Positions 1 to 64,000 of a stretch of DNA of 64,000 bases are shown here, one piece after another. The notes under the pieces are model-generated. The model searched no databases. It was not told where the DNA came from and saw only the letters and a list, made by a program, of their open reading frames with translations. A program made the position numbers and the translations under genes. Within the stretch, counting starts at the first letter, position 1; every line of letters begins with the position of its first letter. The DNA comes from Chryseomicrobium sp. FSL W7-1435 (GTDB lineage: Bacteria > Bacillota > Bacilli > Bacillales_A > Planococcaceae): the NCBI RefSeq assembly GCF_038595005.1, contig NZ_CP151997.1, forward strand, positions 1,674,001-1,738,000. Direction: 5' to 3'.

Positions 1-1
1 A

Positions 2-364
2 CCATTAAAAAAATCTCAAGGCCGACCGAAAGCGTTGCTTCAATACAACGCGTCACTTCGACGGATGTTAGACTTTACTATAGAAAAAATCTACAGTGGG
101 CATGGGGAAGTCGTTCAAGATGTGCACCCACTGATTGAATACCGACTGCAACGTCAACATCAGCGTGCCCTTCATATGTTAACGCTCTTAGGAGATGAAA
201 CACTTACGATCTTTGAACTGACGAAACGGTTATTCCCGAAAGTGTATGAGAAAGAACTTGGATTGACTTTGTCTGAAACAATTGGTCAGATCGACTACTT
301 GATGGATAATGCACTTCTTGTAGAAGAACTACACGAAGGAGTGAAGTATTATCGAAAAGCCTAA
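2..364 (+). CDS. C-terminal part of an MBL-fold metallo-hydrolase (YqjP-like), cut by the window edge
   Basis: The reading frame is open to the first base of the window, so the gene starts upstream; an internal TTG at 35 is not the start. The visible ~120 residues hold no metal ligands. They resemble the winged-helix tail that follows the beta-lactamase-like domain in LACTB2/YqjP-type hydrolases: a helical HPLIEYRLQRQ segment, then a small helix-turn-helix-like region ending in a two-stranded hairpin. The next gene overlaps its end, as for yqjP-yqjQ in B. subtilis. Substrate unknown. The assignment rests on the tail plus synteny, so it is moderate. Confidence 0.6.
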   Translation, partial: PLKKSQGRPKALLQYNASLRRMLDFTIEKIYSGHGEVVQDVHPLIEYRLQRQHQRALHMLTLLGDETLTIFELTKRLFPKVYEKELGLTLSETIGQIDYLMDNALLVEELHEGVKYYRKA

Positions 365-1109
365 AAAAATATTACTGACTGGCGGTACGAGTGGTCTTGG
401 GCTTTATGTAGCAAGAGAGCTTTTGAGGCAAGGCCACAGTATTACCGTTACCGGTCGAAACGAACAGGCATTAGCTGAGCTTCAACAGTTAGGCGCGCGC
501 GCAACCCACTGGGATATGTCTAGACAACATAGACAAGAAGATTGGCCAACCTCTCTGTTAGATACCGATTATGACGTGGTGATCTTAAATGCCGGTGTTG
601 GCTTTTTTAAGCAACATGATGAACTCTCAGCACAAGAAATACAGTCTATGCTTCTAGTCAACGTTGAAATTCCGATGCTACTAGCGCGGTATCATAGTCC
701 ATTTATGCAACGAAGAGAGGATGGCTTGTTGTTATTCATCGGTTCATTGGCGGGGCGGATGGCTTCACCGAAAGCAAGTGTCTATGCAGCGTCTAAGCAC
801 GCGTTAACTGGTTATGTGCAAGGTCTCCGAATGGAATTGATGCAGACCAATGTGAAAGTGAGCATTGTGCAACCAGGTCCGATTGATACGCCGTTTATTG
901 ATAAGGCAGACGAAACAGGGGGCTATAAAAAAGCACTTGGAAAACATATCTTGTCTATCGAACAGGTGGGGGAGGTTGTCATGAGACAACTAATTAAACC
1001 AAAAGGCGAAGTATTGGTGCCTGATCTTCTTGGCGTCGGGGCAAAGTTTGCTCAACTCACGCCTTTATTATTTGAACGTTTTGGCAGAAAAATTTATGCA
1101 AAAAAGTAG
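348..1109 (+). CDS. Short-chain dehydrogenase/reductase (YqjQ-like), probable ATT start
   Basis: NAD(P)-dependent oxidoreductase of the classical SDR family, about 253 residues, cytosolic, substrate unknown. The Rossmann glycine motif TGGTSGLG is encoded at 378-401, upstream of the first ATG, GTG or TTG that would give a long ORF (TTG 423), so that start would delete the cofactor site. In this frame there is a stop at 342-344, then ATT 348 and ATC 351. AAGGAG at 336-341 lies 6 nt before ATT 348, so I take ATT as the start. The NAG motif (LNAGVG), catalytic Ser (IGSLAG) and YAASK are present. It overlaps the upstream gene by 17 nt, suggesting translational coupling. A CTG at 375 is the only standard alternative and lacks a good RBS. 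Confidence 0.8.
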   Translation: MIEKPKKILLTGGTSGLGLYVARELLRQGHSITVTGRNEQALAELQQLGARATHWDMSRQHRQEDWPTSLLDTDYDVVILNAGVGFFKQHDELSAQEIQSMLLVNVEIPMLLARYHSPFMQRREDGLLLFIGSLAGRMASPKASVYAASKHALTGYVQGLRMELMQTNVKVSIVQPGPIDTPFIDKADETGGYKKALGKHILSIEQVGEVVMRQLIKPKGEVLVPDLLGVGAKFAQLTPLLFERFGRKIYAKK

Positions 1110-1137
1110 AGAGCCGATGGGCTCTCTACTTTTATTT
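1105..1137. terminator. Bidirectional intrinsic terminator
   Basis: An 11-bp perfect stem (1105-1115 with 1120-1130, loop GATG) is followed by TTTATTTT. The SDR stop codon lies inside the left arm, and the convergent symporter gene ends at 1132, so one hairpin probably serves both genes. Confidence 0.85.
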
Positions 1138-2655
1138 TAGACCTATTGTCGCCTTTACATCGACTTCTGCATATTTTTTGAGATCTGCTTTTTGGCCAAC
1201 CAGTGTACCAATCCATCCTCCTAAGAATCCAGCGGGTACAGAAACGAGTGCTGGGTTAGTCAGTGGGAAGAGAGGCTCACCTGTAAACAACATCGAGCCA
1301 TCTGCTGCCCATAGGTTTGGACTGAGTACGACGAGAACAAGAGCAGTGACAAGACCCGTTACAATAGCTGCCAAGGCTCCTGTAGTGGAAAACTTACGCC
1401 AGTAAATTGTGTATATGATTACTGGTAAGTTGGCAGATGCAGCAATACAAAATGCAAGGGACACTAAAAAGGCAACATTCATATTTTGTGCACCAAGCGC
1501 TAAGACGATAGAAATTACTGAAACGGCAATAGAGGCACTTCGTGCAGCAATCATTTGCTCTTTTTCAGTGACATTGCCTTTTTTGAAAATTTGACCGTAT
1601 AGATCATGGGCAAATGCAGAGGCTCCTGATAACACAAGACCTGCTACTACTGCCAAAATCGTTGCAAATGCTACTGCTGAAACAAACGACAACAACAAAT
1701 CTCCGCCAAGTGCTTCGGCTAAAAGAGGAGCGGCCATGTTTCCAGCTGCATTAGCTGCAATAATCTGTTCTGAACCAACAAATGCTGCTGCGCCAAAGCC
1801 AAGGAATATCGTCAATATATAGAAAATCCCGACAATCCAAGTAGCATAGACAACAGAGCTTCGCGCAGTTTTCGCATCTTTCACTGTGAAGAAGCGCATC
1901 AAGATGTGTGGAAGACCTGCAGTTCCTAAAACAAGGGCAATCATCATCGAGATTGTATCAATGCCATTTGTGTAGCGCACACCAGGATGCAAATAAGCTT
2001 CTCCGTGTGTTGTGACTGATTTCATTTCTGAAAACATCCCAAGAATGTTGAAATTAAATTTCCATAGAACAAGGAAAGAGATGACCACGGTTCCAACCAT
2101 CAGAAGAACAGCTTTAATGATCTGTACCCAGCTCGTTGCGGCCATGCCCCCAAATAGTACATAAACGGTCATCATGGTACCGACAATCAATACCGCTATC
2201 CAGTAATCGATGCCTAGCAGTAACTGAATGAGTGCGCCAGCTCCTACTAATTGGGCAATCATATAAAATAATACGATTGTAATTGTGCTAACCGCCGCTG
2301 CTCCGCGGACTTTTTTCTGATTGAAGCGAGCTGCAATCATATCGGCAAGCGTATATCTTCCGAGATTTCGTAACGGTTCTGCTACGATATAGAGAACTAC
2401 AAGATATGCAACTAGGTAGCCTATGGAGAAGAAGAATCCGTCAAATCCAAATAGCGCAATTGCTCCTGCAATTCCCAAGAATGAGGCTGCAGATAAATAA
2501 TCTCCTGCAATGGCAATCCCATTCTGCCAACCTGTCAAACCACCACCTGCTGTGTAAAATTCACTGGCCGAGTTCGTTCGTTTAGATGCTAAATATGTAA
2601 CGTACAATGTTAGGCCGACGATAGCTACAAAAAAGAATAAACCGACACCACTCAT
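1132..2655 (-). CDS. actP: Cation/acetate symporter (ActP/YwcA-like, SSS family)
   Basis: Sodium:solute symporter of 507 residues, the usual ActP length, with about 13 hydrophobic segments in the membrane. The N-terminal stretch with SEFYTAGGGLTGWQNGIAIAG followed by DYLSAASFLG is characteristic of the acetate/glycolate branch of the SSS family. Its start overlaps the end of the DUF485 gene by 4 nt (ATGA-type overlap at 2652-2655), the same two-gene operon seen as yjcH-actP and ywcB-ywcA. Role: uptake of acetate or other short monocarboxylates driven by a cation gradient. Substrate is inferred from family and partner, not shown. No obvious lesions. Confidence 0.85.
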   Translation of the reverse strand: MSGVGLFFFVAIVGLTLYVTYLASKRTNSASEFYTAGGGLTGWQNGIAIAGDYLSAASFLGIAGAIALFGFDGFFFSIGYLVAYLVVLYIVAEPLRNLGRYTLADMIAARFNQKKVRGAAAVSTITIVLFYMIAQLVGAGALIQLLLGIDYWIAVLIVGTMMTVYVLFGGMAATSWVQIIKAVLLMVGTVVISFLVLWKFNFNILGMFSEMKSVTTHGEAYLHPGVRYTNGIDTISMMIALVLGTAGLPHILMRFFTVKDAKTARSSVVYATWIVGIFYILTIFLGFGAAAFVGSEQIIAANAAGNMAAPLLAEALGGDLLLSFVSAVAFATILAVVAGLVLSGASAFAHDLYGQIFKKGNVTEKEQMIAARSASIAVSVISIVLALGAQNMNVAFLVSLAFCIAASANLPVIIYTIYWRKFSTTGALAAIVTGLVTALVLVVLSPNLWAADGSMLFTGEPLFPLTNPALVSVPAGFLGGWIGTLVGQKADLKKYAEVDVKATIGLK

Positions 2656-2990
2656 TTGATCACCTCATTTTGTGCATCTTCTTTAATTTTTTCTGCCTCT
2701 TTATCAAAACCATTCGCTTTGCTTACATAGATCATACATAACGTCCATGTCATGACAAAGAGTAATAAAGAATAAATCCATACAAGCGAAATGTCTCCAA
2801 TTACGGGAGTATTCAAGATAGTCGTGTAGGAAGTTAAAATAGGTAATGTTAGATAGGCCACTAAGAAAAATATGGACACTCCTAAAATAAATTTGTTCTT
2901 ACGTTTCTTGAGTGATTTAAAGTTTTCTTGATTGGAGATATCCTCATAAGGATACTCTCGTGTGTAACCGCTTTCTTTAATTGGCTCCAT
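2652..2990 (-). CDS. DUF485 membrane protein (YwcB/YjcH-like)
   Basis: A 112-residue protein with a charged N-terminus, two transmembrane helices (about residues 33-55 and 68-92) and a short acidic/basic tail. DUF485 proteins are nearly always encoded directly before an ActP-type symporter, as here, with the ATG of the symporter overlapping the stop. They are thought to be small accessory subunits of the transporter, but the mechanism is not established. The start has a good RBS (AAAGGAGG-like, read on the minus strand just above 2990). The ~300 bp upstream (2991-3287) hold only AT-rich sequence and the terminator of the next gene. Confidence 0.8.
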   Translation of the reverse strand: MEPIKESGYTREYPYEDISNQENFKSLKKRKNKFILGVSIFFLVAYLTLPILTSYTTILNTPVIGDISLVWIYSLLLFVMTWTLCMIYVSKANGFDKEAEKIKEDAQNEVIK

Positions 2991-3202
2991 AAAATGCCTC
3001 CTTTTCTATAATGATTCAGTATAATGAATAATTAATCAGAAAACAATGAATAATTAAAAAACAGAACCATGTACTTACTTTGAATTCGAGAGATGGTGAT
3101 ATTGATATAGATTACTAAAAAAAATTCAATAAAAATAAGCTATTGAAAACACTTCAAATTTTGAATTAATCACCAGCCTCAGCAATTTTCAGAGACTTAT
3201 CT

Positions 3203-3253
3203 CAAAATAAAAAACCAGCATTTCCTCTGATTCAATCAGAAAAAATGCTGGTT
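3203..3253 (-). terminator. Intrinsic terminator of namA
   Basis: On the minus strand a long interrupted stem pairs 3242-3253 with 3212-3223, with an inner TCTGA/TCAGA pair, and runs into a T-rich stretch (complement of 3203-3211). It lies 35 bp past the namA stop. The rest of 2991-3287 shows no gene. Confidence 0.8.
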
Positions 3254-3287
3254 TATGTGCTAACACATTTTAGTTAGTTGCTTTCAA

Positions 3288-4313
3288 TTAAAATCCACGC
3301 TCATAAGCCTTTGGTGGTGTTACAGAACCTGTTAACTGCTCCTCAGCATGCAGTGCCCAGTAAGGGTCACGTAGCAAACCTCGAGCGATCGCTACAAATT
3401 CAGCATCGCCTTGAGCGACAACTTTCTCTGCAAGGACGGCATCTTCAAGACGACCGACAGCAATGACAGGGAGTTCAAATGCTTTTTTATAAGCTCGTGC
3501 AAAACCGACTTGATAGCCCGGTTCATTCGATGGCTTTCGTTTACCAGGAGGTGCTTCTCCACCACTTGAAATGTGGAATACATCGACTCCTGCTTCTTTA
3601 TAACGCTGTGCAATATCTAATGCATGTTCTAAATCATAGCCGCCATCCATATACTCAATGGCCGACATACGGAATAGAAGAGGCATGTCTGCTGGCATCA
3701 CAGATTTTACAGCTTGAATTACTTCTACACCAAAACGAGCAAGATCGATTCCGTATTCATCTTGACGCTTATTGATGGCAGGGGAGTGGAACTGGTGGAT
3801 CAAGTAACCATGTGCCCCATGAAGTTCAATTGTATCGTAACCTGCAGCGATTGCGCGTTCGGTTGCTTTTTTAAACTTTTCAACCATTTCTCGTACTTCT
3901 TCAGTCGTCAAGGCTCGTGGAATCTTCCAATCTGAATCCGGTGTTACAGGGACCGTAGAAGAAGAGACCGGTTGTTCAGCATCCGTTGCTTTTCGACCTG
4001 CATGTGCAATTTGAACAGCGATTTTGGCACCATTCTTTTTCACACAATTGACGAGTCTCTTATGTGATGCAATGTGTGCGTCATCCCAAAGGCCAAGATC
4101 GCGATTGGTGATACGCCCATCTGGCTCTACGTCTGTCATTTCGACAATTACTAATCCAACTCCTCCGACTGCACGGGAAGCATAGTGGGTGAGATGCCAA
4201 TCTTCTGGATGACCATCTTCCGCCTCAACTGAGTATTGGCACATAGGAGCCATAATCACTTTATTTTTAAGCTCTAATTGCCCGAGCTTCGTAGGTTCAA
4301 ATAATTTCGACAT
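3288..4313 (-). CDS. namA: NADPH dehydrogenase, old yellow enzyme family (NamA/YqjM)
   Basis: FMN-dependent ene-reductase of 341 residues, cytosolic TIM barrel. It reduces activated C=C bonds of alpha,beta-unsaturated carbonyls and some nitro compounds with NADPH. YqjM-type hallmarks are visible: the FMN-modulating Cys25 and Tyr27 in the segment APMCQYS, and the substrate-binding set His165/His168/Tyr170 in ELHGAHGY. The C-terminal Arg/phosphate-binding segment (VAIARGLLRDPYW) is intact. AAAGGTG precedes the ATG by 7 nt. It is monocistronic with its own terminator and diverges from the PPK2 gene. Likely role is detoxification of electrophiles; no regulator site was recognised. Confidence 0.92.
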   Translation of the reverse strand: MSKLFEPTKLGQLELKNKVIMAPMCQYSVEAEDGHPEDWHLTHYASRAVGGVGLVIVEMTDVEPDGRITNRDLGLWDDAHIASHKRLVNCVKKNGAKIAVQIAHAGRKATDAEQPVSSSTVPVTPDSDWKIPRALTTEEVREMVEKFKKATERAIAAGYDTIELHGAHGYLIHQFHSPAINKRQDEYGIDLARFGVEVIQAVKSVMPADMPLLFRMSAIEYMDGGYDLEHALDIAQRYKEAGVDVFHISSGGEAPPGKRKPSNEPGYQVGFARAYKKAFELPVIAVGRLEDAVLAEKVVAQGDAEFVAIARGLLRDPYWALHAEEQLTGSVTPPKAYERGF

Positions 4314-4432
4314 ATCTCATCACCTTTCTAGGGTATAAGCCTATTATTTCGTATTCTCATGAATTTTTCAAAGAATAGCTCCTGAATTTTCTGAAATCAC
4401 TTATAATAGGGTGAAAATGGAGGTGTTGGGGA

Positions 4433-5212
4433 ATGAAAGTCCAGTTAGACAACGTGCCAAAAAAGGAAAATTCACTTTCGAAAAAAGATTATAAACAACA
4501 ACTGAAGCAGCTGCAATATCATTTGTTGAGCCTGCAACTTACGTTACGTAAGCATGGGATTGCCTTGGTATGCGTGTTCGAAGGAATGGACGCTGCCGGG
4601 AAAGGTGGCGCTATTAAACGATTGACAGAACGAATGGACCCCCGTGGCTATGTCGTTCATCCCATTTCAGCACCAAAGCCACATGAAAAACGTTACCACT
4701 ATTTGCATCGCTTTTGGCGAAAATTGCCGATGCATGGACAGATTGCGATTTTTGATCGGTCCTGGTACGGTCGTGTTCTTGTGGAACGTGTTGAAAAATT
4801 TGCGACTAAAGCAGAATGGTCACGTGCCTATCAAGAAATTAATTCTTTTGAACAACAATTAACGGATGAATCTTATATCGTCATGAAATTCTGGATTCAA
4901 ATTTCGAATGAAGAACAGCTTAAACGTTTTGTGGAACGCAAAAACGATCCGTTCAAACAATGGAAGCTCACCGAAGAAGATTGGAGAAACCGAGATAAAT
5001 GGCAAGACTACGTTAACGCTGCAGAAGAAATGCTTGAGAAAACCGATAGTGAACATGCACCCTGGTTTGTCCTTGCAGGTGATGACAAGAAATATGCAAG
5101 ACTTCAAGTCATTCGTCACGCGATTGATTCAATCGAAGCCGAGCTTTCCCGCCGTAAATTAGACTTCCCACCAATCCATGACAAAGATTTGTCACAAATT
5201 CTAGATGAATAA
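4433..5212 (+). CDS. Polyphosphate kinase 2 family protein
   Basis: PPK2-family phosphotransferase, 259 residues, moving phosphate between polyphosphate and nucleotides in the cytosol. Walker A is GMDAAGKGG at residues 51-59, and the lid/Walker B segment FDRSWYGR is at 107-114, both typical. The single-domain length fits class I (nucleoside diphosphate) or class III enzymes; residues alone do not decide between them by eye. GGAGGTG sits about 9 nt before the ATG. The gene stands alone between namA and the arg promoter. No defects seen. Direction of the reaction in vivo (polyP synthesis or use) is unknown. Confidence 0.88.
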   Translation: MKVQLDNVPKKENSLSKKDYKQQLKQLQYHLLSLQLTLRKHGIALVCVFEGMDAAGKGGAIKRLTERMDPRGYVVHPISAPKPHEKRYHYLHRFWRKLPMHGQIAIFDRSWYGRVLVERVEKFATKAEWSRAYQEINSFEQQLTDESYIVMKFWIQISNEEQLKRFVERKNDPFKQWKLTEEDWRNRDKWQDYVNAAEEMLEKTDSEHAPWFVLAGDDKKYARLQVIRHAIDSIEAELSRRKLDFPPIHDKDLSQILDE

Positions 5213-5224
5213 ATAATTAACCGG

Positions 5225-5288
5225 TTGTATTTTTATAACCTCCGTGCTACTATATGCATATTGATGAAACATAATGCATAAAAATACA
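5225..5288 (+). promoter_or_regulatory. argG promoter with two ARG-box-like operators
   Basis: The -35 TTGTAT (5225-5230) and -10 TACTAT (5248-5253) are 17 bp apart, with an extended TG at 5245-5246. TGTATTTTTATAAC (5226-5239) overlaps the -35 and TGCATAAAAATACA (5275-5288) lies downstream. Both resemble the ArgR/AhrC consensus TGNATWWWWATNCA. Centre spacing is 49 bp, close to a whole number of helical turns. Arginine-dependent repression is inferred from this layout. Confidence 0.65.
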
Positions 5289-5302
5289 TGGAGGTTTTTA
5301 CT

Positions 5303-6511
5303 ATGAAAAAAGTTGTTCTTGCTTATTCTGGTGGTCTTGATACGTCGGTTGCGATTACTTGGTTAAAGGATCAAGGATATGATGTGGTAGCGGTTTGCTT
5401 AGACGTAGGTGAAGGGAAAGATCTTGATTTCATTAAAGAAAAAGCTTTGTTAGTAGGGGCATCTGAAAGCTATGTGATTGATGCAAAAGAAGAATTCGCC
5501 AATGAATATGCACTCATTTCTATGCAAGCTCATACATGGTACGAACAAAAATATCCTCTTGTCTCTGCCTTGTCTCGTCCGTTAATTGCCAAAAAATTAG
5601 TAGAAGTAGCAGAACAAGTTGGTGCAACAGCAGTTGCCCATGGCTGTACTGGGAAAGGAAATGACCAAGTGCGTTTCGAGGTTTCTTTCCAAGCTTTAGC
5701 ACCTCACTTAGAGGTTATTGCACCGGTTCGTGAATGGTCTTGGAGCCGTGAAGAAGAGATTGCCTATGCGAAAGAGAAAAACATCCCCATCCCAGTCAAC
5801 CTGGATAGCCCTTTTTCAATCGATCAAAATCTCTGGGGACGTGCTAATGAATGTGGCATTCTAGAAGATCCTTGGGCTGCACCACCTGAAGAGGCGTACG
5901 ATCTGACAAACGCGCTTGAAAATACTCCGGACACAGCTGATGTCATTGAGATTGAATTTGTACAAGGTGTGCCGGTTGCTTTAAATGGACAGCACTACTT
6001 ATTAAGTGACTTGATTCAAGAGCTCAACAAAGTGGCAGGAAAGCACGGAGTAGGTCGTATCGATCACGTCGAAAACCGTTTAGTCGGCATCAAGTCTCGT
6101 GAAGTCTATGAAATTCCTGGAGCGCACACATTATTAGTTGCCCACAAAGAATTGGAAGATATTACGCTTGTCAAAGAGCTGGCCCATTTCAAACCGGTCA
6201 TGGAAAAGAAATTGACAGAACTTATTTATGAAGGACTATGGTTCTCGCCGCTTCGTACAGCGCTTCAAGCATTTTTACAAGAAACGCAAGTTTACGTCAA
6301 TGGGACCGTGCGTGTAAAACTGTTTAAAGGTCATGCTATTGTGGAAGGTCGAAAATCGCCGAACTCTCTTTACGATGAAAAGCTTGCGACGTATTCAAAA
6401 GATGATTCATTCAACCACGCTTCAGCCATTGGATTCATTGAATTGTGGGGGCTACCGACAAAAGTTCATGCAGTTGTTAACAAACAACATGCACAGAAGG
6501 TGAACGTATGA
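5303..6511 (+). CDS. argG: Argininosuccinate synthase
   Basis: Joins citrulline and aspartate with ATP to form argininosuccinate, the penultimate step of arginine synthesis. 402 residues, the normal length. The N-terminal pyrophosphatase P-loop AYSGGLDTS is at residues 7-15, and the [13 protein letters not shown] region is conserved. An in-frame ATG at 5288 lies inside the operator and just before GGAGG (5290-5294); that RBS is placed for ATG 5303, so 5303 is chosen. The stop overlaps the argH start by 4 nt. Regulation probably by ArgR/AhrC at the two boxes upstream. Confidence 0.95.
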
Positions 6512-7878
6512 CAAAATTGTGGGGCGGTCGTTTTCAGCAGACGGCAGAACAATGGGTGGATGCATTCGGGGCCTCCATTCACTTTGATCAAGCTCTTGTA
6601 CTAGAAGACATCGCCGGAAGTCTGGCACACGTCCAGATGCTTGGCGAGCAAAGTATCCTTTCAAGGGTAGAGGCTGAACAAATTACTGATGGTTTGTTGA
6701 CGCTTCGCGAGCAGGCGGAAAAAGGCGAACTTTCTTTTCAAGTGGAGCAAGAAGACATTCATTTGAACTTAGAAAAGCTACTGATAGACCTTATTGGACC
6801 GGTTGGAGGGAAACTTCATACTGGTCGTAGCCGAAACGATCAAGTCGCTACAGACATGCATCTGTATTTAAAAGCACGCACGGTAGAAATTATTACCTTA
6901 ATTGAGGAGTTTCAACAACAGCTCCTGTCCCAAGCGCAGCAACATATCGAAACGATTGCTCCAGGCTATACGCATCTGCAACGTGCCCAGCCCATTTCAT
7001 TCGGTCATCACTTGATGACGTATTTTTGGATGTTGGAGCGTGACAAAGCGCGTTTTCAGGATGGTATGAAGCGAACGGACATTTCACCTCTTGGTGCAGG
7101 TGCTCTTGCAGGGACGACGTTCCCTATTGACCGAGAACGCACGGCTGAATTATTGGGCTTTTCAAGCATTTACGAAAACAGTTTAGACGCAGTAAGTGAT
7201 CGCGACTTCATCGTTGAATTTTTAAGTGCATCTTCTTTATTAATGACACATTTATCACGCTTAGCTGAAGAAATCATTTTATGGTCTAGCCAAGAATTTT
7301 CATTCATTGAATTGTCGGATGCCTTCTCAACTGGATCGAGCATTATGCCTCAGAAGAAAAATCCAGATATGGCCGAACTGATTCGTGGTAAGACGGGGCG
7401 TGTTTACGGCAACTTATTCGGTTTGTTGACCGTCTTGAAGGGCTTGCCACTCGCTTACAACAAAGATATGCAAGAAGATAAAGAAGGCATGTTTGATACA
7501 GTGCAGACCGTTACAGGTTCGTTAAAAATCTTCGCTGGTATGATTCAGTCAATGACTGTTCATGCTGAAACAATGGAAGTGGCCGTAGCTTCTGATTTCT
7601 CGAATGCTACAGAACTTGCCGATTATTTGGCGACGAAGGGGATGCCATTCCGTGAATCACATGATGTCACGGGACGTGTGGTGTTTGATTGCATCCAGAA
7701 AGGTATTTTCTTGAAAGACGTGCCACTCGAAGCTTATCAAAAATACTCTTCTCTGATTGAACAGGACATCTATGTTGCGCTTTCCCCGCGTGAAGCTGTT
7801 CGTCGCCGTAACTCATTGGGCGGCACAGGATTCGAGCAAGTTGCGTTACAGATCGAGAAAGCAAAAGCACTACTTTAA
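6508..7878 (+). CDS. argH: Argininosuccinate lyase
   Basis: Splits argininosuccinate to arginine and fumarate, the last step of the pathway. 456 residues, full length, fumarase/aspartase superfamily. The signature [12 protein letters not shown] at residues 276-287 carries the catalytic serine loop; the TGRSRNDQV segment (105-113) and the [10 protein letters not shown] segment with the general-acid His are present. ATGA overlap with argG shows a two-gene operon; no other arg genes are in the window. The end of the unit is marked by a terminator 20 bp downstream, after which the accessory island begins. Confidence 0.96.
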
Positions 7879-7897
7879 TCTTTTTAAATTTTTCTAT

Positions 7898-7930
7898 AAA
7901 GCGCATCGATTCAATCGGTGTGCTTTTTCT
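7898..7930 (+). terminator. argGH terminator
   Basis: Stem 7898-7911 with 7913-7926 (AAAGCGCATCGATT against its near complement with a G-T pair), followed by a TTTTTCTTT run. It closes the argGH operon. Confidence 0.8.
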
Positions 7931-7934
7931 TTGT

Positions 7935-7972
7935 CTCTAAAGCTACTCCAGAAGAAAAGACTTTCGGTGAGA
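7935..7972 (+). repeat. Degenerate left-end fragment of the 150-bp repeat
   Basis: This stretch matches the first ~38 bp of the full repeat copies (CCAGAAGAAAAGAC, then CGGTGAG), closest to copy 2 at 8617, and then similarity stops. It lies 60 bp before full copy 1 in the same orientation. Reading: a decayed or truncated earlier insertion. No coding sequence here. Confidence 0.55.
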
Positions 7973-8030
7973 TGAGAGAAACAGACAAGTTACTTTGCGC
8001 AATCTCTTAATTCTTATTAGTCTTTGGCAT

Positions 8031-8180
8031 TTAAAACTCCTCCAGAAAAGAAGACCGCGGGGTGAGGTGCCTGTTTTAGACTCAATTCTGGCAGATGATG
8101 AGACTCAGTTCGAGACGAAGTCGAAGAAGTGTGGCTCTTCAACTGCCGATCTAGAATTGTGGCTGTGACAGGCTCCGGAT
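8031..8180 (+). repeat. Structured 150-bp dispersed repeat, copy 1
   Basis: Copy 1 of an element present three times in this window. From outside in: left tail with CTCCTCCAGAAAAGAAGAC, then GTGAGGTGCCTG; outer pairing GCCTGT with ACAGGC; CAATTCT with AGAATTG; a middle stem GGCAG-TGA-GAG with CTC-TCA-CTGCC with two mismatches; and a loop holding TTCGA/TCGAA. It ends in GGCTCCGGATG. It has no terminal inverted repeats at its outer ends and no ORF with an RBS. It fills most of the gene-free gap between argH and the small membrane protein. Confidence 0.85.
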
Positions 8181-8249
8181 GATTATTTGAGTAGATGCAT
8201 CCTTCATAAAAAAAGAGTACCTTCAGTAACTGTAGATACTCGAGAAAGA

Positions 8250-8468
8250 TCAAACTTCCTTAACACTATTATTTTTTTTGGCTATGAAAATAGTGAAACC
8301 TATCACAACACTCATTAAAATTAATGAGAATGTAACTCCTAAAATTTTATTGTCACCAAATACAGCTGAAAGAAAATCGCTAAGCCTTGGAACACCAGCT
8401 TGGTACAGCAAAGGAAGAAGCGCTATAGTCAATACAAAGCCTAAAACAAAAAGAATAATATTTTTCAT
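8250..8468 (-). CDS. Small two-helix membrane protein, unknown function
   Basis: I do not recognise a family. 72 residues: a first hydrophobic helix at about 2-22 ending in an LLYQAGVP turn, a polar loop with SDFLSAVFGDNK, a second helix at about 44-65 and a basic tail (AKKNN). It is supported as a real gene by a strong RBS (AAAGGGGG, 5 nt before ATG) and by a good sigma-A-type promoter upstream. It lies between repeat copies 1 and 2 and is AT-rich like the rest of the island, which suggests acquired DNA. Similarity to small phage or stress membrane proteins is possible, but I have no specific evidence. Confidence 0.7.
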   Translation of the reverse strand: MKNIILFVLGFVLTIALLPLLYQAGVPRLSDFLSAVFGDNKILGVTFSLILMSVVIGFTIFIAKKNNSVKEV

Positions 8469-8530
8469 AATTTCCCCCTTTTTTTAATGCAATCATTAAA
8501 TTTCTCTATTCTGTAAATCTTTGTAACTTA

Positions 8531-8559
8531 ATTATATGTAATTTTCTGATTTTTTTCAA
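8531..8559 (-). promoter_or_regulatory. Promoter of the small membrane protein gene
   Basis: Minus strand: TTGAAA (8559-8554), 17-bp spacer, TATAAT (8536-8531). This is near consensus for sigma A, about 65 bp before the start codon. Confidence 0.7.
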
Positions 8560-8616
8560 CAAATTGAGAAAATTAGTTCAAAAACATAAAAAGCTGGTGA
8601 TTTGATTTTCTGGGAT

Positions 8617-8766
8617 ATAAAACCTTTCTAGAAGAAAAGACACCGGGTGAGGTGCCTGTTTTAGACTCAATTCTGGCAGGTGATGAGACTCAGTTCGAGA
8701 CGAAGTCGAAGAAGTGTGGCTCTTCACCTGCTAATCTAGAATTGTGGCTGTGACAGGCTCCGGATG
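8617..8766 (+). repeat. Structured 150-bp dispersed repeat, copy 2
   Basis: Same length and orientation as copy 1. The core from GTGAGGTGCCTG to GGCTCCGGATG is nearly identical. The middle stem differs in sequence but stays paired: GCAGGTGA with TCACCTGC, then a T-T mismatch and GAG with CTC. Relative to copy 1, the A-A mismatch has become a G-C pair. The 444-bp gap 8469-8912 holds this repeat, the promoter at 8531 and the promoter at 8874; nothing else was recognised. Confidence 0.85.
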
Positions 8767-8873
8767 AAAATTTTCAACATTAATTTTAGAACTCACTTAT
8801 CCAACAAAATAGTATATTTACTTGCCAATTACATATCTTATTTATGAATTTAAATTATAAGCAGTTTACAAAA

Positions 8874-8901
8874 TTGACTTATTGTAAAAATGATTTAGAA
8901 T
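8874..8901 (+). promoter_or_regulatory. Promoter of the HTH/DUF6516 pair
   Basis: TTGACT (8874-8879), 16-bp spacer, TAGAAT (8896-8901), 20 bp before the start codon, so the 5' leader would be very short (about 14 nt). Autoregulation by the HTH protein is plausible but no operator was defined. Confidence 0.55.
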
Positions 8902-8921
8902 GGTGGTAAGAGGTGATGGCA

Positions 8922-9686
8922 ATGTCTATCCAAGTATTAGAAAGAACAAAGGACTCTATTGGAGAAGCTTTTAAACAGAATGATCCAGTGTTATTAGAGA
9001 AAGAAATTCAATTTTTACTCTATGCATTTTCTGATTTTATTTCTGACGAATTTGCGGAATCTGTTCGTTTTATTAGTTTTCGAAAAATGACAATCAAGTC
9101 AACAGACAAATTGTTAGCTGAGGCTAATGTAGAAGCTTTTTATGAAATTATTGAGTTGTTGGAGCAACAAAAAGTTCATGGATTAGAATTCAAATCAAGT
9201 AAATTCTCATTCGATAAACTCTTTGCTGAAGTTACCGAAGATGGATATATAGATTATGACTACGAATTAAATGAATTACTCTCAGTTGAAGAAGCATCTA
9301 AATATCTGGGTGTTTCAAGGCCTACAATTTATAAATATCTAACAAAAGGGTTAGAGTTTAAAGAGCTAAATAATGTGAAGCGTATTCCAAAAGTAGCCTT
9401 AGACCTTTGGAAAGATTCATCTATTGCATTTGAACTTCAATGGATTTATCAACAAAATCAAAAAAGATGGCAAACTACTGAAGACAAGATAGCGGCTGTG
9501 CAGAAGAAGATTACAGAACTTGAGATGGAGTTTGGCGGAGAGTTTAAATTACTTTATGGACACTTGAATGACCATGAGTTAGATCAATTGGATGAAGCTA
9601 CAGATCTTTATGATTGGAAACAGTACTTAAATGAAAAAGCAGCATTAATTAAACAGTTACGAATTGAAAGAGGTCAACATGCCTAA
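8922..9686 (+). CDS. HTH (excisionase-type) DNA-binding protein, candidate antitoxin/regulator
   Basis: 254 residues, cytosolic. The centre (about 125-165) is a MerR/excisionase-like winged helix: LLSVEEASKYLGVSRPTIYKYL, then a basic wing and RIPKVALDLW. The N-terminal ~110 residues are helical and acidic with no recognised domain, and the C-terminus is a coiled-coil-like helix rich in K/E/Q. Start at ATG 8922 because AAGAGGTG ends 6 nt before it; GTG 8913 and ATG 8916 lie in that RBS. The downstream DUF6516 gene overlaps it by 8 nt, so the pair is translated together. Location in an AT-rich island between inverted repeats suggests transfer. The antitoxin role is inference from the partner. 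Confidence 0.75.
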   Translation: MSIQVLERTKDSIGEAFKQNDPVLLEKEIQFLLYAFSDFISDEFAESVRFISFRKMTIKSTDKLLAEANVEAFYEIIELLEQQKVHGLEFKSSKFSFDKLFAEVTEDGYIDYDYELNELLSVEEASKYLGVSRPTIYKYLTKGLEFKELNNVKRIPKVALDLWKDSSIAFELQWIYQQNQKRWQTTEDKIAAVQKKITELEMEFGGEFKLLYGHLNDHELDQLDEATDLYDWKQYLNEKAALIKQLRIERGQHA

Positions 9687-10122
9687 ATCAAGTGATTATA
9701 GAACGCTTATTCAAAAATATAGTCATCTTTTTAGAGAACCTCCCGAACTTACGCTTGAAGAAAGTGCAGAACATACGGTGGTTAAAATAACTTTCTTTTT
9801 CAATGCTTGTTATTATGGAGAGACTAAAATGCGCATTCGAGAATGGTTTGACTCAAACGATGAAAAAGTTCAGTATAGGTACTCTTGGGAAAAAAATCGC
9901 ACGAAGCCGGGGCATATTAGTGCTTGGGAAAATGAAATTCATGAAGTACCTCATCACCAATTTCCCGATGGGATGGAAACTGATCCACACCACCATCATC
10001 ATGTACCTGCAGATCGCACCCACGTGCAAGAGAATCGGACCATTCATTCTTTAGATAAAGCGCTCTCTGTTGTGGAAGAATTTATTTTATCCAGCCAACC
10101 TTACGATGGCAAGAAGTATTAG
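9679..10122 (+). CDS. DUF6516 (TumE-like) protein, candidate toxin
   Basis: 147 residues, cytosolic. The pattern of a beta-rich core with MRIREWFDSNDEKVQYRYSW, then an aromatic/His-rich turn (PHH and DPHHHHH) and a C-terminal helix is what I know of the DUF6516 family, called TumE-type toxins in toxin-antitoxin annotation. The histidine cluster may bind metal or act in catalysis; that is inference. ATG 9679 is chosen over TTG 9664 because AAAGAGGTC lies 6 nt upstream; it overlaps the HTH gene by 8 nt. Toxin activity is not shown by the sequence. The gene ends 15 bp before repeat copy 3. Confidence 0.7.
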   Translation: MPKSSDYRTLIQKYSHLFREPPELTLEESAEHTVVKITFFFNACYYGETKMRIREWFDSNDEKVQYRYSWEKNRTKPGHISAWENEIHEVPHHQFPDGMETDPHHHHHVPADRTHVQENRTIHSLDKALSVVEEFILSSQPYDGKKY

Positions 10123-10137
10123 CACCCTGATTTTTTT

Positions 10138-10288
10138 CATACGGAGCCTGTCACAGCCACAATTCTAGAGTGGTAGTTCAGGAGTCACACTTCTTCGACT
10201 CCGTCTCGAACTGAGTCTCCTGAACTACCAGAATTGAGTCTAAAACAGGCACCTCACCCCAAGTCTTTTTTTCTGGAGGAGTTTTAAG
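10138..10288 (-). repeat. Structured 150-bp dispersed repeat, copy 3 (inverted)
   Basis: Third copy, opposite orientation. On the minus strand it reads like copies 1 and 2 at both conserved flanks, but the middle stem is GGTAGTTCAGGAG paired with CTCCTGAACTACC, 13 perfect base pairs with different bases from the other copies. The loop TTCGA...TCGAA is kept. With copy 2 it brackets the HTH/DUF6516 pair as an inverted pair. Confidence 0.85.
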
Positions 10289-10563
10289 TGACTGGAACTT
10301 CAAAAAATATGTGCTCTCAAAAGTTACTTGTACTTTTCTCTCAACTCGCTGTCCTAGACTTTGAATATAAGCTCGCTAAATCGGGCCTTGCGTTAGCACA
10401 GCCCGCCGGTACCTAGTTGCTTAGTACGTATTCAGGAATATACCTAATCCACTAGAGGCAGAGCCGAATCTAATTTGTGATTGTTTACTGCTTCTCAGTA
10501 AAAAGAAGTGCCGATACACGTTTGATCTGTCGTCAGAGGTTGATTTTGTAGAGAACTAAGAAG
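10289..10563 (+). other. Gene-free stretch with small hairpins, possible ncRNA
   Basis: No ORF with a credible RBS. It holds a CGGGC...GCCCG hairpin near 10382-10405 and a TTTACTG/CAGTAAA hairpin at 10486-10504, and it is followed by the very strong terminator at 10564. It is less AT-rich than the island around it. It may be an untranslated RNA or decayed sequence; I cannot tell which. Confidence 0.3.
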
Positions 10564-10612
10564 AATAGTGGCCGATTCGCTCAAAAAGCGAATCGGCCAC
10601 TATTGGTTTTTA
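10564..10612 (+). terminator. Very strong intrinsic terminator
   Basis: An 18-bp perfect stem (10564-10581 with 10587-10604, loop CAAAA), then GGTTTTTACTTCTTT. It insulates the LexA-controlled polymerase gene from the island. No annotated plus-strand gene ends close to it (the DUF6516 gene ends 440 bp upstream). Confidence 0.85.
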
Positions 10613-10686
10613 CTTCTTTAGACAGAATCGAACCTCGGATAGTAGAAAAAATTTCTATCGTCAAAAACTCAATCAGCACTAGATTA

Positions 10687-10709
10687 AGAACAAATGTTCG
10701 GGTTATACT
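10687..10709 (+). promoter_or_regulatory. LexA (SOS) box and -10 of the Y-family polymerase gene
   Basis: AGAACAAATGTTCG at 10687-10700 matches the Bacillus LexA consensus CGAACRNRYGTTYG at all defined positions except the first. It sits 3 bp upstream of the -10 TATACT (10704-10709), so bound LexA would cover the -35 region, which is itself weak. This predicts DNA-damage induction. Confidence 0.8.
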
Positions 10710-10736
10710 AAAACAAAAACGAAAGGCGGAATCATT

Positions 10737-11987
10737 ATGTATGAACTACTTGAACCGCGCACGATCCTTTGCATCGACATGCAAAGTTTCTTTGCAAGTT
10801 GTTCTGCAGCCGTCCACGGTCTGGACATCCAAAAAGAGGCCATTGCCATCGTGGGCAACCTTGAACAGAAGGGAAGTGTTGTACTCGCTGCGTCACCTTC
10901 TATGAAAAAGCGCTTTGGTGTCAAAACAGGGACACGCCTTTTTGAAATTCCCAACCACCCCGACATTCGTATCATTCAACCCCAGATGGAACTATACGTT
11001 AAAATTTCTGCAGAAATCACCCGCTACTTCAATCAACTGGTGCCCATGGAATCTATACACGTCTACAGCATTGATGAAAGCTTCATTGATTTAAAAGGAA
11101 CGGCGTCGCTCTGGGGAGACCCTTGGCAAATTGCGCGCAAAATCCAAACCGATTTAAAAAGACAGTTTCAAGTGCCTTGCAGTATCGGCATCGGTCCGAA
11201 CATGTTGCTGTCCAAACTTGCGCTAGACCTTGAAGCAAAAAAGGTCGGGATTGCCGAGTGGACTTATGAACAGGTGCCTGAAAAATTATGGCCTGTGTCC
11301 CCATTACGTGAAGTGTGGGGAATCGGCGCACGTCTTGAAGTCACCCTTCATAGCATGGGGATTTTTACAGTAGGAGACCTGGCTCATACGCCACTTGAGC
11401 AGTTGGAAAACCGATTTGGGGTGATGGGGAATCAACTTTACCACCATGCGTGGGGAATTGATTTATCAGAAGTGGGTGCTCCCATTATGGACGGCCAAGT
11501 CAGTTATGGAAAAGGTCAGATCCTATTTCGCGACTACAACTCAAAAAAAGAGACAATGGCCGTCGTGCTCGAGATGACAGAAGATGTGGCAAGGAGGCTG
11601 CGTGAGGCGGGGAAGGTCGGTTGCACGATGCACATGTCTATCGGCTACAGCAAATTTGGCGGATTCAGCCGTTCTTTGTCCATCGATGAAGCCAGCAATC
11701 GCACGTCGATTCTTTACGAAGCTTTTGACCGTCTCATGGATACATTTTACGATGGCAGCCCCGTCAGACGAATTGCGCTTTCTGTCAGCAACCTTGAAGA
11801 AGATGACTCTCTGCAATTAAATCTTTTTACACATACCGAACAAATTCGTGAACAGCGACTTGGTCAAACGATTGATGCATTGCGCACAAAGTATGGATCG
11901 ACCGCGGTATTGCGTGCTGTTTCCTATACGGCAGACGGGACCGCTCGTTACCGCGCCACATTGCTTGGGGGACATAAGAAAATGTAA
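10737..11987 (+). CDS. Y-family DNA polymerase (YqjW/UvrX-like)
   Basis: Translesion polymerase of 416 residues, acting on damaged DNA at low fidelity. The catalytic carboxylates are visible: Asp14 in ILCIDMQSFFAS, and Asp113/Glu114 in YSIDESFID. A helix-hairpin-helix thumb (WGIGARLEVTLHSMGI) and a little-finger region follow. The motif-I sequence DMQSFFAS and length fit the YqjW/UvrX group rather than DinB/PolY1. The RBS GAAAGGCGG lies 7 nt before ATG. Single gene with a LexA box in its promoter. No frame problems. A beta-clamp motif near the C-terminus (QLNLF, residues ~360) is present. Confidence 0.9.
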   Translation: MYELLEPRTILCIDMQSFFASCSAAVHGLDIQKEAIAIVGNLEQKGSVVLAASPSMKKRFGVKTGTRLFEIPNHPDIRIIQPQMELYVKISAEITRYFNQLVPMESIHVYSIDESFIDLKGTASLWGDPWQIARKIQTDLKRQFQVPCSIGIGPNMLLSKLALDLEAKKVGIAEWTYEQVPEKLWPVSPLREVWGIGARLEVTLHSMGIFTVGDLAHTPLEQLENRFGVMGNQLYHHAWGIDLSEVGAPIMDGQVSYGKGQILFRDYNSKKETMAVVLEMTEDVARRLREAGKVGCTMHMSIGYSKFGGFSRSLSIDEASNRTSILYEAFDRLMDTFYDGSPVRRIALSVSNLEEDDSLQLNLFTHTEQIREQRLGQTIDALRTKYGSTAVLRAVSYTADGTARYRATLLGGHKKM

Positions 11988-12092
11988 TACTTCTATTTTC
12001 GAAATTATTTCGGTTGTTCGTCTTCCGAAATGTTTGAACATTTGCTAAACTAAATAAGGTTTGGAAATTGTACGAGAAAAGGGGAACGACAC

Positions 12093-13853
12093 ATGAGGGT
12101 ATTTTTGGACCTTGCTTGGTTCTTTAAAGAAAGAAAATGGCAATACGGTTTCGGCATTCTCATGCTACTGGTTGTCGCATTTTTAACATTGATCCCTCCG
12201 CGCATTATTGGAGAAGTGGTGGATGCCATTAATGAAGATAGACTAACCTCTGAATTGCTGGTTCAGTGGCTTGGCTTATTAGCTGGCGCAGCCATCATCA
12301 TGTACATTCTTCGTTATTACTGGCGTATGTTGATTTTTGGGTCAGCTATCTTATTAGCTCGCCGCCTTCGTCAGACACTCTTTCAGCATTTTAGCCGCAT
12401 GTCCCCATCTTTTTACCAGAAGCGACGCGTCGGTGATCTGATGGCTCATGCCACAAATGATTTATCTGCAGTTCAACAGACAGCGGGGGTAGGTGTTTTA
12501 ACACTCGTCGACTCCCTTGCAACAGGTGGTTTCGTGATTGCAGCCATGGCCATCACAATCAATTGGAAGTTAACATTGATTGCTTTGTTGCCAATGCCAC
12601 TTATGGTCCTATCGACAAGCTATTACGGTCGACTGCTTCATCACCGTTTTCGTTTTGCGCAAGAAGCATTCTCTGACTTGAATGATAAGTCGCAGGAAAG
12701 CATTAGCGGAATCAAAGTAATCAAGACATTCGGTCAAGAAAAAGAAGATACTGAAGACTTTGTTCGGTTGTCACAAGATGTCGTTGATAAAAACATTCGT
12801 GTCGCCAAAGTGGACTCCTTGTTTGATCCAACGATTTCACTGATTGTCGGCGCCTGCTTCTTCCTTGCTATCAGTTTTGGCACACAGTTCATCTTGTCGG
12901 AAGAAATGACTATTGGACAGCTTGTATCATTCAATGCATTTTTAGGGCTACTGGTATGGCCCATGCTTGCCTTCGGTTGGTTGTTCAATATCGTAGAACG
13001 CGGACGCGCATCGTATGAACGGATCCAACAATTACTATCAGAGCCTGTGGACATCGACGACCGGGTCGGCGCATTGGCAGTCAAACCGGAAGGGAAGGTC
13101 ACGTTTGCCATCGATTCGTTTTCGTTCCCAGGAGACGACAGAAAAGCTCTACACAATGTACACTTCACGATCGATCGAGGCGAAACGCTTGGGATCGTTG
13201 GAAGAACAGGGTCTGGAAAGACAGCTATCCTCAAACTTCTCATGCGTGAATTTGAAGGATACCAAGGGTCGATCACTTACGGCATGCACGATATTCGAGA
13301 TTATAAAAAAGAAAACTTACTCGAAGCTATCGGTTATGTGCCGCAAGACCACTTCTTGTTCTCCACAACTGTGGGTCTCAATGTTGCTTTTACGAATGTC
13401 AAAGCATCTCAACAAGAAATTGAGCGTGCAACAAAATTAGCCGCGATTCATGAAGACATCACACGTTTTACAGATGGCTATCAGACAATCGTAGGAGAAC
13501 GGGGTGTGTCGTTATCAGGTGGGCAAAAACAGCGAATCTCGATTGCCCGCGCGCTGATGATGCAACCCGAATTACTTATTTTAGATGATTCCTTGTCAGC
13601 AGTAGATGCTAAGACGGAAGAAACGATTCTAGAAGCGCTGAAAGCAGAGCGCTCCAATGAAACAACGATCATCACGTCACACAGACTGAGTGCGATCCAA
13701 CACGCTCACCAGATTATTGTGATGGAGAGCGGCACAATCAAAGAAAAAGGCACTCATGAAGAACTCATGGCCTTACAAGGCACTTATTTCGAGATGTATC
13801 AACTACAACAACTCGAATCACTCGTAGAGCAAGGAGGCGATCTGCATGGATGA
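12093..13853 (+). CDS. ABC exporter half-transporter with degenerate Walker B (YheI/BmrC-like)
   Basis: 586 residues: six transmembrane helices (about 15-310) fused to an ATPase domain, type IV exporter. Walker A GRTGSGKT, signature LSGGQKQR and H-loop TSHRLS are intact, but the Walker B reads LLILDDSLSAVD, with Asp where the catalytic Glu normally stands. That is the known pattern of the degenerate half in heterodimeric exporters such as BmrCD/LmrCD. The next gene starts inside its last codons, so the two subunits are coupled. Substrate unknown; multidrug export is the usual family role. No transcriptional-attenuation leader was recognised upstream. Confidence 0.88.
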   Translation: MRVFLDLAWFFKERKWQYGFGILMLLVVAFLTLIPPRIIGEVVDAINEDRLTSELLVQWLGLLAGAAIIMYILRYYWRMLIFGSAILLARRLRQTLFQHFSRMSPSFYQKRRVGDLMAHATNDLSAVQQTAGVGVLTLVDSLATGGFVIAAMAITINWKLTLIALLPMPLMVLSTSYYGRLLHHRFRFAQEAFSDLNDKSQESISGIKVIKTFGQEKEDTEDFVRLSQDVVDKNIRVAKVDSLFDPTISLIVGACFFLAISFGTQFILSEEMTIGQLVSFNAFLGLLVWPMLAFGWLFNIVERGRASYERIQQLLSEPVDIDDRVGALAVKPEGKVTFAIDSFSFPGDDRKALHNVHFTIDRGETLGIVGRTGSGKTAILKLLMREFEGYQGSITYGMHDIRDYKKENLLEAIGYVPQDHFLFSTTVGLNVAFTNVKASQQEIERATKLAAIHEDITRFTDGYQTIVGERGVSLSGGQKQRISIARALMMQPELLILDDSLSAVDAKTEETILEALKAERSNETTIITSHRLSAIQHAHQIIVMESGTIKEKGTHEELMALQGTYFEMYQLQQLESLVEQGGDLHG

Positions 13854-15633
13854 AAAACTACCGAAACTTACCGGGAAGATGCAGTGGCAGATTCTGAAAC
13901 GTCTCTTACGTTATCTGATCCCTCATAAAAAGATGCTTGCCATTGCGCTGGTCTTGTTAATGATTACAGTTGTAGGTGATCTTGTAGGTCCTTATTTGAT
14001 CAAGATCTATATTGACGATTATTTAACAGTGGGGTCATTTCCCCAATCTGCCATCATAGGTCTTGCCGCAGGCTACATCTTCATACAGGTCGGGAATGTT
14101 ATTATTAGTTATTTTCAGTTGATGACGTTCCAAAAACTTGCGTTACGCGTCATTCAAACGATGCGTATTGATGTGTTTAGTAAGGTGCAGGGACTCGGAA
14201 TGCGGTATTTTGACCGCACACCTGCAGGAAGCATCGTATCACGTGTCACAAATGATACAGAAGCGATTAAAGACATGTTTGTCAGTGTACTGGTAGGATT
14301 TGTACAGTCTGGGTTCCTAATCATCGGGGTCTATATTGCGATGTTCTTGATCAACCCTGAACTGGCACTCATTGCGACACTGTTACTGCCGATACTTGGC
14401 TTCATTATTTACACTTACAGAAAGCACAGCTCGGTGGTCTATCAAGACTTACGAGAACGGTTATCTCAACTAAATGCGAAACTCGCAGAGTCACTTGCAG
14501 GTATGGGGATGGTCCAAGCATTCAGACAAGAAAGACGTCTGCGAGATGAGTTCAGTGAAATCAACACTGCGCATTGGAATGCCGGGCAACGCAACATCAA
14601 ACTAGATAGTCTGTTGTTACGTCCCGCTATTGACCTAGTGTACGCGCTCGCCATCATCATGGTATTGAGTTACTTCGGTATCACGTCGTTCTCTAATCCG
14701 GTAGAAGTCGGTGTGATTTATGTATTTGTCACCTATATCGATCGTTTCTTCGAGCCCATCAATCAAGTGATGCAACGTCTGTCGATTTTCCAACAAGCGA
14801 TCGTTGCTGCTTCACGCGTCTTTAAACTGATGGATGAAGAGGACATGGCACCGGCACAAGCGGACCGATCAACAGCGAAGATTGACCAAGGAAAAATTGA
14901 GTTTCGTAATCTGACATTTTCTTATGACGGTCGTCAGGATGTGTTGAAAAACATCTCCTTCACAGCTGAGCCAGGACAAACAGTGGCTTTGGTCGGTCAT
15001 ACAGGTAGTGGAAAAAGTTCAATCATTAACTTGTTGATGCGTTTTTATGAGTATGACAACGGAGAAATTTTGATCGACGGACATTCCTTAAAAGACTTCC
15101 CAATGCCAGAACTGCGTAAGAAGATGGGTCTCGTGTTACAAGATCCTTTCCTGTTTTACGGGGATATCGAGAGCAATATTCGTTTGCACGACCCTCAGAT
15201 GACGAGCGTACAAGTGCGTGCAGCAGCTGAATTTGTGCAAGCAAACAACTTCATCGAACAATTGCCTGACAGATACCAGCAAAAAGTAACTGAACGTGGT
15301 TCTACGTTTTCAAGTGGGCAACGACAACTTGTCGCTTTTGCTCGTACGATGGCAACCGACCCAAAAGTTTTAATTTTGGATGAAGCAACAGCAAATATTG
15401 ATACCGAGACGGAAGTCGCAATACAAACTAGTCTTGAGAAGATGCGTCAAGGGCGTACAACTATTGCGATTGCTCACCGCCTCAGCACCATTCAAGATGC
15501 CGAATTAATTCTTGTTTTGCACCAGGGCGAAATCGTGGAGCGTGGTACGCACCAAGAACTTATTCGTCAAAAAGGGCTGTATCATAAGATGTACCAACTA
15601 CAAAATGGTCTAGTGGAAGAACAAATGTCATAA
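13846..15633 (+). CDS. ABC exporter half-transporter, partner subunit (YheH/BmrD-like)
   Basis: 595 residues, six transmembrane helices plus ATPase. Here the Walker B is canonical (LILDEATANID), while the signature is altered to FSSGQRQ. So across the pair one ATP site is complete (signature from the first gene, Walker B from this one) and the other is degenerate, as expected for an asymmetric heterodimer. AAGGAGG lies 8 nt before ATG 13846, overlapping the upstream gene by 8 nt. It lacks the ~80-residue N-terminal extension of B. subtilis BmrD as I remember it, so it may equally be a YfiC-type subunit. Substrate unknown. Confidence 0.87.
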   Translation: MDEKLPKLTGKMQWQILKRLLRYLIPHKKMLAIALVLLMITVVGDLVGPYLIKIYIDDYLTVGSFPQSAIIGLAAGYIFIQVGNVIISYFQLMTFQKLALRVIQTMRIDVFSKVQGLGMRYFDRTPAGSIVSRVTNDTEAIKDMFVSVLVGFVQSGFLIIGVYIAMFLINPELALIATLLLPILGFIIYTYRKHSSVVYQDLRERLSQLNAKLAESLAGMGMVQAFRQERRLRDEFSEINTAHWNAGQRNIKLDSLLLRPAIDLVYALAIIMVLSYFGITSFSNPVEVGVIYVFVTYIDRFFEPINQVMQRLSIFQQAIVAASRVFKLMDEEDMAPAQADRSTAKIDQGKIEFRNLTFSYDGRQDVLKNISFTAEPGQTVALVGHTGSGKSSIINLLMRFYEYDNGEILIDGHSLKDFPMPELRKKMGLVLQDPFLFYGDIESNIRLHDPQMTSVQVRAAAEFVQANNFIEQLPDRYQQKVTERGSTFSSGQRQLVAFARTMATDPKVLILDEATANIDTETEVAIQTSLEKMRQGRTTIAIAHRLSTIQDAELILVLHQGEIVERGTHQELIRQKGLYHKMYQLQNGLVEEQMS

Positions 15634-15712
15634 AACTGTCATGAGCAAGAGTAGGGTGCATTCAGCGAAAGTCTGATACGATGGAAGCAGTTCAGCTGAA
15701 AGGGTGATTTTT

Positions 15713-16423
15713 TTGGCAACAGATGTGACCATCTGGCTTGCTTTTGGTGCAGGCTTCTTAAGTTTTATCTCCCCATGTACCTTACCTCTTTATCCGGCAT
15801 TCCTTTCTTATATCACGGGAATGACGATTGAAGAGTTAAAGACAGACCGAAAAAAGATGCAACGACGTGGCATGTTCCATACTTTGTTCTTTTTACTTGG
15901 CTTTTCCGTAATCTTTTTAGCCCTAGGTTTGGCAACCTCTTGGCTTGGGACATTCTTCATACAATACGATGATTTGATCCGACAAATTGGTGCTTTATTG
16001 ATTATCATATTTGGACTTTTAATTGTAGGAGTGTTCAAACCCGATTTTTTAATGTCCGAGAAACGACTGCAATTTAAAAATAGGCCTTCTGGTTATTTAG
16101 GAAGCAGCCTGATTGGGATAGCATTTGCGGCTGGTTGGCAACCGTGTACAGGACCAATTTTAGCAGCTGTTCTTGTGATGGCGGGCTCCAACCCAGACCA
16201 GGGAATGTTTTATATGATTGCCTATGTACTTGGTTTCGCAATCCCGTTCTTCTTACTTTCTTTCTTTGTGACACGTACACAGTGGATCAAGACAAACAGT
16301 GAGAAGTTTATGAAGGTTGGCGGCTACATCATGATCGTGTTAGGAATCATCTTGTTCTTTGATGGCCTAACATGGATTATCCGAGTTCTTAGTCCGCTGT
16401 TTGGGGACTTTACCGGTTTTTAA
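15713..16423 (+). CDS. ccdA: Cytochrome c biogenesis thiol-disulfide transporter CcdA
   Basis: Membrane protein of 236 residues with six helices that carries reducing equivalents from cytosolic thioredoxin to extracytoplasmic thiol proteins. The two conserved cysteines are in [11 protein letters not shown] (Cys22) and GWQPCTGP (about Cys144). I choose TTG 15713, because AAAGGG (15699-15704) is 8 nt upstream and the N-terminus then begins directly before the first helix; the GTG at 15704 overlaps that RBS. It is followed 12 nt later by a thioredoxin-like gene and then ccdC, one operon. Needed for c-type cytochromes and, in spore-formers, for sporulation. Confidence 0.92.
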
Positions 16424-16435
16424 GGAAGTGGAAAG

Positions 16436-16762
16436 ATGAAAGAAATTCGTTCATATGAACAATGGCAGCAAGCGTGGCAACAGCCTAAAGGGTTATTATT
16501 TGTAAAGACGACAGGCTGTTCTGTTTGTGAGGGTCTACTACCTCAGGTAGAAGCCATCGAAAACGACTATAAATTGCCGTTTTATAAAGTGAATAGTGCC
16601 GAAGTACCTGAAGTAGCAGGACAGCTTTCGTTGTATACAGCACCGGTTGTCTTACTATGGCATGAGGGAAGAGAAGTGCAACGTTTCGCACGCTTTGTAC
16701 CTATGCAAGAATTGAAATTTCGGCTAGGGCTGTTGAATGAGGTGTCACCAGATGATCTTTGA
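16436..16762 (+). CDS. Thioredoxin-like protein
   Basis: 108 residues, thioredoxin fold, no signal peptide, so probably cytosolic. The active site is Cys28-Ser-Val-Cys31, and the cis-Pro loop reads YTAPVVLL. Placed between ccdA and ccdC where B. subtilis has the response-regulator-like yneI. The position suggests it could pass electrons to CcdA, but this is inference. AAGGAAGTGG precedes the ATG by about 5 nt. The ccdC start overlaps its end by 11 nt, so the three genes are coupled. Only the CxxC core identifies the family; sequence is otherwise divergent from classical thioredoxin A. Confidence 0.8.
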   Translation: MKEIRSYEQWQQAWQQPKGLLFVKTTGCSVCEGLLPQVEAIENDYKLPFYKVNSAEVPEVAGQLSLYTAPVVLLWHEGREVQRFARFVPMQELKFRLGLLNEVSPDDL

Positions 16763-17237
16763 GTGGTTGTCTCAAGAAATGCTGGTGACCCTGTCACTCG
16801 TCAGTGCTATCGTCATGGGGACATTGCTTGCTATCGTTCGCAGTCGCGCAGCCAGAAAACCTGCCACTGCTAAAAAGATACTGCTGCCACCGCTCTTTAT
16901 GTCGACAGGAGCTCTCATGTTTCTGTTTCCATTCTTCCGTGTTCCTTGGATTCATGTAGCAGAAGCGCTTGCAGTCGGGATGTTGTTCTCCATCTTGCTG
17001 ATCAAGACATCCAATTTTGAGAAGCGAGACGGGGCCGTTTATTTGAAGCCATCGAAAGCGTTTGTCTTTATCTTATTTGGACTACTAGGTCTTCGCATCG
17101 TGATGAAACTAGTGTTAAGTAGTGAGATTCACGTTGGTGAGTTGAGCGGCATGTTTTGGCTACTCGCATTTGGCATGATTGTTCCTTGGCGATTAACGAT
17201 GTATAAAAAGTATAAAGACCTGCAACTGCAGGCCTAA
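16752..17237 (+). CDS. ccdC: CcdC membrane protein (YneJ-like, DUF1453)
   Basis: 161 residues with five predicted transmembrane helices, matching the CcdC/YneJ family encoded downstream of ccdA in Bacillus. Its biochemical role is not established; it accompanies cytochrome c maturation genes. ATG 16752 is preferred to ATG 16737 because GAGGTG (16739-16744) lies 7 nt before it. It overlaps the thioredoxin-like gene by 11 nt. The FRVPWIHVAEALAVG segment and the LLAFGMIVPWRLTMYKK tail are intact. A convergent terminator follows directly. Confidence 0.8.
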   Translation: MIFEWLSQEMLVTLSLVSAIVMGTLLAIVRSRAARKPATAKKILLPPLFMSTGALMFLFPFFRVPWIHVAEALAVGMLFSILLIKTSNFEKRDGAVYLKPSKAFVFILFGLLGLRIVMKLVLSSEIHVGELSGMFWLLAFGMIVPWRLTMYKKYKDLQLQA

Positions 17238-17238
17238 T

Positions 17239-17282
17239 AAAAAGACCGTATTCTCCCTGAGTGGAGGATACGGTCTTTTTAT
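17239..17282. terminator. Bidirectional terminator between ccdC and the DUF2621 gene
   Basis: 16-bp stem (17241-17256 with 17263-17278, one G-T pair, loop CTGAGT) with A-run before and T-run after. The minus-strand gene ends at 17282, so both converging units can stop here. Confidence 0.85.
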
Positions 17283-17710
17283 TAGTTAAAATAGGCTTCA
17301 TACGGCGCAAGATCAATTTGAAGTTCATCCATCTTCTTGCGTAAAAATTTGTGATCTCGTTTCGGTGTAGCCAGAATGTAGCCGCGAATCAAAAGCTCTT
17401 GTGTAATCGTCGGTGCATTCTCTTCTAGCGCCAGCTGACCAATTCGGCCTGCAATCTTTTGTTTGGCTACAGGACGGAACAATTCTGGCACCGGTGCTAC
17501 TAATTCATTCAACAGTGCTTTTTGTTCATCTGACCACAAATGAATGGTTTTATCGACATAATAGGATTCCCAATCTAAATCAGATTTGCCATCCTCTTTC
17601 GGTAATGCTTTTAAAAACTTTCGGAACATGAAATAGCCACCAATGGCCATAAGCGATATTAAGATAACTACCCAAAACAATATAAACCAAAGAAACCAGC
17701 CATCTAACAC
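17282..17710 (-). CDS. DUF2621 membrane-anchored protein (YneK-like)
   Basis: 142 residues: one N-terminal transmembrane helix (about 4-29, with many Trp/Phe/Ile), then a soluble, helical domain. In B. subtilis yneK sits next to the ccdA-yneI-yneJ genes, as here in convergent orientation. The segment DWESYYVDKTIHLWSDEQKALLNEL is typical of DUF2621 as I know it. Function unknown. The start is GTG with GAGGTG 7 nt upstream. The soluble part is probably cytosolic because of the positive residues after the helix. Confidence 0.75.
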   Translation of the reverse strand: MLDGWFLWFILFWVVILISLMAIGGYFMFRKFLKALPKEDGKSDLDWESYYVDKTIHLWSDEQKALLNELVAPVPELFRPVAKQKIAGRIGQLALEENAPTITQELLIRGYILATPKRDHKFLRKKMDELQIDLAPYEAYFN

Positions 17711-17816
17711 AGTCTTTCACCTCGAGTTAAGTATACAAGGTTCTCACAAAAAATTCATCCTATCGTATCCCTTTTTCTGTGAACGTTCTATATAGGGGAT
17801 GAAGGAGGTGATACAC

Positions 17817-18032
17817 ATGGCAAGTTACCAACTGAAGAACGCAAACTTCCGCCTCATCTATGATGACGGTCTAACGGAAGACGGCAAGGTGAAGCGTCAC
17901 ACAAAGAGTTACCCGAGCATCGACGCCTCAGCATCGGCCGATCAAATGTACCAAGCGGCAGTCACGATCTCCTCTTTATCCGAGAAGGCATTGTTGCAAG
18001 CTGAAAAGCAAGAAGTAGAAGAAATCATCTAA
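17817..18032 (+). CDS. DUF1659 family protein
   Basis: 71 residues, small alpha/beta, no membrane segment. YSLIYDDG-type and KSYPSIDASASADQMYQAA segments fit the DUF1659 family, whose function is unknown. ATG 17817 is used because AAGGAGGTGAT ends about 5 nt before it; an in-frame ATG at 17799 lies before this RBS. It is the first gene of a three-gene cluster DUF1659-DUF2922-YvrJ that recurs in Bacillales. Compact reading with only 21 nt to the next gene. Confidence 0.8.
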   Translation: MASYQLKNANFRLIYDDGLTEDGKVKRHTKSYPSIDASASADQMYQAAVTISSLSEKALLQAEKQEVEEII

Positions 18033-18053
18033 TGAAGAAGGGAGGCCACTTAC

Positions 18054-18266
18054 ATGGCGAAAACATTACAACTTGAATTTGCAAATGCAACTGGTAAGAA
18101 GCTAACGGTTGCTGTAGAGGAACCGCGTGAGAATCTCACGGTGGAAGAAGTGGAAGCCGCAATGCAACAGCTCATTGAGTCCGAGGTGTTTGCAGTAGAC
18201 ACGTTAGCCGTGACAGAGTCTGTATCGGCACAAATTATCGACCGTAACGTCCAACAATTATTTTAA
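18054..18266 (+). CDS. DUF2922 family protein
   Basis: 70 residues, predicted beta-alpha-beta fold, cytosolic. The opening AKTLQLEFANATGKKLTV and the later NLTVEEVEAAMQQLIE are the DUF2922 pattern. Function unknown; it always travels with DUF1659 genes as far as I know. AAGGGAGG lies about 9 nt before the ATG. A short hairpin with a T-run follows within 6 nt, before the yvrJ-like gene, so most transcripts may end here. Confidence 0.8.
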   Translation: MAKTLQLEFANATGKKLTVAVEEPRENLTVEEVEAAMQQLIESEVFAVDTLAVTESVSAQIIDRNVQQLF

Positions 18267-18271
18267 ACTTG

Positions 18272-18303
18272 AACCTCCTCCATCTGTTGGGGGAGGTTTT
18301 CTA
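18272..18303 (+). terminator. Terminator-like hairpin between DUF2922 and YvrJ genes
   Basis: 10-bp stem (18272-18281 with 18289-18298, one T-G wobble, loop ATCTGTT) followed by TTTTC. It lies inside the gene cluster, 14 nt before the next RBS/start, so it probably lowers rather than ends expression of the last gene. Note the left arm is a CCTCC stretch that could also mask an AGGAGG RBS. Confidence 0.65.
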
Positions 18304-18316
18304 AGGAGGAAAACAA

Positions 18317-18454
18317 ATGGAGCAATGGATTACCTTAGTTCAAGAAATTGGCTTTCCTGTCGTCGTATCCTTTTATTTATTGCATAGGATCGAATCTCGG
18401 CTAGAAGCGATTCGCGATGCACTGGTAATGATTACCCCTGTCACAAAAGTGTAA
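18317..18454 (+). CDS. YvrJ family small membrane protein
   Basis: 45 residues, short but well supported: TAAGGAGGA lies 6 nt before the ATG, and the product reads as a YvrJ protein with a single hydrophobic segment (about 5-24, LVQEIGFPVVVSFYLLHRIE) followed by an amphipathic helix. The motif GFPVVVSFYLLxRIE is the family hallmark. Function unknown. Last member of the DUF1659-DUF2922-YvrJ cluster; the spacing and the hairpin upstream suggest separate control of its level. Confidence 0.8.
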   Translation: MEQWITLVQEIGFPVVVSFYLLHRIESRLEAIRDALVMITPVTKV

Positions 18455-18529
18455 GAAACAATGTGTTTCTCAGATTGAACAGTTCCTCCTAAAGGGCTAT
18501 CATTAAACGTATGACGAGGAGTGATTCAT

Positions 18530-19108
18530 TTGAAGAAACTGTTTATCTCACTTACTTTATTACTTTTGCTAGTCGCAGGCTGCGGTAACGGCTTTGAAGC
18601 ACAGACCGATTGGGAAGTTGAACCGTTCTCAGTGACGACTCATCGGGATCAACCATTGGCCCTGGAAGACTTAGAAGGGACCATCTGGTTATCGACATTC
18701 ATCTTTACAAATTGTAATACGATTTGTCCGCCAATGACTTACAACCTCTCAGATATTCAAGAATCTCTGGAACAAGAGGGAGTCGACAACTATAAAATCG
18801 TTGCGTTTAGCGTAGACCCGGATGTAGACACACCTGCTGTTCTAACAGATTATCTAGGCATGTATGAGCTAGCAGATGAGTCCAAATGGGAATTGCTCAC
18901 AGGGTACGACCAAAGCTTTATTTCCCAGCTAGCCCGCAATTCTTTTAAAGCGGTCGTACAAAATGATCCGAATTCTGATCAAGTCATTCATGGAAGCAGC
19001 TTTTACCTTGTCGATCAAGAAGGGATTGTCGTTAAAAACTATAGCGGCGTAAGTGAAGTACCTGTCGATGAAATCGTTCAAGATATGAAAGCTCTTTCTG
19101 AGCAATAG
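18530..19108 (+). CDS. SCO1/SenC copper-binding lipoprotein (YpmQ-like)
   Basis: Copper chaperone for the CuA site of cytochrome c oxidase, anchored on the outer face of the membrane. 192 residues. Signal peptide with lipobox LVAGC (Cys18), then a thioredoxin-fold domain with the copper ligands Cys62 and Cys66 (NCNTICP) and His154 (VIHGSSF). All three ligands are present, so it should be active. TTG 18530 is chosen: GAGGAGTG lies 8 nt upstream, and the GTG at 18521 is part of that RBS. Monocistronic with its own terminator. Confidence 0.9.
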   Translation: MKKLFISLTLLLLLVAGCGNGFEAQTDWEVEPFSVTTHRDQPLALEDLEGTIWLSTFIFTNCNTICPPMTYNLSDIQESLEQEGVDNYKIVAFSVDPDVDTPAVLTDYLGMYELADESKWELLTGYDQSFISQLARNSFKAVVQNDPNSDQVIHGSSFYLVDQEGIVVKNYSGVSEVPVDEIVQDMKALSEQ

Positions 19109-19116
19109 ACTCTTTC

Positions 19117-19146
19117 AAACTGCCCTCCTTGCGGGCAGTTTTTTTA
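19117..19146 (+). terminator. Terminator of the SCO gene
   Basis: Perfect 9-bp stem AAACTGCCC / GGGCAGTTT (19117-19125 with 19133-19141) and a run of T residues. Confidence 0.85.
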
Positions 19147-19198
19147 TGAGGTTATCTATAGTATGATAAGAGCAGTAAACAAAAAAGGTGAGCCGTCT

Positions 19199-19876
19199 AT
19201 GAAAAAACAAAAAAATACATCAAAAAAAATGATTCGCTTACGTCTTTGGGCACTCTTGCTCTTTTTGCCTGTCATGATAGTAGGTTATTTTGTAACAGTA
19301 ATCGGTTGGCATGAATTACGAAACATTCCTTGGGCACATGAGGTCAGTCAATTTGTCGAATCGAAAGCAATCGAGTTCAGAGATCCGGAAATTCCTGAAG
19401 AGTATATACCTGTCTACCAAGCGGCCGAAGTGGAGTACGGGGTTCCGTGGCAATTACTCGCTGCTCATCATCGCATTGAGACTCGTTTTTCAACGATGGA
19501 CCCGTTGTTGTCACCTGTAGGAGCCGAAGGGCATATGCAGTTCATGCCTTGTACATTCGTGGGGTGGACACACCCAACATGTGGCGGACTTGGACAAGGT
19601 GGGATTCCTGAAGAGGAGAAAACTGATCCTGAAGTGATTGCCTATTACGGGGGATACGGAGTGGACGGTGATGGAGATGGGGTAGCAGACCCTTATAATA
19701 TTGTAGATGCCGTTTATAGTGCAGCCAATTATCTGGGCTCAAATGGCGCGGCAGAAGGGGATCTTGAAGCGGCTATCTTTTTATATAACCGAAGTGATCA
19801 ATATGTAGAAGATGTCCTATATTTCTACACACTGTATACAGAGAACTATCCACAACAAGTGACGTTGAAGCCATAA
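19199..19876 (+). CDS. Membrane-anchored lytic transglycosylase-like protein (SLT fold)
   Basis: 225 residues. A basic N-terminus and one transmembrane helix (about 15-38) leave the remaining domain outside the cell. The domain holds the lysozyme-like HHRIETRFS motif with the catalytic-Glu position, then GHMQFMP and an ACTH-like core; it therefore probably cleaves peptidoglycan glycan strands. An Asp-rich loop (DGDGDGVADPYNIVDA) looks like an EF-hand-type calcium site, known in some goose-lysozyme-like enzymes. ATG 19199 has AAAGGTGAG upstream; the ATG at 19163 is before the RBS. Monocistronic. Which cell-wall process it serves is unknown. Confidence 0.8.
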   Translation: MKKQKNTSKKMIRLRLWALLLFLPVMIVGYFVTVIGWHELRNIPWAHEVSQFVESKAIEFRDPEIPEEYIPVYQAAEVEYGVPWQLLAAHHRIETRFSTMDPLLSPVGAEGHMQFMPCTFVGWTHPTCGGLGQGGIPEEEKTDPEVIAYYGGYGVDGDGDGVADPYNIVDAVYSAANYLGSNGAAEGDLEAAIFLYNRSDQYVEDVLYFYTLYTENYPQQVTLKP

Positions 19877-19906
19877 AAAAAGCCTCCGATGTAGGAGGCT
19901 TTTTTC
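19875..19906. terminator. Bidirectional terminator
   Basis: Perfect 12-bp stem (AAAAAAGCCTCC, 19875-19886, with 19894-19905), loop 7 nt, symmetrical A and T runs. It lies between the convergent transglycosylase gene and GlsB-like gene. Confidence 0.9.
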
Positions 19907-19907
19907 A

Positions 19908-20162
19908 TTATGATGCTTTACGCATTGATTTTAAGATAAATGATACGATGAAGACTACAAGAATCGCACCGATTAAAGCTGGAATAATAGCGATGCCGGC
20001 AACAACTGGTCCTAAATCTGAGAACAGCATGCCTCCAACCCAAGCACCAATAATACCTGCAATGATGTTACCGATAATACCACCAGGAATATCTTTACCA
20101 AGAATAAGTCCAGCTAACCATCCGATGATACCACCAACGATTAAGTATAAAATGAATCCCAT
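19908..20162 (-). CDS. GlsB/YeaQ/YmgE family membrane protein
   Basis: 84 residues with three Gly-rich transmembrane helices (FILYLIVGGIIGWLAGLI and following). This is the transglycosylase-associated/GlsB family, small stress-related membrane proteins; biochemical function is not known. The GGIIGNIIAGIIGAWVGG repeat-like middle is the family signature. AAGGAGTG-type RBS just before ATG. The gene is single, convergent with the transglycosylase. In Gram-positives related genes are often under sigma-B control; I saw no clear sigma-B site here. Confidence 0.85.
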   Translation of the reverse strand: MGFILYLIVGGIIGWLAGLILGKDIPGGIIGNIIAGIIGAWVGGMLFSDLGPVVAGIAIIPALIGAILVVFIVSFILKSMRKAS

Positions 20163-20248
20163 TTTCCTTCACTCCTTGTCTAATGTTATTGTATGAGTAC
20201 ACTCTTTAAATATCCTTAGACAACAAGTTATAAACCTATTTATAAAAA

Positions 20249-20791
20249 TTATTTTAAAATTGCTCCAAGAGTCGTTTCAAAATGGCGTAATGCCCACTCA
20301 TGTCCTTGCGGGTCAAACGAGGCAACGGCATCTTTATGAATGATAATTTGGTAGCCAAGGTTATACGCATCAACTGCTGTATGAAGAACGCAAATGTCTG
20401 TGCAGACGCCTACGATATGAACAGTCGTCACATGACGCTCGCGCAGATACTGATCAAGGTTTGTTCCTGCAAATGAACTGTAACGACGTTTATCCATCCA
20501 ATAAACCGCATCTTGGTTCTCCTGATAGAAGTGATCAAGTGAACCGTATAACTTTCTACCAAGTGTTCCTTCTATATTGTGAGGAGGGAACAGGGGTGAT
20601 TCAGGATGGAACGGATCCTCTCGAAAGTGAAGGTCAACAGGAAAAACGATGACACGATCAGCTTCTTTGAACGAATGGCATAATTCAACTATCTTAGACT
20701 CAATCGCCTGACCAGGTTTGCCGCAAGTCAATGCACCATCCTCTGCAACAAAATCATGCGTATAATCAACTACTAATAGAGCTTCCGTCAT
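20249..20791 (-). CDS. pncA: Nicotinamidase/isochorismatase-family hydrolase (PncA/YueJ-like)
   Basis: 180 residues, the PncA length. It hydrolyses nicotinamide to nicotinate for NAD salvage, in the cytosol. The catalytic triad is visible: Asp in LLVVDYTHDF, Lys in WMDKRRYSSF and Cys in GVCTDICV. The metal site Asp-x-His with a second His is in FPVDLHFREDPFHPE. Start placed at ATG 20791, because AAAGGA lies 8 nt before it; ATG 20800 is inside the RBS. Single gene. Another isochorismatase-like substrate cannot be ruled out, but the residues fit nicotinamidase well. Confidence 0.85.
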   Translation of the reverse strand: MTEALLVVDYTHDFVAEDGALTCGKPGQAIESKIVELCHSFKEADRVIVFPVDLHFREDPFHPESPLFPPHNIEGTLGRKLYGSLDHFYQENQDAVYWMDKRRYSSFAGTNLDQYLRERHVTTVHIVGVCTDICVLHTAVDAYNLGYQIIIHKDAVASFDPQGHEWALRHFETTLGAILK

Positions 20792-20871
20792 AAATTTCAT
20801 CCTTTCTACATAAAATATTTTTCAAATGTTCTGAAAAATTGTATACTAAAAACAAAAGGAGGTAAACAACT

Positions 20872-20979
20872 ATGGATCAGGAGATGCATAAGCGCTGGAC
20901 GAAGCACGCAACTTGGTTTGCTGCACTTCACACCCTATTTGTTGTTACTCTTACCTTTGACTTTATTCAATTTTACTAA
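20872..20979 (+). CDS. 35-residue membrane peptide, unknown
   Basis: Short ORF with strong support: AAAAGGAGGT 7 nt before ATG, a -10 TATACT at 20842-20847 with TTTTCA 17 bp upstream, and its own terminator starting at the stop codon. The product has a basic, amphipathic N-terminus (MDQEMHKRWTKHATW) and one hydrophobic helix with aromatic residues (FAALHTLFVVTLTFDFIQFY). Single-pass, likely N-in. I do not recognise the family; function unknown. It forms an independent transcription unit. Confidence 0.7.
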   Translation: MDQEMHKRWTKHATWFAALHTLFVVTLTFDFIQFY

Positions 20980-21009
20980 AAGAGTGGAAGTCCTTTCCAC
21001 TCTTTTTAC
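20979..21009 (+). terminator. Terminator of the 35-residue ORF
   Basis: 11-bp stem AAAGAGTGGAA / TTCCACTCTTT (20979-20989 with 20995-21005) and a T-run. It separates the small gene from the DinB-family gene. Confidence 0.85.
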
Positions 21010-21024
21010 TGTGAGGAGACGATT

Positions 21025-21516
21025 ATGGATACTTTACGACATTTAAACACAACACGAGATGAATTGATTCACGAGCTCCATGCCATTCCTGACACCCTGT
21101 TTTCAAAACAACCGGATAAAACAACTTGGAGCCCGCAACAAGTGACGGAACATATTGCCCTTATGGATTCTTATGTGGCGAGCCTACTGGATAGAGGGAA
21201 AGCCGTACAGAAAAAAGTGATGAAAAAACCTATTCGACTGACAACGCTTCGTTCTATCAAAGTAAAAGCGCCAGGACCTGTAGATCCTGCAACCCAAGAA
21301 AAGACAAAAGAAGATATTTATGAGCTGTTGTTTGAATCTCGTATGCAGGTACTGACACTCTATAAAAAGTTTTCAAAACTAGAAAAGCGAACGTTCGCTA
21401 TGAAACATCCTGTATTTGGTTATTTAACTGTGGAGCAGTGGTTTGACTTTCTTGGGTACCATGAGAAACGTCATTTGAAGCAGCTACGGGAAGTAGTGAG
21501 TCAGTTAAAGTTATAA
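21025..21516 (+). CDS. DinB-family putative metal-dependent hydrolase
   Basis: 163 residues, four-helix bundle of the DinB/YfiT superfamily. The three metal-binding histidines can be placed at EHIAL (about residue 48) and in the C-terminal GYHEKRHLKQ pair. Family members include thiol transferases and hydrolases, and no function can be set for this one. GTGAGGAG lies before the ATG. It is one gene between the small ORF and the aconitase promoter. A loop with many basic residues (KKVMKKPIRLTTLRSIKVK) separates helices 2 and 3. Confidence 0.78.
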   Translation: MDTLRHLNTTRDELIHELHAIPDTLFSKQPDKTTWSPQQVTEHIALMDSYVASLLDRGKAVQKKVMKKPIRLTTLRSIKVKAPGPVDPATQEKTKEDIYELLFESRMQVLTLYKKFSKLEKRTFAMKHPVFGYLTVEQWFDFLGYHEKRHLKQLREVVSQLKL

Positions 21517-21550
21517 ACAACACTTATCGAGATTAATAATTTTAATGTAA

Positions 21551-21579
21551 TTTACTTATCAAACTAGGTGGTATATGAT
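21551..21579 (+). promoter_or_regulatory. acnA promoter
   Basis: TTTACT (21551-21556), 17-bp spacer, TATGAT (21574-21579), giving a ~50-nt leader. In Bacillus this gene is controlled by CcpC, CodY and CcpA, but I could not assign those sites here. Confidence 0.55.
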
Positions 21580-21636
21580 TAATAGTGGAGAAAAGCGACA
21601 GATTGTCTCTTTCATTTATGCAGAGGAGGAAACACG

Positions 21637-24348
21637 ATGGCAAAAAGTAATTTACATCAGAGCCGTGCTTCATTCGAAGTCAATGGCAAGACGTATAACT
21701 ATTACCGACTAGCAGCTTTAGAAGAAGCAGGAATTGCAAACGTTTCACGCTTGCCTTATTCCATTAAAGTTCTTCTTGAGTCTGTACTTCGTCAATATGA
21801 CGGGTACGTGATCAAAGAAGACCACGTTGCAAAATTAGCAAACTGGGGCAAAGAAAACGACCCAGAGGCAGAAGTTCCTTTCAAGCCTTCACGCGTAATC
21901 CTTCAAGATTTTACAGGTGTTCCTGTAGTCGTAGACTTAGCCGCTCTTCGTTCAGCAATGGCTAAAATGGGTGGAGACCCTTCTAAAATCAACCCTGAAA
22001 TTCCTGTTGACCTAGTAATTGACCACTCTGTACAGGTTGATAAATACGGTACAAACGATGCGCTTCGTATAAACATGGAGCTTGAGTTTGAGCGTAATGC
22101 AGAGCGTTACCAGTTCCTTAGCTGGGCACAAAAAGCATACGACAACTACCGTGCAGTTCCACCAGCAACTGGTATCGTTCACCAAGTAAACTTAGAGTAC
22201 TTAGCGAATGTTGTCCATGCTGTTGAAAATGAAGACGGTACATTTGAAACATTCCCAGATACATTAGTCGGTACAGATTCTCATACAACGATGATCAACG
22301 GTATCGGTGTACTTGGATGGGGTGTTGGTGGTATCGAAGCTGAGGCTGGAATGCTTGGTCAACCTTCCTATTTCCCAATCCCAGAAGTTATCGGTGTACG
22401 TTTAGTTGGAGACCTTCCAAACGGAACAACTGCAACGGATTTAGCACTAAAAGTAACAGAAGTTCTTCGTAAAGCTGGCGTAGTTGGCAAATTCGTTGAA
22501 TTCTTCGGCCCAGGTGTTGTTCAATTACCACTTGCAGACCGTGCAACAATTGCTAACATGGCACCTGAATACGGCGCTACATGTGGATTCTTCCCAGTAG
22601 ATGAAGAGGCACTTGATTATATGCGTTTAACAGGTCGTGAAGAAGAAAACATTGATGTAGTTAAAGCTTACTTGCAAGCCAATGACATGTTCTTCACAGC
22701 TGATTCTGTAGAACCTACTTACACAGATATCATTGAACTAGACCTTTCAGCTATCGAGCCAAACCTTTCAGGTCCTAAACGTCCACAAGATTTGATCCCT
22801 CTTTCAGATATGAAAGAAGAGTTCAACAAAGCAGTAGTGGCACCACAAGGAAACCAAGGTTTTGGATTGACGAAAAAAGAATTCAAGAAAACTTCTGCTA
22901 TTGAATTAGCGGGTGAAAAAGTAACGATCCCTACTGGGGCTGTTGCAATCGCTGCTATCACATCTTGTACAAACACATCGAATCCATTCGTTATGTTAGG
23001 TGCAGGACTTGTGGCTAAGAAAGCAGTTGAAAAAGGATTAACACCTCCTGCTTATGTGAAAACATCATTAGCACCAGGTTCAAAAGTCGTAACAGGGTAC
23101 CTACAAGATTCAGGTTTACTTACTTCTTTAGAGCAAATCGGATTCAACCTAGTTGGTTACGGCTGTACGACTTGTATCGGGAACTCAGGTCCATTACTTC
23201 CTGAAATCGAGCAAGGTATCATCGACAACGACCTACTTGTAACATCAGTGTTATCAGGTAACCGTAACTTCGAAGGCCGTGTTCACCCATTAGTAAAAGC
23301 TAACTACTTAGCTTCTCCACCATTAGTTGTTGCTTACGCACTTGCAGGTACAGTGGATATCGATCTTCAAAATGACCCAATCGGTCAAGACCAAGACGGT
23401 AACAATGTATTCTTCAAAGACATCTGGCCAACTACAGAAGAAGTAAAAGAAGCAGTTCGTTCTACAGTAACTCCTGAGCTATTCCGTAAAGAGTATGCAC
23501 GCGTGTTCACTGAAAACGAAGAGTGGAATGCAATTGAAACTCCGGACGATGCTTTGTATGCGTTTGATGAAAATTCAACGTACATCCAAAACCCACCGTT
23601 CTTTGAAGGACTTTCAAAAGAGCCACAAGATATTCAAACATTAGCTGGTCTTCGCGTAGTGGCGAAATTTGGCGATTCTATTACAACTGACCACATTTCT
23701 CCAGCTGGAGCAATTGGGAAAGATACACCTGCTGGTCGCTACCTTCGTGAAAACGGCGTAGAGATTCGCGACTTCAACTCATACGGTTCACGCCGTGGGA
23801 ACCATGAAGTGATGATGCGTGGTACGTTTGCAAACATCCGTATCCGTAACCAAGTAGCACCAGGTACAGAAGGTGGTTACACAACTTACTGGCCAACTGG
23901 TGAGATCATGGCAATTTATGATGCTGCTATGAAGTATCAACAAGATGGAACTGGATTAGTTGTTCTTGCTGGTAAAGATTACGGTATGGGATCATCTCGT
24001 GACTGGGCTGCAAAGGGTACAAACCTTTTAGGCATCAAAACAGTAATCGCAGAGAGCTATGAGCGTATTCACCGTTCAAACCTTGTGATGATGGGTGTAC
24101 TTCCACTTCAATTCATGAAGGGCGAAAGTGCAGAAACACTTGGTTTAACTGGAACAGAAGAAATCAGCGTAAATATTGCTGAAGGCGTGAAACCACGTGA
24201 TATTCTAACTGTTACTGCAAAAGCTAAAGACGGTTCTGAAAAGACATTCCAAGTACTTGCTCGCTTCGACTCAGAAGTAGAAGTAGATTACTACCGTCAT
24301 GGTGGTATCCTTCAAATGGTACTTCGCAACAAAATGCTAGAAGCTTAA
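21637..24348 (+). CDS. acnA: Aconitate hydratase
   Basis: Citrate/isocitrate isomerase of the TCA cycle; the iron-free form binds RNA in Bacillus. 903 residues, full length for the AcnA/CitB type. The [4Fe-4S] cysteines are at [10 protein letters not shown] and in [13 protein letters not shown]; the swivel domain has [16 protein letters not shown]. Codon use is visibly different from its neighbours (fewer GC-rich codons), as for a highly expressed gene. GAGGAGG lies 7 nt before the ATG. Monocistronic with a terminator. With odhAB at 45-49 kb, two TCA-cycle units lie in this window. Confidence 0.97.
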
Positions 24349-24362
24349 TTCTAGAATTCAAG

Positions 24363-24396
24363 ACCCTTCTCCTGCTTACAGGAGAGGGGTTTTTCT
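24363..24396 (+). terminator. acnA terminator
   Basis: 12-bp stem with one wobble (ACCCTTCTCCTG with its partner ending GGGGTTTTT), then a T-run. Confidence 0.85.
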
Positions 24397-24541
24397 TACT
24401 TTAGAAGTGAGAATAATAAAGTTGAAATCTGCTCATTATATTGAAATAATTTATGTAAATATAAATATTATCTCAATATAACAAAACGAGAAAGTGATTA
24501 CTTTTCAATATCATGTATACTTATAAAGAGGTGAAAACTTG

Positions 24542-24961
24542 ATGATTAGTACAAAAGAAATTGAAGTACGCTATGCTGAGACGGATCAAATGGGGGTCGT
24601 CTACCATGCGAATTATTTAGTGTGGCTCGAGATGGGGAGAACGCAATTAATTAAAGATTTAGGCTTTGATTATGCGGGACTAGAGCGACAGGGGTATTTA
24701 TCGCCTGTGTTAGACGTATCTATCCAGTACAAACAAAGTGTACGCTACGGGGAAGACGTGACAGTAGCCACTTGGATTGATACCTATAGTCGGTTAAAGA
24801 CCGTATATGGTTATGAGATTCGCAAAACAGATGGCTCAGTCGCCGCTACCGCTAAAACGATGCATACTCTTGTATCAAAAGAGACCTTTCGTCCAATCGC
24901 GCTCTCCAAAGTAGACCTTGCTTGGCATACAGCGTATGAGAAAGCTTGCGTAAATAACTAA
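24542..24961 (+). CDS. yneP: Acyl-CoA thioesterase, 4HBT/hot-dog family (YneP-like)
   Basis: 139 residues, hot-dog fold, hydrolysing acyl-CoA thioesters in the cytosol. The catalytic motif YAETDQMGVVYHANYLVW, with the Asp of the 4-hydroxybenzoyl-CoA thioesterase group, is near the N-terminus. The start is ATG 24542, 8 nt after GAGGTG; the TTG just before it (24539) is possible but less likely. Its stop overlaps the start of yneQ by one base (TAATG), so the two are coupled. Same order citB-yneP-yneQ as in B. subtilis. Natural substrate unknown. Confidence 0.88.
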   Translation: MISTKEIEVRYAETDQMGVVYHANYLVWLEMGRTQLIKDLGFDYAGLERQGYLSPVLDVSIQYKQSVRYGEDVTVATWIDTYSRLKTVYGYEIRKTDGSVAATAKTMHTLVSKETFRPIALSKVDLAWHTAYEKACVNN

Positions 24962-25272
24962 TGGCCTTTGGAATTACTCGACGTGAACTTGTTGCTTGGA
25001 AGCAGAAGATCGAAGCGGGAGAGATTGGCATCTTAACGCATTATTGGTTGGATTCTCGTTTTCCACATGCAACCTCTGTGACTAAAGTAGGTGCGAGAGA
25101 TTTAAACCAGCTCGCAAGCTGGGGTGAAACGTATGGACTTCAAAAAGAGTGGATCGACCATAAGGAACATTTTCCTCATTTCGATCTTTTCGGAGAAATA
25201 CAGGAGCGTGTTTTGAAAGAAGAAGGTATGACAGAGCAATATGAAAAATTTATAACCAAAAAAAGATCCTAG
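24961..25272 (+). CDS. yneQ: YneQ-like hypothetical protein
   Basis: 103 residues, soluble, rich in Trp, His and charged residues, no known catalytic motif. The opening GITRRELVAWKQKIEAGEIG and the segment THYWLDSRFPHATSVTKVGARDLNQL recall B. subtilis YneQ, which has no known function. It is read by coupling to yneP (one-base overlap). The stop codon lies in the left arm of the terminator hairpin. The synteny yneP-yneQ-(yneR)-yneS-parE supports the name. Confidence 0.8.
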   Translation: MAFGITRRELVAWKQKIEAGEIGILTHYWLDSRFPHATSVTKVGARDLNQLASWGETYGLQKEWIDHKEHFPHFDLFGEIQERVLKEEGMTEQYEKFITKKRS

Positions 25273-25300
25273 CCTTTTTGCTCGGCTAGGAACTTTTTTT
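25267..25300 (+). terminator. ynePQ terminator
   Basis: 8-bp stem TCCTAGCC / GGCTAGGA (25267-25274 with 25284-25291), loop 9 nt, then ACTTTTTTT. It overlaps the 3' end of the convergent yneR-like gene. Confidence 0.8.
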
Positions 25301-25582
25301 ATAATCAAATGTAATTTCTTGTCTTTCAGGATGAAGTTCCACATGCAGGTCGTGCCCATCAAAGTACCAAAGATCCCGTTCTTCAATATAAAAATGAATG
25401 CCATTTTCATCTTGTTGAACAGCAGCTTCGTCAGGCTCTGCTTTAGTCATCCCGAGTGTGAATCCTTCGTGCAACTTACTGCTGCCGCCGTAGCGGGCGT
25501 AAAATTGAATCCACTCGCCTTCGGTTGCTTCCATTTCTGTTTCGAACCAGCTTAGTGCTTGCTGTGAAATTTCAATTTTCAT
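25286..25582 (-). CDS. yneR: HesB/IscA-like protein without cysteines (YneR-like)
   Basis: 98 residues with the HesB fold pattern, but the conserved Cys residues of IscA/ErpA are absent. It therefore probably does not assemble Fe-S clusters; the same is true of B. subtilis YneR, and the role is unknown. Start ATG 25582 is 8 nt after AGGAAG; the GTG/ATG before it (25591, 25588) form part of the RBS region. It sits between yneQ and plsY as in B. subtilis, on the strand opposite yneQ. Acidic middle region (PDEAAVQQDENG). Confidence 0.8.
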   Translation of the reverse strand: MKIEISQQALSWFETEMEATEGEWIQFYARYGGSSKLHEGFTLGMTKAEPDEAAVQQDENGIHFYIEERDLWYFDGHDLHVELHPERQEITFDYKKSS

Positions 25583-25594
25583 CTGCATCACTTC

Positions 25595-26200
25595 CTAAAT
25601 CCAGGAGATTTTTGGTTCATTTCCTTGACGGATGCGTCCAATGTTCGCTCGGTGGCGATAGACGATGAAAAGCATCAAGACGCTTATCAATAGAATAAGT
25701 GGAATGTCGGGACGAATCAAGAAATGTGAACCGACTGCCATGATGAAAGCTGTGACTGATAGCAAGATGGAAGTTAAAGAGACCATCTTCGTCAACTTTA
25801 AAAATACAAAGAAAAGAACTAATAAAATTAAGAAGAACATCCAGTTGTAACCAAGTAGCACTCCTGCTGAAGTCGCTACAGCTTTTCCTCCACGGAACCC
25901 TGCAAACACTGGATACATGTGACCAATTACAGCTACTGCACCAAGAACCAAGGGGTGTATAGCAGTATCTGAAAACCATGGTAGTAATACCAGAAGAACA
26001 GCAGCTGTTCCTTTTAAGATATCAATTAATGAAACGATCAGGCCGGCTGGCTTCCCTAATACGCGAAAGGTGTTAGTGCCACCCAAATTACCGCTTCCGT
26101 GTTCACGGATATCAGTTTTAAAAAAAGTCTTTCCTATAATTAGACCTGTAGGAATGGAACCTAGTAAATAAGCGAGTAAGAGTGCAAGTGCTGTTGTCAT
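25595..26200 (-). CDS. plsY: Glycerol-3-phosphate acyltransferase PlsY (YneS)
   Basis: Membrane enzyme of 201 residues that transfers an acyl group from acyl-phosphate to glycerol-3-phosphate, the first step in phospholipid synthesis. Five or more transmembrane helices. The three conserved loops are present: GSIPTGLIIGK, the HGSGNLGGTNTFRVLGK segment (substrate binding) and FRGGKAVATSAGVLLG. AAAGGAGA lies 6 nt before ATG. It diverges from parE, as in most Firmicutes. Followed on the same strand by the yneR-like gene with a 12-nt gap, so these two may be cotranscribed. Confidence 0.94.
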   Translation of the reverse strand: MTTALALLLAYLLGSIPTGLIIGKTFFKTDIREHGSGNLGGTNTFRVLGKPAGLIVSLIDILKGTAAVLLVLLPWFSDTAIHPLVLGAVAVIGHMYPVFAGFRGGKAVATSAGVLLGYNWMFFLILLVLFFVFLKLTKMVSLTSILLSVTAFIMAVGSHFLIRPDIPLILLISVLMLFIVYRHRANIGRIRQGNEPKISWI

Positions 26201-26322
26201 AATAGTCTCCTTTAAACGTCTCGTTTGCTACTAGTAGTGTACCATATTCGAATTTTGATTGGACAGAGTGCATTGCAATCTTTTCCGTGTTTCTTTACAC
26301 TTAGAGAATGACGGTCTAGCGG

Positions 26323-26351
26323 TTGACATCACTGTTGGACAAGCGTATCGT
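26323..26351 (+). promoter_or_regulatory. parEC promoter
   Basis: TTGACA (26323-26328), 17-bp spacer, TATCGT (26346-26351). The -35 is perfect and the -10 is weak. The start codon is 36 nt further on. Confidence 0.5.
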
Positions 26352-26387
26352 TAAAAATAGAACACACGTTTGATTGGGGAGAACAAC

Positions 26388-28355
26388 TTGGTAAAACAGA
26401 AATTAACAGCCTACACAGATGATGACATTCAAGTTTTAGAGGGGCTAGAAGCCGTTCGGAAACGTCCTGGTATGTATATTGGTTCCACTGACACTAGAGG
26501 CCTACATCACCTTGTCTATGAGATCGTAGACAATGCAGTCGATGAGAGCTTAGCTGGATTTGGTACGCAAATTGATGTAACGATCCATGCTGATAACAGC
26601 ATCACAGTCCGCGATTATGGTCGTGGCATGCCGACAGGTACTCATAGAACGGGTAAACCAACTGCTGAAGTCATTTTCACCGTTCTTCATGCCGGAGGAA
26701 AGTTTGGGCAAGGCGGTTATAAAACAAGTGGAGGTCTTCACGGGGTCGGAGCTTCTGTAGTAAATGCACTTTCTACAACTGTAGATGTAGAAATTCACCG
26801 AGACGGAAAGAAATTTTATCAAAAATTCTCTCACGGTGGCAAAGTAGAGGTGCCATTAAAAGAGGTTGGTAAAACAAAAGAAACCGGAACAATGGTTCAT
26901 TTCTTACCAGACCCAACTATTTTTTCAGTAACTAAATACAATTTTGAAACACTGAGTGAACGCTTACGTGAGTCCGCTTTCCTATTAAAGGGTTTACGGA
27001 TCACTTTAAAAGATGAACGAACCGATGTTACAGAGGTCTACCATTATGAAACAGGGATAGAGGCTTTTGTCTCCTATTTAAACGAAGAAAAAGACACCCT
27101 TCACAATGTCTTCTACATGGAAGGCGTGCAATCAGAGATCGAAGTCGAGTTCGCGTTCCAGTACAACGATGGCTACTCTGAAACCATTCTGTCCTTCGTC
27201 AATAACGTCCGTACTCGCGATGGTGGTACACACGAAACAGGGGCAAAAGCTGCCTTGACACGCGTATTCAATGACTATGCCCGCAAAACAGGGTTGTTAA
27301 AAGAAAAAGACAAGAATTTAGACGGTGCCGATGTACGTGAAGGAGTTGCGGCCATCGTATCTGTTCGTATTCCTGAAAATATACTCCAGTTTGAAGGGCA
27401 GACCAAAGGGAAGCTTGGAACTAATGAAGCTCGTAGTGCAGTGGATATGGTCATTTCAGAAAAGCTGCAATACATTTTAGAAGAAAATGCTGATTTGACG
27501 GCTTCATTGATTCGTAAAGCTATTCGAGCACAGCAAGCACGAGAGGCTGCACGTAAAGCGCGTGAAGAAGCTCGTACTGGTAAAAAACGCAAAAAAAATG
27601 ACACTTTGTTGTCCGGTAAATTAACGCCTGCACAGTCTCGTAATGCAAAGCGCAATGAACTGTATTTAGTGGAGGGTGACTCAGCCGGCGGTTCAGCTAA
27701 ACAAGGACGTGACCGCACTTTCCAAGCTATTCTGCCACTTCGCGGAAAAGTCATCAATACGGAAAAAGCAAAGCTTGTCGACATTATGAAAAATGAAGAA
27801 ATTGCCACCATCATTCATGCAATCGGTGGTGGAGTAGGTGCAGATTTTGCAGTAGAAGATATTGCTTATGACAAGATTGTCATCATGACGGATGCCGATA
27901 CAGATGGCGCGCACATTCAAGTGTTATTGTTGACGTTCTTCTACCGTTATATGAAACCGCTCATTGAAGCAGGCAAAGTCTATATTGCCTTACCACCACT
28001 TTACAAAGTATTTAAAGGTGCTGGTAAGAAAGAAGTAAGCACTTATGCGTGGACGGAAAAAGAATTACAGCAATCTATTAAAACCATAGGAAAAGGCTAC
28101 GCCCTGCAACGCTACAAGGGTCTTGGTGAGATGAATGCTGATCAACTGTGGGAAACAACGATGAATCCTGAAACTCGTACCCTGATTCGTGTCACCATCG
28201 AAGATAGCGGTCGCGCCGAACGTCACGTGACGACATTGATGGGCGACAAGGTAGAACCACGACGCAAATGGATTGAGAGCCATGTCGACTTTAGCCTTGA
28301 AGAAGAGGGCACGATATTAGAAAACGAACGTATTCATATGGAGAGTGAAGTATAA
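26388..28355 (+). CDS. parE: DNA topoisomerase IV subunit B
   Basis: ATPase subunit of topoisomerase IV, which decatenates daughter chromosomes. 655 residues. The GHKL ATPase motifs ([33 protein letters not shown]), the TOPRIM motifs ([16 protein letters not shown]) and the C-terminal RYKGLGEMN are present. TTG 26388 is chosen because GGGGAG (26376-26381) is 6 nt upstream; TTG 26370 precedes that RBS. An acidic/basic linker in the transducer region ([14 protein letters not shown]) is usual. parC follows with a one-base stop/start overlap. Confidence 0.95.
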
Positions 28356-30775
28356 TGTCACAGATCGAACGCTTTCAAGATTTACCGTTAGAAGAGGTCA
28401 TTGGAGACCGCTTCGGACGCTATAGTAAATACATCATTCAAGACCGAGCACTACCAGACGCACGGGACGGATTAAAACCAGTTCAACGCCGGATTTTATT
28501 TGCCATGTACACAGAGGGTAACACGCACGATAAAGCATTCCGAAAATCAGCCAAAACTGTAGGTAACGTTATCGGGAATTATCACCCTCACGGAGATAGC
28601 TCCGTCTACGAGGCAATGGTACGTATGAGTCAAGATTGGAAATTACGCAATCTGCTCGTAGAGATGCACGGAAACAACGGATCGGTTGATGGGGATCCTC
28701 CTGCTGCAATGCGTTATACAGAAGCAAGGCTCTCTCCAATTGCTTCCGAATTGTTACGTGACATTCAAAAGGAGACCGTTGAATTCATCCCGAACTTTGA
28801 CGACTCAGATTCTGAACCAACTGTTCTCCCAGCCCGTTTCCCTAACTTGCTGGTTAACGGCTCTACTGGAATCTCGGCAGGGTATGCTACAGACATGCCT
28901 CCTCATGCTTTACATGAAGTAATCGACGCTTTGTTTATGTATATGGAGAATTCGGCAGTTACAGTGGACGAACTGATGACTGTAATGAAAGGTCCAGATT
29001 TTCCTACGGGAGGCATCATTCAAGGAGTAGAGGGCATTAAAAGAGCTTACGAAACAGGTAAAGGAAAGATTATCATTCGTTCAAAGACCGAAATTGAGGC
29101 AATCAAAGGGAACAAACAACAGATTGTCATCACGGAATTGCCTTTTGAAGTGAATAAAGCCAATCTCATCAAACGAATGGACGAACAACGTTCTGATAAA
29201 CGTCTCGATGGAATTGCCGATATTCGCGATGAATCTGACCGTACAGGCCTGCGCATCGTTGTTGAAATGAAAAAAGATGTCGATGCACATGGCATTTTGC
29301 AATTTTTGTTTAAAAATACAGATTTACAAGTGTCTTATAATTTTAATATGATAGCCATCCATAACAGACGACCTATGATGATGACGTTGCCACTTTTATT
29401 AGATGCTTATTTAGAGCATCAAAAAGAGGTCACTCGCAAACGTTCTGAATATGATCTTAAGCGGGCAAATGCACGCCTACATATCGTGGAAGGTTTAATG
29501 AAAGCTCTTTCGATTTTAGATGAAGTGATTGCGACCATCCGGGCTTCTAAAGATAAGCGAGACGCAAAAGAAAACCTAAAATCATCATTTGCTTTTACTG
29601 AAGAGCAAGCAGAAGCCATCGTTTCTTTGCAGCTTTACCGTTTAACCAATACAGACATTACAGCTCTAGAAGCAGAACACGCTGACTTAACAAAATTCGT
29701 CACGCAGCTACAAGGAATTTTAGGCGACGAAAAGAAGTTGATCCGCGTAATTAAAAAAGAACTTCAAGATATTCGAAAAACCTACGCCGAGTCTCGTCGT
29801 TCATTAATCGAAGATGAAATCGAAGAGATTAAGTTAACCTTAGATGTGCTGATTCCAAGCGAAGATGTTCGTTTGACTGTCACAAAAGAGGGTTACGTGA
29901 AACGTACGTCATTGCGTTCTTATCAAGCTTCTAATGGCCGAGATTTTGCTATGAAAGAGTCCGATCATTTGTTACTTGATCAGATCAGTAACACACAGCA
30001 TCATTTACTGCTGTTTACATCTCTCGGCAACTACATCTACCAGCCTGTCCACGAGCTTCCTGAGATAAGGTGGAAAGATCTTGGTCAACATATTTCAAGT
30101 GTTGTTCAGTTAGATCCAAATGAACAGATCATTCATGCAGAAGTTATTGAATCGTTTGATTTAGACTTTACTGTTATTACGGTTTCTGCAGAAGGTCAAA
30201 TTAAGCGGTCTCTGTTAGCTGAATTTTATGCACAGCGATACAACCGGGCACTAAAAGCAATGAAACTTAAAAAAGACGACCGACTTGTGGCTGTTCGTCT
30301 AGCAAATCCGTCAGATGACCTTGCGTTATTTACTTCGGGTGCTTACGCTCTTAGTTATTCTTTAGATGAGCTTCCGATTACAGGTGTAAAAACGGGTGGT
30401 GTTAAAGGTATCAATGTAAAAGACGGGGATTCAGTAGTCGCATTGACGCTTCTTCCTAAAGATTCGCAAGATTTTTATGTTTTGATCACCCATCGAGGAG
30501 CTATCAAAAAGTTAGCACGTAAAGAACTTGAAGCTAGCTCGCGCGCTAAACGTGGCGTCGTAGTGTTGCGTGAATTAAAATCAAATGCCCACCGCATTGT
30601 GGATGTTCATTATGTGACAAATGCCGATGTATTGCTACCATTGACAACGAATGGGGAGGGAGAGCAATTGCTAGTCAAAGAATTAAAATCTGCCGACCGT
30701 TATTCGAATGGAAGTTTCTTAGTGGATGTAGAAAATGTGGGTCCTGTTCAGAAACTAATTATTAAAACACCCTAG
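28355..30775 (+). CDS. parC: DNA topoisomerase IV subunit A
   Basis: DNA-cutting subunit, 806 residues. The catalytic Tyr is in [11 protein letters not shown] (about residue 121). The quinolone-resistance region reads [11 protein letters not shown], with Ser82 and Glu86 at positions equal to S. aureus GrlA Ser80/Glu84; both are wild type, so no target-based quinolone resistance is predicted from ParC. The C-terminal beta-pinwheel blades ([35 protein letters not shown]) are complete. The start overlaps the parE stop (TAATG), so the two subunits are made together. Confidence 0.95.
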
Positions 30776-30793
30776 TCGAGTGGAGGAACGTAG

Positions 30794-31384
<591 letters not shown>

Positions 31385-31393
31385 AATTTATAG

Positions 31394-31426
31394 AAAACCA
31401 AAAGGAGACCTGATTTCTAGGTCTCC
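31394..31426 (-). terminator. Terminator of the metA-kinase operon
   Basis: Minus strand: stem GGAGACCT / AGGTCTCC (31426-31419 with 31411-31404) followed by TTTTGGTTTT. The hairpin includes the kinase gene's stop codon. Confidence 0.75.
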
Positions 31427-32289
31427 TCTTTTTGATGGTTCATTAACCACTCTAATTGGTCATAGCGTTGCTGAGCCTCTTTACTCTGCTCTTCAAGACT
31501 CCAGAGTAAATAAACAGTTCCCAATGCTTTTACCGCATCTAGTAACTTATCAGCATCAAACCCATGCGTGCTTATTAGCAACTGAAGTTTTAACTTAAAT
31601 TCTTCAATCGTAGCATTTTTATTAAATAGAAATTGCACACAATCATAATACGCGTGTCCAATAACACCTTTAGGATCTATAACTACAAATCCACGACTAA
31701 CATCCCATACTATGTTTTCATGATGTAAATCACCGTGTAAAATCACATCTTCATTACTGTCAGCTAATCTTTGCTGCGCTCGACGAGCTTCTAGTAACCA
31801 GGCTTCAGGAATATCACCACTATAATTTAAAGTTTCAAACCACGAACTAATTCCTGGCAACTTAGCTAATACAATCGATGACTTAGCTGTACTATGCAAC
31901 CTCCTCCACTGTTCTACAAATATACGAACGTTAGTTCTCGTGTCGGGAAATTTGGCATAAAGGGATTCACCGGGAACAATATTTTCCATAATATAGTATC
32001 CTTCGTCGAGGACAACAGTGAAAACTTTCACTACAGATTTGTTAGCAAAAGCTTGCAGAGCCAATAGTTCGTTTGTAAAATCTGCGCCAGGTAATCCTAC
32101 CTTTAAAACCACTGATTTCTCATTTTGAACGGCTCTAACAACGTAATGATAAGAAAGGTTTGAAAAAGGCACGAGCGTGTTTAATTGCTCTGTAGCAGCA
32201 ATTTTAAGGACATGCTGTGGGAGATTAACTAGCCACGTCTCTCCTCTCTCGCCAAATGCAGCGAGGACGTTCTCTTCAAACGCTGTCAT
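31417..32289 (-). CDS. APH-like small-molecule kinase (aminoglycoside/hydroxyurea kinase family), metA-linked
   Basis: 290 residues with the protein-kinase-like APH fold, similar to the APH(6)/hydroxyurea phosphotransferase group. The N-lobe has VVLKVG; the catalytic loop is [10 protein letters not shown], with the proposed base Asp; the metal-binding motif is [15 protein letters not shown]. Its ATG overlaps the metA stop by 4 nt, so it is translated with metA and lies downstream of the same SAM riboswitch. That context suggests a substrate tied to sulfur or methionine metabolism, or simply chance co-location; a resistance role is also possible. It is shorter than methylthioribose kinase. Function not established. 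Confidence 0.8.
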
Positions 32290-33200
32290 GATTTGCTCCA
32301 GTCATAGGGAGTCTGTTGGTAGACATAATAGTTTAACCAATTCGAGAACAATAAATGTGTATGTGAACGCCAAGTATTTGATGGATTTTTTGTAGGATCG
32401 TCGCCCGGAAAATAATTAGCTGGCACTTCGGGAGCGATTCCTTTTGCCACATCACGTAAATATTCGTCTTGAAGTGTCGTGGCATCGTATTCCAGATGCC
32501 CTGTAGCCATGATATGACGTTGATCTTTTGACTGGACAAGAAATACGCCTGCTTCTTGTGAAACGGCTACCACCTCTAGTTGTTGCTGCTTCAAAATCTC
32601 TTGATAGCTTACAGTCGTGTAGCGTGAATGAGGCGCTAAAAATGTATCATTAAACCCTCTTACAAGCGCACTGTGTGGCGTGAGTAGTGTGTGTGGATAG
32701 ACGCCTGAACATTTTTTAGGCAGTGGTTCTTTATCAACGCCAAATTCTTGATACAAGACAGCTTGAGCTCCCCAACAAATGGACAAAGTTGATGTTACAT
32801 GTGTTTTGGCCCAGAAGAGTAACGTGACAATCTCTGGCCAATAAGCCACTTCTTCAAATGGCATCTGCTCAACTGGCGCACCGGTGATAATCATCCCATC
32901 AAACCGACGATCTTTTATCGCATCAAACGTCACATAAAACTGTTCAAGGTGGCTACTGCTCACATTTTTAGGTTGGTAGCTGGCCATTCGCAAGAAAGTT
33001 ACATTCGTTTGAAGTGGCGTGTTCCCTAATAATCGCAACAATTGATGCTCAGTTTTCTCTTTTTCTGGCATGAGATTTACAATTAACACCTCAAGTGGTC
33101 GGATATCTTGGGTATGAGCTCGCTCCAAATCCATTACAAAGATATTCTCATTGCGTAATTTTTCAATCACAGGTAAGTCTTTAGGCAAATTAATCGGCAT
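32286..33200 (-). CDS. metA: Homoserine O-acetyltransferase (MetA family)
   Basis: First committed step of methionine synthesis: acylation of homoserine. 304 residues starting at the conserved [10 protein letters not shown]; a longer ORF upstream would run through the riboswitch and is rejected. AAGGAGA lies 8 nt before the ATG. The catalytic Cys142 (SICWGAQA), the His in APHSRYTT and the Glu in GHLEYD are present. Residue 111 is Glu (APVEQMPF); in the characterised B. cereus enzyme, Glu111 goes with acetyl-CoA rather than succinyl-CoA use. Expression is controlled by the SAM-I riboswitch just upstream. Confidence 0.94.
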
Positions 33201-33212
33201 AGTCGTCTCTCC

Positions 33213-33364
33213 TTCTAAAAAAATAACACTCTGCCCAAACAAGGGCAGAGTGTCGGTCAACATTATCTTCCAAGTCAGCACTTGATGGAGGAAGCACCTT
33301 TCTGCATGAGCAGAGGTTGCTGAAGCGTCGTCGGGCCATTTCCCTCGGCTTCTCTTGATAATCA
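33213..33364 (-). promoter_or_regulatory. SAM-I riboswitch (S-box) with terminator
   Basis: On the minus strand the aptamer runs from 33364 to about 33256. It has the S-box hallmarks: TTATCAAGAGA at the 5' side, GAGGGAAATGGCCCGA, then CTTCAGCAACC, GAAAGGTGC and CTTCCTCCATCAAG. The expression platform is an 11-bp terminator stem ACACTCTGCCC/GGGCAGAGTGT (33253-33243 with 33236-33226) followed by a T-run (33225-33214), ending 13 bp before metA. With SAM bound, transcription should stop. Similarity to the S-box is from known consensus; it was not scored. Confidence 0.93.
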
Positions 33365-33388
33365 CCTATTCAATTACGTATTGTTGCG

Positions 33389-33417
33389 ATTGTAGCAAAG
33401 CTTATAAGCAATTACAA
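33389..33417 (-). promoter_or_regulatory. metA operon promoter
   Basis: Minus strand: TTGTAA (33417-33412), 17-bp spacer, TACAAT (33394-33389). It places the transcript start about 20 nt before the riboswitch. The -35 touches the end of the upstream hypothetical gene (33419). Confidence 0.7.
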
Positions 33418-33418
33418 G

Positions 33419-33805
33419 CTATTCTTCGACATCAAAGATTATATCATCTTCATCTGTGAGACTGCTTCCATCTGAGAAAAATGCGGTAGTCGTTAACGTG
33501 AGACGAGTCGCCTCTTCCCCTTCTTCCGGCATCCATCGCTCATCTGGCATAATCTCAAATGGAATCATCAACATCCCTTTTGATGCTGGATTGCCGACAG
33601 GTTCATGACTCTGCTTGGCAATCAATTCGCGAGATTCTTTTTTACAAACTTCTAAGCGAATATCGACCAACTCTTCTTCTTCTTGTTCTAACCCTTCAAT
33701 ATAAATCGTGCCTGATAAGTTAATACCATGCTCGATGTAGGGGTGATCGACTACTGTGTCAATTTTAATTAAATCTTTTTCAATACGGGACTCAAAAGAA
33801 TTCAT
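33419..33805 (-). CDS. Hypothetical protein, acidic beta-rich
   Basis: I do not recognise a family. 128 residues, no signal peptide or membrane helix, strongly acidic (EEEEELVD, PEEGEE, TDEDDIIFDVEE). Alternating hydrophobic residues suggest a beta-sandwich, e.g. DRLINLSGTIYIEGL-like strands and TRLTLTTTAFFSDGSS. The RBS is GGTGGAG, 8 nt before the ATG. It follows the AI-2E-family transporter gene by only 2 nt, so they probably form an operon. It may be a cytosolic partner of the transporter; this is inference from position only. Confidence 0.6.
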   Translation of the reverse strand: MNSFESRIEKDLIKIDTVVDHPYIEHGINLSGTIYIEGLEQEEEELVDIRLEVCKKESRELIAKQSHEPVGNPASKGMLMIPFEIMPDERWMPEEGEEATRLTLTTTAFFSDGSSLTDEDDIIFDVEE

Positions 33806-33807
33806 AC

Positions 33808-35010
33808 TTACTCCACCTTATTTGTTTTCGAAATGTATTCGTAATGTTGCTCAACTGTCGGCTCATAACGATTATAACGCATTTTAAAGAGTCGGAAAAA
33901 GTGAGTAACAATTACTTTAACTATAGCATATCCAGGAATCCCAAGGATAACACCAGGCACTCCAAATAGGGATCCAGCTGTTACTAGCACAAATATGATG
34001 GTAATTGGGTGAATATGCAACGTCTTGCCCATTATTTGTGGAGAGATGAATTTCCCTTCAACAAGTTGAACAACCGTCCAAACAGCTGCAAGCTTCAATA
34101 GCATGAATGGCGATTGGACTAATGCAATGATTACAGCCGGTGTAATTGCAATGACTGGCCCTAGATAAGGCACTACACTCGTCACCATCGCGATAGCTCC
34201 TAGTAAGACTGGGTAAGGCATTTGAATAATACTGAACCCTATGAACACCATAAAACCGATTGTTGCTGATACGAGTAACTGACCCTGTATGTATGAACTG
34301 ATTTGGCGATCAATGTCCGTAAAGACTTGTGCCGTCTCTACACGCATACGTGGTGGTAATAATCGTAGTACATACTGTGGTAGTTTTTCTCCGTCTTTCA
34401 AAAGATAGAATAAAATAAACGGCACTGTGACGATTGCCAAGATGAAGCTAGTGATAGCACCGATAAAAGAGGTGATCCCTGTAGCTACTCGCGTAAATGT
34501 GTCTTGGAAGAACATCGCGAGTTGACTAGGTAAATCTTGAATCCTTTCGTTTATATCCGTTTCGATTGTACTGTAAAAACCAGAGAATATTGACGTTTGA
34601 AGCCACAGAGTTGTGTTATTAATAAGCTGCGAGAAATCCTCTGGGAAGTTTTCGATAAAGCGAATCGTCTGCTCTTTTAAAAATGGAAATACGAGAAAGA
34701 CCAGTAATGTAATCAAGCCAATAATAGCTATAAACAAAATTAAAATTCCCCAAATACGGGGGATGCGCATCTTCTCTAGTAAACGTAGCACCGGTCGTAG
34801 CAAGTAATACAAAATGGTTGCTATTATGATAGGTAGAACAACATTTCCTAAAAAGACCGTTAATGGATTGAACACAAATGACACGAGGTCAAAAATAAAG
34901 ATTGTCAAACCAATCAAAACTAAAAGAATTAGTGCGAATATTGTATTCTTGCCACCTAGAAACTGAATAAAACGTGTTTCAAAAAATCCTGGCTTTTTTT
35001 CATCAAACAT
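33808..35010 (-). CDS. AI-2E family transporter (YdbI/YrrI-like permease)
   Basis: 400 residues, about eight transmembrane helices, UPF0118/AI-2E family. Known members include the E. coli AI-2 exporter TqsA and Na+/H+ antiporters, so the substrate cannot be inferred. The conserved pieces are the PYLGPVIAITPAVIIAL loop and GVPGVILGIPGYAIVK. Start at ATG 35010, 7 nt after AGGAGG; the ATG at 35016 is too close to that RBS. It lies 11 bp after the LCP gene on the same strand and 2 bp before the acidic hypothetical gene, so all three may be one operon. Confidence 0.85.
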   Translation of the reverse strand: MFDEKKPGFFETRFIQFLGGKNTIFALILLVLIGLTIFIFDLVSFVFNPLTVFLGNVVLPIIIATILYYLLRPVLRLLEKMRIPRIWGILILFIAIIGLITLLVFLVFPFLKEQTIRFIENFPEDFSQLINNTTLWLQTSIFSGFYSTIETDINERIQDLPSQLAMFFQDTFTRVATGITSFIGAITSFILAIVTVPFILFYLLKDGEKLPQYVLRLLPPRMRVETAQVFTDIDRQISSYIQGQLLVSATIGFMVFIGFSIIQMPYPVLLGAIAMVTSVVPYLGPVIAITPAVIIALVQSPFMLLKLAAVWTVVQLVEGKFISPQIMGKTLHIHPITIIFVLVTAGSLFGVPGVILGIPGYAIVKVIVTHFFRLFKMRYNRYEPTVEQHYEYISKTNKVE

Positions 35011-35021
35011 CTTCATTCCTC

Positions 35022-35948
35022 CTACTTGAGAAAATCAGAGATGGCTGTCCGTGCTGCTTCTTGATCAATTTCAATCACACTTCCCGCGTGGCTGTATGAA
35101 TTGTAGCGATAGGCGCCTTCTTGTGGAATTGTCAATCGCTCGACTTCAAGGCTGCCCCCTGTGATGACATCAAGAAGATAGTTCAGTTTCTCTCTACTTT
35201 CAATATCCGTTTGAATATACCCATTTAACGCGCCAGCAAACTTTGGTAAACGATGAATAGTCGATACAGATGTCATTTCATTTGATAAAGCTTCAATGAC
35301 CACTTGCTGACGACGAACGCGGCCAAAGTCACCTTCTTCATCTTTGCGGAATCTTGCATATCCTAACAGTTCTTGACCATTCAATTGGTGGACACCCTGT
35401 TTGAGCTCTACACCAATTTCTTCTGACATATCTTTTTCAACATCGATTTCAATACCACTAGGAGCCACGATGTCGACCATTGTCTCAAAACTTGTGAAAT
35501 CAATAAGTGCATAGTGATGAAGTGGTACTCCGAACATTCCCTCTACTGTTTGACGAGTAAGTTCAGCCCCTCCTAGGTAATAGGCAGTATTCAATTTGTA
35601 CGATTGATAACCTGGAATTGTTGCGTATATATCTCTCATGAGCGATACAAGCCGTACATCGTTTGTCTCAGGATCCCAGGATGCAATCATCATCGTATCG
35701 GTTCTTGCCTGTTCTTCTCCTCGACTATCTACCCCTAATAGCAAAACATTCATTCGGCCATCTGTGTACTCTGTGCCCTCAAACGTTTCAGATGCAGCAG
35801 CTCCATCTGCTAGTTGAGTTCCTTGCCAATAACTAAACACTCCATAAGCGATGACAGCAAGCACTGCTACTACAACTAAACGCAGAATAGTTTTCAGTGG
35901 AGAGCGTCGTCTTCTCTTGGCTCTTCTTTCTGATCGCAATTCATCCAT
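35022..35948 (-). CDS. LytR-CpsA-Psr (LCP) family glycopolymer ligase
   Basis: 308 residues, enzyme that joins teichoic acid or other glycopolymers to peptidoglycan, outside the membrane. A basic N-terminus (RRAKRRRRS), one membrane helix (about 20-40) and the LCP domain. Key residues for pyrophosphate/lipid binding: LLGVDSR, RTDTMM, VSLMRDIYA and YARFRKDEEGDFGRVRRQQ. Start ATG 35948 with AAAGGGG upstream; a longer ORF to 36002 is not supported. First gene of a possible operon with the AI-2E transporter. Which glycopolymer it handles is unknown. Confidence 0.9.
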   Translation of the reverse strand: MDELRSERRAKRRRRSPLKTILRLVVVAVLAVIAYGVFSYWQGTQLADGAAASETFEGTEYTDGRMNVLLLGVDSRGEEQARTDTMMIASWDPETNDVRLVSLMRDIYATIPGYQSYKLNTAYYLGGAELTRQTVEGMFGVPLHHYALIDFTSFETMVDIVAPSGIEIDVEKDMSEEIGVELKQGVHQLNGQELLGYARFRKDEEGDFGRVRRQQVVIEALSNEMTSVSTIHRLPKFAGALNGYIQTDIESREKLNYLLDVITGGSLEVERLTIPQEGAYRYNSYSHAGSVIEIDQEAARTAISDFLK

Positions 35949-36056
35949 AAAACTACCCCTTTCTATCTTTATCATAACGTATAAAAGCCCAACTAGTTTC
36001 ATAGTTTGACAAGAAGTGATAGAATTTTTTCAGCAACTACTATCGGAGGCGATGAA

Positions 36057-36572
36057 ATGGAAAAAGCAACATTTGCGGGCGGCTGTTTTTGGTGTATGGT
36101 TAAGCCCTTTGACACATTCGAAGGAATTCATAAAGTAACGTCTGGCTATATGGGGGGGCACGTGGATAACCCTAGCTATGAACAAGTGAAAACAGGAACA
36201 AGTGGTCATTTAGAGGTCGTGGAGATTGAATTTGATCCTGCCTTATTCCCGTACTCACAACTGCTTGAGATTTTCTGGCAACAGATCGATCCAACTGATG
36301 ATGAAGGTCAGTTCCAGGACCGTGGAGATCAATACCGTACAGCTATTTTCTACTACACAGATGAACAACGTGAGCAAGCTGAACTAGAGAAGACAAAATT
36401 ACAGGACAGTCAAAAGTTTGCTAAACCGATTGTCACGCGCATCCTCCCTGCCACGACATTTTATCCGGCAGAAGAATACCATCAAGATTTCTACAAAAAA
36501 GATCCTGAACACTACCAGCAAGACCTTGCACAATCAGGCCGTGTTGAATTCATCGAAAAGAACTGGAAGTGA
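36057..36572 (+). CDS. msrA: Peptide methionine sulfoxide reductase A (first of two)
   Basis: 171 residues, reduces S-methionine sulfoxide in proteins. Catalytic Cys10 in AGGCFWCM, followed by the usual [15 protein letters not shown] and YHQDFYKK blocks. No C-terminal resolving Cys is visible, so it probably uses an external reductant at Cys13 or thioredoxin. Start ATG 36057 has GGAGGCG 6 nt upstream; TTG 36006 is not supported. Unlike the second copy at 63 kb it is not linked to msrB. Diverges from the LCP gene. Confidence 0.93.
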
Positions 36573-36629
36573 CTTTTTACAAATTCATGGTATAATGAAA
36601 TGATTGTGTTTACAGGAGGGTATAAATAA

Positions 36630-38243
36630 ATGATTCAAGTTAGTGAAGTTAGTTTACGTTTTGGTGATCGTAAGCTTTTTGAAGATGTTAATATTAAATT
36701 TACTGCAGGTAACTGTTACGGGTTGATTGGTGCCAATGGTGCTGGTAAATCAACGTTTATTAAAATTTTGTCTGGTGACATCGAGCCTCAAGAAGGCCAT
36801 GTATCTATGGGGAAAGATGAGCGTCTAGCTGTCTTAAAGCAAGATCACTTTGCCTATGAAGGCCATGAAGTCTTAGAGACTGTTATCATGGGTCACAAAC
36901 GTTTATTTGAAGTAATGAACGAAAAGAATGCGATTTACATGAAAGAAGATTTCTCTGATGAAGATGGTATGCGAGCAGCTGAACTTGAAGGTGAATTTGC
37001 CGACATGAACGGTTGGGAAGCAGAATCTGAAGCAGCAATTTTATTACAAGGTCTTGGTATCTCTGAAGATTTACATGCCAAGAAAATGAGCGATTTAAAC
37101 GGTTCTGACAAAGTGAAGGTTCTATTAGCCCAAGCGCTATTCGGCAAACCTGATGTCCTTTTACTCGATGAGCCGACTAACCATTTGGACTTAAAAGCCA
37201 TTCAGTGGTTGGAAGAATTCTTAATCAACTTTGAAAACACGGTTATTGTAGTATCCCATGACCGTCACTTCTTAAATAAAGTGTGTACGCATATTGCTGA
37301 TTTAGACTTCGGAAAAATTCAAGTCTACGTCGGGAACTATGATTTCTGGTACGAGTCAAGTCAACTTGCACTGAAAATGGCGCAAGATCAGAACAAGAAA
37401 AAAGAAGAGAAAATTAAAGAGCTTCAAGCATTCGTTGCACGATTCAGTGCCAATGCATCTAAATCTAAACAAGCCACTTCTCGTAAGAAAACGCTTGAAA
37501 AGATTGAACTCGATGATATTCGCCCGTCTTCTCGTAAATATCCATACGTAAACTTCTCTATGAAACGCGATATCGGGAATGATGTACTTCAGATTTCTGG
37601 TCTAACACACAAAGTAGATGGACATACGTTACTAAACGATGTGCACTTTATGTTAAATAAAGACGACAAGATCGTCCTACTTGGTGATGAGCTTGCAAAA
37701 TCGGCTTTACTTCGCATATTAGCTGAAGAAGAACAGCCAACTAGCGGTTCTGGTTCTGTTCGCTGGGGCGTGACAACAACACGTGCCTACTTCCCTATTG
37801 ATAACGCGCGTTATTTTGAAGGCAGTGAAAACTCACTGGTTGATTGGTTACGTCAATATTCTCCTGATGATGAAAGCGAAACTTTCTTACGCGGCTTCCT
37901 AGGACGCATGTTGTTCTCTGGTGAAGAGGTTAAGAAAAAGCCTTCTGTATTATCAGGTGGAGAAAAAGTACGTTGTATGCTATCTAAAATGATGTTATCT
38001 GAATCAAACGTCTTACTTTTAGATGAGCCTACCAATCACTTGGACCTTGAATCGATTCAAGCCTTGAATAATGGGTTGATTGTCTTTAAAGGCGCTATGA
38101 TGTTCACCTCTCATGATCATCAATTCATCCAAACGATTGCGAATCGTGTAATTGAAATCTTGCCGGACGGATCTATTTTAGATAAGCAACTTTCTTATGA
38201 TGAGTATCTAGAATGGAAAGAACAGCAAGCTGTCACGAATTAA
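36630..38243 (+). CDS. ABC-F ATPase (YkpA/YbiT-like) with a degenerate second P-loop
   Basis: 537 residues, two ATPase domains joined by an alpha linker, soluble, ribosome-associated class. Domain 1 Walker A is GANGAGKST. Its signature is SDLNGSDKVKV instead of LSGGE-like, and Walker B LLLDEPTNHLD is intact. Domain 2 has no recognisable P-loop (LGDELAKSALL at the expected place) but a good signature (LSGGEKVR) and Walker B. That asymmetry may be a trait of this subfamily. AGGAGGG lies 7 nt before ATG. Single gene with its own terminator. Translation factor or resistance role unknown. Confidence 0.85.
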   Translation: MIQVSEVSLRFGDRKLFEDVNIKFTAGNCYGLIGANGAGKSTFIKILSGDIEPQEGHVSMGKDERLAVLKQDHFAYEGHEVLETVIMGHKRLFEVMNEKNAIYMKEDFSDEDGMRAAELEGEFADMNGWEAESEAAILLQGLGISEDLHAKKMSDLNGSDKVKVLLAQALFGKPDVLLLDEPTNHLDLKAIQWLEEFLINFENTVIVVSHDRHFLNKVCTHIADLDFGKIQVYVGNYDFWYESSQLALKMAQDQNKKKEEKIKELQAFVARFSANASKSKQATSRKKTLEKIELDDIRPSSRKYPYVNFSMKRDIGNDVLQISGLTHKVDGHTLLNDVHFMLNKDDKIVLLGDELAKSALLRILAEEEQPTSGSGSVRWGVTTTRAYFPIDNARYFEGSENSLVDWLRQYSPDDESETFLRGFLGRMLFSGEEVKKKPSVLSGGEKVRCMLSKMMLSESNVLLLDEPTNHLDLESIQALNNGLIVFKGAMMFTSHDHQFIQTIANRVIEILPDGSILDKQLSYDEYLEWKEQQAVTN

Positions 38244-38266
38244 GAAATGAATTAGAAAAAAAAAAT

Positions 38267-38313
38267 AACAGTAGATTCTCTGGAGTATTCTAGAGAATCT
38301 ACTGTTTTCTTTT
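38267..38313. terminator. Bidirectional terminator after the ABC-F gene
   Basis: Perfect 15-bp stem (38267-38281 with 38292-38306), T-run on the plus side and A-run on the other, so it may also end the minus-strand DUF1232 gene. Confidence 0.85.
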
Positions 38314-38338
38314 TATTGAGTTCTGTTTTAAGCCTCTA

Positions 38339-38800
38339 TTACATTGGTGAACGTTTCATAAATTGTCCGATTAATGATTTCGTCGGGAATTTACCGAGTA
38401 TGGACTCTCCACTAGCAGTTAACTTTTTCAACGTGTCTAGTAGTCTGTCATCGCCTGCCCAATGATCTTCTAACACTTCTGGAGTCAATCGATTCACAAG
38501 TAGGTTGAGGACAAATGTGGCAATGATCAGGTCATCAACAAAACCTCCTGGACCTGTTAACAGTTCAGGAATGAAATCTACTGGTGCGACGAAATAAGCA
38601 ATACCGCTCCCTAGCAAGGCTTTACTCTTAAAATCTATGCGCGGATCAGTAAGTGATTTCACCATTAAATGAAAAATATCTGGTGCAAATAATAGGTACG
38701 AACTAACTTTTGTAATTCCTTTTTTTTCTAAGTAACTCGTGATAGACTTACGTAAACGCTCATAAAAATCTAATTGCTGCTGCATTTCTGGTGGTTGCAT
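38339..38800 (-). CDS. DUF1232 (YkvA-like) membrane-associated protein
   Basis: 153 residues. The DUF1232 core is at about 60-110: the DFKSKALLGSGIAYFVAPVDFIPE motif, followed by DDLIIATFVLNLL. One or two hydrophobic segments suggest membrane association. Function unknown. Start ATG 38800, with AAAGGGAGG about 9 nt upstream; the ORF continuing to 38839 has no RBS. Diverges from the lipoprotein gene with a ~95-bp gap holding no other gene. Confidence 0.75.
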   Translation of the reverse strand: MQPPEMQQQLDFYERLRKSITSYLEKKGITKVSSYLLFAPDIFHLMVKSLTDPRIDFKSKALLGSGIAYFVAPVDFIPELLTGPGGFVDDLIIATFVLNLLVNRLTPEVLEDHWAGDDRLLDTLKKLTASGESILGKFPTKSLIGQFMKRSPM

Positions 38801-38895
38801 GGTCAATTCCTCCCTTTGTAGTAGTATACCAATTTTCAAGCTGATTGAAACTTATTGCCAACTGCTTCGTCTAATCGTCAAAGGAGGTCACCACT

Positions 38896-39561
38896 TTGAA
38901 ATCCTATTCCATATTACTAGTAGTTCTTTTAGCTGCCTGTTCACCACTGCAATCATCTACAGAAACGACAGAAACCACAACATCACCGACTGATTCACCA
39001 ACTACCAATCAACCTTCGTCTCCACAACAAGAGGTCGTAGAAGAGCAACCAGACCTTCATACGTATTTCATGCCGAATCAAAGTGCTGCCACATTTGAGG
39101 GAATGGGAAATGAATATGCAACCTATACTTTGAACACGCAACATCTTTATGAAAATTATATTGGTACGCTTGAAGATAACGGAGGCACGGTGGTACAGCG
39201 AATCTACCGCATCGAGGATACACGCATCGTTAAAATTTTCGAAGAAGCGGAAGCCTATGACGCCGACTTCCCTCCTCTAACTGAATTAGAGGCAATGCCT
39301 GAGCTCGAGACTTATCTGTCCCTTCCATTTGAAGAAGGAAATGAATTTAATGGGTGGACGATCACAGAAACAAGTGGCATGCTGACCACTCCTTATCAGA
39401 CATTTGAGAATGTCATCACACTTACACGTGAAGGTGAAGATCAATCAACTATTGAAAGACATTTCGTAGAGGGATTTGGAGAAGTAAAACGAGTATTTCG
39501 TATGCCAGCTGGCGAGAGTGAAGAATTTGAAGTCACCTCTAGCTTATTATCTATCGACTAA
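38896..39561 (+). CDS. Lipoprotein of unknown function
   Basis: 221 residues starting at TTG, supported by AAAGGAGGT 6-7 nt upstream. Signal peptide SILLVVLLAAC with a lipobox ending at Cys15. Then a ~35-residue low-complexity linker rich in Thr, Ser, Pro and Glu (typical cell-wall spacer) and a ~160-residue beta-rich domain (VVQRIYRIEDTRIVKIFEE, YQTFENVITLTREGE). I do not recognise the domain; it is likely exposed on the outer face of the membrane. Single gene with its own terminator. Confidence 0.7.
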   Translation: MKSYSILLVVLLAACSPLQSSTETTETTTSPTDSPTTNQPSSPQQEVVEEQPDLHTYFMPNQSAATFEGMGNEYATYTLNTQHLYENYIGTLEDNGGTVVQRIYRIEDTRIVKIFEEAEAYDADFPPLTELEAMPELETYLSLPFEEGNEFNGWTITETSGMLTTPYQTFENVITLTREGEDQSTIERHFVEGFGEVKRVFRMPAGESEEFEVTSSLLSID

Positions 39562-39597
39562 AAAAAGCATGACCAGTGACGGTCATGCTTTTTTGTG
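39561..39597. terminator. Bidirectional terminator, lipoprotein/csp
   Basis: Perfect 14-bp stem AAAAAAGCATGACC with its complement (39561-39574, 39581-39594), T-run. It lies between convergent genes, ending 4 bp before the csp stop codon. Confidence 0.9.
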
Positions 39598-39600
39598 TTC

Positions 39601-39801
39601 TTATAGTTTTGATACATTAGCTGCTTGAGGTCCGCGGTTGCCTTCTACTACTTCAAATTCTACAGCTTGCCCTTCATCCAGTGATTTGAATCCTTCACCT
39701 GTGATAGCTGAGAAATGTACAAATACATCATTCTCTCCTTCGATTTCGATGAATCCGAAGCCTTTTTCTGCATTGAACCATTTTACTGTACCTTGTTTCA
39801 T
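39601..39801 (-). CDS. Cold-shock protein (CspA family)
   Basis: 66 residues, an RNA/ssDNA-binding OB-fold protein. RNP1 KGFGFIEI and RNP2 VFVHF are intact, and the surface aromatic residues are kept. Start at ATG 39801, with TTGGAGG 8 nt upstream; a longer ORF through the leader is rejected. Its mRNA would have a ~133-nt 5' leader from the promoter at 39940-39967, containing a large hairpin. Such long leaders are usual for cold-shock genes and may govern translation at low temperature. Acts as a chaperone for RNA; paralogue (cspB/C/D) not resolved. Confidence 0.94.
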
Positions 39802-39840
39802 CTGTAAAACCTCCAAAAAATATAGTGAATATGCGAAAAG

Positions 39841-39905
39841 AAAAAATTCACATATCCGATGAAGTACCGATGCGTTCACCGATCACTACATAGGATATGT
39901 GAATT
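39841..39905 (-). promoter_or_regulatory. Hairpin in the csp 5' leader, terminator-like
   Basis: A 13-bp perfect stem (AATTCACATATCC with GGATATGTGAATT; minus strand 39905-39893 with 39857-39845) encloses a 35-nt loop and runs into TTTTTTCTTTTC. It lies about 30 nt inside the predicted csp transcript and 40 nt before its start codon. It may be an attenuator, a temperature-dependent structure, or a terminator for the DUF1033 gene upstream. Confidence 0.55.
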
Positions 39906-39939
39906 AGTACACGTCAGTTCGCTTTAATTTGTTATTTAA

Positions 39940-39967
39940 ATTATACCAGCTCCACCTGCTCAGTCAA
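39940..39967 (-). promoter_or_regulatory. csp promoter
   Basis: Minus strand: TTGACT (39967-39962), 16-bp spacer with an extended TGG before the -10, TATAAT (39945-39940). It is a near-consensus sigma-A promoter, placing the transcript start near 39934. Confidence 0.75.
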
Positions 39968-39990
39968 CAACCAAAAACTGAGTAGAGCAA

Positions 39991-40272
39991 CTATTCTGGT
40001 TGTTCTGTGAAAACAAACAATCCATGATACAGTTGAAGATTTTCTTCACAATCTTCACAATAACAGACTTCTTTTCCATCCCAAAAAGCAAAGTAACCCT
40101 TTTTTTCTCGGGAAAAGGAATAGGTGTTAGTGAATTCTTCGACTTTATGTAAAAGAAAAGCATGGGCTTCAGATTCTGATGGGAAGGACCAGCTGTCAAT
40201 AATTTGCGATGACCAGCCTTCAAAAAGATACCAAGGCTCATAATCAGCCTTCATATAAATTACACGATACAT
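39991..40272 (-). CDS. DUF1033 family protein
   Basis: 93 residues. The opening YRVIYMKADYEPWYLFEGW is the DUF1033 pattern, and the region CYCEDCEENLQLYHGLF holds a CxCxxC cysteine group that could bind a metal. Function unknown. GAGGAAGGG lies 7 nt before the ATG. An overlapping ORF in another frame (39960-40241) is a shadow. It sits just upstream of the csp promoter on the same strand and probably has its own transcript. No membrane segment. Confidence 0.8.
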   Translation of the reverse strand: MYRVIYMKADYEPWYLFEGWSSQIIDSWSFPSESEAHAFLLHKVEEFTNTYSFSREKKGYFAFWDGKEVCYCEDCEENLQLYHGLFVFTEQPE

Positions 40273-40425
40273 GCTTGTCCCTCCTTCCTCTACTCATTAT
40301 GCTAAAAAGGCAGTGCGCTGTCGACTAAAGTGCTTGCAATTATTGCCGTTGAAACTGATACTAGGCATAAGAATGAAACTTTTCTTAATACAAAACGTAT
40401 GTAAAAGTAGTGAAAGAGGTGCGCT

Positions 40426-41100
40426 ATGAATTCTACTTACACAACTATTCGTCATTTACTCAATATCCCAATTAGCAGCTCTTCCTGGTTACTCTTATTA
40501 ATTCCATTGGACGCAGGTCTTGCAATCAGTACCGCTGTTGCAGCAGGTTCCTACGCTGCGGCCAATTATTCGATTAAAGGTATTCAACGCTACCATGTTG
40601 TAAAAAAACATGGGTTAACTTGGACGGAGCTTCAACACATTTCTACACAAGTCGATGAGGCACAAGCCAAGATACGTGAGTTAAATCAATTTTATACTCG
40701 TGTTCGTTCATTCCGCTCCATTAAACAATTGATTGAGATGAATCGAGCAGCTAAACGAGTGGTCCAACTTGTGAAAGAAGAGCCAAAACGGTTTTACCTC
40801 GTTGAAAGTTTCTTCTACTCCCATATAGACAGTGCGCTGGAAATTACTAAAAAATATGCGCTACTTGTAAGACAGCCGAGTAAAGACGCTTCGACAAAAG
40901 TTGCCTTGATGGATGCGCGAGACATGATGGATGACATCAATGAACTTCTGCAACAAGATGTCAATGACGTCATTCGTCAAGACATCAGTCAGTTGCAACT
41001 TGAACTCGATTATGCAAAACAGCTCTCAAACCGATTACCGGAACCTAAAGGAGACGATGACAATGAGCACAGAACAAAGGAATACAACAAACCAAACTGA
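40426..41100 (+). CDS. xpaC: XpaC-like protein
   Basis: 224 residues with a hydrophobic N-terminal hairpin (about 18-50) and a helical, charged rest. This is the XpaC family, first described through hydrolysis of X-phosphate (5-bromo-4-chloroindolyl phosphate); it is probably not an enzyme itself. AAAGAGGTG lies 7 nt before ATG. The telA-like gene starts inside its last 38 bp. The xpaC-yaaN pair in B. subtilis is the same, and the proteins are commonly found together with TelA. Membrane-attached, cytosolic domain; real function unknown. Confidence 0.8.
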
Positions 41101-42232
41101 TTATTTATTAGATGAATTATTAATGGAACCTGTTACTAAGTCCGAGGTCCCTTCTACTCAACAAGTAAAGCTACTTGATCGCTTAACAGAAGAAGAACAG
41201 GCGAAAGCAAAGCAATTAGCAACTCAGATACCTGTCGGCGACTATGAATCCATTTTGACGTACGGAGCAACTGCTCAAAACGAATTGACAAAGTTTTCAC
41301 ATCAAATGTTAGACCATGTTCAGAAAAAAGACATTGGGCCTGTTGGCGACATATTAGGCGATTTGATGAAGAAGTTAAATGAAATCAATCCTGAAGAGCT
41401 GAATCAAAAAGAGCGAAAAGGCATCCGCAAGCTATTTTCAAAAATGAATCGCTCGCTTCAAGAAGTGATGACTCGCTACCAAAAACTTAGCACACAAGTC
41501 GATCGAATCGGTATTCAATTAGAGCATTCTAAACGAGGATTAGTAGAAGATGTCCGTATGCTAGACAAGTTGTATGATCAGAACAAAAACTATTTTAAAG
41601 CATTGAATATCTATATTGCCGCAGCGGAATTAAAACGTGATGAAATTGTTAGTGTCACGATTCCTGCCCTTCGCCAGAAAGCTGAACAGTCAGATGATCA
41701 AATGGCTTTCCAAGAAGTGCATGACATGACGCAATTTGTGGACCGCTTGGAAAAGAGAATCTATGACTTGCAACTTTCACGTCAGATTACGATTCAGAGT
41801 GCGCCACAAATTCGGATGATTCAACAAACTAATCAGACACTGGCAGAAAAAATTCAGTCGTCTATCATGACTTCTATCCCCCTCTGGAAAAATCAGATTG
41901 CGATTGCTTTGACTTTAAATCGCCAACAGAAAGCTGTTTCCGCACAACGTCAAGTCACAGCGACGACAAACGATTTACTGTTGAAAAACTCTGAAATGCT
42001 GAAAGTGAATTCCATTGAAACCGCGAAGGAAAACGAACGTGGTATTGTGGAGATCGACACATTGAAAAAGACGCAAGAGAATTTATTGAGCACTATCGAA
42101 GAAACGTTACAGATCCAAGCAGATGGTCGCATGAAACGAAAAGCTGCGGAACTTGAGATTGCTCGAATGGAAGATGAATTGAAAAATCGCCTTCTGCAAA
42201 TTCAAGAGCGTTCAGAGAATCGTGTTAACTAA
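41063..42232 (+). CDS. TelA/YaaN-family toxic anion resistance protein
   Basis: 389 residues, almost all helix/coiled coil. The TelA core is clear: [29 protein letters not shown]-type segment with the LDKLYDQN motif, then [31 protein letters not shown]. Start ATG 41063 has AAAGGAG 9 nt before it; ATG 41057 is too close. It overlaps xpaC by 38 nt. Family members have been linked to tellurite resistance and tolerance of cell-wall antibiotics; mechanism unknown. Cytosolic. Convergent with the vWA/MoxR genes, and the two pairs may act on the same stress. Confidence 0.87.
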
Positions 42233-42236
42233 AAAT

Positions 42237-42276
42237 AACCCGCTACAGTCTTCATGACTGTAGCGGGTTTTGTTTT
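42237..42276. terminator. Bidirectional terminator, telA/vWA
   Basis: Perfect 14-bp stem (42237-42250 with 42256-42269, loop TTCAT), T-run. It lies between convergent genes, 3 bp from the end of the vWA gene. Confidence 0.9.
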
Positions 42277-42278
42277 GC

Positions 42279-44129
42279 CTATACGGTTACTTGAATGAGT
42301 TGTTGCAGCATTCGTTTGAGTAAGCGGTGCGCTTCAGATGTAAATTGATCAATTGAATCAGTTGCAGCTGTTCGCTTGCCATATATCGTGGCAAACAACT
42401 GGCGCTGTTCTTCTGAGACGGGTGCGTCTGATAAAAATAGATGTAAAAAAGCAATCCCGCTTTTGGTCAAACCTTGAACGGCATCTGCAGTATCCACGAT
42501 TCCTTGTTCTCGGTAGTCGAATGCAGAAGGTTCCCCATCGGAGAAATAGAGAAGAAATTTTTGTTGTTCTTTTCGAGCAAGCAAACTTTCAGCAGCAATT
42601 CGAAGCGCGTAGCCATCCCGGTTATCTTCATGGGCTTCCATAGCGTACACAGCGAATGCAGAGTCACTAAAATTCGTATAGTCATGAAGAATTTCAAAGT
42701 AATTAGGCTGATACGTATCTGTCGCATCATAGGCATCTTCATAATGTTGAACAATTTGATGCGGAATTCGCAGTTGCCTTAGGACATCATGCACATACAA
42801 CACCGCAGCCTTTGTCTCTTCCAATTTGTCTTGCATAGAAGCAGAGCCGTCAACTAATAAATAAAACACAGCATCCAGTTCTTTACTTTGCTGACCATTC
42901 CGGTAGAAGAGACGCGGACGTTCCTCTAACCACAAAGGCAGTAAATTCTTTTGCAGTCTTCCTTTTACTAAGCCTGTTAGTTGCTCGTTTGTTTTTTTAG
43001 CTATTTCTTTTTGAAACAGTGTTACCAGTTGTTTTACATAAGGTGCTTGTTCTATCCGTTTTTTCACAATTTTTTGGAGATCCGTAGAGTCTTTGACTAC
43101 TACATGATTCTCAATTTTTTCAACAGCTGCATGGATTTTTGGCAGGACCGACTTCGTCACTAAGTCAAAATCATAGTTTTCTTGTTGCCTAGCAGAAGAT
43201 TTTCCTAAACCGATGGATGTCGGTTCATGATCATCTCTTCCCTCTTCGACTGCCCCGTCAGGATTAGCGAGATCACTATCACGGCCATGTTCAATTTCAA
43301 ATCGTAAATGCATGCCCTGCTCGTCTTCATTCTCTTGGTGCCACATCTGCATCATCTCTTCAACAGACTCTTTTTCTTGGTCCGTACCTTTTATTTCTTT
43401 TTTGATGCCGCGGTGGTACGTAAAATTAGTAAATTCAGACCCTCGTAAAACAAGATGTTGAAAATGCCTCAACTGACAATCTGCGCGTAAATAGTCTTGC
43501 AGCTGATAACTTATCGCCAACGCCAAATCAATAGAATCTTGAGTAGAACGAAGTTGTCTTTGGGAACGGAGCAATGGCAGTAAAGGTGAAAACTCTTCTA
43601 TATGTTCAATGGAAAGTGTTCCTTCATAAAGGGACAGTGCGATATAAAAGACAAGAGCATCCGACAAAAAAGAACGTTTTTGATAGGTGACCATCTGTTG
43701 GTGATAAAAAGGGATAGTCGCTTCCTGCCGAAGGGAGAACCACTTTTTAGTTCCTTTTCTAGTGGCCATTATTTGCTGAGAAAATCGAAATTCTTCTAGT
43801 AAAAAAACTAATTGTGTAAGTAACCCTTGTTGAGGATGATCGGCAAACTCTTCACGAAACTCTTGAAAATCTCTTAAACTAAAATTTTTATAAAATCCAA
43901 GTGTAAGTAGCAAGACATCTGTGATGCGACCAGCATGCTGCAACCGTGGTGCTCTATGACGCCAAAAGACACTGATAGCTACTGTTGCATCTGCAGGGTT
44001 TAGTTCTACAAGTTGACGCTCCGTTAAAGTAAACTCATTATGATTCATCCAGGCTCTAGCCAGTCGCTCAAAATGCAAGATTTGCTCCGTCTCGATCAGT
44101 TCATTGTTAAATCGAATAAAGCGTTCCAT
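42279..44129 (-). CDS. yojO: vWA-domain protein (YojO/CoxE-like)
   Basis: 616 residues. The C-terminal ~200 residues form a von Willebrand factor A domain with the MIDAS motif DGSASM and later FSDGEPSA. The N-terminal two-thirds is helical and highly charged, with an acidic stretch near the middle. It is coupled to a MoxR AAA+ ATPase gene by a one-base stop/start overlap, the usual vWA-MoxR chaperone pair that loads metals or remodels complexes. In B. subtilis the pair yojN-yojO also neighbours odhAB. Target protein unknown. The related cobaltochelatase/NorQD systems use the same architecture. Confidence 0.85.
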   Translation of the reverse strand: MERFIRFNNELIETEQILHFERLARAWMNHNEFTLTERQLVELNPADATVAISVFWRHRAPRLQHAGRITDVLLLTLGFYKNFSLRDFQEFREEFADHPQQGLLTQLVFLLEEFRFSQQIMATRKGTKKWFSLRQEATIPFYHQQMVTYQKRSFLSDALVFYIALSLYEGTLSIEHIEEFSPLLPLLRSQRQLRSTQDSIDLALAISYQLQDYLRADCQLRHFQHLVLRGSEFTNFTYHRGIKKEIKGTDQEKESVEEMMQMWHQENEDEQGMHLRFEIEHGRDSDLANPDGAVEEGRDDHEPTSIGLGKSSARQQENYDFDLVTKSVLPKIHAAVEKIENHVVVKDSTDLQKIVKKRIEQAPYVKQLVTLFQKEIAKKTNEQLTGLVKGRLQKNLLPLWLEERPRLFYRNGQQSKELDAVFYLLVDGSASMQDKLEETKAAVLYVHDVLRQLRIPHQIVQHYEDAYDATDTYQPNYFEILHDYTNFSDSAFAVYAMEAHEDNRDGYALRIAAESLLARKEQQKFLLYFSDGEPSAFDYREQGIVDTADAVQGLTKSGIAFLHLFLSDAPVSEEQRQLFATIYGKRTAATDSIDQFTSEAHRLLKRMLQQLIQVTV

Positions 44130-44989
44130 TACGCATCAATCCAAGAATCAATAATTTCGTGGACAAGTTGCTTTTCTTGTAGATCTCCCATCTTCTCAAT
44201 CAACCCATAGCGATAGGCTCTAGTTAACGGCATATGATAAGACAGTTCAATCACATCGAATAATGAACGAATGGAAGCGGCTTCATCAGCTACACGGCCT
44301 TGTTCTGCGAGTTCCCTTAGTTCCTCAGTGATTGATAATACGATATCTACTTGGCTTACCTCATAGTCAGGATACGTGTTGACGACCAAATCTTTTAAAA
44401 CGGCTCCTTGAATATAAGGGATTTGAAAAGAAACAAAACGATCTTTTAAAGCCTCATTCAAAGGAGCTGTACCCATATAGCCTTCGTTGATTGCCGCAAT
44501 GACTCCAAAGTCTGGATGCGCGTGGATCACTTCACCCGTGAATGGATTGGTCAACATTTTTCGGTAATCTAAAATACCGTGTAAAATAGGCAACGTCTCG
44601 GCTTTAGCCATATTGATTTCATCAATATACAGAAGATGTCCCTGTTTCATCGCCTGGACTACCGGTCCTTCGATAAACTCGATGGCCGTTTGTCCTTTCT
44701 TCTGTACGATGGTTTTAAAACCAAGTAGTGCTTCTGCATCTAAATCAACCGATGTATTGATACTTTGCATGGGTTGGTGAAAATAAGCACTGATGGACTC
44801 TGCCAATTTCGTCTTTCCTGCCCCTGCTGGCCCTTTTAACAGCACAGGCTTCCCAAGTGCCACGGTAGTTTGAATATCCTCTAATAAGTGCTTTGTAGGG
44901 CTCACATAGCCGCCCTTTCGAATTCGGGAAGACTCTTCACCATACTGGCGGTGTGATCGTTGTTCCAGTTGTTGTTGTCGTATCGTCAT
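44129..44989 (-). CDS. yojN: MoxR-type AAA+ ATPase (YojN-like)
   Basis: 286 residues, hexameric ATPase of the MoxR/NorQ group. Walker A GPAGAGKT at about residue 57-64, Walker B LLYIDEINMAKAE, sensor-1 AAINEGYMG, and arginine-finger ALKDRFVSFQIPY are present. AAGGGGGC lies before the ATG. It works with the vWA protein downstream. As a pair they usually fit metal-cofactor insertion or stress-related folding; no client is visible apart from the nearby odhAB, whose co-location is conserved in Bacillus but is not proof of a functional link. Confidence 0.88.
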   Translation of the reverse strand: MTIRQQQLEQRSHRQYGEESSRIRKGGYVSPTKHLLEDIQTTVALGKPVLLKGPAGAGKTKLAESISAYFHQPMQSINTSVDLDAEALLGFKTIVQKKGQTAIEFIEGPVVQAMKQGHLLYIDEINMAKAETLPILHGILDYRKMLTNPFTGEVIHAHPDFGVIAAINEGYMGTAPLNEALKDRFVSFQIPYIQGAVLKDLVVNTYPDYEVSQVDIVLSITEELRELAEQGRVADEAASIRSLFDVIELSYHMPLTRAYRYGLIEKMGDLQEKQLVHEIIDSWIDA

Positions 44990-45006
44990 CTTTTTGCCCC
45001 CTTATC

Positions 45007-45034
45007 TAAAAAAACCGATGGAAATCCATCGGTC
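45007..45034 (-). terminator. Terminator between DUF6501-like and yojN genes
   Basis: Minus strand: stem 45033-45025 with 45022-45014 (ACCGATGGA/TCCATCGGT) then TTTTTTTA. It overlaps the small gene's stop codon. Confidence 0.85.
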
Positions 45035-45230
45035 ATTCAAAATAACTCTTATAATAGCCACCGATTTTGCCAGTGTTGTCCACTACAAATACAAACTCTT
45101 CGGTTTCATTCTTTACTTCGTATTGCTTGCCGGCTGTTAACACGTTGCTCACTAAAAACTTTTCAGCCTCTGTGTGTTTGCATGTTACAGTGCGAAGTGT
45201 CGGCTTATCAGACCAATCTACATGTATCAT
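45033..45230 (-). CDS. Small DUF6501-like protein
   Basis: 65 residues with a compact beta-rich pattern: TLRTVTCKHTEAEKFLVSNV then TAGKQYEVKNETEEFVFVVDN and GKIGGYYKSYFE. It resembles, from memory, small Firmicutes proteins annotated DUF6501. It is well defined by its RBS (GGAGGAT about 6 nt before ATG) and by terminators on both sides. Cytosolic, function unknown. It lies between odhB and the MoxR gene on the same strand. Confidence 0.65.
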   Translation of the reverse strand: MIHVDWSDKPTLRTVTCKHTEAEKFLVSNVLTAGKQYEVKNETEEFVFVVDNTGKIGGYYKSYFE

Positions 45231-45246
45231 CTTTATCCTCCTCTGT

Positions 45247-45276
45247 GAAAAAAAGATCCTGCAAGCGCAGGATCTC
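45247..45276 (-). terminator. odhAB terminator
   Basis: Minus strand: stem GATCCTGC / GCAGGATC (45274-45267 with 45262-45255), then TTTTTTTC. Confidence 0.85.
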
Positions 45277-45284
45277 TATTGAAC

Positions 45285-46526
45285 TTATGAGTTTAACAGT
45301 AAATCTTCTGGATTTTCAAGAAGCTCTTTTACTGTTTTTAAGAAGCCAACCGAATCTTTACCGTCAATAACGCGGTGATCATAAGAAAGTGCGATATACA
45401 TCATTGGACGAATTTCAACATTTTCTCCAACAGCGATTGGACGTTTCTGGATAGTATGCATACCCAAGATTCCTACTTGTGTTCCGTTTAAGATTGGTGT
45501 AGACATTAACGATCCGAACACACCACCATTAGTGATAGTGAATGAACCGCCTGACATATCACCAAGAGTTAACTTGTTGTCACGTGCTTTTCCAGCAAGT
45601 TCACCAATGTTCGCTTCGATTTCTGCAAAGTTTTTACGATCTGCGTCACGAACGATAGGAACAACAAGTCCTCCTTCAGTCGATACAGCAATACCAATGT
45701 CGAAGAAGTTGTTCTTTACGATATAATCACCATCGATTTGCGCATTTACATATGGATACTTTTTAAGAGCAGCTACAACCGCTTTTGTGAAGAATGACAT
45801 AAAGCCAAGGCGAACATCGTTTTGCTCAAAGAATTGATCTTTTTTGCGTGAACGAAGTGCCATCACATTTGTCATATCAATTTCATTAAACGTAGTTAAC
45901 ATAGCCGTGTTTTGTTTAACTTCTAATAAACGACTAGCAATTGTTTGACGACGACGACTCATTTTTTCACGTGTTGTACGACCATCATCTTCTTTTTCAG
46001 TTGCTTGTGGCTTTGCAGCTGGTGCAGATGGAGCAGCTGCAGGCTTTTGGCCGTGAGCAGATACGTCTTGTACACGTACGCGACCCATAGGATCGACTGG
46101 TGAAATATCACTTAAGTTAATTCCTTTTTCCCGTGCTAGCTTACGAGCAGCTGGTGAAGCGATTGTGCGCTCACCTGACTCTTCATGCTTTACTTCTTCT
46201 TTTACAGCTTCTTTAGCAGGTTCTTCTGCTTTAGGAGCTGCATTTTTCTCTGATTTAGGTGCTTCTTCTTTAGGTGCTGGTGCACTACCTTCTCCAGCGC
46301 CAACGCGTGCAATAACTTGCCCAACTTGAACTGTATCGCCTTCAGCAGCTAATAGTTCTTGAACAACACCTGCTTCTTCAGAGATGACTTCAACGTTCAC
46401 TTTGTCTGTTTCAAGTTCAACGATGAATTCCCCTTTTTCTACTGTATCGCCTGGCTGCTTAAGCCATTGTGCGATGGTACCTTCTGTAATGGATTCTGCT
46501 AATTCTGGTACGATAATATCTGCCAC
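45285..46526 (-). CDS. odhB: Dihydrolipoyl succinyltransferase (E2 of 2-oxoglutarate dehydrogenase)
   Basis: 413 residues. N-terminal lipoyl domain with the modified Lys in ETDKVNVEV, then an Ala/Pro/Glu-rich linker, a peripheral-subunit-binding domain ([18 protein letters not shown]) and the catalytic domain with the active-site HRVIDGKD motif. It forms the core of the 2-oxoglutarate dehydrogenase complex of the TCA cycle. It starts 22 bp after odhA on the same strand, so they are an operon. The E3 subunit is not in the window. Linker length is normal. Confidence 0.96.
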
Positions 46527-46548
46527 GATTGTTTCCTCCTTGGACGAT

Positions 46549-49341
46549 TTAGTTGTTCGAAACTGCTTCTTCTACGATACGTGCCTGTTCGATCTTGTAG
46601 GCTTCTCCGTCACCTTCTGCAGGACTTGAACGGTGTGTACGGCCTGTGTAAGAAATATCTAAGCCTTTGCCAAGTTCTAATAAGTAAGGAAGGGCAAAAT
46701 GCCATGATCCCATGTTTTGTGGCTCTTCTTGAGCCCATACAAGCTTCTTAACGTTCGGGAAGCGAGCAATGATGGCAGCAATCTTCTGTTCAGGGAATGG
46801 ATACAATTGTTCGACACGAACGATGTGTAAATGATCATAGCCTTCTCCAGAATCAATTTTATCTGCTAAATCAATTGCCAATTTACCATTAGCAAAGACA
46901 ATTTTTGTTACACTTTCAGCATTCTTCCCTAAGTTAGGCTCTTCGATAATAGTTTCGAACTTTCCTGACGTCAATTGCTCTACATCTGCCCCTACTTTAG
47001 GGTGACGTAATAATGACTTAGGTGACACAATAATTAATGGTCGAATTGCCTCATCATGAAGCATTGCCGCTTGGCGTCGTAAAATATGGAAGTAGTTTGC
47101 TGCGCTTGATAGGTTAGCAACAGTCCAGTTGTTCTCTGCTGCTAACTGTAGGTAACGCTCGACACGTGCACTCGAGTGTTCTGGTCCTTGTCCTTCTGCA
47201 GCATGCGGAAGTAACATTACGAGACCAGATTTTAATCCCCATTTTGCGCGAGCAGAACTGATGAAATTGTCGAACATGACCTGGGCCATATTAGCAAAAT
47301 CTCCATACTGCGCTTCCCAAATAGTTAATGCATTTGGATCCTCTAAGTTATAACCAAACTCGTAGCCAAGAATAGCTGCTTCTGTTAGCGGGCTATTGTG
47401 GACAACAAATGAAGCTTTCGCATCATTAATATGGTGAATCGGCATTAACTCTTTGCCGTTAGTCTCATCATGAAGAACTAAATGACGATGTGAGAATGTT
47501 CCGCGCTGTGCATCTTGACCAGTCAATCGAATGGATTGACCATCTTGGATAATAGATGCAAATGCTAATGTTTCTGCATGACCCCAATCGATTTTTCCTT
47601 TTCCAGCAAAAGGCTCTTCACGGCGTTTTAAAATACGCGCAAGCTTTTTAAATGGCGTAAAATCTTCTGGCCAAGATAAAAGATCTTCATTGATTGCTCG
47701 CAAACGATCTTCTTCTACACCTGATTCGTATTCCGGCATGCCATTTAACACAGCTTCTGGAATAACAATGTCATGTGCTTTTGATTCTGGTAATTCTTTT
47801 ACGCGGTCATAAGCAGCTTGCATTTCAGCAAATGTCTTTTCATCCAATGACTTCACGTCATCCTCTGAAAGAACTCCTTCGCCTGCTAGCGACTTGCCAT
47901 ATAATTCACGTACAGTTGGGTGCTTATGAACAAGCTTATACATCTCTGGGTTTGTGACCATTGGTTCATCCATTTCGTTGTGACCATAACGGCGGTACCC
48001 AATCAAATCAATTACGATATCTTTGTTAAACTTCTGACGGTAAGCAAAAGCTAGTTCAGCAATGCGAATAACTTCTTCGGGCTGATCAGCATTTACATGG
48101 ATGACAGGCACTTCGTATCCTTTAGCAGGATCACTAGAATAAAGCGTAGAACGCGAATCAAACTGTTCTGTCGTGAAGCCAATCAAGTTGTTAGCGATGA
48201 CATGAATTGAGCCACCTGTTTGATAACCTGGCACACGGCTGTAGTTTAAAATCTCTGTGACTACCCCTTGACCTGGGAACGCTGCGTCACCATGCACAAG
48301 TACTGCAAATGCTTTCGCAGGATCTTGTTTTGGAAGTCCTGCTTCATCAGTTGTTTCTTGAGCTGCACGGACTTGGCCCGTGACAACTGGACTTACTACT
48401 TCAAGGTGAGAAGGATTGTAAGCAAGTTTCACTTTTAGACCTGACGGTGAATGGTAAGTAGCCCCATTGTGATATTTTACATCGCCATACCAACCTGTTG
48501 AATATTCTAAAGAACCATCTTCAGGAATAAATGCCTTATTCGGAACATGAGCAAAATCTGCAAACATCATTTCATAAGGTTTATTTAAGATGTGAGTAAG
48601 TACATTTAAACGCCCTCGGTGAGCCATCCCAATGTTTAACTGTTGTACATTTTCTTTATTGGACTGTTCGACTAGAGAATCAAACAACACCACTAAACTA
48701 TCTAATCCTTCGATAGAGAAACGCTTAGCTCCGACAAACGTACGGTGAACGAACTTCTCAAAACCTTCGATATGAGTTAAACGAGAGAGAATAGTCTTTT
48801 TTTCCTCTGTAGACAATTTCTTAAGAGGAGTTGACTCAATTTGAGTTTGCAACCATTCGCGTTCTTCACGAGTGATAACATGCGCAAATTCAAAAGCTAC
48901 TTTATTTGTATAGACCGACTTCAAATGGTCAATGGCTTGAGCACCATTTTGCACAGTTGAAGGTGCGTTTTGAACAAGCAAAGATACAGGTACCTTCTCG
49001 AGGTCCTGTTTAGTAAGTCCATAAAACTCTAATGAAATACGTTCTGTTTTCTTTTCACGGTTGTTGAGAGGGTAAATATCTGCCGCTTCATGACCATGAG
49101 TACGAATAGCATCTGCTAATTGGACCGCTTTAAGAACAATGTCCATTAAAGAATCATCTACTTGTACAGTAGATGACACAGATGATGAAGATTGATCTGC
49201 AGGTGGACCGTACTGTTCAAATAGAGCAGCAAGATCAGCATCTACGTTTTCAGGTGTTTCAAGATACAAATCATATTGTTCCATCACATACCCGAGGTTA
49301 GGACCTGAAAAAGCCACCCAGGGTGTAGTTGTTTTCGACAT
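46549..49341 (-). CDS. odhA: 2-oxoglutarate dehydrogenase E1 component
   Basis: Thiamine diphosphate-dependent decarboxylase, 930 residues, full length. TPP-binding segment around [14 protein letters not shown] and [14 protein letters not shown]; the C-terminal transketolase-like domain has IIDEAVS-free but typical [23 protein letters not shown]. Start ATG 49341 (MSKTTTPW) is 8 nt after TTGGAGG; a longer ORF to 49371 is rejected. AT-rich control region 49342-49495 between it and the histidine kinase terminator; promoter is not clear by eye. Converts 2-oxoglutarate to succinyl-CoA with OdhB and E3. Confidence 0.96.
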
Positions 49342-49495
49342 TTGAAAACCTCCAACTGTAGTTCCTATCAATAGTATATATATTCATAGTATCATTGATG
49401 CCGCCTTTATGAAAGCGAAGGGACATGAACGATTTTTCCATTTCAATCTTACTACTCTCAAGAAAAAATACAATGCTTTTTGTGAAATTAATCAC

Positions 49496-49525
49496 GAAAA
49501 AGCACTCGCAAAATGCGAGCGCTTA
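49496..49525 (-). terminator. Terminator of the two-component operon
   Basis: Minus strand: 11-bp stem with one wobble, AAGCGCTCGCA / TGCGAGTGCTT (49524-49514 with 49510-49500), then TTTTC. Confidence 0.75.
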
Positions 49526-49538
49526 ACTGAATGATTAT

Positions 49539-50903
49539 TCACTTGTCGTTTATTGGAAAATTCATAGTAAATCGACTTCCTTTTGCAAGTTGACTACTCA
49601 CGAAAATGGAGCCCTTACTTCTCTCCAACACCTGTTTCACAATCGTCAAGCCAAGACCCGTTCCACCTAATTGTTTTGAACGTGCTGAATCGATTGTATA
49701 GAACGGTTCGAATATTTTTTCGAGCTGTTCTTCTGACATCCCTATGCCGTTGTCTTCTATTGTTAGCTGATAGGTATCGCCTATCACTCGACCATCAATC
49801 AAAAGCTCCGGCATATTTTCGTTATACCTAATTCCGTTTTCTAATAAGTTAAAGATCAATTGACGGAATAGACTATCTGAAAACCACAGTTTTATCGGTT
49901 GCAACTCGACAGCAATTTTAGCACTCGGATGAAGTTTATGAACTCGTTCAACCACTTCGAGTGTTTGCTCTTCAACATCAATTAGCTGTTTCGATAATTC
50001 GTCCGTTTTCGCCAGGGCGAGTATTGCCTCCATCATCTCTTTCATTCGCATCAGTTCTTGTTTCACCACCCCAATCGTCTCTTCCACTAATTGGGGGTCT
50101 TCTTTCCCCCACCGCGCTAACATGGAAATATTCCCTTCCATCGCTTGAATGGGACTTCGTAACTCATGAGAGATGTTCCCGATGAAGCGCTCTTGCATTT
50201 TATAAACGTCTTCTATTCGCAGAACCATTTTTTGATACTCAGCAGTAAGTTGTCCAATCTCATCTTGACCAGCATAAGAGATGGCTACTGTTTCATTTTG
50301 ACCAGGAGTCGTGGACTGCATGGCTGTTTTCAGTTCAAAAAGCGGCTTTGTCAAGACAGACGAGAGAAAGTAGCCGGTTATCCCTGACAAGATCACAAAG
50401 AGGATTCCGAACAATAACATCGACCAGAGCAAATAAGCGAGCATACTCGTATAATTCTCTAAAGAATGTGCCATAGCGATATAGAGTGTTCCTGTACCGA
50501 TTTCAAATTCTGTGACTTTATATAAAAGTTCTTCGTCATTGACAGTAATTTGTTGAAAGCTTTCCGTTACTCCTGAGAATGCTGGAAAGGGAGTTGCGGG
50601 ATTGATTTGTAAAATTTCAATCCCATCTTGATTTAAAAGAACTGCACTTTGATTGCGCGAAAGGAATTGGTTGAGTAGGCCAGTATTGCGTTCAAAGTCT
50701 TGAATAGATAAACTCGGGCCTCTTGACTCCATATAGCTCTCCAGCTCTGTAAACGATAATTCCGCACTAGTCCGTTCATTCGCAAGAATCCACTGGCTTA
50801 AAGCCGTAAAGAGGACAAAGGCTAATAATATATAAGTTACTACCATGGCAGAGGCTGTCCAAAAAGACCATTTAGAACGAAGTGTTTTAGCTCTCCACTT
50901 CAT
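49539..50903 (-). CDS. Sensor histidine kinase (YkoH-like)
   Basis: 454 residues, membrane sensor. Two transmembrane helices (about 13-38 and 150-185) flank an extracytoplasmic domain of ~115 residues, then HAMP, and a HisKA/HATPase core with H-box GNISHELRSPIQ, N-box ENGIRYNEN, G1 DNGIGMS and G2 GGTGLGLTI. Start ATG 50903 is chosen with GAGGAG/GGGG upstream, overlapping the regulator by 17 nt; a longer ORF to 50942 has no RBS. Signal unknown. The regulator is the gene before it. Similarity to YkoH/ArlS is by domain order. Confidence 0.87.
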   Translation of the reverse strand: MKWRAKTLRSKWSFWTASAMVVTYILLAFVLFTALSQWILANERTSAELSFTELESYMESRGPSLSIQDFERNTGLLNQFLSRNQSAVLLNQDGIEILQINPATPFPAFSGVTESFQQITVNDEELLYKVTEFEIGTGTLYIAMAHSLENYTSMLAYLLWSMLLFGILFVILSGITGYFLSSVLTKPLFELKTAMQSTTPGQNETVAISYAGQDEIGQLTAEYQKMVLRIEDVYKMQERFIGNISHELRSPIQAMEGNISMLARWGKEDPQLVEETIGVVKQELMRMKEMMEAILALAKTDELSKQLIDVEEQTLEVVERVHKLHPSAKIAVELQPIKLWFSDSLFRQLIFNLLENGIRYNENMPELLIDGRVIGDTYQLTIEDNGIGMSEEQLEKIFEPFYTIDSARSKQLGGTGLGLTIVKQVLERSKGSIFVSSQLAKGSRFTMNFPINDK

Positions 50904-51552
50904 ACTTATACCCCACTCCTCGAACAGTTTGTAGCGCGTCAATTAAGTCCCGGGGAAGCTTTTTTCGGAGATGTCTAACATAGACATCGACAACATTTGT
51001 CTCTGCTTGGGCATCGAAGCCCCAGACGGCTTCAATAATCTGTGGACGTGTTAACACCCTCCCAGGATTTTTAGTGAAATACAACAATAAATCAAACTCA
51101 GTTTTTGTAAGTTCAATCTCTTCGCCATCAGCCACCACTTTACGAGCAGGCTCATCTATGGTTAACCGGGCATCTGTCGTAGCTACTTGTTTTTCGCTTC
51201 GCCTCAAGATAGCCCGTATTCTTGCCAATAGTTCTTCAATTGCAAATGGTTTTACGATATAATCGTCTGCCCCTGCCTCTAAGCCTGAAACTTTATCCAT
51301 TACAGCATCACGTGCTGTGACAAGTAAAATAGGAACCTCGGATGATTTTCGAACTCTTCTCGTGAGTTCCAGTCCATTAAAGCCAGGGATCATGATGTCG
51401 ATTAGTAGAACATCGAAATTATTTTGTAAAAATAATTCATACGCATCTCTTCCATCAGATGTGACCGTCACAGCAAACCCTTCATAATTTAATTCGAGCG
51501 ATAAAAACCGAGCAATATTTTGTTCATCTTCTACAACTAAAATTTTTGTCAT
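50887..51552 (-). CDS. OmpR/PhoB-family response regulator (YkoG-like)
   Basis: 221 residues. Receiver domain with phosphoacceptor Asp52 (LLIDIMIPG), conserved acidic pair VVEDE at 7-10 and Lys in IVKPFA; C-terminal winged-helix with TKTEFDLLLYF and VVDVYVRHLRKKL. Regulates transcription upon phosphorylation by the partner kinase, target genes unknown. The start has a GAAAGGAAA RBS. It precedes and overlaps the kinase gene (17 nt), one operon ending at 49496. Confidence 0.9.
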   Translation of the reverse strand: MTKILVVEDEQNIARFLSLELNYEGFAVTVTSDGRDAYELFLQNNFDVLLIDIMIPGFNGLELTRRVRKSSEVPILLVTARDAVMDKVSGLEAGADDYIVKPFAIEELLARIRAILRRSEKQVATTDARLTIDEPARKVVADGEEIELTKTEFDLLLYFTKNPGRVLTRPQIIEAVWGFDAQAETNVVDVYVRHLRKKLPRDLIDALQTVRGVGYKYEVES

Positions 51553-51685
51553 TTCCTTTCACCTCTTGCTTCCTCGTACCTAAATTCGTTACCTTAATCG
51601 TACGGATTTAGGTCCTGGGATTCAAGTTTTTATGTTCATAAACTTTTCACTTTTCAATTTAAAAAAAATAGAGTATATTTTTCTA

Positions 51686-51838
51686 GCAACATAAAATTAT
51701 ATAGTTTGATGAGGGAAGGCAAATGGTGCGCCACCAGCGATTGGTTCTAGTAGGTTCGATTCCTACCCCGAAATTTTTTATGCAGCACAAAATGAAAAAT
51801 TTCAGGGACCGGTAGACCGGTTTAGGAGGAAGATTGAA
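51686..51838 (+). promoter_or_regulatory. Structured leader of the GNAT gene, with a tRNA T-arm-like hairpin
   Basis: A possible promoter is TTTTCA (51651-51656), 17 bp, TATATT (51674-51679). The leader then holds four hairpins in a row: TGGTG-CGC-CACCA (51724-51736); GTAGG-TTCGATT-CCTAC (51750-51766), which has the exact layout of a tRNA T-arm; GAAATTTTT with AAAAATTTC (51770-51778, 51795-51803); and ACCGG-TAGA-CCGGT (51808-51821). The last ends 2 nt before AGGAGGA. It suggests a regulatory leader or the remains of a tRNA-like element. No known riboswitch was recognised. The 285-bp gap 51553-51838 contains nothing else. Confidence 0.45.
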
Positions 51839-52384
51839 TTGCTAAAACGACGCGATTTACAAGACTGCCATGCTCTTTACGAGTTAATGTCTGACCCGTC
51901 TGTGATGAAATTTGTACGCCATAAGGCAGCATCTGCCGAGGAGTACCTCTTTAGTACAAAAATGTTAATTGAGGAAGAAGAGCAAGGAAGCATAATTTCT
52001 CGGACAATCTTAAGTGACTTTGGACAACCCATAGGTACAATCAATCTATTTGACGTACAACAAAGTGCAGGGTTCCTAGGAACATGGATCGGCACACCTT
52101 TTCAAGGCCTTGGCTATAACTCAAAAGCAAAAGAACAATTTTTGAGTGAATTGTTTTTTGAACTGTCTATTGAAAAAGTATTTATGCGCATTCGGAAAGT
52201 GAATGAGAAAAGTTTACGTGCTGCAAGTAAGCTGCCGTATTCAATTCTTGCAAATGACTTATATCCGAATCTATACAATGAGATCAACCGCGATCATGAA
52301 GTCTATGATTTATTCTGTATCACAAAAGACATGTTCTTGTTTACGATGCTTCAACAACAAAATCAAGAAGAACAAGCTATGTAA
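51839..52384 (+). CDS. GNAT-family acetyltransferase
   Basis: 181 residues, starting at TTG with AGGAGGA 8 nt upstream; there is an in-frame stop (TAG) before the RBS, so no longer form exists. Fold: N-terminal LLKRRDLQDCHALYELMSD, acetyl-CoA loop around GTPFQGLGYNSKAKEQFL, and VNEKSLRAASKLPY near the end, typical of RimJ/RimL-type enzymes. A second odd trait is the C-terminal ~45 residues, which deviate from the family pattern. Single gene with a structured leader and a strong terminator. Substrate unknown. Confidence 0.8.
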   Translation: MLKRRDLQDCHALYELMSDPSVMKFVRHKAASAEEYLFSTKMLIEEEEQGSIISRTILSDFGQPIGTINLFDVQQSAGFLGTWIGTPFQGLGYNSKAKEQFLSELFFELSIEKVFMRIRKVNEKSLRAASKLPYSILANDLYPNLYNEINRDHEVYDLFCITKDMFLFTMLQQQNQEEQAM

Positions 52385-52386
52385 TC

Positions 52387-52438
52387 AATTATAAAAAGCA
52401 TTTTCTCTTGTTTGAAAGAGAAAATGCTTTTTATAATT
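52387..52438. terminator. Long bidirectional terminator, GNAT/murG
   Basis: A 23-bp perfect stem (52387-52409 with 52416-52438, loop GTTTGA) with internal A5 and T5 runs. It lies between convergent genes and overlaps the murG stop codon. Confidence 0.9.
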
Positions 52439-53504
52439 ATTTCCAATTATCTTCAAGTAAATCGACAAAATCACTTGGCTTAAGTGGTTGTTTTGCAGCC
52501 GCTTGCCGTGCTTTGATGGCATCTTGTTCGTTTACGAGTTTAATAAGTGCTTGAGTAAACTCTGTCGTCGTCAAGAGGTCCTCCTCTGTGACCACTGCGT
52601 ATCCTTTTTGTGCAAAGTCATGCGCATTCTCTACTTGATCCCCTCGACTGGCTTTCTTAGAAAGTGGAATCAAGTACATTGGTTTTTGAAGAGCTAAAAA
52701 TTCAAAGATCGCGTTGGAACCAGCTCGAGAGATGATGAAGTCACTAACTGCCAAATAGTCCGCCAGTTCATCTGTAACAAATTCAAAGATGCGATAATTT
52801 GGATGGGTCCATTCCTCTTCATGCACATGCCCTTTTCCTGCAAGGTGAATGATTTGGAACGTCTCAACTAGCTTTGAGCGAGTCTCACGAATCAATTGAT
52901 TGATTTTTGCAGAGCCTTGACTCCCACCCATAATCAAAAGAACTGGGAGTGCATCCGTAAAGTTTAGGTTTTTGTAGCTTGCGTGTTTTGATCCTTGAAA
53001 TAACTCTGGTCGAATTAGCGCGCCTACAGACTCACCTTTTCCTGGAAAGTGGTTAGCTGTTGTCTCAAACACAGTAAATACTTTCTTTGCGAAGCGTGAA
53101 GCAATTTTATTTGCAAGTCCAGGTGACATATCGGATTCATGAATGAAGAGTGGTTTATTGGTTAGTTTAGCAGCGAGTGCAAGGGGTACCGAAACGAACC
53201 CGCCCTTTGAAAAAATTGCATGAGGCTTATGACGTCGAATTAAACCCACCGCTTGTGCAATTCCTGCAACCACTTTAAATGGATCCTTCAAGTTTTCGAT
53301 TGAGAGATAGCGGCGTAGCTTCCCGGTTGAAATTGCATGGAATGAAATGTGTGGATAATATTCTTGTAGTAATTCTTCTTCAATTCCACCCGCTTGACCG
53401 ATGTAGTGAATAACATAGCCCCTTTTCTCCAGTTCTGGTATAATGGCTAAGTTTAAAGAAACATGACCAGCGGTTCCTCCGCCAGTTAAAAAAAGTGTTT
53501 TCAT
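52437..53504 (-). CDS. MurG-like UDP-GlcNAc transferase, second type
   Basis: 355 residues, GT-B fold, peripheral membrane enzyme making lipid II from lipid I in the MurG family. Motifs: GGGTAGHV (N-terminal G loop), GGSQGSAKI and the donor-site region SRAGSNAIFEFLALQKPMYLIPL. The acceptor motif reads HESDMSPGLANK, where the main divisome MurG has a HEQN-type segment; this suggests a second, divergent MurG, as seen in some Bacillus. It is alone and not in a dcw cluster. Start ATG 53504, RBS within AGGTC-rich sequence. It may act in spore cortex synthesis; inference only. Confidence 0.85.
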   Translation of the reverse strand: MKTLFLTGGGTAGHVSLNLAIIPELEKRGYVIHYIGQAGGIEEELLQEYYPHISFHAISTGKLRRYLSIENLKDPFKVVAGIAQAVGLIRRHKPHAIFSKGGFVSVPLALAAKLTNKPLFIHESDMSPGLANKIASRFAKKVFTVFETTANHFPGKGESVGALIRPELFQGSKHASYKNLNFTDALPVLLIMGGSQGSAKINQLIRETRSKLVETFQIIHLAGKGHVHEEEWTHPNYRIFEFVTDELADYLAVSDFIISRAGSNAIFEFLALQKPMYLIPLSKKASRGDQVENAHDFAQKGYAVVTEEDLLTTTEFTQALIKLVNEQDAIKARQAAAKQPLKPSDFVDLLEDNWK

Positions 53505-53546
53505 CTAGTATTGACCTCCAAGTTCATCTAAAAGGACGTGCACATT

Positions 53547-54905
53547 GTGGTAAAAAACTTACCGACTTACCTAAAAACGCTATCCATTATCGTTATGCCG
53601 ATTTTAATCACGCAAGTATTTCTCTACTTGATGACTTTTTTTGATATCTTGATGACGAGTAAATATGATATCGAACATTTGGCTGGTGTGTCAATCGGAT
53701 CTTCCCTATGGGTCCCTGTATATACAGGTCTTACAGGTATACTTATTAGTATAACGCCAATCGTAGCGCATTACATAGGTGGAAATAATAAACAGCAAGT
53801 AAAACCTTCTGTCCAACAAGGAATGATTGTAGCGATTGCGATGTCTTTACTCGTATATGTATTGATCTTCATTGCGGTAGAGCCAGTTGTCGACTTGATG
53901 AATGTCTCTGCCGTCGAGCGAGAGATTGCCATTGCTTATGTGAAGACGATCTCCATTGGATTGATTCCTCTTTTTTTATATAGTATATTACGAGGTTTTG
54001 TTGATGCTCTTGGATTAACCCGAGTTACAATGTTTATCACATTATTATCCGCGCCGATCAACATATTTTTAAACTACCTCTTTATTTTCGGGAAATTTGG
54101 TGCCCCGGAGCTTGGTGGTCAAGGTGCTGCTCTTGCCTCTGCCCTTACATACTGGCTTGTGTTATTTATAACGATAGGTTTGATCGTAACACTCCCTTCC
54201 ATCAAAGAGTATCAGATTTTTAGTGGTTTCTCAGGTGTTCAAATAAAAAAGATTTGGACAATCATTGCAATGGGCGTTCCAATTGGACTTTCGATTTTTG
54301 CGGAAACGACGATTTTTTCAGCGGTTACATTGATGATGACTAATTACTCGACGGAGGTATTGTCTGCCCATCAAATTGCTCTTAACTTTACATCTCTTTT
54401 GTATATGATACCGTTATCGATTGCAATGGGTGCTACTATTGTTGTCGGTCAGTCGGTTGGAGCTAAGAAGTTTAACGAGGCCTCACATTATGCGTGGCTA
54501 TCCGTTCTCTTAGCGATTGTTGTGAGTTTTGTATCGGCATCTATTCTCTTTTTCTTTCGCGAGCAGATATCGACTTTCTATACGGATGATGCCGTCGTAG
54601 TAGGATACGCTGTTCAGTTCTTAATATTTGCTGCTCTCTTCCAATTATCAGACGCGATTCAAGCACCCGTGCAAGGGGCTCTTCGAGGATATAAAGACGT
54701 TAAAGTCACATTCATCATGGCCATTATCTCCTACTGGGTCATTGGTTTACCTTTAGGTTACTTCCTAGCCACCACTACATCACTTGTCCAATATGGCTAC
54801 TGGGTAGGATTGATTGCAGGATTGACCGCTGGAGCCATTACATTGTCTATACGATTACTCATTGTTCAGCGAACTCATTCACGTCAAAAAGCACACGCCA
54901 ACTAG
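53547..54905 (+). CDS. MATE family efflux transporter
   Basis: 452 residues, twelve transmembrane helices, Na+/H+-coupled multidrug antiporter family (NorM/DinF-like). N-terminal LITQVFLYLMTFFDILMTSKY with the DxxM-type motif and second half GVPIGLSIFAETTIFSAVTLMM are paired repeats typical of MATE. Start GTG 53547 is chosen: AAAGGA lies 10 nt before it; the GTG at 53538 touches the RBS. Divergent from murG and convergent with the gerA operon. Substrate unknown. Confidence 0.9.
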   Translation: MVKNLPTYLKTLSIIVMPILITQVFLYLMTFFDILMTSKYDIEHLAGVSIGSSLWVPVYTGLTGILISITPIVAHYIGGNNKQQVKPSVQQGMIVAIAMSLLVYVLIFIAVEPVVDLMNVSAVEREIAIAYVKTISIGLIPLFLYSILRGFVDALGLTRVTMFITLLSAPINIFLNYLFIFGKFGAPELGGQGAALASALTYWLVLFITIGLIVTLPSIKEYQIFSGFSGVQIKKIWTIIAMGVPIGLSIFAETTIFSAVTLMMTNYSTEVLSAHQIALNFTSLLYMIPLSIAMGATIVVGQSVGAKKFNEASHYAWLSVLLAIVVSFVSASILFFFREQISTFYTDDAVVVGYAVQFLIFAALFQLSDAIQAPVQGALRGYKDVKVTFIMAIISYWVIGLPLGYFLATTTSLVQYGYWVGLIAGLTAGAITLSIRLLIVQRTHSRQKAHAN

Positions 54906-54922
54906 TGGCGTGTGCTTTTTTC
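54886..54922. terminator. Bidirectional terminator, MATE/gerA operon
   Basis: Perfect 15-bp stem (54886-54900 with 54906-54920, loop ACTAG) and T-run. It overlaps the stop codons of both converging units. Confidence 0.9.
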
Positions 54923-55991
54923 AGTCCATGATTCCCCAATCTCGAACTTCTACTTCAAATAAGGTCTCTATAGGTAGGGATGTATAGGTATCAGACCAAG
55001 TTGAATTCGTAAACAGATTTTTATGGAAAGCTCTGTAATAACGACCGATTCCTAACCCATCATGAGATACTGTTTTCATCTGTTGGATTAATTCACTCGC
55101 TCGTACTTGCAAATCTTTCTCTATAGCACGCTCAATTTCATAACGAGTTGTTAGATTTTTAATCCTATCCGGGGAGTAATCTAAAATACTCACTGTTAAT
55201 TTGTACTTAAGTTGAACAGAAGCAGGCTCAGTTATCACTTTCCGCTTTAGTGATTCAATTTCATAACTCAGCGCAACATCATTATAGAGGATTGATTCAA
55301 TTGCTCTTTTCCCCAAATCATCTTTTAACATCTGCATGACAACCATTTCTTTCAAAGGAATCTTTTCACCTGTAAATTTGGTGTCATGAAATAGTGCAAC
55401 TCCAGTAACTTTTGGGATTCCAGACTCTTTATCCATTTCTAGATACGGAAGCTGGAGGTCTATTCCAGAATCAAAAAGATACGTACAAGCGATTTGTAAG
55501 TCAATCAGTGGCAACTGGCTTGTTTCAGAAAGATGAACAACCATTTCATTATAGAGCGTGTTAATATTGTCATTAAATTCAGTTCCATATTCGATAAATG
55601 GAGTAGCAGGTCCCGAAGAAATAAGTAATGCAAGGCCAAGGCGATTTCGTACATCTCTGTAAAACGCATCAAGATACATATAAATGTCTTGTTCAGACGC
55701 TTGATCTTCAATAATTAACGCGGTAAGCATCGAGGTGTCAATCTGATTATGTGTGGAAGCGTCTGCTGCTAGTCGCGCATCATGAAACGATTTGCCCTTC
55801 ACGTTGATCGTACGAGCTTCTTCAGTTTTTCTTTCAATGGCAGGCAGAGCAAAACTCACTTCAAGTTCATTGGGGGAGCCTGATATCCCTGCCATAGGAA
55901 CATGGATTGTTTGATTAAAGTTCTGTTCATCCCAACAGCCTGATAATAAAAGCGCAACCACAATCAAACTGCCAATGGTTCTATGTTTCAC
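54921..55991 (-). CDS. Spore germination receptor C subunit (GerAC family)
   Basis: 356 residues, lipoprotein: signal peptide with lipobox LLLSGC (Cys20), then the Ger(x)C domain, membrane-anchored in the spore. Typical parts are EVSFALPAI, DVRNRLGLALLISSG, SGIPKVTGVALFHDTKFTGEKIPL and the C-terminal GIGRYYRAFHKNLFTNSTWSD. The B subunit gene overlaps its start by 11 nt. Together with B and A it forms a nutrient receptor that senses germinants. The nutrient is unknown. Confidence 0.9.
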   Translation of the reverse strand: MKHRTIGSLIVVALLLSGCWDEQNFNQTIHVPMAGISGSPNELEVSFALPAIERKTEEARTINVKGKSFHDARLAADASTHNQIDTSMLTALIIEDQASEQDIYMYLDAFYRDVRNRLGLALLISSGPATPFIEYGTEFNDNINTLYNEMVVHLSETSQLPLIDLQIACTYLFDSGIDLQLPYLEMDKESGIPKVTGVALFHDTKFTGEKIPLKEMVVMQMLKDDLGKRAIESILYNDVALSYEIESLKRKVITEPASVQLKYKLTVSILDYSPDRIKNLTTRYEIERAIEKDLQVRASELIQQMKTVSHDGLGIGRYYRAFHKNLFTNSTWSDTYTSLPIETLFEVEVRDWGIMD

Positions 55992-57018
55992 GTGAGCGCC
56001 ACCTTCCTCTTAACATAATGATAAAAGGTAGTACTAATGAAAAAATCAAACTTGTGTAGAGCATACCATCGTGAAGAATTCGAATTTCAAATCGAGAGAT
56101 AAAAAAAGAAGTCACTATGCATACTAGTAATACGGGAAAAACTAATTTTTTAGTAGTCGGAATAGTCGTTGTTCCTGTTCGGAAAATTAAGAATCCGTAT
56201 AAAATGACTGACACTATACTCCAACTAATCCACAAGTAAATGAAGATCAAATCGATTCGCTCAATAAACGTCACTTCTTGTGATTTTAGTAAATACATAA
56301 GTGCAAATGGGACTACTTTAATTTCCTCTAATGAAAAAAAGAGTAGTGTAAATAGAATAGATAAAGTTAAAAAAGAAGTGAAAACAGACATAAAAATAAC
56401 AATGTCTTTAAGGACTATTTTTACTTTTCTCTCCAGATTCGGTTGTAAAAACAAGAGAGCTTCCATTCCAGTAAAGGCGCTTAACGACTGGAACGTTCCT
56501 GCAGCAGCTTCTTTCATATCAATTCCGCCTAATGGAAAAATGTTCAGCCAGACTAATTCCGACCAAGAAAGAAAAAGCGTACCGATCAAAAGCGTAAAGA
56601 ATGGAGCTAACAATACTGGTAAATTAAGAACAACTGAAGCGTGTGCGGTTAATGCATAGATAAATACAACTGAAATACACAATAGAATTACCCAAGTTGG
56701 CGTCTCTTGAAATACCCAGAGTTGCGCGATGAAGACAATCTTGGTGAGAAAGACAAATACTAAAAAAGTCCAATAAAATTGAAACAGTAATTTTTCAAAT
56801 CGAGTTGGATGAAAAAATCGCCTTCCCTTGATATACATCAAATAAATCAAACCATGTAAAATGCAAACTCCAATAAATAGCCACCATGCATGCTGATTAC
56901 TGGCATTGATGACTCGAAATTGTAAATTGATAAAGGTTGTACCGGATTGGAGGACAAATAGAAACATAAAAATCTGTAGTTTTGTGACTGACCAAACTGC
57001 TTCATTAGTTTTGTTCAT
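55981..57018 (-). CDS. Spore germination receptor B subunit (GerAB family, APC-like)
   Basis: 345 residues with ten transmembrane helices, in the amino acid/polyamine/organocation fold. The N-terminal ATKLQIFMFLFVLQSGTTF-like first helix and the GGIDMKEAAAGTFQSLSAFTGMEALLFLQP segment fit GerAB, which forms the ligand-binding channel. It overlaps the A-subunit gene by 14 nt and the C-subunit gene by 11 nt, an A-B-C operon order as in B. subtilis gerA. Full length for the family. Confidence 0.9.
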   Translation of the reverse strand: MNKTNEAVWSVTKLQIFMFLFVLQSGTTFINLQFRVINASNQHAWWLFIGVCILHGLIYLMYIKGRRFFHPTRFEKLLFQFYWTFLVFVFLTKIVFIAQLWVFQETPTWVILLCISVVFIYALTAHASVVLNLPVLLAPFFTLLIGTLFLSWSELVWLNIFPLGGIDMKEAAAGTFQSLSAFTGMEALLFLQPNLERKVKIVLKDIVIFMSVFTSFLTLSILFTLLFFSLEEIKVVPFALMYLLKSQEVTFIERIDLIFIYLWISWSIVSVILYGFLIFRTGTTTIPTTKKLVFPVLLVCIVTSFFISRFEIRILHDGMLYTSLIFSLVLPFIIMLRGRWRSRET

Positions 57019-58093
57019 GTAAATACTGATCCTTTTGTAATTTATGTGGTTGCGAATGCGGTAATCGGAAGAATACTTGCCCTAATTTAGATGGCTCAAA
57101 TGGTAACAAAGGTGTAAAAAATGGAGAGCCATAAGACGAGGATCTCATCATGTGTATAAAAATGAGTAAAGACCCGATAATTAGACCAAAAAATCCTAAT
57201 AGTGATGCTGCTATCATAAGGGGAAAACGAATTACACGGAGTGCAGTGTTCATCTCGGTAGACGGAAGGACGAACGTAGCTAGCGTTGTAGAAGCAATAA
57301 CAATAATCATTAAGTTAGAAGCAAGGCCTGCCGAAACAATCGCGTCCCCGATGACGAGACCACCTACAATACCAATCGTTTGACCAATAGGTCGTGGCAG
57401 TCGAATGCTTGATTCTCGTATCAATTCAATCATTAATTCGAGTAAGATAGCTTCAGAGATTGGTCGAAACGGAATATTAGAAACAGAATTTTTCACTTGT
57501 TGACTAAGAGATAACGGAAAGATTTCAAAATGAAAACTAATAATTGCAATGTAAAGGGCGGGTAAAAAAAGTGCAGTGAAGAAACTCCCTAATCGAAGCA
57601 GACGATAGAACGTACCAATCATGATTCGACCACTATAATCGTCCGGGGAGTCAAGAAATGAGAAGAGAGATACGGGACCGATAATCGCTGTCGGATCTCC
57701 TTCCGTCAAAACGATTATTTTGCCTTCTGCTAATGCAGCTAATACCCTATCAGGTCGCTCTGTTAATAGCAATTGAGGAAATAAGGCTTTATTTTGATCT
57801 TCTAACTCTTCTGCAAGTTGCCCTGCACTGAATACAAAAAGCGAATGTAAGTTTTGCAACCTATGGCGGACTAGGCGAACGGTCTCTCTGTCTATTTGAT
57901 TCGATAAATAGACCATAGTAGTAGTGGTTTTTTTTAAATCATCGTGATGAACATCTTCCATCACCAAAAATGAATTTCTCATTTTTGCTTGAATCAATTT
58001 TTTATTTGTATCGAGAGATTCGACAAAACCATCATGTGATCCTCTTACTACATATTCTGTGTCTACTGGACTAACGTTGCGTTGAACGTCCAC
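57005..58093 (-). CDS. Spore germination receptor A subunit, short form (GerAA family)
   Basis: 362 residues, against about 480-500 in typical GerAA. The conserved part starts at VVRGSHDGFVESLDTN, which is roughly residue 120 in full-length proteins, so the first N-terminal subdomain is missing. The second subdomain, the five transmembrane segments (from about 165) and the C-terminal tail are present. It has its own RBS (AGAGGTG, 6 nt before GTG 58093), directly after the CAP terminator. Nothing coding for the missing part lies upstream. It is either a natural short type or a truncated gene; receptor function is uncertain. Confidence 0.8.
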   Translation of the reverse strand: MDVQRNVSPVDTEYVVRGSHDGFVESLDTNKKLIQAKMRNSFLVMEDVHHDDLKKTTTTMVYLSNQIDRETVRLVRHRLQNLHSLFVFSAGQLAEELEDQNKALFPQLLLTERPDRVLAALAEGKIIVLTEGDPTAIIGPVSLFSFLDSPDDYSGRIMIGTFYRLLRLGSFFTALFLPALYIAIISFHFEIFPLSLSQQVKNSVSNIPFRPISEAILLELMIELIRESSIRLPRPIGQTIGIVGGLVIGDAIVSAGLASNLMIIVIASTTLATFVLPSTEMNTALRVIRFPLMIAASLLGFFGLIIGSLLIFIHMMRSSSYGSPFFTPLLPFEPSKLGQVFFRLPHSQPHKLQKDQYLHEQN

Positions 58094-58141
58094 GATAATC
58101 ACCTCTTGTCAGCATTTTTACCCAATCACCTCTTTTTTATA

Positions 58142-58176
58142 CAAAAAAACTGCCTCTCCTATTCAGAGAGACAGTC
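58142..58176 (-). terminator. Terminator of the CAP gene
   Basis: Minus strand: stem GAGAGACAGT-type (58176-58166 region) pairs with ACTGCCTCTC (58158-58148) with one mismatch, then TTTTTTTG. Confidence 0.75.
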
Positions 58177-58183
58177 GTTTTGA

Positions 58184-58747
58184 TTATTTTGTAATAAATT
58201 GTTGAACCCAGTAGTTCCCCTTAGCTGTATAACCAATGCCAATATGCGTAAGGTTGCGATCTAAAATATTGGCACGATGTCCTGGTGATTTCATCCAAGC
58301 ATCCACCACTTCTTTTGCTGAACGTTGACCCATTGCAATATTTTCGGCTGCACGGCGGTAAGTGATACCTTCAGCTTTCATCTGATCAAATGGACTACCT
58401 AGAGTAGGACTTGTATGTGAGAAATAGCGATTTGTCGCCATATCTTGAGCTTTTGATTGAGCTGTTGCCATGACACGACTATCGAGTTTAAGTGCGGGTA
58501 AACCGTTTTGTGCTCGGTAGTTATTTGTTTCCGTAAGCACCTGATTCACTTCTGCACTGTATGAAGTTTGTTCAGATACGACTTCTTGTGGCTTTTCTAC
58601 GGCTACAGGTTTTTCTGCGGCTACAACAGGTACCTCTACAGCTGGTGGCTTGATAGGCTGTGCAACGGGTTGATAACATGCGCTTGCAGCTATTCCTCCC
58701 GCTGAAATCATAGTTGCTGTTGCGAATGGTAAGACAATTTTCTTCAA
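58184..58747 (-). CDS. Secreted CAP-domain protein (SCP/YkwD-like)
   Basis: 187 residues. Signal peptide (MKKIVLPFATATMISAGGIAASA), a Pro/Val/Glu-rich linker (VAAEKPVAVEKP repeats) of ~40 residues, then a CAP domain. The domain has SKAQDMATNRYFSHTSPTLGSPFDQMK, AAENIAMGQRSAKEVVDAWMKSPGHRANILDRNL and the terminal IGYTAKGNYWVQQF, all conserved. Exported protein probably linked to the cell wall or spore coat; function of bacterial CAP proteins is mostly unknown. The Cys at the end of the signal region is not a good lipobox. Has an RBS (GGAGAGG) and terminator. Confidence 0.85.
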   Translation of the reverse strand: MKKIVLPFATATMISAGGIAASACYQPVAQPIKPPAVEVPVVAAEKPVAVEKPQEVVSEQTSYSAEVNQVLTETNNYRAQNGLPALKLDSRVMATAQSKAQDMATNRYFSHTSPTLGSPFDQMKAEGITYRRAAENIAMGQRSAKEVVDAWMKSPGHRANILDRNLTHIGIGYTAKGNYWVQQFITK

Positions 58748-58891
58748 ATAATTCCTCTCCCTTCACGACTTAGTCTAAAATGTTTTTTTTAGAGGAAAGC
58801 AGGAATATTTGAACAGTAGCACCAATACCAAGTCAAACAAGGTAGCATACTTACTCAAATTGGAAAGCTCTACCTATTTGCACCTATTTTT

Positions 58892-60040
58892 CTAATGAGA
58901 AGGGGTTGACAGAATGCCCACACGCTCTTCAATAAACGTTGTTAAACAGTTTTCCTCCCAATTAGAGCAATCTACTGCTTGTAATTTCGAGAGTAAAAAT
59001 TGTTGCTTTTGATGAATCGTTTTTCGGGTCCGGGGGTGAGACTGTTGATCAAGAAGTTCTTCATCGATCACTTGAGCGAGATCTGCCAGAGAAACTACTT
59101 TATTGATTCGATTTCTTTCAGGATAAACCTTCTTCAGTACACTCTGCATGGCAAACACTTCAAGTGTTGGGGTGTCCTCCACGTTTTCTCCTATCACAAC
59201 TAGCTGAGTTTTTACTTTAACATCTTCCGGTATCCATTGGGTCATCCCATATGCCAACTGAAACAGGTGAGGATGGGTAGATGAAGGCAGTTGAATATAG
59301 CCTTTTATCCGGTAGATGGTATCAGGTAATGATTGCACCCACTCTTCAACTATATATTGAGGATAGGGTCTTCTCAGTTTTTCCAGACGCGTGCCCAGTT
59401 GCAGTTCTTTTCCAATACGGGAAGGTTCATGCTTTTTTCTAGTTGTAATCAAATTCTCAACCTGCGAGAAATCAAATGTAGCATGCACGGTCTCGACAAG
59501 TCGTGCTCCTTGGTTCAGTTGATGAAGTGTAAAATGGGCTTCCTCTTTTTCCTCTTCATCTAATAAATCAATTTTGTTGAGAATGACTAGATGACCATGT
59601 CGTATCTGCTCTAAATAAAGAGCTTTTGTCTGAATGGGAAGAGTATCTCTTTTTAGAAAACGAACACCGTCTACTAATGTCACAATACCTTTGAACGAAA
59701 AGTGATCAGCAAACAGTGGCGATAAAATAACGTCTAGAGAAGCCACCGGGTGTGCTGCACCTGTCGTTTCAATAAGTAGGACATCAAATTCTTCTTGGTA
59801 CATAATTTGTTGAATTTGCGCTTCTGTTTTTTCAGCTGGTGAACAACATATACAACCATCAAGCAGTTCTCTTAAAGGTACATCATCCTCTACAGCATCA
59901 CTGTCAAAGCCGAGAGCCCCTAATTCATTCATAATGACTGCTGGTCTTAGCCCTTGATTTTTCAGCTGTGTGATCCATTTCACTAGCAAAGTAGTTTTTC
60001 CACTTCCGAGAAAACCACTTAATAAATATACATCTTTCAT
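58892..60040 (-). CDS. CobW/COG0523 GTPase, metal chaperone
   Basis: 382 residues. G domain with Walker A GFLGSGKTT, the metal-binding motif CICC (GCICCSPAEK), ETTGAAHP switch, NKIDLLD specificity motif, and a C-terminal CobW domain. This places it in the G3E metallochaperone group that moves zinc or other metals to target proteins, cytosolic. YciC/ZagA-type members are Zur-regulated; I saw no clear Zur box in the 50 bp upstream. It is separated from ctpA by a terminator, so it probably has its own control. Metal unknown. Confidence 0.87.
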   Translation of the reverse strand: MKDVYLLSGFLGSGKTTLLVKWITQLKNQGLRPAVIMNELGALGFDSDAVEDDVPLRELLDGCICCSPAEKTEAQIQQIMYQEEFDVLLIETTGAAHPVASLDVILSPLFADHFSFKGIVTLVDGVRFLKRDTLPIQTKALYLEQIRHGHLVILNKIDLLDEEEKEEAHFTLHQLNQGARLVETVHATFDFSQVENLITTRKKHEPSRIGKELQLGTRLEKLRRPYPQYIVEEWVQSLPDTIYRIKGYIQLPSSTHPHLFQLAYGMTQWIPEDVKVKTQLVVIGENVEDTPTLEVFAMQSVLKKVYPERNRINKVVSLADLAQVIDEELLDQQSHPRTRKTIHQKQQFLLSKLQAVDCSNWEENCLTTFIEERVGILSTPSH

Positions 60041-60051
60041 ACATTCTACTC

Positions 60052-60083
60052 CTTAAAAAAAGAGACTGACTACTAGTAGTCAG
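60052..60083 (-). terminator. ctpA terminator
   Basis: An 18-bp perfect palindrome (60066-60083, CTGACTACT and complement) followed on the minus strand by TCTCTTTTTTTA. Confidence 0.85.
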
Positions 60084-60093
60084 CCCTAAGTTT

Positions 60094-61560
60094 TTATTCA
60101 GTTGGTTGTAAAACTTCAATGGCCTTCACGAGTTGAGGATCTTCAGTTTGAAGCTTCTCGCGAATAGCTGCCATTATAGCAACTGTAGTGTCCCCTGTGA
60201 CGATTCCCGTCACTTCTAATTCATTCTCTTGTTGGAACGTTTCAACAGCTGTTGTTACGGTTTCATCAAAGCGATTGGATTCTTCACCTGTATCATAGCC
60301 CAGTTCAGTCAGGAATTGTTTTAATACACCGACTTGATCAGCTTGTAAGCCTTCACTCAATTCCATCGCTGGATCAAGTGGCGCTAAAGATGCGTAAGCT
60401 GGGTAATCCACTTCGTGATCAGGTTGGACACCTTCTTCATGGATCCAATTGCCGTCTGGCGTTAACCATTTAGCCGTCGTTAGCTTGATATTTGAACCAT
60501 CCTCTAAATCTTCGACACTTTGTACCGTTCCTTTACCAAATGAAGGTAAACCGACAACTGGGATATCTGCAGATTCACTAAGAGCTGCTGCTATAATTTC
60601 TGAAGCAGAAGCACTACCTCCATCAATAATGACCGCTGTTGGTACTGTAACTTTCTGATAGTCCTTTGCTAGAATGATAGAAGCTTCCCCTTGTTGCTCA
60701 ATCTGAAGGACAGGTTCACCTTCTTCTACAAACAAGGACGCAATGTCTACTGCAACATCTAACAAACCACCAGGATTTTGACGTACATCAAGAAGTAACG
60801 TCTCCATACCTTCTTCTTCCATTAGAGCTAATGCATCTAACAGTTCTTGATACGTATTACGTGAGAAGCTTGAAATGGAGATATGTGCAACATTTCCTTC
60901 TAGCATTTCAGCATAAACCGTTTCAATTGGAATATCATCACGTTTGATTGTTACTTCCATAGGTGCAGCTTCACCACGTTGAATCGATAATGTGACATCC
61001 GTTCCTTTTTCACCACGAATCAAAAGGACAGCTTCTGACGCGCTAAAGCCTCGAATATCTTCTCCGTCGACAGAAAGTATTTTGTCATTTGGCATAATAC
61101 CTGCTCGCTCAGCTGGAGAATTTTTTATCGGAGATACAACAGTGATTACACCGTTTTGTTCTTGAATCTCTGCTCCAATTCCTTGGAAACTTGAAGAAAT
61201 GCTTTCATCAAATTGAGAAGCCTCTTCTTGATTTAAATAATCAGAGTAGGGATCTCCTAATGCGTCCACCATTCCATTGATAGCCCCATTAACTAATTCT
61301 TCTTGTTCAAAGTCCGTATAGTACTGTTCTTGCAACTGATCATAAACATCATAGAGTCTCGAAAATTCTTGTCTTTCAGTAGGCTGTATGACTTGAGCCA
61401 CTTTTTCTTCACCAGTAGTTAATGCAAGCATCGTTACGCCTGCAGAGGCTATTGCTGTCAAAAACAGAACAATGACAAAGATAAACGGGTTAATTCGAAA
61501 TGCTCGACGTTTTGGCGGTTGCTCAGTAGGGACCTGATTTTGTTCTGGATGCTGTTCCAT
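60094..61560 (-). CDS. ctpA: Carboxy-terminal processing protease with PG-binding domain (CtpA-like, S41)
   Basis: 488 residues. A basic N-terminus, one transmembrane helix (about 25-48), a PDZ domain (GIGAEIQEQNGVITVVSPIKNSPAERAGI), the S41 protease core with the catalytic Ser in GGSASASEII and Lys in GKGTVQSVE, and a C-terminal peptidoglycan-binding domain (LKQFLTELGYDTGEES). This layout is typical of Bacillus CtpA/CtpB. Acts outside the membrane on protein C-termini. The CtpB form activates the sporulation factor SpoIVFB, but which form this is cannot be decided. RBS GAGGTGAGA before ATG. Confidence 0.92.
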   Translation of the reverse strand: MEQHPEQNQVPTEQPPKRRAFRINPFIFVIVLFLTAIASAGVTMLALTTGEEKVAQVIQPTERQEFSRLYDVYDQLQEQYYTDFEQEELVNGAINGMVDALGDPYSDYLNQEEASQFDESISSSFQGIGAEIQEQNGVITVVSPIKNSPAERAGIMPNDKILSVDGEDIRGFSASEAVLLIRGEKGTDVTLSIQRGEAAPMEVTIKRDDIPIETVYAEMLEGNVAHISISSFSRNTYQELLDALALMEEEGMETLLLDVRQNPGGLLDVAVDIASLFVEEGEPVLQIEQQGEASIILAKDYQKVTVPTAVIIDGGSASASEIIAAALSESADIPVVGLPSFGKGTVQSVEDLEDGSNIKLTTAKWLTPDGNWIHEEGVQPDHEVDYPAYASLAPLDPAMELSEGLQADQVGVLKQFLTELGYDTGEESNRFDETVTTAVETFQQENELEVTGIVTGDTTVAIMAAIREKLQTEDPQLVKAIEVLQPTE

Positions 61561-61580
61561 TTTCTCACCTCATTAATAAA

Positions 61581-61643
61581 GACTGTCGTACCTGTCGACA
61601 GTCTCAAAATGATAGTGGGACCAGAGTATGGTCCCAGTCATTT
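61581..61643 (-). terminator. Tandem hairpins downstream of deoD
   Basis: Minus strand: a first hairpin around GGGACC/GGTCCC with flanking AAATGA/TCATTT (61643-61607), and then GACTGTCG/CGACAGTC (61603-61581) followed by TTTATT. They probably terminate deoD; neither has a long T-run, so read-through into ctpA is possible. Confidence 0.5.
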
Positions 61644-62347
61644 TATTCTTGAATAGCTGCTTCTAAAGCGACGACGATCATATCATTAAATGTAGTTTGG
61701 CGTTCTTCAGAAGAAGTAGCTTCACCTGTTAAAATATGGTCACTTACTGTTAGAATGGAAAGCGCTTGACGGTTAAATTTAGCTGCAAGCGTGTATAGGG
61801 CTGCGGATTCCATCTCTACAGCTAGAATGCCATAGTCGGCCCACTTTTTGTAATCTGCTTCATCATTGTAGAATAAATCAGCTGTAAAGATGTTCCCAAC
61901 ACGTAAGTTGAGTCCTGCTTCTTTACCTGCTTCAAATGCTTTGTAAAGTAAATCGAAATCAGCAGTAGGTGCATAAGCTAAATCATTTAACAAAACTTTG
62001 TTCAATGAAGAATCTGTAGAAGCACTTTGTCCTAAAATTACGTCACGAACTTTTACATCTTTTTGAATAGCTCCGCAAGTACCTACACGAATTAATTTTT
62101 GAACATCATATTCTTGCATTAATTCTGTTACGTAAATAGCGATAGATGGTACACCCATACCTGTACCTTGTACAGAAATGCGTTTTCCTTTGTATGTCCC
62201 TGTGTAACCGAACATGTTTCGAACTTCATTATATTGAACAACATCTTCTAAAAATGTTTCAGCAATATACTTGGCACGCAATGGATCTCCTGGAAGTAAA
62301 ATTGTATCTGCAATTTCACCTTTTTTAGCACTAATATGAACACTCAT
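61643..62347 (-). CDS. deoD: Purine-nucleoside phosphorylase DeoD
   Basis: 234 residues, hexameric trimer-of-dimers class (low specificity), cytosolic purine salvage: splits purine nucleosides with phosphate. Motifs: [20 protein letters not shown] near the N-terminus, [11 protein letters not shown], the RVGTCGAIQ segment and the substrate-loop [13 protein letters not shown], and the catalytic Asp in TVSDHIL. Full length. ATGAGGTT RBS about 8 nt before ATG. Independent of yozE (68-bp gap), own terminator. Confidence 0.95.
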
Positions 62348-62415
62348 GTTTGTAACCTCATTTCTTTAACGTATAAATTAATGATACATAGTTTAAGCTC
62401 TGATTGCAATTCAAG

Positions 62416-62634
62416 TTATCGTCGCGCTTGGTATTCTTCCCAAAGTTCGTCAAAAATAGATGCAGGCATGTCTTCATCTGCCTGCATCTCAATATAATTC
62501 GAGAGTTCGTAAAAGTCGTTGGTACCTTTTGGAAAGTCGTGTAAAGAGAAAACACGGTCGGCAAATCGGTGTTTACCATCCATGTGACTCCCCCCACGAT
62601 AGCGGAGAACAAATTGATAAAATGAAACCTTCAT
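62416..62634 (-). CDS. yozE: YozE family protein (UPF0346)
   Basis: 72 residues, small helical protein with the sterile alpha-like YozE fold. The MKVSFYQFVLRYRGG opening and RFADRVFSLHDFPKGTNDFYELSNYIE match the family. Possible DNA- or protein-binding role; unproven. RBS GGAGTGG just before ATG. It is 12 bp after msrB on the same strand, so probably cotranscribed. The B. subtilis neighbourhood ypmS-msrB-msrA-yozE is preserved. Confidence 0.85.
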   Translation of the reverse strand: MKVSFYQFVLRYRGGSHMDGKHRFADRVFSLHDFPKGTNDFYELSNYIEMQADEDMPASIFDELWEEYQARR

Positions 62635-62646
62635 CTCTCCACTCCT

Positions 62647-63072
62647 TTATTCAAAACTAGATAAATACTCTCCGTATCCTTCTTTTTCAAGGTCTTCTTT
62701 AGGCACGAAACGAAGGGCCGCAGAGTTTATGCAGTAGCGAAGACCCGTGGATTCTTTCGGACCGTCTGGGAATACATGTCCCAAATGGGAGTCAGCTGTT
62801 TTGCTGCGAACTTCTACTCTGCGCATCCCAAAGCTATCATCAAACTCTTCTATAACCTCTGGAGCATCAATGGGCTGCGTGAAACTTGGCCAACCGCATC
62901 CTGCATCATATTTGTCTTTTGAATGGAACAACGGTTTTCCAGAGACGATATCCACATAGATACCTTGTGAAAAATGTTGATCGAATTCATTTTGGTGAGG
63001 TGGTTCCGTTCCATTCTCCTGTGTCACATGGTATTGCATTGGAGTTAATTTCTCGCGTAAATTATCCTTCAA
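62647..63072 (-). CDS. msrB: Peptide methionine sulfoxide reductase B
   Basis: 141 residues, reduces the R form of methionine sulfoxide. The catalytic Cys is in [11 protein letters not shown], the conserved [11 protein letters not shown] and AGCGWPSF blocks are present. The two CxxC zinc motifs of some MsrBs are absent, as in B. subtilis. Start is TTG, with AGGAGGG 6 nt upstream. It overlaps the end of the msrA gene by 11 nt, so it is coupled to it. Together they repair both oxidised epimers. Confidence 0.94.
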
Positions 63073-63589
63073 AATAATCCCTCCTTAATTTTTCCACAAA
63101 GTTCTTTCTTCCTGAGCCTGTGAAAAAGCGCTCGTAGTGCCCGCTATTCTTTTTATAGTAATCTTGGTGATAGTCTTCCGCCATGTAAAATGCGGACGCC
63201 GGAAGTAGTTTAACAGCTACCTTTTTAGTAAAAACATCTGATTCCAGACGATTCATGACAGTTTCAGCCACTTCTTTTTGTTCCTCATCGTGATAGAAGA
63301 TAGCTGTTTGATAGGACTTCCCACGATCAAAAAACTGACCACCCTCATCAAAAGGATCAACATTTTGGAAGTAAATTTCTACAATTTGTTCGTATGAGAA
63401 TTTCTCAGGGTCAAAGGTAATTTGTACAGCTTCGTAATGGCCAGTCGTTTCTGAACAGACTTGTTCATAGGTTGGGTTTTCAACATGCCCACCCGTATAG
63501 CCAGAAACTACTTTTTCAATGCCATCATACTGGTCAAACGGCTTGACCATACACCAGAAGCATCCACCTGCAAATGTAGCTTGTTGCAT
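63062..63589 (-). CDS. msrA: Peptide methionine sulfoxide reductase A (second of two)
   Basis: 175 residues, catalytic Cys10 in AGGCFWCM, full family blocks ([26 protein letters not shown]). Start ATG 63589 (MQQATFAGG) has AGGGGG 8 nt upstream; the ATG at 63595 is only 2 nt from it. Msr pair with msrB. It is a paralogue of the msrA at 36057; the two differ mostly in their last third. Preceded closely by the ypmS-like gene. Confidence 0.94.
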
Positions 63590-63603
63590 ATCCATTCCCC
63601 CTA

Positions 63604-63999
63604 TTATTGATTTGTAGGTATAGTAACCGACAAAATAATTTCGTCATTTTCTAAATCAATCTTTTGAGCACGAATATCGAAATCTCCGTCGATTGGGAGA
63701 CCCTCTAAATCTATAAAGACAGACTCATCCGCAGGGCTCACGACCATCCAGTTGGGAAGATCTACTGAATCCCTCAACAACTTCAACACTTGTTCAGGTG
63801 GAATGGAGAGTTGCCCAATGTCCACTTGATTTTGTTTCAGTTGAATATTCCCATCCTCTTGTACAATAGGATCAAAATACATTTGAACGGGAATTGTTAA
63901 ACTAAATACAGTCAATTCAGAAGTAAGAGCAATCTTTTCCTCCACTTCCAACTGCAATGGGATTGCCTGTCCACTTACAGCTTCTTGAATATATTTGTT
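63604..63999 (-). CDS. YpmS/DUF2140 protein, C-terminal part, cut by the window edge
   Basis: The reading frame stays open to the right edge, so the gene begins beyond 64000; the TTG at 63957 is an internal codon. The ~131 residues visible are beta-strand rich with long hydrophilic patches (LTSELTVFSLTIPVQMYFDPIVQEDGNIQLKQ), and end in ILSVTIPTNQ. This fits the YpmS (DUF2140) family, membrane-anchored outside the cell at its missing N-terminus. B. subtilis has ypmS near msrB/msrA too. Function unknown. Confidence 0.65.
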   Translation of the reverse strand, partial: NKYIQEAVSGQAIPLQLEVEEKIALTSELTVFSLTIPVQMYFDPIVQEDGNIQLKQNQVDIGQLSIPPEQVLKLLRDSVDLPNWMVVSPADESVFIDLEGLPIDGDFDIRAQKIDLENDEIILSVTIPTNQ

Positions 64000-64000
64000 G

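Follow-up and report, generated by a model that had tools for sequence, protein, structure and literature searches.

In the thrS leader of Escherichia coli, a tRNA mimic is bound by threonyl-tRNA synthetase, which regulates the translation of its own mRNA. The T-box leaders of Firmicutes are likewise tied to tRNA, which they bind. The yjdF (azaaromatic) riboswitch (RF01764) has itself a tRNA-like fold: in the published account, its T-loop side hides the Shine-Dalgarno site, and ligands that stabilise the fold are activators (PMC9142559). For real tRNAs placed in leaders, that account gives a 2- to 6.3-fold increase of translation in vitro.

The window analysed here, a stretch of 64,000 nucleotides of Chryseomicrobium sp. 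FSL W7-1435, contains a conserved RNA element at positions 51713-51803 of the forward strand, on which all the parts described below also lie. It consists of a 57-nt tRNA-like core and an A/U-rich hairpin, P5. The core is made up of the inner 3 bp of an acceptor stem, a D arm, an arm in the anticodon position and a T arm, whose TTCGATT loop is canonical. From 51713, its sequence is GGG-AA-GGC-(AAATGGTGC)-GCC-ACCA..TGGT-TCTA-GTAGG-(TTCGATT)-CCTAC-CCC. In the acceptor-like stem, the 5' strand GGG (51713-51715) pairs with CCC (51767-51769); the tRNA register, set by the tRNA matches described below, places these strands at tRNA positions 5-7 and 66-68. The D arm (51718-51732) was assigned from the pairing in the alignment and from the fold of the window. 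In the anticodon-position arm (51733-51745), which has a variable loop and shows compensatory stem changes, ACCA (51733-51736) pairs with TGGT (51742-51745). The T arm, GTAGG-(TTCGATT)-CCTAC, occupies 51750-51766, with three pairs changed on both sides, and the 12-bp P5 occupies 51770-51803, with six such pairs.

On the 3' side of the core, P5 is followed by a G-rich segment (GGG, 51805-51807), a hairpin P6 (51806-51823), the Shine-Dalgarno site AGGAGG (51824-51829) and the TTG start, at 51839, of a gene for a GNAT acetyltransferase of 181 amino acids (51839-52384), identified by its open reading frame, Pfam and homologue alignment. Leader and gene are flanked by a sigma-70-like promoter, TTTTCA-17-TATATT (51651-51679), and a terminator-like hairpin (52389-52436), both from a consensus scan. 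The promoter-like site matches at 9 of 12 positions, in a stretch where five such sites were found against 2.5 expected; it would put the transcript start near 51686. A sequence-only reading of this DNA had already placed a T-arm-like hairpin exactly at 51750-51766, with further hairpins and a ribosome binding site before a GNAT gene starting at TTG. All of this was recovered, and the homologues align to that start. The observation is confirmed as real and is larger than first noted.

The nearest neighbours of the element in covariance-model searches are tRNAs. With a model of the core only (R2), six of 398 Bacillota genomes gave the element, which scores 80-93 bits; the next matches listed score 40 bits and below and all lie elsewhere in the genomes. 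The 24 non-element loci fetched (17 + 7) are all tRNA genes, mostly Asn, then Gln, Gly and His, and share one register, in which base 1 of the element falls at about tRNA position 5. As the cloverleaf of R2 and of the leader model R1 was supplied by the analyst, a sequence-only control, R3, was built. It gives 16-20 bits on tRNA genes in 10 of the 24 tRNA-bearing loci (E up to 1); genome-wide, in 101 genomes at E 0.001, it finds no tRNA and only the window's own element. R3 thus finds tRNAs only weakly, and it takes both sequence and structure to obtain the tRNA signal. Below threshold, the Rfam matches over the element (six loci, E up to 10) include tRNA-Sec, with 27.8 and 20.5 bits, the viral family Tymo_tRNA-like, with 19.8 bits, and a few miRNA families.

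The D, anticodon-position and T arms thus lie in tRNA register, and the element shares with tRNA (Asn, Gln and Gly being nearest) these three arms, the TTCGATT T loop and the GG of the D loop. In contrast to tRNA, it is embedded in an mRNA leader, its anticodon-position loop is highly variable and the outer four acceptor pairs are missing: 1.47 of these 4 positions are paired, the background being 1.56, and all four are paired in none of the 157 copies listed. An outer acceptor stem seen by eye in three diverged loci (L191-L193) is, by the same figures, not general. No tRNA was called by ARAGORN in the window, and weak calls (33-36 as printed), of mixed identities, occur in 6 of the 159 copies listed. 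A functional, intact tRNA gene was rejected on the lack of a call in the window and of a 7-bp acceptor stem, and no intact tRNA gene was found at this place in relatives. The sequence-only reading was right that a full tRNA does not fit, but not that neither acceptor nor anticodon arms pair, as both GGG/CCC and ACCA/TGGT do.

Enzymes of the RNase P and RNase Z type classically recognise the T arm and elbow. Such features, and the position of P5 directly after the acceptor 3' strand, would suit a processing element, cut by RNase P, RNase Z or a similar enzyme to set the stability of the mRNA. An acceptor stem of only 3 bp, with its outer four positions at background, makes such cleavage highly improbable.

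Over the cloverleaf and P5, 99.6% of the alignment cells of 134 distinct rows are paired, compared with 35-62% when the partners are slid; changes on both sides occur in eight pairs, against a mean of 3.3 in shuffled alignments, and none of 500 shuffles reached this number. In a more diverse set, of 37 cores, pairing holds in 97.0% of cells, with changes on both sides at six pairs, in the T and anticodon-position stems. The acceptor and D-stem pairs are nearly invariant and carry little weight for or against; this holds for the GGG/CCC stem even though 99.8% of its cells are paired. The window leader, folded alone, is only mildly more stable than its shuffles (z -1.9), and it is therefore conservation and covariation that carry the case.

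Within the leader, conservation is highest in the D and T arms. The GG of the D loop is invariant in all 157 parsed copies listed, although the retrieval pattern itself required it, and the D half of the named loci is partly fixed by that pattern. The T loop, not fixed by retrieval, is identical in all 159 copies listed (157 parsed, two printed). The anticodon-position arm, on the other hand, has 106 different forms in the 157 parsed copies listed. In the diverged loci L191-L193 the arms are kept while the stems have changed, and one of them has the T loop TTCAATT.

The element is widespread in Bacillus-like bacteria. By blastn, 13 of 41 genomes were matched, the window's own included, and 11 of these carry the element; the other two rows (L013, L014) are short matches elsewhere. 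The covariance model R1 scores the element of the window's genome at 108 bits and, of 348 Bacilli genomes, detects strong copies, of 81-114 bits, in 27 from 11 families. Copies of at least 51.9 bits occur in 48 of 250 family genomes; the weak matches below 51.9 bits are tRNA genes in 5 of 5 loci. With the blastn relatives, the 108-bit score and a pairing far above that of slid partners, the element is well beyond chance. A degenerate pattern of the D half retrieved at least 120 named stretches that carry it, and the matches listed include Oceanobacillus, Halobacillus, Neobacillus, Priestia, Anoxybacillus, Jeotgalibacillus, Kurthia and Chryseomicrobium. One locus (L085), from a record labelled Bacillus subtilis strain DE0224, has the element at the end of the stretch fetched.

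The partner gene is constant. In Cytobacillus spongiae, the element stands before an annotated GNAT gene, and the same GNAT follows in 184 of the 186 copies listed (duplicates included), two stretches ending too early; the median distance from GGG to the GNAT is 149 nt in the copies listed. A multicopy or mobile element was rejected, as the window's genome has a single copy and there is no match in phage records or, with the exact pattern, in viral contigs. The same results bear on a tRNA remnant left by, or used as, an integration site, the latter use being a suggestion made from the letters of the window. Such a remnant would explain the likeness to tRNA. However, all testable copies listed keep the same GNAT, the phage records and viral contigs are without a match, no mobile-element cargo occurs among the neighbour clusters listed, and compensatory changes and an invariant T loop run across families. 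A remnant is therefore extremely improbable. For the other suggestion, of a tRNA-mimicking regulatory leader, there is strong support from the conservation in relatives, the covariation and the fixed partner gene, as well as from the tRNA neighbours and the computed switch at the Shine-Dalgarno site described below.

In Rfam 15, the leader has no match at gathering scores and, for the window, no plausible one at E up to 5. No description of it was found in the open-access literature searched, in so far as the texts were accessible, including PMC11109978, PMC8632094, PMC2864571, PMC4793209 and PMC9142559. As far as Rfam 15 and this literature go, the element is undescribed. It is a real, conserved tRNA-like RNA, and very probably a cis-regulatory one.

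On paper, the element would work like the yjdF riboswitch, but it belongs to a different RNA family and goes with a different gene. By comparison with PMC9142559, the two share a tRNA-like fold in an mRNA leader with D- and T-loop counterparts, a stabilised fold that opens the Shine-Dalgarno site, and an OFF state in which the T-arm side serves as anti-Shine-Dalgarno, the loop counterparts being putative and the last two features computed for the element. In contrast to yjdF, the element precedes a GNAT and not a yjdF gene, has a canonical T loop of 7 nt, and shows a two-base AA junction where yjdF has a purine-rich J1/2. The RF01764 model has no match at the element, either in the window (E up to 5) or in six loci (E up to 10). 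The model itself works, with matches in 14 of 151 genomes and in 2 of 14 control genomes, Bacillus subtilis included. Conversely, R2 has no match in six yjdF loci. In two genomes (G283 and G379) the yjdF RNA and the element are present at separate places. Membership of the yjdF family was rejected on the lack of a model match in either direction, the GNAT downstream, the junction and the separate places of the two RNAs.

Like the thrS leader, the element is part of an mRNA leader that imitates tRNA, in its case putatively to regulate translation; in thrS, the regulator is the synthetase and mimicry of the anticodon arm matters, whereas in the element conservation falls on the elbow half and the gene is that of a GNAT. 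T-boxes bind tRNA, while the element itself resembles it, and the Rfam T-box model has no match at the window leader or in the six element loci.

We think it reasonably likely that the leader is a cis-acting translational ON switch with a truncated tRNA fold as its sensor. Such a switch would build on the observed conservation, covariation, tRNA register and GNAT partner, and on alternative folds and a Shine-Dalgarno effect that are computed. The sensor would consist of the inner acceptor stem, the D arm, the anticodon-position arm and the T arm, presumably closed by a D-loop/T-loop elbow. The secondary structure and the loop sequences fit such putative D- and T-loop counterparts. As long as nothing stabilises the core, the G-rich segment downstream of P5 would be paired with the 3' strand of T stem and acceptor, and sequestration would hide the Shine-Dalgarno site, by a C-rich anti-Shine-Dalgarno segment in many Bacillaceae and by the T arm itself in the lineage of the window. 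When the tRNA-like fold is stabilised, the G-rich segment would be freed, P6 would form, the Shine-Dalgarno site would open and the GNAT would be made. We infer the elbow contact as well as the stabilisation by a ligand, the likeliest candidate being a small molecule that the GNAT handles.

The alternative pairings can be followed in the sequences. In many Bacillaceae, the G-rich segment after P5 is GAGGGTGGG, which can pair with the T-stem/acceptor 3' strand CCCACCC or, alternatively, with the C-rich segment before the Shine-Dalgarno site, CTGCCCTC; the latter can also pair with the Shine-Dalgarno site GGAGGG. In the computed folds of the window, the G-rich segment, which is the alternative partner of the acceptor 3' strand, pairs with 51766-51768 in the OFF state and contributes to P6 in the ON state. 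In the OFF fold, the 3' side of the T arm (51760-51765) pairs with the Shine-Dalgarno site (51823-51828). For P6, duplex energies in 157 leaders give clear support, with -13.2 kcal/mol for own and -11.2 for swapped partners (sd of means 0.18). The support is slight for the C3:X helix (-11.50 vs. -11.30, sd 0.04) and the anti-Shine-Dalgarno:Shine-Dalgarno helix (-8.87 vs. -8.64, sd 0.07), where the margins of own over swapped are small.

The Shine-Dalgarno site is, on average over the 157 leaders, 52% unpaired with the core enforced, 18% with the 5' strands of the core blocked and 22% unconstrained, a difference between ON and OFF that partly follows from the constraints chosen. When the core is enforced, 133 of 157 leaders gain more than 0.1 in accessibility of the site and none loses as much, the remaining 24 showing no clear computed effect. 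In the control with dinucleotide-shuffled tails, the site is 30% and 24% unpaired, with 47 leaders up and 20 down. For the window leader, the unpaired fraction is 0.99 with the core enforced and 0.27 with it blocked. As computed, the leader thus joins a conserved sensor to alternative pairings that mask the site, which is the arrangement of a riboswitch. Of the 157 leaders, 118 favour the OFF constraint, so that on these energies, which leave out tertiary contacts, the core would need stabilising for expression.

The architecture also varies between copies. P5 is absent in L106 and L189, and the G-rich segment, by eye, in L191-L193; this variation of the platform speaks against an ON switch, as does the existence of GNAT homologues without a recognisable leader. 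Copies that keep the tRNA-like core without P5 would rather suit a constitutive enhancer, in which contact between the ribosome and a tRNA-like domain in cis would increase initiation, with no sensing involved. The enhancement by real tRNAs in leaders mentioned above keeps this idea alive. It would, however, leave unexplained the covarying P5 and P6 helices and the predicted preference for the OFF state in 118 of 157 leaders, and we regard it as improbable.

Two further features of the leaders were noted by eye. In L065, L067, L143, L184 and similar loci, a run of T comes after the anti-Shine-Dalgarno/Shine-Dalgarno hairpin, CACCCTCC..GGAGGGATTTTTT, and the hairpin resembles an intrinsic terminator as well; the putative switch may, for this reason, also act on transcription. 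In Planococcaceae-type leaders (L007, L008, L032), the sequence after P5, CTAGAAC, CTAGGAT or CTAGAAT, is complementary to GTTCTAG or GTCCTAG in the variable region. This complement follows the C/T change between L008 and L032 and may form a further alternative helix.

The GNAT belongs to Pfam PF13302 (Acetyltransf_3), with 60.3 bits against a cut-off of 25.4 (E 4e-16). Among solved proteins, its profile has the best sequence relative in MccE (E 1e-7), an acetyltransferase that gives self-immunity to microcin C7. Weak matches to a GNAT domain within an IleRS model, with 16-29 bits in those shown, occur for 19 of 28 members. The predicted structure (pLDDT 93.7) fits FdhC, RimL, SpeG, PseH, MccE and AAC(6') about equally. 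MccE, RimL and SpeG share the GNAT fold, but identity in the structure alignments is low (12-22%). The VIA-align rows tie across many GNAT families, so that no family is excluded by them. SpeG chains stand first in the Foldseek list, which suggested a polyamine role, like that of SpeG; it is not favoured, as the alignment has no tyrosine at what we take to be the position of the catalytic tyrosine of SpeG. The link to MccE is a lead only.

MccE acetylates processed microcin C or similar aminoacyl-nucleotides. This matters for the possibility that the leader mimics tRNA for a protein: the GNAT, a synthetase or an enzyme modifying T loops would bind the elbow and set translation. The D and T arms, often read by tRNA-binding proteins, are indeed the best conserved, the leader goes with one gene only, and the matches to MccE and to the GNAT domain of IleRS point the same way. 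These matches are weak, however, many other GNATs fit the fold equally, and, judging from the computed folds, a GNAT that binds the tRNA-like form would raise its own synthesis unless it sterically blocks ribosomes. Protein binding is therefore possible but unlikely. A circuit can also be imagined in which the truncated-tRNA sensor reports the tRNA or aminoacyl pool, or an inhibitor resembling an aminoacyl-adenylate, and switches on an MccE-like acetyltransferase, which removes the cause; this is doubtful.

If a tRNA fold does serve as an ON switch here, it would be the second case in which this fold has been reused as a translation switch, in a sequence register very close to that of real tRNA, as seen from the tRNA genes found by the leader model. 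As the leader is widespread and accompanies a single gene, identifying the stabilising factor would show both which signal is read and what the enzyme does. The element makes it testable whether tRNA-like leaders act by ligand-driven refolding, ribosome contact or tRNA-binding proteins.

Homologues of the GNAT were found, at E up to 1e-20, in 78 of 299 class genomes; many of these homologues lack a recognisable leader, so that the leader is an added control and not part of the enzyme. In 18 other loci with homologues (11 + 7), no clear copy of the leader was seen by eye. The GNAT leader of L241 contains GGGTAGGC..CTTACCCGTAAATTTTTTAC, which resembles, by eye, the acceptor, the start of the D stem and P5, without the T loop; it is perhaps a diverged relative of the element. 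Upstream, the gene met most often, in 64 of the 120 loci listed, is amidohydrolase-like and has the same orientation; it is named after the annotated copy beside the Cytobacillus spongiae GNAT. The other neighbours vary. In the window, the GNAT is convergent with a MurG-like glycosyltransferase reading frame (52437-53504, minus strand), also named after an annotated neighbour; a MurG-like gene lies near the GNAT in 21 of the 120 named loci listed.

Known RNA families were also matched over their gathering scores. The window carries a SAM riboswitch (RF00162) at 33260-33364 on the minus strand, with 77.2 bits. In two Planococcaceae-type genomes, the Staphylococcus sRNA S414 (RF02895) was found about 1 kb downstream of the element (L191, 2676-2849; L193, 2612-2784).
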